Virus record (IMG/VR): IMGVR_UViG_3300009155_000294
Location: 1-22,562 of that record
DNA from: a virus
Strand: one strand, 5' to 3'
Length of the DNA: 22,562 nucleotides
Positions 1 to 22,562 of this stretch are shown piece by piece. The position numbers and the translations under genes were made by a program. The first letter of the stretch is position 1, and each line of letters begins with the position of its first letter. The notes under the pieces are model-generated. The model was not told the origin of the DNA. It saw only the letters and a program-made list of their open reading frames with translations, and ran no database searches.

Positions 1-432
1 GCAATTAAATGGCTTGCTATGACCGCTGGGCAAACTTTAATTTATACAGTTGGAACAGCAGTTACTTCAACTGTTATATCTGGAACTTTAACAATAACCA
101 CTATTTCTGCTGGAGGTGGTAATGCTGGTTCTTCTACAACTTATGCAGCAAATGCACAAGGCGGTGGTGCTGGTGGTGCTGCCTCTGGTGGAGATATAAA
201 TATTAACGGCGGTACAGGTGGCACTTCTTATGGTTCTTCTACGGCAGTAGCAACCCAAGTTTCAGGGGTTGGCGGTAATTGTCCTGGCTTTGGTAGTGGA
301 GGTACTAACACTGCCGCAGCAATTTCAAACGGGAACAACGGTATAGGCTATGGTGCTGGTGGTTCGGGCAGTATAGGTAATACCAGTGTTGGTACAGGCA
401 CAAGCGGCGTTATTATGTTTGAAGCATATTAA
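1..432 (+). CDS. Glycine-rich C-terminus of a phage tail fibre (5' partial)
   Basis: The frame is open from base 1 (reads A-I-K-W-L-A before the first Met at 19), so this is the 3' end of a longer gene entering from the left. The visible part is dominated by Gly, Ser, Thr and Ala, with many GG and GGxGG runs, and ends in a hydrophobic strand GVIMFEAY. Gly-rich tips ending in a strand of this kind are known at the C-termini of phage tail fibres and adhesins, where they form the receptor-contacting end. A tailspike gene lies just downstream, which fits a host-recognition module. The role as fibre tip is inferred from composition and context. The internal Met at 19 is probably not a real start. 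Confidence 0.65.
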   Translation, partial: AIKWLAMTAGQTLIYTVGTAVTSTVISGTLTITTISAGGGNAGSSTTYAANAQGGGAGGAASGGDININGGTGGTSYGSSTAVATQVSGVGGNCPGFGSGGTNTAAAISNGNNGIGYGAGGSGSIGNTSVGTGTSGVIMFEAY

Positions 433-442
433 AAGGTTAATC

Positions 443-733
443 ATGGAAACAACTTGGACAATCACACAACTTGAACACAAAATAGCGAATAAATTTGTGA
501 CTGTTGCTCATTGGACTGCAACGGCAACAGATGAAAATAATTCATTGTCTATCTCTAATGTTTGTGGTTGGCCTGAAGGCGAGCCTACAATTCCATACGA
601 TGAGCTTACACAAGACATAGTGTTAGATTGGATTTGGGCAAATGGAGTAGACAAAAATGCAGTAGAAGCAGATTTAGCTACCTACTTTGAATTGCAAAAA
701 AATCCTGTCAGTGCAACTGGCTTACCTTGGTAA
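443..733 (+). CDS. Small tail-region protein, DUF7936-like
   Basis: A 96-residue protein. I chose the ATG at 443 because AAAAGG lies just upstream and the preceding stop is at 430-432; an earlier in-frame ATG at 386 would overlap the fibre gene. The sequence has the pattern of a small phage family (DUF7936) found next to tail-fibre genes: an N-terminal strand region with HWTATATD, a middle IPYDELT motif, a Trp-rich helix and a C-terminal GLPW. Function is unknown. Family members sit beside fibre and spike genes in podoviruses, so a virion or fibre-assembly role is a guess from position. The family assignment rests on recognised motifs and was not searched. Confidence 0.7.
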   Translation: METTWTITQLEHKIANKFVTVAHWTATATDENNSLSISNVCGWPEGEPTIPYDELTQDIVLDWIWANGVDKNAVEADLATYFELQKNPVSATGLPW

Positions 734-743
734 AGGAAAAATA

Positions 744-2531
744 ATGTCACTTACAAAAGTATCTTATTCAATGATTACTGGCGCACCAGTTAATGTATTA
801 GACTTTGGTGCTGATCCCACTGCTGTAGATAACGCCGCAGCATTTAATTTGTTTTTTGCGTCTTTTGTAGCAGGTGGAAACTATGTTGTTCCTGTTGGAT
901 CATTTAATATTAAATCTGCGTTAACAATATCTAACGCAAGTAATTGGACACTTACCATGTATGGAACAATTGTTCCTGTCACCACTACTTCACCTGGCGT
1001 GTGGGAAGTTTCTAGTCCAACTGGCGTTATAAACATAAGTGGATGCACAGACTTCACAGTTATTCCACGCATAGCACAATCATCAGTTGCATCGTTTGGA
1101 AATGGCAACGTAATCTATTTGACCAATTGCCAAAGATGGACTATTCGTGATGGCAACATCAATGTTGCTTGTGATGTAACAGTTATCGGAGGCAAAGGCG
1201 CTATTCGGATAGGCGCAGACTGCTCAAGTTTCAAAATTGTAAACAACTATTTAAAAGCATGGTACGGCGTTTTTGCTGGTGGCAGTGTTGCAGATACATG
1301 GAACAACATCAAAGATGGTTTAGTTTCAGGAAATGAATGTGTAGGCCAAGGAATTGGAACTGATGGCGGTATAGGTATTTCTTTTGACTCGCCTAACTCT
1401 GCATTGTCTGGTATTCAAGTAATTGGAAATAATATCCATACTTACGGCAATCTTGTAAATGCTTCGATGGGCATTGCTTTTGCCAATATATCAAACAGCC
1501 AAATAATTGGAAACTATTGCACCCTTGTTCGTGAAGGCATCCACGTTGAGTATGGAAGTTCAAACATAGCCATTCGGTCAAACAAAGTTTATGACCCTTA
1601 TAAATTTGGCATCACATCCGTAGTGGTTGCGGGGTCGCCATCAATGTACGAAGTGGACATATCTGAAAACGATGTGATGTGGGAAAACGTAGTTCCAGAC
1701 GGAACTCAAATTGGCATTGCTATGTCTGGCGCAAGCGCGGCGTTATACAAAGACGCATCAACGTGCAATAACAACAAAATTACAAATCGTGCAGGTGCAA
1801 ATACAACTGCAAATGGAATACTTGGAATTTTTACGCAACAATGCGATGTAAGTAGAAACACCATACTTGGATACCATACGCAAGGCATCTACATAACCAA
1901 TGCCTCAAGTGGGTATGGCATGGCAAGGTGCGATCAAAATACACTTTATGGAACTTTTACAGATGGAATATTGATAACTCCAAATGGCAAAGGAGTCCAA
2001 AGCGCCATAGGAAATAATGTTGTAGGCGCAGCAAACCCGTTAATTTATACCGTAGAGTACCCGTTTTTTGGTCATGTGTATCAAAATCCTGCCAACTACA
2101 ATTTACCTGCCGCTAGTGGTAGTTTGGGCAACTTTACAACCGCAACTATTCTTGCAGGTACAGTTGCACAGCATAGGCAAATAATAATTACTGTTGTTGG
2201 AACTGTTACCACTGCTGCACGGGCCGTTAACTTTTTGCTGTCTGTTGGCGGCACTACGATCTATACAACAGGCGACACAACGTGGAGTGCTACAGGTGGA
2301 TTCCAATTCAGGATCACAATGGATTGCAGAAATGTACTTGCTGGCGTATGGGCGCAAAAATCTACTGTAGTGGGCAATTGGAATGCTGTAGATGTAAGCA
2401 GCGGAAATATTAACTCAGCGTTAAATTTCCAAACAACTGATCAGGTGGTTGCTGTACAGGGGAAGACTACCGCAGCTGGAGCTACAACAGATATGGCTTT
2501 GCTTGGGTTTAGTATCCAGTTTGTAGATTAA
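744..2531 (+). CDS. Tailspike with pectate-lyase-like parallel beta-helix
   Basis: A 595-residue protein starting at the ATG at 744, 8 bases after the upstream stop and preceded by AAAGGAAA. The N-terminus MSLTKVSYSMITGAPVNVLD leads into LDFGAD, the usual entry to the pectate-lyase superfamily beta-helix of phage tailspikes. The middle (about residues 80-460) is rich in Asn, Gly, Val and Ile with repeating strand-turn units (for example NNIHTYGN, NSQIIGNYC, NTILGY), consistent with a right-handed helix. The last 130 or so residues are a separate Thr/Ala-rich beta domain, probably for trimerisation or receptor contact. Such spikes bind and often cleave surface polysaccharide. Catalytic residues cannot be assigned by eye. 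Codon choice is less biased to T-ending codons than in the virion genes further right. Confidence 0.85.
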   Translation: MSLTKVSYSMITGAPVNVLDFGADPTAVDNAAAFNLFFASFVAGGNYVVPVGSFNIKSALTISNASNWTLTMYGTIVPVTTTSPGVWEVSSPTGVINISGCTDFTVIPRIAQSSVASFGNGNVIYLTNCQRWTIRDGNINVACDVTVIGGKGAIRIGADCSSFKIVNNYLKAWYGVFAGGSVADTWNNIKDGLVSGNECVGQGIGTDGGIGISFDSPNSALSGIQVIGNNIHTYGNLVNASMGIAFANISNSQIIGNYCTLVREGIHVEYGSSNIAIRSNKVYDPYKFGITSVVVAGSPSMYEVDISENDVMWENVVPDGTQIGIAMSGASAALYKDASTCNNNKITNRAGANTTANGILGIFTQQCDVSRNTILGYHTQGIYITNASSGYGMARCDQNTLYGTFTDGILITPNGKGVQSAIGNNVVGAANPLIYTVEYPFFGHVYQNPANYNLPAASGSLGNFTTATILAGTVAQHRQIIITVVGTVTTAARAVNFLLSVGGTTIYTTGDTTWSATGGFQFRITMDCRNVLAGVWAQKSTVVGNWNAVDVSSGNINSALNFQTTDQVVAVQGKTTAAGATTDMALLGFSIQFVD

Positions 2532-2561
2532 ACATAAATTTTATTTACTAAAAGGCAAATC

Positions 2562-2810
2562 ATGCTTGAAAAACAAACAACCATCAGCCGCATTGAAATA
2601 TCAAACGACCAAACCGTAGCAGTTTGGTATGTAGTCACTATCACTGAGGACGGCATTCCTTTAGCAGAAGAAGTCAAAGGCAACTATATCCGACCCGGCG
2701 ATGACTACAGTGCCGAAGATGCCAAAGTTCAGGCTATTTGCGCTACAGTGCATACGGCTGAAGTTGTAGCGGCATACAAAGCAATCCAAGAAACATCACA
2801 ACCAACCTAA
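2562..2810 (+). CDS. Small tail-associated hypothetical protein
   Basis: An 82-residue acidic protein with a good ribosome site (AAAAGG ahead of the ATG at 2562). It has an N-terminal strand region (TISRIEISNDQTVAVWYVV), a GDDYSAED turn and a C-terminal helix (TAEVVAAYKAIQE). Proteins with this strand, GDD and helix arrangement occur in phages beside tail fibre and spike genes, but I know of no assigned function. Its position between the spike and another fibre-like small protein suggests a role in the receptor-binding apparatus or its assembly. That is inference from context. Confidence 0.65.
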   Translation: MLEKQTTISRIEISNDQTVAVWYVVTITEDGIPLAEEVKGNYIRPGDDYSAEDAKVQAICATVHTAEVVAAYKAIQETSQPT

Positions 2811-2828
2811 TGTTACTAGGAACACAAC

Positions 2829-3116
2829 ATGGCAACTACATACTTCATTGATAACTCTACTCCCATAGTCTCTGCTTGGCTTAACGATGTCAACAACTAT
2901 GTGTATCAAGGTAAACAACGTGGCACTGTTACGGCTACGTCAGGTCAGACTGTGTTTACTGTTCCTTTTACCTATAGCGTAGGTGCTAAAACTCTTGATG
3001 TGTATATCAATGGTGTAAGGCAAATCCTAAGCTCTAGCTATACAGAAACAAGCACAACGTCTGTTACATTTAGTGAAGCAGTTCCTGTTAATGCTGTTGT
3101 AGAGTTTGTAGGCTAA
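2829..3116 (+). CDS. Short tail fibre or fibre-adaptor protein
   Basis: A 95-residue protein. The N-terminus contains SAWLNDVNNYVY, close to the WLNDVN motif seen at the start of many podovirus fibre and adaptor proteins. This is followed by a beta domain with QTVFTVPFTYS, LDVYINGVRQ and a final strand AVVEFVG, a repeat unit common in phage tail fibres. It is far shorter than a full fibre, so it holds only the attachment motif plus one repeat-like domain. It may act as an adaptor or cap in the tail hub. Start at the ATG at 2829, with the next gene starting 3 bases after its stop. Confidence 0.7.
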   Translation: MATTYFIDNSTPIVSAWLNDVNNYVYQGKQRGTVTATSGQTVFTVPFTYSVGAKTLDVYINGVRQILSSSYTETSTTSVTFSEAVPVNAVVEFVG

Positions 3117-3118
3117 TC

Positions 3119-3529
3119 ATGTCGTACAAGCCTAGATGGGACAACGGAGGTTGGAACGTCATCTGTGACGCTTGTGGTCGTCAGTTTAAAGATAGTGAAC
3201 TACAACTGCGTTGGGATGGTCTAATGGTCTGTAGTGGGGACTGGGAACCTAGACAACCACAAGACTTTGTACATGGTGTAGCTGACAAACAAGCTCCCCC
3301 CTTTACTAGAGCAGAACAACAAGATACATTTGTTTTTGTTTGTACTCCAATTACTAGCCAAGGTATTGCAGACTACGGACAAGCAGACTGTGCTTTGGCA
3401 GGTATAGATAACGGCTATCGTCCTGTGTGTACTCTAGAAGGGTCTGAAGCAGTACCCCCACAAGCTATTGCAGGATGTGCTGTAGCAGGTAAGTTAGCTC
3501 CGGGTTTAAACGAATTTTTAATTGGATAA
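3119..3529 (+). CDS. Zinc-ribbon-like small phage protein
   Basis: A 136-residue protein starting 3 bases after the preceding stop. The first 50 residues contain CDACGRQF at Cys16 and Cys19, a further Cys at about 38 (GLMVC) and a WEPRQPQDFV tail. This block occurs widely in phage genomes near head-tail and fibre genes. The Cys pair plus distal Cys suggests a metal site, though a fourth ligand is not obvious. The C-terminal half has two short DCALAG / GCAVAG repeats spaced about 40 residues apart, which look like a duplicated strand-turn unit. Function is unknown; a virion-associated role is inferred from its place just before the tail-machine genes. Confidence 0.7.
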   Translation: MSYKPRWDNGGWNVICDACGRQFKDSELQLRWDGLMVCSGDWEPRQPQDFVHGVADKQAPPFTRAEQQDTFVFVCTPITSQGIADYGQADCALAGIDNGYRPVCTLEGSEAVPPQAIAGCAVAGKLAPGLNEFLIG

Positions 3530-3533
3530 AACA

Positions 3534-4298
3534 ATGAGTTCTACTTACACAGTTACCCGTGACCAAATAATTACCTTAGCTCTTCGTAAGCTAGGTGTTC
3601 TTGAGATTGGTTCTACACCTGATGCTGACACCATCAGTAACGCTTCTATGTCTTTCAATCTGCTTATCAAACAGTTAAGTACTGATGGTCTTAAGCTGTG
3701 GAAGATTTCTGAACTTGTTATACCCCTTACTAGTGGTCTAACTAGCTATACCTTAGGTGGGTCTAGCTCTGCTTTGATGTATGACACTCTTAACCCTACG
3801 GTAGCCATTACGAATAAACCCTTAAAGGTTATCCAGGGGTTCTATAGAAACATACAGACTACTCCTTACATTGATACTCCTGTAATGCTTGTGTCTAAGC
3901 AAGAGTACAACGTCTTGGGTTCTAAGTTTTCTACAGGTACAGCTAACACAATCTTCTATGATCCTAGGAAGCTTAATGGTGTTCTGTATGTGTACCTAAC
4001 TCCTGACATCAATGCTCAAACTAACATTGAGTTGCACATCGTTGCTCAGATGCCTTTGGATGATCTAAGCAGTGCTCTAGACATCCCAGACTTCCCTAAT
4101 GAGTGGATGAATTGTTTAGTATGGAATCTTGCAGACCAGTTGTCTCTTGAGTACGGTGTCCCTATGAACACTAGACAAGAGATTACCCAACGAGCTATGA
4201 CATACAAAGCTTTGCTTGTTGATTGGGATGTTGAGGCTTCCAGTACATTCTTTCAACCTGATTTCCGTTCTACTAGTAACAACACCTATGGGCGGTAA
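3534..4298 (+). CDS. Head-tail connector / tail accessory factor, P22 gp4-like
   Basis: A 254-residue protein. I chose the ATG at 3534; a TTG at 3522 would extend it four residues back into the preceding gene. Residues 11-52 (QIITLALRKLGVLEIGS to LSTDGLKLW) match the start of P22 gp4, which opens with the same ALRKLGV helix followed by a helix ending in an aspartate-Gly turn. The last 70 residues (EWMNCLVWNLADQLSLEYGV onward) match the gp4 C-terminal helices. Gp4 binds under the portal and begins tail assembly after packaging. The protein is about 90 residues longer than P22 gp4, with a strand-rich insert at roughly 58-180. The next gene is gp10-like, the expected partner. Assignment is by remembered sequence pattern. 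Confidence 0.75.
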   Translation: MSSTYTVTRDQIITLALRKLGVLEIGSTPDADTISNASMSFNLLIKQLSTDGLKLWKISELVIPLTSGLTSYTLGGSSSALMYDTLNPTVAITNKPLKVIQGFYRNIQTTPYIDTPVMLVSKQEYNVLGSKFSTGTANTIFYDPRKLNGVLYVYLTPDINAQTNIELHIVAQMPLDDLSSALDIPDFPNEWMNCLVWNLADQLSLEYGVPMNTRQEITQRAMTYKALLVDWDVEASSTFFQPDFRSTSNNTYGR

Positions 4299-4300
4299 GC

Positions 4301-5770
4301 ATGGCTACAGAACGTATACCACTTACCCAACCTATTGAAAGCAGGGTTGGTGATTTTACTAAAGACTCGTACTCTTCTAATTGTTTTTTTGAGACAAGAG
4401 ATCAGAAGCGAGAGTTTATTAAACGTCCTGGTCTTGTATCTGCTAAACAGATCGTAGCTGTTACACCTCCTGCATACACACCTAGTCAAGGTCTTGTATC
4501 GTTTAACAACAAGCTTGTTGCTGTTATTAATAACACGGTGTACCAGGTTGACCCCAGTTCTTCCTATGCTGTTTCAACTTTAGGAACTACGTCTAGCTCA
4601 ACTAGCCAAAGCTATTTTGTTAAAACATTCTTAGATACATACCTGTTCTTTCACAACAAAGTAACTGGGTATCTGTTGAATCAATCTGGTACTTTTGTGG
4701 CTACAACTACTCTTCCTACAGCACCATACGTGTCTGGGGTTGTGTACTTAGACAACTACATATTCTTGGCTACCACTACTAACCGTATTTACAACTCAGC
4801 AGTTGGTGACCCAACTACTTGGGGAGCATTAGACTACATAACCTTTGAACAGACTACAGACACTTTGGTTGGCATAGCCAAACACTTAAACTACCTTGTA
4901 GCCTTTGGTTCTGTTAGTACTCAATTTTATTATGATGCTGCTAATGCTACGGGTTCTCCCTTAGCTGTAGCTAGTAGTTATACCTTTGAAGTTGGTTGTG
5001 CTACTGGGGATAGTATTGTTGCTACTAGTAACACGGTACTCTGGATAGGTTCTACCAAGACTAACAGTCGTTCTGTGTACATTATGGATGGTGTATCCCC
5101 TATCAAGGTGTCTACACCCCAAGTTGACAAGCACTTAGAAGCTGATAGTTTGGCTCAAGTGACTGCCTACTGCTACACCATTGACGGGCATACCCTGTAC
5201 ATCTTGACTCTTCACGATACTCAAAAGACTTTGGTCTTTGATATGAATGAAAAGATGTGGTACACATGGACTCAATACTCTATTCAGTCTAGTGACCAAC
5301 CTAACCCAGGTACTTACCAAGAGTCTTATTTCCGTCCTGCATTCTTTGCAACTCTTAACAACGTTGCTTATGTCATAGATGATGATACGGCTACCTTATA
5401 TTACTTTAGCTCTAACATTTATCAAGATAACAGTCAGTCTATCTACTGCCGTACTGTTACAGACATTATGGACAATGGAACTACCAAGCGTAAGTTCTAC
5501 GGTAGGTTAGAGATCATTGGAGATAAAGTAGCTGGTACTATGCAGATACGCCATACCGGAGATGACTACAACACTTGGTCTAGTTACAGGTCTGTAAACC
5601 TCAATGCTTCTAGATCAGAAATTTATCTTAGTGGTGCTGACAGACGTAGAGCTTGGGAGTTCTTGTGTACCAGTAATGTTCCACTTCGTATTGACGGAGC
5701 TGAGATTGATTTTAGGATTGGTGAGATGGACCAAGAACAAGCTGTTGGTGGTGGTAGATACAGAAAATAA
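4301..5770 (+). CDS. Packaged-DNA stabilisation protein, P22 gp10-like
   Basis: A 489-residue protein, close to the 472 residues of P22 gp10. Features shared with that family are an early RPGL motif, repeated strand blades with LVSFNNKLVAV and YLDNYIFLATT, a central LVAFGSVSTQFYYDA followed by SRSVYIMDGVSPIKVST, and a C-terminal RRRAWEFLCTSNVPLRI that lines up with the gp10 tail end. Gp10 forms a hexameric ring below gp4, sealing the DNA-filled head and carrying the tail needle and spikes. It follows the gp4-like gene with a 2-base gap, the P22 order. Amino acid identity to P22 is clearly low, so the call rests on order, length and motif pattern. Confidence 0.75.
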   Translation: MATERIPLTQPIESRVGDFTKDSYSSNCFFETRDQKREFIKRPGLVSAKQIVAVTPPAYTPSQGLVSFNNKLVAVINNTVYQVDPSSSYAVSTLGTTSSSTSQSYFVKTFLDTYLFFHNKVTGYLLNQSGTFVATTTLPTAPYVSGVVYLDNYIFLATTTNRIYNSAVGDPTTWGALDYITFEQTTDTLVGIAKHLNYLVAFGSVSTQFYYDAANATGSPLAVASSYTFEVGCATGDSIVATSNTVLWIGSTKTNSRSVYIMDGVSPIKVSTPQVDKHLEADSLAQVTAYCYTIDGHTLYILTLHDTQKTLVFDMNEKMWYTWTQYSIQSSDQPNPGTYQESYFRPAFFATLNNVAYVIDDDTATLYYFSSNIYQDNSQSIYCRTVTDIMDNGTTKRKFYGRLEIIGDKVAGTMQIRHTGDDYNTWSSYRSVNLNASRSEIYLSGADRRRAWEFLCTSNVPLRIDGAEIDFRIGEMDQEQAVGGGRYRK

Positions 5771-5771
5771 T

Positions 5772-6119
5772 ATGGACACTGTAGAGGCTGCTCGTTATAC
5801 TGCTTGGGAAAGCACTAGGGACAGGGCTTCTTGGACATATGAAGAGTTTTGTAAAGCTACTCAAGATTGGGTAGTCCACCCTGTTAGAGGTGGTGCAGTA
5901 CTAGCTAGAGAGTCAGAGTTACATGCTTGTGTCTTTCCTAATTCTATGTCTAGAAAAGCGTTAAAGATACTAGATAAAACTCTAAAAGAACATGGTGAAG
6001 TAGTGACATCTACTTTTGTAGGCAACTCAATTGGGGAATCTTTTGTGTCTAAATTAGGCTTTAAAAGAACCAATGTTATTAATAACGTGCAGTATTGGAG
6101 ATTGACAAATGGGACTTGA
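5772..6119 (+). CDS. GNAT-like small virion protein (T7 gp13 / DUF2833 type)
   Basis: A 115-residue protein starting at the ATG at 5772, directly after the preceding stop. The second half (ALKILDKTLKEHG, then SIGESFVSKLGF, then VQYWRL) has the end of a GNAT acetyltransferase fold: a helix, the KLGF turn and the final strand. The central acetyl-CoA loop (RxxGxG/A) is not seen. In T7, gp13 is a small GNAT-like protein needed for correct virion assembly and sits just ahead of the internal virion genes, as here. A structural or assembly role is more likely than acetyl transfer. Its stop overlaps the next start by 11 bases. Confidence 0.6.
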   Translation: MDTVEAARYTAWESTRDRASWTYEEFCKATQDWVVHPVRGGAVLARESELHACVFPNSMSRKALKILDKTLKEHGEVVTSTFVGNSIGESFVSKLGFKRTNVINNVQYWRLTNGT

Positions 6120-6714
6120 AACAATTGGTTCAGTTGTAGGAATAGCTTCTGGTCTTAACTCTATTTTTGGAGGTGGAGGTGGTTCTAATCAACAAGCGCA
6201 AACAGCCGTTGATCCCTTTACCTCTTATCGTGGTAAATTAGGACAGATGTATTCTGGTTATCTAACTGGTGGAGACCAAACAGATATTACCAAGATGCCT
6301 GGATTTAGTCAGTTTCAAAAAGGGGTAATGGACCCTGCTCTAGAGGCTTCTAAACGAACGTCTGCTGCATCTGGAATGCTACGGTCTGGTAATGAACAGA
6401 TTGCTTTAGAAAAGACTGCTCAACAGGGCTACTACGGTTTTATGCAAGACTATATGAACAGACTTGCTACTGGTTCTGGTGCTGGTTACGCTCCTTCTCA
6501 AGGTGGTATTGCTGGTATAAACCAAGGTAATTTAAATCAACAAGCTCAGATGCAAGGTATTGGTGGCATTCTTACGGGTGCTAGTCAGTTGTACGGAGGC
6601 ACTGGTTCTATTGGTGGCAGTCCTGGTTGGAGTAATATTCCTTGGGGTGGTGGTGCAGGTGTAGATTCATCTGCTGTAGGTTACAACCCCGCATCAATGA
6701 ATTACGTTGAGTAA
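6109..6714 (+). CDS. Internal virion / DNA ejection protein (small, Gly-rich)
   Basis: A 201-residue protein overlapping the preceding gene by 11 bases. It starts with a hydrophobic helix (TIGSVVGIASGLNSIFGG), has a central helical block with GMLRSGNEQIALE and YYGFMQDYMNRLATG, and ends in a long Gly/Ser/Gln-rich tail. This plan is common in phage ejection proteins of podoviruses (P22 gp7-class) and in small internal proteins placed just ahead of two much larger ones. Such proteins leave the virion with the DNA and help build a channel through the cell envelope. Precise function is inferred from position and domain plan. Confidence 0.65.
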   Translation: MGLETIGSVVGIASGLNSIFGGGGGSNQQAQTAVDPFTSYRGKLGQMYSGYLTGGDQTDITKMPGFSQFQKGVMDPALEASKRTSAASGMLRSGNEQIALEKTAQQGYYGFMQDYMNRLATGSGAGYAPSQGGIAGINQGNLNQQAQMQGIGGILTGASQLYGGTGSIGGSPGWSNIPWGGGAGVDSSAVGYNPASMNYVE

Positions 6715-6724
6715 AGGATATACC

Positions 6725-8665
6725 ATGCCATACATGATGTCCGACCTAGCTGAAGGCAGCAAAGCTGTTAATCAATTACAACAAAACATAGCTGCTGCTC
6801 CGTATGTAGGAGACTTAACTAAAGCTGCCTCTGAACGTAAGATACAAGAGGATCGTCTTGCTGCTCAGTATGCTCCTCAACAAGCTGCTTTAGAGCAACA
6901 ACAAGCTGAAGCTAACTTACAAAAAAGTAAACTTGCTAGTACTGTTCTTGAATCTGGAATTAAAGTAGATGCTGATAAAAAAGCAGCTATTACTAAACTA
7001 ACTGCTGAACCTACTTGGGCTACGTTATCTGCTTCTGAGCAACAAGCTAAGATGGCTTCTGCAATTATGGCTATTGATCCTACTGATGGAGAAAAGCTTC
7101 TTAATTCTTCTGTAGCTTCTTTGCAAAAAGAAGCTTTAGTAAAAGCTAAAGAAGCTGATCGTGCTAGAGAAGTTATTGGTAGTGCTTATTCTGCTATTGC
7201 AAAAGCTACTCCAGCAGAAGTACAAAGCATTATTAATCAAATGCCTCCTGACCAACGCAAGGCTATTGAAGCTCAAATACCAGGGTTCTTTAAAGAAACT
7301 AATTCTGAATTACAAAAATCTCAACTTGAAAATCTATTGCTAAATGCTAATGGACATACGCTTGCTATGAAAATAGAAAGCAATGTTGCAATTGAAAAAA
7401 TGCGGGAAGAAAACAAACTACAACTTGCACAAATTAACGCAAACAATCAAAAAGCTAAACGAGAAGAAGGTGCATCTAATAGAGAATCAAAACAAGATTT
7501 AAATGCTTACAACGCTTGGCATCGTGCTGAAGCTGCTATTGATCGTGAATATAAAAACGATTTAAAAACTGCAAAAGACAACGTTGCAAAAGCAGAAAAA
7601 CAAGCACAAGGCTCTAGGATGGTTGGAATTCAAATACCTTTTACTAAAACAACTGGTGGTGTTAGTGGTAAAGGAGATGCTTATGATGAAGCAGTTAATA
7701 AACACAGAGCTTTAGAAAAAGAAATTGTTGAAAAGAAACTTAGCAGATTAGAAGAACTTCCTGAAGGACCACAAAAAGAAAGACAATATAAACTTCTAAT
7801 GAACCAACTAGAATTGTCTGAAAAAGTTGGTGGTGAAGACAAGCCTGATCCTTCTTTACCTGATGCTAGTGGTGCTAAAGGTGCGGCTGCACCTAGTGCT
7901 GCTCCCGCACCTGCGGCTGCTGCACCTGTTGTTCCTAGTAACAAAGGAGCTGTAGGTACTCAATCTGCTCCTATACCATTTGAACCAGGTAAAACAGTAC
8001 CTGAGAATGGAAAATATTACATTAACAACAACAAGCAAATTGCTATGTGGGATGAAAGTAAAAAGAAATTTGTTGCTGGTGAACCAGCTCCTACTTCTAA
8101 ACCTGCTGAACCCGCTGTTGCTATTACTCCAGCAGAACCTGTAATGACAGATGCTGAAAAGCAAGCTAAAGCCGCTAAGAATCGTGAAAAGAATTTAAGT
8201 TTGCCTGTTGACAGGCCTAAACCTACCGCTGCACCTGCTGCTAAAGATACCAGTAAAGATTTTACTGGGGCTAAATCTGCTGACCTTATAGAACCAGGCA
8301 ACATTGATCTTACAAAACGTCCTGTTGTAAAAAATAAAGATGGCTCTATAAGCACCGTTCGTTCTATGTCTTTTGAAGAAGATGGTATGCAAATACTTAT
8401 CCCAACTGTAGTTGGTGACAAAGTTGTTAGTGACAAAGCTGCTATAGACCACTACCACAAGACTGGTGAACATCTTGGTATGTTTAGTTCTGTTAAAGCT
8501 GCTAATGCCTACGCTAAGAAGCTTCATGAAGAACAAGACAAGATGTATAGCAAACGTAAAACACCTACTAAAACAGAAAAAGAAAAACAAGTAGAGAGGC
8601 TCCAGGGATTAACGTCTGAAGAGGAAACTTCTCCTAGATGGAAAAAACGTGGTGATGAGGAGTAA
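6725..8665 (+). CDS. Internal virion protein with coiled-coil body and conserved C-terminal domain
   Basis: A 646-residue protein. I chose the ATG at 6725, about 8 bases after AAAGGA; a TTG at 6707 would overlap the previous gene. Residues 1 to about 370 are long, highly charged, Gln/Ala/Lys-rich helices (coiled-coil type). A Pro/Ala linker follows at about 379-410 and again near 450-520. At about 524-605 lies a compact domain beginning GNIDLTKRPVVKNKDG and containing SMSFEEDGMQILIPTVV, YHKTGEHLGMF and ANAYAKKLHEEQ. This module recurs in large internal and polyvalent proteins of many phages; I know of no established function for it. Position between the small ejection protein and the 1306-residue protein indicates an ejected core component. 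Confidence 0.7.
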   Translation: MPYMMSDLAEGSKAVNQLQQNIAAAPYVGDLTKAASERKIQEDRLAAQYAPQQAALEQQQAEANLQKSKLASTVLESGIKVDADKKAAITKLTAEPTWATLSASEQQAKMASAIMAIDPTDGEKLLNSSVASLQKEALVKAKEADRAREVIGSAYSAIAKATPAEVQSIINQMPPDQRKAIEAQIPGFFKETNSELQKSQLENLLLNANGHTLAMKIESNVAIEKMREENKLQLAQINANNQKAKREEGASNRESKQDLNAYNAWHRAEAAIDREYKNDLKTAKDNVAKAEKQAQGSRMVGIQIPFTKTTGGVSGKGDAYDEAVNKHRALEKEIVEKKLSRLEELPEGPQKERQYKLLMNQLELSEKVGGEDKPDPSLPDASGAKGAAAPSAAPAPAAAAPVVPSNKGAVGTQSAPIPFEPGKTVPENGKYYINNNKQIAMWDESKKKFVAGEPAPTSKPAEPAVAITPAEPVMTDAEKQAKAAKNREKNLSLPVDRPKPTAAPAAKDTSKDFTGAKSADLIEPGNIDLTKRPVVKNKDGSISTVRSMSFEEDGMQILIPTVVGDKVVSDKAAIDHYHKTGEHLGMFSSVKAANAYAKKLHEEQDKMYSKRKTPTKTEKEKQVERLQGLTSEEETSPRWKKRGDEE

Positions 8666-8670
8666 TTACT

Positions 8671-11600
8671 ATGGCTGAATTTTCTTTAGAAGACTTTGCT
8701 TCTGAAAAACCTCCTGCTAAAGCTCCTCCTTCTAAAGGAAATAAAAAAGAATTTTCTTTAGATGATTTTGGAGGTACTCCTGTACCTAGCAAATCTAGCT
8801 CTAGTATTTTTGGAGACAAGGTTAGTACTCAAACTTTAAGTGATCTTGTAACAGGCAAAGAACCTCCTAAGACTACTGGTCCAGGTACGTTTGTTAGAGA
8901 AGCCGTATTATCTTCTCCTGGTACTGCTGCTGGCGTAAGTGCTGCTACTGCTGTTGGTACGGCTACTGCTCCATTTGGTCCCTGGGTTGCTATTCCTTCA
9001 GCTATTGTTGCTGGTGGTGCTGCTGGATTTGCTGCTAATTATCTTGAAGAAGAAGGCTTGACTGCTCTAGAAGAATCAAGTCCTCTAGCTAAAAAATATA
9101 TGTCAATGTTAAACGTTGACAAAGCTACTCGTGAAGCTGGTCGTAAAGAACATGAGTACTATGCTTTAGGCGGTCAACTTGCTAGTGCTGCTCCTTTTGT
9201 ATCTACTAAAACTGCTGCTACAGTTCTTAGTAAAAGTCTTGTTGAACGTGGTGTGTCAGGCACTATTCAAGCTGGTGTGGGTGCTGGTCAACGTGCTGCT
9301 ACAGGTGAAGAACAAGACTTAGGTAAGAGTCTTTTAGAGTTTGGTGGTGGTGCTTTAATGCCTGGCAAACTAACTAAGCTTGGTGAAAAAACTGTACCTT
9401 CAAAATTTAAACCTAAAGAAGCACCAATAACTCCTCCTCCTTCTGGTGCTACACCTGAACAAGTTGAAGCTTTTAAAGCTAAGGTCAAAGAAGAAAAAGC
9501 TAAGCGTGATGCTGCTGCTCCTTTGACTGAAGCTGCTATTAAGAACAAAAAGACTGGTGAGATTGAGCGCATGGGTCCTAAGCATGACGAGCAACGTAAA
9601 GCTGAGACTGCTGATACCCATGAACAAGGTTTTGTAGATAACCGAAATAACTTTCATGATCGTGAAGCTGCTGTTGACCAAGCTAAACGTGCTGGTCAAA
9701 TACCTGAAGATCACGTATTAGAAAATCCACCTGGTGAACAACCTGGGTTGCATAGTGGTGATCTTCGTAAAGCTGGTGACGAACGTTTTAAGATTACTGA
9801 AGACCAACCTGCTGGCAAACCTTTAAGCTCTGCAGTTGTATTAAAAGATGGCAGTAAAATATCTATAGAAACAGAATCTTCTCCTAATGCTTTTTCAACT
9901 ATAGGGCGAATGGAACACGGAGAACCAATATCTTTAATAGCAAAAAATGAATCTGGAGAAGAAATTGGAAGATTAACTTATATGCCCGACGGTGGGCCTA
10001 TAGGTGTTTTTGTAAGAGAACAAGATAGGCGTAAAGGTGTTGCTAATGCTTTATATGATGCTCATGAAGCTGCTGGTGGAAAACTTCCTCCTGTAGAAAG
10101 TGGGATGATCATATCTAACGATGCTCGTGCTCTTCGTGCTTCTAGAGAAGCAAAAGCTGCGGAAGCTGCTAAAGGAGAAGTTAAAACACCTAGCTCACCG
10201 GATGAGCTTGCTGCTAAAACATCTGAGCCTGTAGCTAAAGCATTTGAAAAAGTTGATCCTCGTTCTGTTCCTAATGAAGAAGAGATGATCAAACATGCTA
10301 CAGACATACACGAGCGCTTTGGTGAAGAAGAAGCTGTTAAGTTTTTTGAAGACTATCAAAAAGATTTAAACGAACGATCTATACCTGTTCCTAATACTCC
10401 CAAAGAGTTAGACGATGCTTTACACAAAGTAAACACTTTTGAATCTAAAGACAAGTCTGAACACGTTGTTGGGTACAACAAAACTTCTATTGGTGATTTA
10501 GGTGAAAGACCTTCTATTCTTAATCCTATAGAACGTAATAAATGGGACAAAGAAGCTGCTAGACGACTTGAAGAAATGAACAAACTTCGTGAGGCTGCTT
10601 TTTTAGTCCGTGAAAATGGTGGCAAAGTTGGCGGTGAACTTGGTAAAGTTTTAGATGCTATTGATGCTGAAAACATAGCTCTTGTTCGTAAGATCAAAGC
10701 TATGGGCGGTGACGTTGGTGACGAGTTTGCTACAGGTCAATCTCGTATTCGTTTGTTTAGTGAAAAAGAAAAGCCAGGTTGGAAAGAAACTATTAAAGAG
10801 TTTTTCTCTAACAAAATGTCTTTTGGAGACAAGGTTGCTGAACAAGCTAACGCTGCTATAGAACGTAAAGTGTTTCAAACTAATGATGGTCGTGTCATTG
10901 AGTTTCATAGACAACCTAAAGACGTTACTACACCTAAAGGTGAGATCAAACAAGGCACACAAATCTTTGAATGGAAAGATGGTCAAAAGCGTTTGATAGG
11001 TTTTAGTGATGATCTAAACTTTAAACGTGGTGATACTTTTACTTCTACAGATGGCAAAAAACTTACTGTAGTTGACGGTAAAGTACCAGCCATTGAACAA
11101 CATTCTCCGTATCGTTATTGGCATGATGCAGAGGCATCTGCTCGTCTAGCTAACATGGGTCTTCGTAAGATGGCTCGTGAGCTAGAGCTAGTCAACAATC
11201 TTAAAAAGTCTAAACTGTTTGAGACAGTTGGGTTTAGCCCTGATAAACCTACTAAAGATTTGCCTAAAGGTTGGATTACTCCTGCAAGCATAGCTCGTAT
11301 TCCAGAGTTACGTGGTTGGCATTTTGATCCTAAGACTGCCGCAATCATTGAAGATTTTGCTAAAGTCTGGGACAACACTATGTGGATGAAGGCTACTAAT
11401 GCCATTGTCAAAAACATGATGTTGAATCCTGTACCACACATGTTCAATGAAGTAATGCACCTTTGGAATGCTCGTGGTTTTACTGGTTGGATTGACCCTC
11501 GTCAACTTGGTACGTTTGCTGACACAGCTAGAGTTGCTTGGAGAGATGTAGGTAATCAAACTCAGTTTTACCGAGACATTATGCGTGAAGGTGGTTCTAT

Positions 11601-12591
11601 TCTTGGTGCTGATCCCAGGAACAAACACTTTGAAGCTATTCAAAAAGAAGCTCAAAAACAAATGTTTGAGACTCCTGAAATGCAAAGAAGCATGGGTCAA
11701 CTAGCCAAGAAACTTGGCACTAGTGTTGGAGATTTGTACAACGGCATTTCTAATGCTTCTCAAAAGGCTATGTGGTTTACTCGTGATGTTATGTATGTCC
11801 AATACATCCGTGAGATTATGGCTAGACAAGAGAAAAGTACTGGCGTTAAGATGGAATTAAAAGACGCTATTGCACAAGCTGAAAAACACATGCCTAATTA
11901 TCGTATGCCTTCTGAGGTATTAAATAGTCGCAAACTTGCTTGGACTTTAAAAAACCCTAACATTGCTTTGTTCTCTAGGTATCACTATGGCATGGTTAAG
12001 TCTTTAGTAAATACTATTAAAGATGTTGATCCTCGCAATTTAAGAACACCAGAAGGTCGTGCTCACTTTAGAGAGGGCGTTGACTCTATGTTGGCTATTG
12101 GTGTTGCTATGGGAGTGTTGTATCCTCTTATGGATGCTATGGCTGAAGCAGTGTTTGGTGAAGGTGCTGAACAACGTAGAGCTGGTCCATTCCACTTGCT
12201 CCAAGCAGGTTTAGATGTGTATGAAGGTAAAAAAGATACTACTGCTTTAATTTGGCCTGTCTTTACTTTTAATCCAGTGTTGTTAACATTAGGTCAACTT
12301 GGTTTTAACAAAAAGTTGTTTACTGGCAAAGAAGTGTTCCATACAGACGATGCTTTTGAAGACATAGCTAGTGACATAGGAACATATGCTGTAAAACAAT
12401 TACCCCAAGCTGCTCCTGTTATGTCTGCTACTGCTGAAGAAGGTGGAGACACAAAACTTATTGCTAGACAATTTGACATTAAAGTTGAGACAGAAGCAGA
12501 AAAGAAACGTAAAGAACGAGCACTTAAAGCAAAGGCTCAAAAGAAAAAGACTCGTGATACTCAACGTGCTAAAGGAACATATAACCCATGA
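8671..12591 (+). CDS. Giant internal virion / ejection protein with GNAT-like motif
   Basis: A 1306-residue protein, the largest in the window, beginning at the ATG at 8671. The N-terminus has two copies of a short motif, EFSLEDF (3-9) and EFSLDDF (27-33), separated by a Pro/Lys linker. A hydrophobic Ala/Gly stretch (about 85-125) could insert in membrane. Around 380-497 is a domain with GVFVREQDRRKGVANALYDA, which carries the RxxGxA loop of GNAT acetyltransferases. The C-terminal 450 residues are helical with a second hydrophobic segment (SMLAIGVAMGVLYPLMDAMA). Large terminal ejection proteins of podoviruses have this build. Alanine codons are overwhelmingly GCT. It overlaps the next gene by 4 bases (ATGA). 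Confidence 0.7.
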   Translation: MAEFSLEDFASEKPPAKAPPSKGNKKEFSLDDFGGTPVPSKSSSSIFGDKVSTQTLSDLVTGKEPPKTTGPGTFVREAVLSSPGTAAGVSAATAVGTATAPFGPWVAIPSAIVAGGAAGFAANYLEEEGLTALEESSPLAKKYMSMLNVDKATREAGRKEHEYYALGGQLASAAPFVSTKTAATVLSKSLVERGVSGTIQAGVGAGQRAATGEEQDLGKSLLEFGGGALMPGKLTKLGEKTVPSKFKPKEAPITPPPSGATPEQVEAFKAKVKEEKAKRDAAAPLTEAAIKNKKTGEIERMGPKHDEQRKAETADTHEQGFVDNRNNFHDREAAVDQAKRAGQIPEDHVLENPPGEQPGLHSGDLRKAGDERFKITEDQPAGKPLSSAVVLKDGSKISIETESSPNAFSTIGRMEHGEPISLIAKNESGEEIGRLTYMPDGGPIGVFVREQDRRKGVANALYDAHEAAGGKLPPVESGMIISNDARALRASREAKAAEAAKGEVKTPSSPDELAAKTSEPVAKAFEKVDPRSVPNEEEMIKHATDIHERFGEEEAVKFFEDYQKDLNERSIPVPNTPKELDDALHKVNTFESKDKSEHVVGYNKTSIGDLGERPSILNPIERNKWDKEAARRLEEMNKLREAAFLVRENGGKVGGELGKVLDAIDAENIALVRKIKAMGGDVGDEFATGQSRIRLFSEKEKPGWKETIKEFFSNKMSFGDKVAEQANAAIERKVFQTNDGRVIEFHRQPKDVTTPKGEIKQGTQIFEWKDGQKRLIGFSDDLNFKRGDTFTSTDGKKLTVVDGKVPAIEQHSPYRYWHDAEASARLANMGLRKMARELELVNNLKKSKLFETVGFSPDKPTKDLPKGWITPASIARIPELRGWHFDPKTAAIIEDFAKVWDNTMWMKATNAIVKNMMLNPVPHMFNEVMHLWNARGFTGWIDPRQLGTFADTARVAWRDVGNQTQFYRDIMREGGSILGADPRNKHFEAIQKEAQKQMFETPEMQRSMGQLAKKLGTSVGDLYNGISNASQKAMWFTRDVMYVQYIREIMARQEKSTGVKMELKDAIAQAEKHMPNYRMPSEVLNSRKLAWTLKNPNIALFSRYHYGMVKSLVNTIKDVDPRNLRTPEGRAHFREGVDSMLAIGVAMGVLYPLMDAMAEAVFGEGAEQRRAGPFHLLQAGLDVYEGKKDTTALIWPVFTFNPVLLTLGQLGFNKKLFTGKEVFHTDDAFEDIASDIGTYAVKQLPQAAPVMSATAEEGGDTKLIARQFDIKVETEAEKKRKERALKAKAQKKKTRDTQRAKGTYNP

Positions 12592-13907
12592 ACTTACTAT
12601 TGATAGATCAGTTTGGATGTTGCCTTGACTTAGCTGTTAGGGCTAAGGCTGCTGGTCATACTGTACGTGCTTACATGCGTAACAACGCTGATGGTACTCG
12701 CTGTGAGAATGGTGATGGGATGATTGACAAAGTATCTGATTGGGAGAAGCACATGAACTGGGCTGACCTCATATTTGTTACTGATAACACGTTCTACATC
12801 CACAAGCTTGAAAGTTATCGGGATAAGGGTTACCCTATTTTTGGTGCTAACCTAGAAGGTCGTAGGTGGGAACAAGACCGTGAGTACGGTGCAGCTATAT
12901 TGGAACGAGCTGGTATCCCAACTATTCCTATGCAGAAGTTTAAGAAGTACGAAGACGCTATTGCGTTAGTGCTTACTAACAAAGACAAACGATATGTGTC
13001 TAAGCCTCTTGGTGATGGTGACAAGTCTTTGTCCTACTGTTCTAAAGACTGGCGAGACATGGTGTTTATGCTTCAAAAGTGGAAGAAAGACAACGCTTAC
13101 AACGGTGAGTTTGTTCTGCAAGAGTTCCACAAGGGTGTGGAGATGGCTGTTGGTGGTTGGTTTGGTCTTGGTGGTTTCTCTAAATGGTACTTGGAGAACT
13201 GGGAGTTTAAAAAGCTAATGTCTGGTGACTATGGTCCTGCTACTGGTGAGCAAGGTACTATTCTTAGGTACACCAAAGAGAGCTTGTTAGCTGACAAGGT
13301 TCTTAAACCTCTAGAAGACTTCTTGCACGGTATCAATTACTCTGGTTACATTGATGTCAACTGCATCATTGATAACAAGGGTATACCCTGGCCTTTAGAG
13401 TTTACTACTCGTCCAGGTTGGCCTTTGTTTCAGATTCAACAAGCTCTGCATGTAGGCGATCCTATTGAATGGATGCTTGATATGCTTGACGGTAAAGACA
13501 CTCTGAAAGTTAAAACTGACATAGCCTGTGGTGTTGTTATCTCTCAGCCTGACTACCCTTACGACAACGTAACCAAGAAACACAACACGGGTTATCCCTT
13601 GTTTGATTTGTGTGAAGAGGATGGTACTAAGAACATTCATTTCTCAGAAATTAAAATGGGTACTTGTCCTGATGAGAAGGGTAACAACAAAGAACCTTGT
13701 TTGGTTACCTGTGGCAGCTACATCCTTACTGTGTCTGGTCTGGGTAAAACCATTGAAGATGCTCGTTGTAAAGCCTATGAAACTTATGAAAAAAAGGTCA
13801 CTGTAATTAACTCTCCTATGGTTAGAGATGACGTAGGTGAGAAGCTTGAGAAACAGCTTCCTGACATTCAAAAGTACGGCTACTGTACTGACGTTGAGTA
13901 TTGCTAA
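12588..13907 (+). CDS. PurD-like ATP-grasp ligase of unknown substrate
   Basis: A 439-residue protein with the domain order of phosphoribosylamine-glycine ligase (PurD): an N-terminal Rossmann-like domain, an ATP-grasp core (YVSKP at 136-140, EFHKGVEMAVGG at 179-190, GDYGPATGEQG at 213-223, LEFTTRPG at 270-277) and a C-terminal domain (YILTVSGLGKTIEDARCKAY). In PurD the last core motif reads EFNxRFGDPE; here it is EFTTRPGWPL, so the metal-binding Asn and the acidic GDPE loop are lost while Glu271 and Arg275 remain. The fold and ATP use look sound, but the substrate is probably not that of PurD. It is coupled by ATGA to the giant virion protein and followed by a fibre-like gene, not by purine genes. 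Confidence 0.75.
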   Translation: MNLLLIDQFGCCLDLAVRAKAAGHTVRAYMRNNADGTRCENGDGMIDKVSDWEKHMNWADLIFVTDNTFYIHKLESYRDKGYPIFGANLEGRRWEQDREYGAAILERAGIPTIPMQKFKKYEDAIALVLTNKDKRYVSKPLGDGDKSLSYCSKDWRDMVFMLQKWKKDNAYNGEFVLQEFHKGVEMAVGGWFGLGGFSKWYLENWEFKKLMSGDYGPATGEQGTILRYTKESLLADKVLKPLEDFLHGINYSGYIDVNCIIDNKGIPWPLEFTTRPGWPLFQIQQALHVGDPIEWMLDMLDGKDTLKVKTDIACGVVISQPDYPYDNVTKKHNTGYPLFDLCEEDGTKNIHFSEIKMGTCPDEKGNNKEPCLVTCGSYILTVSGLGKTIEDARCKAYETYEKKVTVINSPMVRDDVGEKLEKQLPDIQKYGYCTDVEYC

Positions 13908-13909
13908 TC

Positions 13910-14392
13910 ATGGCTACTAAGATCAATGTTCCTATTCCTCAAGATAAGATTGGGGAAAACTTTGTCTGGAGAGATTGGTTTCAAAGGCTTAGCAATAGAG
14001 TTTATGGCACTATGGCAAGCCAAGATGCTAGTTCTGTAAACATTACTGGTGGATCAATAAATGGCACATCTATAGGTGGAGTACCAGTTACTAAAACTGC
14101 TGACTTTACGTTAGCAGCTACAGAAAACTGGGTTATTAATAATAAAACAACTACTACTTGTACTGTGACTTTACCTGCTGCTTCTTCTTGGTCTGGAAGG
14201 TCTGTTACTTTTAAAAACTTACAAGCTCAAACTCTTGTTTCAGCTTCTAGCAATGTTGTGCCAATTGATAGCACAACTGCTGGCACAGCTATTCTTTTAG
14301 CTGTTGTTGGTAATTGGGCTACGTTAGTTTCTGATGGAACTAATTGGGTCACTATGCAAACTGCACCTAATAACATTCTTTTACTGGAGTAA
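13910..14392 (+). CDS. Fibre-like structural protein
   Basis: A 160-residue protein. The ATG at 13910 is chosen over a TTG at 13901, which would overlap the ligase gene. The N-terminus (MATKINVPIPQDKIGENFVW, then WFQRLSNRVYG) is a motif I recognise from small podovirus proteins near internal virion genes. After a SVNITGGSINGTSIGG turn repeat, the C-terminal half is a Thr/Val/Ser-rich beta domain (LAATENWVINN, CTVTLPAASSW, GNWATLVSDGTNWV) like the ends of fibres and hub proteins. A virion surface or hub role is inferred. Nothing suggests an enzyme. Confidence 0.65.
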   Translation: MATKINVPIPQDKIGENFVWRDWFQRLSNRVYGTMASQDASSVNITGGSINGTSIGGVPVTKTADFTLAATENWVINNKTTTTCTVTLPAASSWSGRSVTFKNLQAQTLVSASSNVVPIDSTTAGTAILLAVVGNWATLVSDGTNWVTMQTAPNNILLLE

Positions 14393-14398
14393 TAAAAG

Positions 14399-14674
14399 AT
14401 GAATGTGTCTGATCAAGGTTTAGAAAACATCAAACAAACTGTGGGGTTTAGAGCTAGACCCTACAAAGATTCTTTGGGCAATATTATTGTTGGTCACAAC
14501 CACGTTGTAACACCTGGTGATGGTGTTGCTGATAAAGATGTGATTAACTCTTTTAAAGCTCACGAGCTTCTTCTTAACGACATTGAGAGGGTTGTTAGCA
14601 ACCTCAATGTTATTAGTAGCATGACTCAAGAAGAGTTTGACGCTCTTGTTGTAGACACATTTAAAACACACTAA
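14399..14674 (+). CDS. Truncated lysozyme-fold protein lacking catalytic residues
   Basis: A 91-residue protein with the N-terminal layout of GH24 (T4/P22-type) lysozymes: SDQGLENIKQTVGFRARPYK, DSLGN, then VGHNHV, and a later QEEFDALVVDTF that matches the family's QxxFDALVxxxFN. The catalytic Glu of the FEG motif is Val15, and the catalytic Thr of the TxGxGH motif is Ile30; only the Asp (Asp24) remains. The chain ends where a normal lysozyme of about 150 residues would continue for another 50. A good GGAG site precedes it and the next gene follows at once, so this is not a recent frameshift. It is most likely a non-enzymatic structural or regulatory descendant. Confidence 0.65.
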   Translation: MNVSDQGLENIKQTVGFRARPYKDSLGNIIVGHNHVVTPGDGVADKDVINSFKAHELLLNDIERVVSNLNVISSMTQEEFDALVVDTFKTH

Positions 14675-14683
14675 GGATTTATT

Positions 14684-14899
14684 ATGGATGACGTAGAAAC
14701 ATTGATTACAGAAACTGACAAAAGACTTAGTGTCCACGAGGCTGTTTGTGTTCAAAGATATGAAGGCATTCAAGCTCGATTTGATAGTGGTGATAAACGC
14801 ATGACTAAGATTGAATACTTGTTGTATGCAGTTATTCTTTGTGTGTTGTTTGGTCCAGGTGTTGCTGCTGAGTTTGTTAAAAAATTTCTTGGAGTGTAA
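14684..14899 (+). CDS. Small coiled-coil plus membrane-anchor protein, holin-like
   Basis: A 71-residue protein with a strong AAGGA site. Residues 1-45 form a charged helix (ETLITETDKRLSVHEAVC, then GDKRMTKIEYL); residues 46-64 (LYAVILCVLFGPGVAAEFV) are a single hydrophobic segment, and the end is KKFLGV. This arrangement resembles XhlA-type and other small one-segment holin or holin-accessory proteins, with the charged part in the cytoplasm. It opens the run of membrane genes in the lysis cassette. Holin function is inferred; another candidate is the two-segment protein at 15915. Confidence 0.55.
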   Translation: MDDVETLITETDKRLSVHEAVCVQRYEGIQARFDSGDKRMTKIEYLLYAVILCVLFGPGVAAEFVKKFLGV

Positions 14900-14901
14900 A
14901 A

Positions 14902-15603
14902 ATTGATCCCATCAGTTTGTGTTTACTTGCAGCCGGGTTGGTTAAAAACATCCAGCAAGGCTGTGAGCTATACAAACAAGCAAAAGAGTCTTTTGTTCAA
15001 GTCAAAAAGACTGCTGATGAAGTCTTAGCAATCGGTAAAGAAGTCCAGGGATTCTGGGGAAAGCTTCTTAGTTTTTTTAATTCACAACCAAAGGTAACAC
15101 ATCATGAACAACCTACTGCAAAATCTAAAAAGCAAGCTTATGTCTCTGTGGATGAGACTCAAGTCAAAATTGACATCGTCCAAAACCTAACAGAGTTTTT
15201 TAAACTTCAAGAGCAGTTAGCTGCTCACATTAGGGAAGAGGAAGAGAAGTCTAAGACTGTCTATGACCCTAATCAAAACCATATGGAGGCAGCTCTTAAA
15301 CGAGTAATGGCTCAACAACAGATGGCTGATTTGGAAGTCCAGATCAGAGAGTGTATGGTGTATCAGAGTCCTCCAGAGATGGGAGCTTTATACAGTTCTG
15401 TACACGATATGAGAGAAACAATTCAGGAGGAACAAGAACAGGCTAGGCTGGTTGAAGAAGCAAAGAATAGGTACAAGCTATGGCTACGAAGGGAAAACCA
15501 AAGAAACTTCCAAGCAAAGTCAGCGTACCTAGTAGGGACCTTGATCGTTATCGTATACCTGTGGGGGTGGTTTCTTCTAGTAAGGAAACTAGGGAGGACA
15601 TAG
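14902..15603 (+). CDS. Hypothetical coiled-coil protein with C-terminal membrane segment, ATT start likely
   Basis: A 233-residue protein if read from the ATT at 14902 (I-D-P-I-S-L), or 228 residues from the TTG at 14917. I prefer ATT because GGAG at 14891-14894 is 7 bases upstream, and because phage relatives commonly start with a short DPI/V-S hydrophobic helix. The N-terminal helix is amphipathic, residues 30-200 are charged helices (AAHIREEEEKSK, TIQEEQEQARLVEEAKNRYK), and a membrane segment lies near the end (AYLVGTLIVIVYLWGWFLLV). Proteins with this plan are found in phage lysis/structural borders without known function. The last 124 bases also encode the next gene in another frame. Confidence 0.55.
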   Translation: MDPISLCLLAAGLVKNIQQGCELYKQAKESFVQVKKTADEVLAIGKEVQGFWGKLLSFFNSQPKVTHHEQPTAKSKKQAYVSVDETQVKIDIVQNLTEFFKLQEQLAAHIREEEEKSKTVYDPNQNHMEAALKRVMAQQQMADLEVQIRECMVYQSPPEMGALYSSVHDMRETIQEEQEQARLVEEAKNRYKLWLRRENQRNFQAKSAYLVGTLIVIVYLWGWFLLVRKLGRT

Positions 15604-15764
15604 TGGGATGGATTGCTGCTTGTGTTTTGATTGCTGTTTTACTTCCTTTGTTGGGGTTGTTGTACTCTGACGTTTTAGAAGTTAAACAAGAGTCAAAAGC
15701 TCAAATTGAAAAGGTTGAGAAGCTTAGGCGTGAGATTGAACAAACAAAAAGGGAAAACAAATGA
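15480..15764 (+). CDS. Small membrane protein with C-terminal coiled coil, overlapping the previous gene
   Basis: A 94-residue protein. The first 40 or so residues (KGKPKKLPSKVSVPSRDLDR, then YRIPVGVVSSS) are basic and read out of frame within the preceding gene. Then come a membrane segment (IAACVLIAVLLPLLGLLYSDV) and a charged helix (EKVEKLRREIEQTKRENK). The ATG at 15480 has a modest TAGG upstream. The overlap of 124 bases is long, so a later start (GTG codons near 15561-15567) cannot be excluded, though the SVPSRDLDRYRIPVG stretch looks like a real protein. The stop overlaps the next start (ATGA). Role unknown; membrane location within the lysis cassette is the only clue. Confidence 0.55.
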   Translation: MATKGKPKKLPSKVSVPSRDLDRYRIPVGVVSSSKETREDIVGWIAACVLIAVLLPLLGLLYSDVLEVKQESKAQIEKVEKLRREIEQTKRENK

Positions 15765-15943
15765 GATTGTTTTTGTTATTGTTACTAGTAGCTTGTTCGG
15801 ATTCCTACAGGTATCCGTGCCAAGACCCTAAGAACTGGGGTAAACCCGAATGTGAACCACCTCAGTGTGATGCGTCTGGGACCTGCACCAAAGATTTAAT
15901 TCCAAAGGAGATGTATGAACAATTCAAACAGAAGAAGTCCTGA
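15761..15943 (+). CDS. Small outer-membrane lipoprotein candidate
   Basis: A 60-residue protein starting in an ATGA overlap. The N-terminus MRLFLLLLLVACSDS is a lipoprotein signal with lipobox LVAC, so the mature chain would start at Cys12. The remainder is Cys- and Pro-rich (YPCQDPKNW, CEPPQCDASGTC). Short lipoproteins with YRYPCQDPxNW recur in phage lysis cassettes. Ser at position +2 of the mature protein fits outer-membrane sorting. It could be an accessory lysis lipoprotein or a lipoprotein that blocks superinfection. It is separate from the Rz1 candidate at 16467. It overlaps the next gene by 29 bases. Confidence 0.65.
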   Translation: MRLFLLLLLVACSDSYRYPCQDPKNWGKPECEPPQCDASGTCTKDLIPKEMYEQFKQKKS

Positions 15944-16262
15944 TGAGTGGCACGCCATTGGTCAATTCTGGACACAAATGGCTTTTGCTATGTGTTTGGT
16001 AGGTGCAACTTTTGGTGTGATCTATTGTCTAATCTTTGTTACACAACCTATGGTTGGTCAAGCTAAAAACGATGCAGTGTTGTTTGAGATTCTTAAGACT
16101 GTGTTGACCAGTATGATCTCAATCATTGGTACGTTGATGGCTGTGGGTCATGGAAGCCAAACTTCTGTTGTTCCTCCTGCTGCACCTAAACCACCTGTTC
16201 CCCAGGTTCCCGTTAAACCTTTGAGTGCAAATGTTCCCAGTAACAATACGGAGGTCCCATGA
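15915..16262 (+). CDS. Two-segment membrane protein, holin candidate
   Basis: A 115-residue protein. Residues 1-20 (RRSPDEWHAIGQFWTQ) lead into a first membrane segment (MAFAMCLVGATFGVIYCLIF); a short loop TQPMVGQAKNDAV follows, then a second segment (TVLTSMISIIGTLMAVG), and a Pro/Val-rich cytoplasmic tail. Two segments with a short loop and polar tails is a class II holin plan, and the place just ahead of Rz/Rz1 and the endolysin supports it. The holin assignment is still inference. The start lies 29 bases inside the lipoprotein gene and the stop overlaps the Rz start (ATGA). Confidence 0.6.
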   Translation: MNNSNRRSPDEWHAIGQFWTQMAFAMCLVGATFGVIYCLIFVTQPMVGQAKNDAVLFEILKTVLTSMISIIGTLMAVGHGSQTSVVPPAAPKPPVPQVPVKPLSANVPSNNTEVP

Positions 16263-16741
16263 GTTTGTTTAATCCCTGGGTACTTCTAAGCATTGTTATG
16301 GCTATTTTTAGTAGCTTTGGTGGTGGGTACTATAAGGGTAAACACGATGAGAACACACGGCAGCAGATTGAAATTGCTGCTTTAAATGCAGATGCTAGAC
16401 AAAAAGAACAAGCACTTACTTCTGCTGTAAATGCCCAAGCTAATCAACTCATGAAAGCTAACCAAAATGCAAAACTTCTATCTCAAAAGCGTGCTGCTGA
16501 TATTGACAGTGGTGCTCTCAAGTTGCGGATCGCTGTCAAAGCCTCCGAGTGTTCCGTACACACCTCCTCAGATACCTCCGCTACCACAGGAGCTAACTCA
16601 GGAACAACATCAGCCGAACTTGACGGAGAAACTTCTAAAGCTCTTATCGCCATCACAGACGAAGGAGATGCCGCCATCCGCAAGCTCAACACCTGTCTCT
16701 CCCTCTACAACGAAGCCCTCCAAACCTTGAAAGGAAAATGA
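16259..16741 (+). CDS. Rz: Rz-like inner-membrane spanin
   Basis: A 160-residue protein with an N-terminal membrane anchor (NPWVLLSIVMAIFSSFGGGY), then a periplasmic helix (GKHDENTRQQIEIAALNADA onward), a Cys-containing low-complexity Ser/Thr part, and a final block SKALIAITDEGDAAIRKLNT that matches the C-terminal ALxxIxxxGDxAIRxLN pattern of Rz spanins. I-spanins join with a lipoprotein partner to fuse inner and outer membranes in the last lysis step. The partner Rz1 is nested in this gene in another frame. The last 230 bases are more C-rich than the rest, matching the double-coded stretch. Confidence 0.8.
   Translation: MSLFNPWVLLSIVMAIFSSFGGGYYKGKHDENTRQQIEIAALNADARQKEQALTSAVNAQANQLMKANQNAKLLSQKRAADIDSGALKLRIAVKASECSVHTSSDTSATTGANSGTTSAELDGETSKALIAITDEGDAAIRKLNTCLSLYNEALQTLKGK
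16467..16730 (+). CDS. Rz1: Rz1-like outer-membrane spanin nested inside Rz
   Basis: An 87-residue frame wholly inside Rz, shifted by +1. It begins MQNFYLKSVLLILTVVLSSC, a lipoprotein signal with lipobox LSSC, so the mature lipoprotein would start at Cys20. The mature chain is Pro-rich (KPPSVPYTPPQIPPLPQ near its start), typical of Rz1 o-spanins, which are lipidated, short and rich in proline. Nested Rz1 in Rz is known from lambda. The chance that an alternative frame holds a signal, lipobox and Pro-rich tail by accident is small. It is longer than lambda Rz1. Confidence 0.82.
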   Translation: MQNFYLKSVLLILTVVLSSCGSLSKPPSVPYTPPQIPPLPQELTQEQHQPNLTEKLLKLLSPSQTKEMPPSASSTPVSPSTTKPSKP

Positions 16742-16743
16742 CC

Positions 16744-17172
16744 ATGAACTTATCTGAAAACTTTACTTACGAAGAGTTGACACACACAGACCACCGTGAG
16801 TTTGACAACACCCCTAATGAAACTGAAATGGCTAACCTTGTTCGTTTAGCCGCATTCTTAGAGCAAGTTAAAGAGGTGATAGGTGGTAAGCCTATTATGA
16901 TTAACTCTGCTTTTCGTTGTGCTGAAGTTAACAAAGCTGTTGGTTCTAGTGACCGATCTCAACATCGTCATGGTTGTGCTGCTGACATCCGTGTCCCAGG
17001 TATGACTCCTGATGAGGTTGTCACAGCTATTATGGGTTCTGGTTTACCCTATGACCAAGTGATACGTGAGTTTGATCGTTGGACACATGTAAGCATCCCC
17101 AACACAGAAGAAGCAGAACCACGCTCAATGGCTCTGATTATTGATAAAGCAGGTACTCGACAGTACGCTTAA
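16744..17172 (+). CDS. M15-family peptidoglycan peptidase, endolysin
   Basis: A 142-residue protein. I chose the ATG at 16744, which sits 8 bases after AAGGA; the ATG at 16738 (overlapping the Rz stop) is only 2-3 bases from it. Relatives also begin MxLSENFTxEEL. The zinc-peptidase signature is complete: INSAFRC, then SQHRHGCAADI giving His74 and Asp81, and DRWTHVSI giving His115, with Glu109 nearby. Family members (peptidase M15_3) cut peptide links of peptidoglycan. No signal peptide is seen, so it should need the holin to reach the wall. Its stop codon overlaps the stop of an oppositely directed small gene. Confidence 0.85.
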   Translation: MNLSENFTYEELTHTDHREFDNTPNETEMANLVRLAAFLEQVKEVIGGKPIMINSAFRCAEVNKAVGSSDRSQHRHGCAADIRVPGMTPDEVVTAIMGSGLPYDQVIREFDRWTHVSIPNTEEAEPRSMALIIDKAGTRQYA

Positions 17173-17267
17173 TCTGTATCGTCATAGAGAGCAGCAAGCA
17201 TATAGACAACCCACAAACAGATGCCTATACCAATTGCTGCTCCTAGTAACAAAATAAAAAATATCAT
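17169..17267 (-). CDS. 32-residue single-span membrane micropeptide
   Basis: A short frame from ATG (17267-17265) to TAA (17171-17169). The product is mostly one membrane segment (IFFILLLGAAIGIGICLWVV, then YMLAAL) with an acidic end YDDTD. It starts in an ATGA overlap with the upstream gene, which argues for translational coupling. The stop overlaps that of the endolysin on the other strand. AGAAG lies upstream as a weak ribosome site. Function unknown. The hydrophobic composition over 26 residues without a stop, plus coupling, supports a real gene. Confidence 0.55.
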   Translation of the reverse strand: MIFFILLLGAAIGIGICLWVVYMLAALYDDTD

Positions 17268-17410
17268 ATTGCTTCTTTTTTGTATTCTTGTAAAAGTTTT
17301 CGCAACCACTTGGCGGCTCCAAGTTTTAGCCATTGCTGGTACTCAGACTCAGTAAGACGAACACCAATCGCCCTACCGCTTTTGGTCAGTTCAGTTTTTG
17401 GTCTAGGCAT
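17264..17410 (-). CDS. 48-residue ribbon-helix-helix-like protein
   Basis: Starts at ATG (17410-17408) with GGAG ten bases upstream and ends in TGA overlapping the next start. Sequence parts: a basic N-terminal arm MPRPKTELTKSGR, a strand AIGVRLTE, a helix SEYQQWLKLG and a second helix AAKWLRKLLQEYKKE. Strand-helix-helix in under 50 residues is the Arc/CopG DNA-binding plan. Small phage proteins with the GAAKWLRKLL end are familiar to me, without known target. A possible regulator of late replication-region genes. It overlaps the upstream zinc-finger gene by 25 bases. Confidence 0.6.
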   Translation of the reverse strand: MPRPKTELTKSGRAIGVRLTESEYQQWLKLGAAKWLRKLLQEYKKEAI

Positions 17411-17553
17411 TGGTGTTGTTCTCCTGCTGATTTAACTGTAAATATCATGTTGCATTTGGTGCAACGCCACATTGTTCCTTGTTGAACAACTGTTTGTCGA
17501 TTACCGTGTAACCCACGTAGTCTTCCAAAGAATGTTCTGATTGCTTCAATCAT
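17386..17553 (-). CDS. 55-residue C2HC zinc-finger-like protein
   Basis: Reads from ATG (17553-17551), in an ATGA overlap with the upstream stop, to TGA at 17388-17386. The N-terminal helix MIEAIRTFFGRLRGLHGN is amphipathic and basic. Then WRCTKCN (Cys31, Cys34) and, 13 residues on, HQC (His47, Cys49) could bind one zinc ion. A GAGAGA stretch upstream serves as ribosome site. No family is recognised. The Cys/His spacing suggests a nucleic-acid or protein-binding mini-domain; this is inference. Confidence 0.55.
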   Translation of the reverse strand: MIEAIRTFFGRLRGLHGNRQTVVQQGTMWRCTKCNMIFTVKSAGEQHQCLDQKLN

Positions 17554-17756
17554 GTTTGTCTCTCTTTCATCATGGCTTTCGCCTGTTTGTATGCTGACTT
17601 TGCAATGTCATCGTAATCCAATTCATACCCATCAGGTGCTGTATCTACCAAGGCTTGCATGGCTTTTGCAGCAAAATAGTCCAGCGTTGATATGCCAGCC
17701 CTACCCGAGTCTCTTGGCTCAGGCGTAGGAAATGCTGGATGGTTCTTGAGTTTCAT
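17550..17756 (-). CDS. Small conserved phage hypothetical protein
   Basis: A 68-residue acidic protein with ATGA overlaps at both ends. It begins MKLKNHPAFPTPEPRD and contains STLDYFAAKAMQALVD and a C-terminal helix YDDIAKSAYKQAKAMMKER. The pattern HPAFP, DYFAAxAM, and DIAxxAYxxAxAMMxER is common among small phage and prophage proteins located in replication or accessory regions. I know of no demonstrated function. The motif pattern and coupling make the gene itself secure. Confidence 0.7.
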   Translation of the reverse strand: MKLKNHPAFPTPEPRDSGRAGISTLDYFAAKAMQALVDTAPDGYELDYDDIAKSAYKQAKAMMKERQT

Positions 17757-17875
17757 TTGTAGACCGCCACTACTTCACCACCAAAACTCTTTTGAATTTC
17801 CCTAGCGAGGGACTCTGTCCAAAAAAACTTTGGTTCGTGTTTGTCTTTTGTCCAGACGTATCCGTATAGTTTCAT
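17753..17875 (-). CDS. 40-residue hypothetical protein
   Basis: Reads from ATG (17875-17873) to TGA (17755-17753) with ATGA overlaps on both sides. The product (KLYGYVWTKDKHEPKFFW, then LAREIQKSFGGEVVAVYK) looks like a strand-helix-strand mini-domain rich in aromatic residues. No family is recognised. The support is the exact coupling with both neighbours and a protein-like composition, and the stretch would otherwise be a 115-base gap in a genome without gaps. Confidence 0.5.
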   Translation of the reverse strand: MKLYGYVWTKDKHEPKFFWTESLAREIQKSFGGEVVAVYK

Positions 17876-18162
17876 GTGTTTTCCTTGCGCTGTGGTGGGT
17901 GGGTGTAGAGGGGTATCTTTGGCAAATTAACTGTTGTCGGCGTATTCCAACTCATTGGTTTTGCCCATTCAAGTTTTCGTTCTTCAACATTGATGTACGC
18001 CACAGGCTCTTGCTCTTGCTGTGCCAAGGCTTCTTTGATGGCGGCAATCGCTTTGTACATTTTTTCCGCTGATGCGTTGAACTCATCATCGTTTGTCCAA
18101 TCAATAGACAACTCTGTTTCAAATGCATCAAGTGCTATTTTTAATGCTTCATCTTGTGTCAT
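17872..18162 (-). CDS. Conserved phage hypothetical protein (ALAQxEQEPVA type)
   Basis: A 96-residue protein. The first half is an acidic helix (DEALKIALDAFETELS, then KMYKAIAAIKEALAQQEQEP) and the second half has PVAYINVEERKLEWAK and IPLYTHPPQRKE. The combination of IxAIKEALAQxEQEPVA with a final LYTxPP occurs in many small phage and prophage proteins of proteobacteria. Function is unknown. It starts 2 bases after the upstream stop and ends in an ATGA overlap. Confidence 0.7.
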   Translation of the reverse strand: MTQDEALKIALDAFETELSIDWTNDDEFNASAEKMYKAIAAIKEALAQQEQEPVAYINVEERKLEWAKPMSWNTPTTVNLPKIPLYTHPPQRKENT

Positions 18163-18164
18163 GT

Positions 18165-18419
18165 TTACTCTACGTTATTAGGAACATCTGACAACAAACC
18201 TTTTGATGCCCATTTTTTGTGGTCTTCACTACCTGGTCGTACAGGTTGAATTTTTTCTCCGTCTCCAAGTCTGTACGTACCTTTGTTGAAGGTGCTTTGT
18301 TGGGGCGTAGCAGGTCTTGCTAAAGACGCTAGGGTTACGTCTGCTATTTGTTTCCAACGTTCTTGCATATTGTGCATCTCTTTAAGATTACGTTCGTTTG
18401 CTTCTTGGGATATTTTCAT
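18165..18419 (-). CDS. Small hypothetical protein
   Basis: An 84-residue protein. I chose the ATG at 18419, whose ATGA overlap with the endonuclease stop follows the local pattern; a TTG at 18446 would extend it by nine residues. The N-terminal half is a charged helix (EANERNLKEMHNMQERWKQI) and the second half is polar and probably unstructured (TFNKGTYRLGDGEKIQPVRP). No family is recognised. Confidence 0.6.
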   Translation of the reverse strand: MKISQEANERNLKEMHNMQERWKQIADVTLASLARPATPQQSTFNKGTYRLGDGEKIQPVRPGSEDHKKWASKGLLSDVPNNVE

Positions 18420-18817
18420 ATATGCCTCATGATGTAGTCTTGCCAATGTTGTGTGTCTGAGAAAGTACAGGCGTCCAACTTATTCTTAGCTGCCCAGTCA
18501 AGGTAAGTGGTCTTACTCTTCTTGGTTATGCCTTGGTTGCGTTGCAACACGTAAAGAATAGTGATGTCTGGATGCTGTTCTTTAATAAGTGCAGCTTTCT
18601 TTCTGTCAGAACTTACCCATAGACCTTTGGTTTCTATGTAAACGTTCTTAGTAACAGTGAAGTCTGGTGTGTAAGTGTGGTTGCTTGCCGGGATTACGTA
18701 CTTGATCTTGTCTTGTTCGTAAGCAAGCTTCCACCCTTTTGCTTCGCAAGCAGCTTGAAACTTAGTTTCTAAGCCGCTGCGATACCCCGCAGGGTTGTGT
18801 CGTTTAGGTCTAGGCAT
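18416..18817 (-). CDS. T7-type endonuclease I (Holliday junction resolvase)
   Basis: A 133-residue protein from the ATG at 18817. It has the T7 gp3 layout: AGYRSGLETKFQAACEAKGW, then TPDF, then VYIETKGLW, DRKKAALIKEQHPD and KSKTTYLDWAAKN. The catalytic set of T7 endonuclease I (Glu20, Asp55, Glu65, Lys67) lines up with Glu17, Asp52, Glu62 and Lys64 here, with identical spacing. The enzyme works as a dimer to cut four-way and branched DNA, resolving replication intermediates before packaging and helping to degrade host DNA. It starts one base into the upstream stop (TGATG). Confidence 0.9.
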   Translation of the reverse strand: MPRPKRHNPAGYRSGLETKFQAACEAKGWKLAYEQDKIKYVIPASNHTYTPDFTVTKNVYIETKGLWVSSDRKKAALIKEQHPDITILYVLQRNQGITKKSKTTYLDWAAKNKLDACTFSDTQHWQDYIMRHI

Positions 18818-19005
18818 CAACCAATAAACCGTTCTGTAACTTTATCAATTTCTTGTTCGTACTCATTGATGATGTCGCACAGTCCTTTGATGTAAGCCTC
18901 TAACATACCTACTCTAAAAGCTAATCGGTCTTCAGCTTTACCATCTCGGTACATAGTCTCAGAGGCTTGTCTTGCATTGTCAATAAAAGTTTGATGGTTT
19001 TTCAT
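18817..19005 (-). CDS. Small acidic hypothetical protein
   Basis: A 62-residue protein. I chose the ATG at 19005, in an ATGA overlap with the upstream gene; a TTG at 19044 would add a Cys/Arg-rich stretch that looks like noise. The product is helical and acidic (TFIDNARQASETMYRDG, then FRVGMLEAYIKGLCDIINEY and EQEIDKVTERF). No family is recognised. Location between the exonuclease and endonuclease I suggests DNA metabolism, by position only. Confidence 0.6.
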   Translation of the reverse strand: MKNHQTFIDNARQASETMYRDGKAEDRLAFRVGMLEAYIKGLCDIINEYEQEIDKVTERFIG

Positions 19006-19142
19006 TCTGTTCTTTCTGCTTCTTTTACAAATGCAGCAAACCAAAGTAATTGGTCGCTGTTCAATAGGAATGGGTCTTCACCTGCACACAACCAATGTGC
19101 AAAGCGTGGTGGCATTCTTGGAAGTATTGATCGGTTAAGCAT
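19002..19142 (-). CDS. 46-residue hypothetical protein
   Basis: Reads from ATG (19142-19140) to TGA (19004-19002). A GGGAG ribosome site lies 8 bases upstream, inside the end of the exonuclease gene, with which it overlaps by 8 bases. The stop overlaps the next start. The product (RSILPRMPPRFAHWLCAGE, then LNSDQLLWFAAFVKEAE) has a compact hydrophobic core with Trp and Phe. No family recognised. It fills what would otherwise be a 129-base gap. Confidence 0.55.
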   Translation of the reverse strand: MLNRSILPRMPPRFAHWLCAGEDPFLLNSDQLLWFAAFVKEAERTE

Positions 19143-19797
19143 TTGGAGGCTCCCACATATCGTTTGGTTTTTGCCAGATGTACAACAGTTTCATGTTGAG
19201 GTGGAAGCGATCATCATCGTTATAGAGTTCACGGCACTTGTCGTACCACTCTTCAGGCAGAAGCTCTGCTAAAGCTTGTTCTGCTTTTACTGGACCAATG
19301 CCAGCTACGCCAATGATGTTGTCACTCCTGTCACCTATGAGACTCTGTAAATAAAGGTGTTTTAAACCCTGATCCTTAGACTGAACACTGTGCAACTTCT
19401 TTACAAAGTTGTAGTGTCTGCCAGGTATCTGTAGCAGGTCTTTGTCAATAGAACAAATAACCGTACTTATAGTTTCTTTGTCTTGCTGCACACCCATCTC
19501 ATCATCTGCTTCAAACCCATCACATATTTGTGCTTTGTGTTGTGTTACTAGGAACTCTCGCACAGCTTGCCAATGTGTTGGTCTTGAATCAGGACGGTTA
19601 GCTTTGTAGCTAGGAGCAAGCTCCCTACGAAAATTGTTACTGCCAGTGAGGTACACGTTGTAAGACGTAGCGCCTGTGTCTGCAAGGATGTCTTGAATCA
19701 TTTGGTCAGCCCTTGCTAGAGCTACCCATTGTTCTTCTTTCTCTGCTGACATAGCTCCACGGTACACAACTATGTCTCCGTCAATTAGTGCTTTCAC
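19135..19797 (-). CDS. 5'-3' exonuclease, FEN / T7 gp6-like
   Basis: A 220-residue protein starting at GTG (19797-19795) in a GTGA overlap. Family residues are visible: LIDGDIVVYRG (Asp6, Asp8), an arch region ending APSYKANRP, GFEADDEMG (Glu96, Asp98, Asp99), CSIDKDLLQIPG (Asp118, Asp120), GDRSDNIIG (Asp156, Asp159) and the helix-hairpin-helix GVAGIGPVKAEQAL. These supply the two-metal site and DNA contact of the PolA N-terminal/FEN class. In T7 such an enzyme removes primers and degrades host DNA. The polymerase two genes upstream has no such domain, so the two proteins together would cover the functions of bacterial Pol I. Confidence 0.88.
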   Translation of the reverse strand: MKALIDGDIVVYRGAMSAEKEEQWVALARADQMIQDILADTGATSYNVYLTGSNNFRRELAPSYKANRPDSRPTHWQAVREFLVTQHKAQICDGFEADDEMGVQQDKETISTVICSIDKDLLQIPGRHYNFVKKLHSVQSKDQGLKHLYLQSLIGDRSDNIIGVAGIGPVKAEQALAELLPEEWYDKCRELYNDDDRFHLNMKLLYIWQKPNDMWEPPNA

Positions 19798-20009
19798 TTA
19801 ATGTCCCTGGTTACATAAGCAACTGTTTGTGAATAAGACATTGTGAAACCTAGCTCAACAGCGTACCTGTTCCTAATAACATCCAACTTCTCGTACACTT
19901 CTTTTTCTAAACCAACTGCTTTGTATACTTTTTTTGTAGATACGGGTTGTGGTGTACCCTCAACTTTTTTAGGACGACCTGGTTTACGTTTGTGCATTGT
20001 GATAGTCAT
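19794..20009 (-). CDS. AT-hook plus ribbon-helix-helix DNA-binding protein
   Basis: A 71-residue basic protein starting at the ATG at 20009, with GAGAG six bases upstream; an in-frame ATG at 19997 is a less likely start. Residues 7-15 (KRKPGRPKK) are a textbook AT-hook centred on GRP, which binds the minor groove of A/T tracts. After a linker, KVYKAVGLEKEVYEKLDVIR and a second helix MSYSQTVAYVTRDI fit the strand-helix-helix plan of CopG-type repressors. It lies right after a terminator and ahead of the exonuclease, so it could control its own downstream cluster. Specific target unknown. Confidence 0.65.
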   Translation of the reverse strand: MTITMHKRKPGRPKKVEGTPQPVSTKKVYKAVGLEKEVYEKLDVIRNRYAVELGFTMSYSQTVAYVTRDIK

Positions 20010-20020
20010 TTGTTTCTCTC

Positions 20021-20053
20021 AAAAAAAAAGTGAGAGCTTTTTACGGCTCTCAC
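20021..20053 (-). terminator. Rho-independent terminator, - strand
   Basis: On the - strand an 8-bp perfect stem GTGAGAGC / GCTCTCAC (20053-20046 with 20037-20030) encloses an 8-base loop and is followed by nine T (20029-20021). It begins 6 bases after the stop of the ssDNA-binding protein gene. The T run is on the correct side for - strand transcripts only. It should end or attenuate transcription from the polymerase/SSB genes. The ribosome site of the next gene starts right after the T run. Confidence 0.85.
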
Positions 20054-20059
20054 AAAGGT

Positions 20060-20587
20060 TTACGACAACTGCTCAGCAGTAGTTTCTTCCATTGCTTCTT
20101 GCATGTCAATATCCCCTGCTGTATAAGCTTCAAACTTACGAGCAAGAGTGACTACGAGATCAAGAGTAGAAGATTCCAACTCAAAGGGTTTACCCCCACG
20201 AGCTGCAATGTAGAGGTCTGTGGCACGAGCTAAAGCGTTCTGACGAACAATAGCCCTGTCACCATGTAGAGCAGGGATTGGGAATACCTTCTCTTTGTAG
20301 CCACTGTAGGCGGCTTTGGGAGCCGCTACAGCGGGTGCTGTTGTTGCCCCTGACGGGGTAGGTGCTGCGTCTGCTTTACGAAGGATGTTGACGCTTTTAG
20401 TCTCAACTCCGTAAGTACCGTTTACACCATCAAACTCAACCTCATAACCAACTGCAACATTGGGGTTCTTAAACCCACATTTGATCCAAGTGCCACCTAC
20501 TTTCATTGAGAAGGTTGGCTTTGTACCAAACTTGGTGCTTACGTCTTTTGTAGAAATTGCTTCTACGATACCTGTCTGCATTGTCAT
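20060..20587 (-). CDS. OB-fold single-stranded DNA-binding protein (probable)
   Basis: A 175-residue protein, starting one base after the polymerase stop. Residues 5-70 (GIVEAISTKDVSTKFG, then TFSMKVGGTWIKCGFKNP, then GYEVEFDG) read as a five-strand OB fold. An Ala/Pro linker follows at 72-92, then a helical part with DRAIVRQNALARATDLYIAA and an acidic end (GDIDMQEAMEETTAEQ). Phage SSBs commonly pair an OB fold with an acidic tail that contacts the polymerase. The adjacent DNA polymerase supports this. The call is from domain plan and context; the acidic tail is less acidic than in T7 gp2.5. Confidence 0.65.
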   Translation of the reverse strand: MTMQTGIVEAISTKDVSTKFGTKPTFSMKVGGTWIKCGFKNPNVAVGYEVEFDGVNGTYGVETKSVNILRKADAAPTPSGATTAPAVAAPKAAYSGYKEKVFPIPALHGDRAIVRQNALARATDLYIAARGGKPFELESSTLDLVVTLARKFEAYTAGDIDMQEAMEETTAEQLS

Positions 20588-20588
20588 T

Positions 20589-22526
20589 TCAAAGCTCTTT
20601 CATATCAAACCAATTTTTACCAACTGATGCTCCTGCATTGAGCTTGAGAGCCAGTGGTATCTTGAATGTTTCTTCAAAGTACATGTGGGTACATTTAAGA
20701 ATTGTTGTAATCTCCGTAATAAAAGCGTCTGACGAATCAGACATGACATCGAACATTAGAGAGTCATGAACGGTGTTAACCATCTTCACATCATCTCTGC
20801 CTATTAGCTGCCTAAAGATAACTCCCAACATCATTGGGACAATATCTCCAGTAGCTAAACCTTGAACAGGATAGTTTTTAAACTCCGTTGGACTGAAGTT
20901 GTAGGTCCTTGTAGACCAACTATCCTCGTTGTAATACTCTGAAAAACAAAACTTCCTACCTGTCTCAGTCTGATGTACGTAGGTTCTGAACTTCTCCCTA
21001 AATCCATCCTCATTGAGATCGTTTGTAGCTTTAGATTCAACCATTGCTGCAAACTCTGTGTGCCACTTAGCCACTGCTTTGTAACGACCGTAGAACACAT
21101 CTACAAACTTCTTAGCTTCATCTAAGGTACAACCTGCTTGTTTGCTAATAGCTTTAGCGCCAGCACCGTAGATCAACTGAAACGTTCTAGATTTGAATGG
21201 TTTACGTTCTTCTTTGGTTGGCATCCTGCCAAACATGTCTTTGTACAAAGCGCTGTGAATGTCAACGCCACTGCTAATGTCTGCTATGAGCTGTTTGTCC
21301 TTAGTAACATGAGCAAGAGCCACAACCTCCAATTGATTAAAATCCACTTCAATAATTACCCCTTTACTAAATAAATTATATCTTGAATTAAAAATTTGTT
21401 TAATAGGGTTATTACTAATATTTTGTAAATTAGGATTTGTTGAAGACAATCTACCTGTGACTGTTGCTGTGTGATTTAATTTACCGTGAATAAAATCTCC
21501 AATGATGTGCTTGCTTAAGCCTTGCACATACGTTGAGAGTTGTTTTGCTAGCTCTCTGTACTTGAGTAGACCATTGATGATTGCAATTGCTTTAGCATCA
21601 AACGTGTGCTTCAACATGTCGTTGAGTACTGAGTCGTCAACTGATATTTGTCCTGTCTTTGCAGACACTTTCTCTGGGTCTGGTACGTAGTTGATGAACG
21701 GTTTGATGACCACTGTCTTCTCTACAAGCTTGAACTTGGCATTGCCATTCTTGTAAACACCTACTTCTTCTTTGACTTTAATTCTTTTCTTACCACCAAA
21801 GAAAAACTGTGACCATTGCTTAGGGCTGTTGATGTCTTCTACATGACCTGCTGCCAATGCTTCAAGATTGAGTTTGACATCTACAAAGTTATCTACAACT
21901 TCAACTGTGTATTCATCCAGTCTTACTCTATCAACATGTAATCCGTTGAACTGCATCTCTGTGGTTGCATGAAGTGCTTCCATCTGAGTCTCAATTAACA
22001 TGAGTTGTCCTGCTGCTACAGCACGTTTGTATTGTGCTTGAGCAATGGCTTTGGTATTAATAACATCTTGTTCCAGGTAAGGAATCAATTCTTCAGGAGG
22101 AATCTTTTCAGAACCTAATCCTGCTTGGAAGTATTTTTTGATGGTGTCGTCTTTAAGAGGCAAACCATATTTAACAGACAGCTCATCTAAGCTAGAAAAC
22201 TTGGTGCGTTGTCCTGACAGGATGTACTCTGCTAGTTGTGTGTCCCAAATTTTATGTTGTTGCAGTTTGTTTTTAAGTGCTGTACTTTCTTTGTACAGAT
22301 ACATCAAATCAAAAGAAAAGTTGTGTCCACAAAGAACTGTTCTGGACATCAATCCATCTATGTAACCTCTAAAGATATTCCAATCATACGTAGTTCTTGG
22401 TTCTATTATGCACATACCATAGGCTACGACTTTGTTGTTAGGGTGCATAGGATGAGCTAGTCCTATATCTTCGTTGCCGTTGAGTGTTGTCTCAACGTCA
22501 ATAGCTGCAAAAATGGGCATGGTCAT
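20589..22526 (-). CDS. Family A DNA polymerase with 3'-5' exonuclease domain
   Basis: A 645-residue replicative polymerase. Proofreading residues are intact: Asp10 and Glu12 (DVETT), Asp73 (HNFSFDLMYL), Tyr150 and Asp154 (YLEQDV). Polymerase motifs: A at EVDFNQLEVVALA (Asp395, Glu400), B at RKPFKSRTFQLIYG (Arg441, Lys445, Phe449, Tyr453), C at VNTVHDSLMF (His587, Asp588). Phe449 is at the site equivalent to E. coli Pol I Phe762. Motif C has Ser589 where HDE is usual. There is no N-terminal 5' nuclease; that activity is at 19135-19797. A basic insert (GGKKRIKVKEEVG) lies at 244-256. The start is at 22526 or 22520; GGAA upstream fits either. Confidence 0.95.
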   Translation of the reverse strand: MTMPIFAAIDVETTLNGNEDIGLAHPMHPNNKVVAYGMCIIEPRTTYDWNIFRGYIDGLMSRTVLCGHNFSFDLMYLYKESTALKNKLQQHKIWDTQLAEYILSGQRTKFSSLDELSVKYGLPLKDDTIKKYFQAGLGSEKIPPEELIPYLEQDVINTKAIAQAQYKRAVAAGQLMLIETQMEALHATTEMQFNGLHVDRVRLDEYTVEVVDNFVDVKLNLEALAAGHVEDINSPKQWSQFFFGGKKRIKVKEEVGVYKNGNAKFKLVEKTVVIKPFINYVPDPEKVSAKTGQISVDDSVLNDMLKHTFDAKAIAIINGLLKYRELAKQLSTYVQGLSKHIIGDFIHGKLNHTATVTGRLSSTNPNLQNISNNPIKQIFNSRYNLFSKGVIIEVDFNQLEVVALAHVTKDKQLIADISSGVDIHSALYKDMFGRMPTKEERKPFKSRTFQLIYGAGAKAISKQAGCTLDEAKKFVDVFYGRYKAVAKWHTEFAAMVESKATNDLNEDGFREKFRTYVHQTETGRKFCFSEYYNEDSWSTRTYNFSPTEFKNYPVQGLATGDIVPMMLGVIFRQLIGRDDVKMVNTVHDSLMFDVMSDSSDAFITEITTILKCTHMYFEETFKIPLALKLNAGASVGKNWFDMKEL

Positions 22527-22562
22527 GGTTTTCCATACGCCTTTCCATAAAGAATTGATTGA
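22523..22562 (-). CDS. 3' end of a gene upstream of the DNA polymerase (partial)
   Basis: The - strand frame entering at the right edge reads QSILYGKAYGKP and stops at TGA (22525-22523), overlapping the polymerase ATG as ATGA. This is the same coupling seen throughout the - strand block, so a gene almost certainly ends here. Too little is visible to say what it is. Confidence 0.5.
   Translation of the reverse strand, partial: QSILYGKAYGKP

Follow-up and report, generated by a model that had tools for sequence, protein, structure and literature searches.

A probable cassette of translationally coupled mini-genes with exchangeable partners behind a predicted zinc finger in an uncultured tailed phage

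ATGA overlaps are characteristic of gene pairs coupled by termination-reinitiation (Huber et al. 2019 and 2023; PMC6728339, PMC10666635), and short overlaps couple translation and are enriched among pairs whose products form complexes (PMC6728339, PMC10666635). Phage zinc mini-proteins of the TraR/DksA type provide a precedent for a role in gene expression (PMC9239242), and engineered gene overlaps protect genes from loss (PMC8528312). In the phage locus described here, which comprises five mini-genes named A to E, every junction but one is a -4 ATGA overlap, and coupling is the expected consequence. The exception differs from termination-reinitiation pairs, whose spacing is usually -8 to +6: genes C and B overlap by 25 nt, an AGGAG lies inside C, and a predicted metal ligand of the upstream protein is encoded within the overlap. 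The C protein shares the C-x2-C-x3-F-x8-H spacing of C2H2/C2HC fingers (Pfam zf-C2H2), and some of its relatives end in H-x3-4-H, but it mostly ends in H-x-C and possesses its own 25-residue N-terminal segment (MIEAIRTFFGKLRG...), predicted to form a beta-hairpin. Like the TraR/DksA-type proteins it is a very small phage protein with a zinc-finger motif encoded among accessory genes, but no sequence match to them was found; the likeness is in size and motif type only and offers a lead on function, not kinship. As with engineered overlaps, losing one gene would harm the other, whereas the C junction is natural, short and has interchangeable partners. A literature search found no description of the cassette.

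The window, that is, the whole stretch of DNA analysed, is a 22,562-base IMG/VR virus record, and the finding covers the final 707 bases of its minus-strand block. Structural genes share the plus strand with an M15 endolysin (Peptidase M15_3 by family match, 16738-17172). The minus strand, heading towards the endolysin, encodes a DNA polymerase, an exonuclease, an endonuclease I and small genes. The chain consists of E40 (17753-17875, 40 codons, an aromatic protein), D68 (17550-17756, 68 codons, a member of a widespread phage family), C55 (17386-17553, 55 codons, a predicted single C2HC zinc finger), B48 (17264-17410, 48 codons, a small basic protein with two predicted helices) and A32 (17169-17267, 32 codons), all on the minus strand. 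The upstream neighbor F96 (17872-18162, minus strand, 96 codons) is joined to E by the same device. ATGA junctions lie at 17264-17267, 17550-17553, 17753-17756 and 17872-17875, and the only other junction among the five genes is the C/B overlap (17386-17410, minus strand). An earlier note, made from the letters alone, had proposed micro-genes of 32, 48, 55 and 40 residues plus a 68-residue gene, interlocked by ATGA or by a 25-base overlap with a GGAG site. All of these frames are present as described between 17169 and 17875, and the interlocking was found, with AGGAG located 10 nt before the ATG of B. Whole-window megablast against 50,697 phage records gave no match, nor did Rfam and tRNA scans of the window.

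Gene finders frequently overlook small phage genes, which are also often dismissed. The earlier note also argued that chance frames would not chain so exactly, and a simulation bears this out: among 3000 Markov-2 segments of equal length, scored for ATG-only chains with gaps of -30 to +15, the best chain averaged 162 nt and a single segment reached 650 nt, against 707 nt for the real chain. The evidence from relatives is stronger proof of coding than this simulation. Homologues occur in IMG/VR phage contigs: at least 458 stretches for D, about 110 fetched loci for B, about 105 or more for C, 51 loci for E (found by a search with an alignment as query) and about seven contigs for A. Relative to the nearest relatives, pN/pS is 0.09-0.13 for D, 0.10-0.13 for E, 0.32-0.46 for B and 0.26-0.57 for C, while A shows too few changes for a firm value. 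Stops or frameshifts in related phages, which the earlier note had named as evidence against the frames, did not turn up. Two oddities are a B-C fusion in one contig (L100) and a truncated X partner gene in another (L185). Relatives, selection (mostly clear purifying selection, as judged by sequence comparison) and conserved junctions together strongly support that the five genes are real and chained by their overlaps. The least certain of the five is A, whose relatives are few and close only.

By the same comparisons, each gene is a member of a family spread through uncultured phages, hence no isolated unknown. Tblastn of B and E against the 50,697 phage records returned no matches, and an NCBIfam search with A-F returned nothing. 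The same tblastn with C gave weak matches only (E near 1); one that was inspected, in phage LKA5, lies inside a longer annotated gene and was discarded. A genome scan with the C profile identified one contig, in a beta-proteobacterial metagenome-assembled genome, that also carries B and is most likely a binned phage contig. Comparison by itself is enough to validate several families of proteins of 32-68 residues, in phages without a close cultured relative.

The label of C2HC zinc finger given to C by the earlier note is supported. C31, C34 and H47 are invariant and C49 is conserved in at least 90% of 55 sequences, and the profile matches C2H2 fingers in the PDB, the best chain being 2i13 (Aart, E 1.3e-8) and the best stretch residues 29-52. 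C55 has a single finger with the spacing C-x2-C-x3-F-x8-H-x-C; the H-x-C ending occurs in most relatives and the classical H-x3-4-H ending in a minority. Single members match Pfam zf-C2H2 weakly (6 of 55, best E 0.0026, below Pfam's curated cut-offs). The predicted structure of C55, of moderate confidence (pLDDT 77), has long strands and a 5-residue helix, with the first half forming a long beta-hairpin. Its best structural match, to MBD domains, has a Z of 3.0, too low for meaning, and Foldseek and VIA-align gave no usable match with this model. We conclude that the sequence supports a C2HC zinc finger, with zinc binding predicted.

Both the ribosome binding site and the start codon of whichever gene follows lie in the 3' end of C; depending on the relative, the follower is B, a helix-turn-helix gene (X or Y) or another gene. 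The C/B overlap measures exactly 25 nt in 50 distinct C/B DNA pairs: the codon of the last zinc ligand, Cys49 (TGC), overlaps the ATG of B by two bases (A-TGC), and the stop of C lies within the Leu8-Thr9 codons of B. Of 118 distinct C genes, 49 have a B that starts at -1 from the Cys codon and 24 have X, Y or X+Y starting at -5, four bases further upstream than B. With X or Y docked, ATG-NNT-GY (Met-Thr-Val, Met-Ser-Ala or Met-Gly-Ala in the partner) provides this same Cys. A purine-rich site (AGGAG or GGGGG) in the Ala-Gly-Glu codons of C is located 10 nt before the B start and 6 nt before the X start.

Partner genes differ at their 5' ends according to whether they are docked. Y encodes a helix-turn-helix protein (HTH_7, 25.5 bits against the Pfam cut-off of 23.8). 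Docked Y genes carry an N-terminal extension, and in 19 of 20 distinct cases it reads ATGNNTGY (MTV/MSA/MGA) and so provides the Cys; these cases fall into few N-terminal classes and are not independent events. None of 39 undocked Y genes has such an extension, and these begin with MKGGAR, MHGGAR or MKRGYR. The one X relative found away from C starts with MTNAFDW and lacks the added codons. MT-, MR- and MH- starts, or Ile at position 8 (EIT), occur among undocked B genes and in no docked one. D-type and F-type genes also occupy the slot after C, and C is without a docked gene in about 20 loci, so docking is not obligatory. The fusion in L100 (about 5744-6055, minus strand) joins homologues of C55 and B48 in one 116-codon frame; its sisters L108, L227 and L228 have a -20 overlap and differ from L100 in a run of A, so the fusion may be an error.

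B48 (MPRPKTELT...GVRLTESEYQQW...WLRKLL) is small and basic, and its monomer model has helices at 21-30 and 32-47 and no strand. The earlier note had likened B to ribbon-helix-helix (RHH) proteins. This resemblance by eye is not confirmed. B has two predicted helices, but a match to an RHH profile emerged neither in Pfam nor in an hhalign comparison with 23 PF01402 sequences, in which the probability of 0.8% was barely above column-shuffled controls (0.1-0.5%). Foldseek and VIA-align found no usable match for the B model. Locus L383, from a bacterial genome in the order of G001, has a gene for a B-like protein (1501-1632, RPKAESPTKPRSLRLTDAEWQKLQDLGGVEWIRAQLDQA), hinting that B may have cellular relatives.

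Exchange is also visible further upstream in the chain. The last codons of E40, TAYAAATGA, carry the start of the next gene, and E is joined to its successor by a -4 overlap in 34 of 44 distinct loci. D, C and at least four other kinds of gene occur as this successor, making at least six kinds in all; among those occurring after E are genes for GLFPDPP proteins, which are not DNA-binding by sequence. D68 (GISTLDYFAAKAMQ) matches positions 139-215 of the 226-position profile of PHROG 2201 (E 1.7e-11), the C-terminal part only, and unlike the longer profile it stands alone at 68 residues. Its relatives are also found in Pseudomonas phages D3 and PAJU2. Three loci carry D-type genes in tandem (L005 4816-5201, L006 2897-3297 and L174 4106-4500), one close to D68 and the other with 37-40% identity. 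F96 ends in EPVAYINVEE...IPLYTHPPQR, parts of which recur in neighboring phage genes of differing length; this end is possibly a mobile C-terminal module.

Pairwise DNA comparison locates one such exchange within the window. L082, L083, L163 and L189 align to the A region only up to 17286. For L002 and L209 the similarity begins at 17286, and in L002 it extends as far as 17880. These opposite edges indicate that E-D-C-B (17286-17880, minus strand), the cassette common to the window and L002, is one block from one lineage, flanked by F and A from another. By this comparison there is a mosaic breakpoint at 17286, inside B, with A and the last six codons of B derived from another lineage than E-D-C-B. 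Those six codons (YKKEAI) and the following ATGA are the same as in the unrelated X gene that lies between C and A in L163, L082 and L083. In L002 and L209, the usual B ending, KRDASV, overlaps the start of another frame (MPAFETW...), so the 3' end of B may be a docking site as well.

L163 differs from the window at other junctions too. Its C gene has 90.8% DNA identity to the C core of the window, though X stands in place of B, and D is absent precisely between two ATGA sites, with E joined directly to C. On a tree of the C core, which is poorly resolved because it has only 47 columns, the distribution of B versus X/Y requires a minimum of 15 switches, of which well-supported branches force 3-4 per group. 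The sequence comparisons show that gene order and membership vary between relatives by precise exchanges at or near junctions.

We consider it probable that the locus is the variable 3' end of a replication/early operon of an uncultured tailed phage and carries a modular, translationally coupled cassette of mini-genes for nucleic-acid-binding and membrane proteins. Each mini-gene would evolve separately while its last codons carry the start codon of the next. Ribosomes finishing one gene would start the next, so that the chain is expressed in step, as the sequence and the published work on ATGA overlaps suggest. Ribosomes engaged on C would go on to translate B, as they would X and Y, with help from the AGGAG in the Ala-Gly-Glu codons of C. 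Going by motif type only, C and its partner may be nucleic-acid-binding proteins that tune transcription or translation during infection, and A may act in the membrane. A shared regulatory theme is not proven, since the D-type, F-type and GLFPDPP partners are not DNA-binding by sequence.

The C junction admits two readings. One, which we rate as nearly an even call, is ordinary phage compaction: ATGA-packed accessory genes are shuffled by illegitimate recombination, and the shared Cys is a by-product, without selection on the overlap. Recombination just inside the next gene would leave C travelling with its neighbor's first codons, which would account for the MTV/MSA start shared by X and Y, and a breakpoint is indeed observed inside B, at its other end. 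ATGA is moreover the commonest overlap in prokaryotes (PMC10666635). Two observations fit this account less well: both registers, -1 for B and -5 for X/Y, lead to the same Cys, and codon 2 (MT, MR, MH) or codon 8 (EIT) varies in uncoupled B genes but is constant in coupled ones. The other reading, which we hold tentatively, is that C55 has a docking end: the first codons of unrelated downstream genes would complete its metal site, exchange would succeed only with a functional junction, and selection would maintain the entanglement. Such entanglement would keep expression matched and penalize loss of C or of the junction. The two registers giving the same Cys favor selection over simple co-travel, although the independent events are few.

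Small, variable genes at the end of an operon are a typical setting for anti-defence or host-shut-off functions, and the mini-genes are small, variable, terminal in the operon and missing from many relatives. Such a function, which the earlier note had suggested, is nevertheless unlikely: accessory genes of other kinds are found just as typically in this position, and Pfam, PHROGs and NCBIfam searches gave no named family pointing to anti-defence. Still more doubtful is a regulatory pair of the toxin-antitoxin or anti-repressor type, in which a constant C would directly contact interchangeable DNA-binding partners B, X and Y, as B or helix-turn-helix genes following C in the majority of distinct cases, the in-frame C-B fusion and the enrichment of complex partners among overlapping pairs (PMC10666635) would suggest, for that fusion is a single contig differing in an A-run and may be an error, D-type and F-type partners occur too, and searches of Pfam, PHROGs and NCBIfam linked neither B nor C to a toxin or antitoxin family.

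In its setting the cassette shows ordinary phage modularity; what lifts it above routine is the zinc-finger junction, an unusual and checkable detail. The C55 junctions form a natural series in which one protein end is completed by different downstream genes, which offers a way to study how gene overlaps originate, persist through recombination and guard the paired genes against loss. That one slot can hold either a two-helix or a helix-turn-helix protein suggests a constant zinc-finger partner with interchangeable regulators.

At the end of the chain, A32 has one hydrophobic stretch (MIFFILLLGAAIGIGICLWVVYMLAALYDDTD) and, going by its sequence, is probably a membrane peptide, as the earlier note had labelled it. 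It adjoins the convergent endolysin in all of the about seven contigs that carry it, and in the window the stops of the two genes share the palindrome TTAA (17169-17172). The sequence GATTAAGCGT at the end of A recurs in all A loci, even where the endolysin is only 39% identical. A convergent endolysin homologue lies within 3 kb of just 19 of the 91 C genes with enough sequence, so this neighborhood is common but not a rule. A 9-pair terminator-like hairpin at 17114-17136 (minus strand), just past A32 and inside the endolysin gene, is a candidate operon end. Among the virion genes, 12588-13907 (plus strand) encodes a 439-residue protein that by eye resembles an ATP-grasp enzyme of the PurD type, with no PHROG match at E 0.01. 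In the gap between the minus-strand genes at 20060-20587 and 19794-20009 there is a strong hairpin resembling a terminator, GTGAGAGC...GCTCTCAC and then eight T, at 20030-20053 (minus strand).
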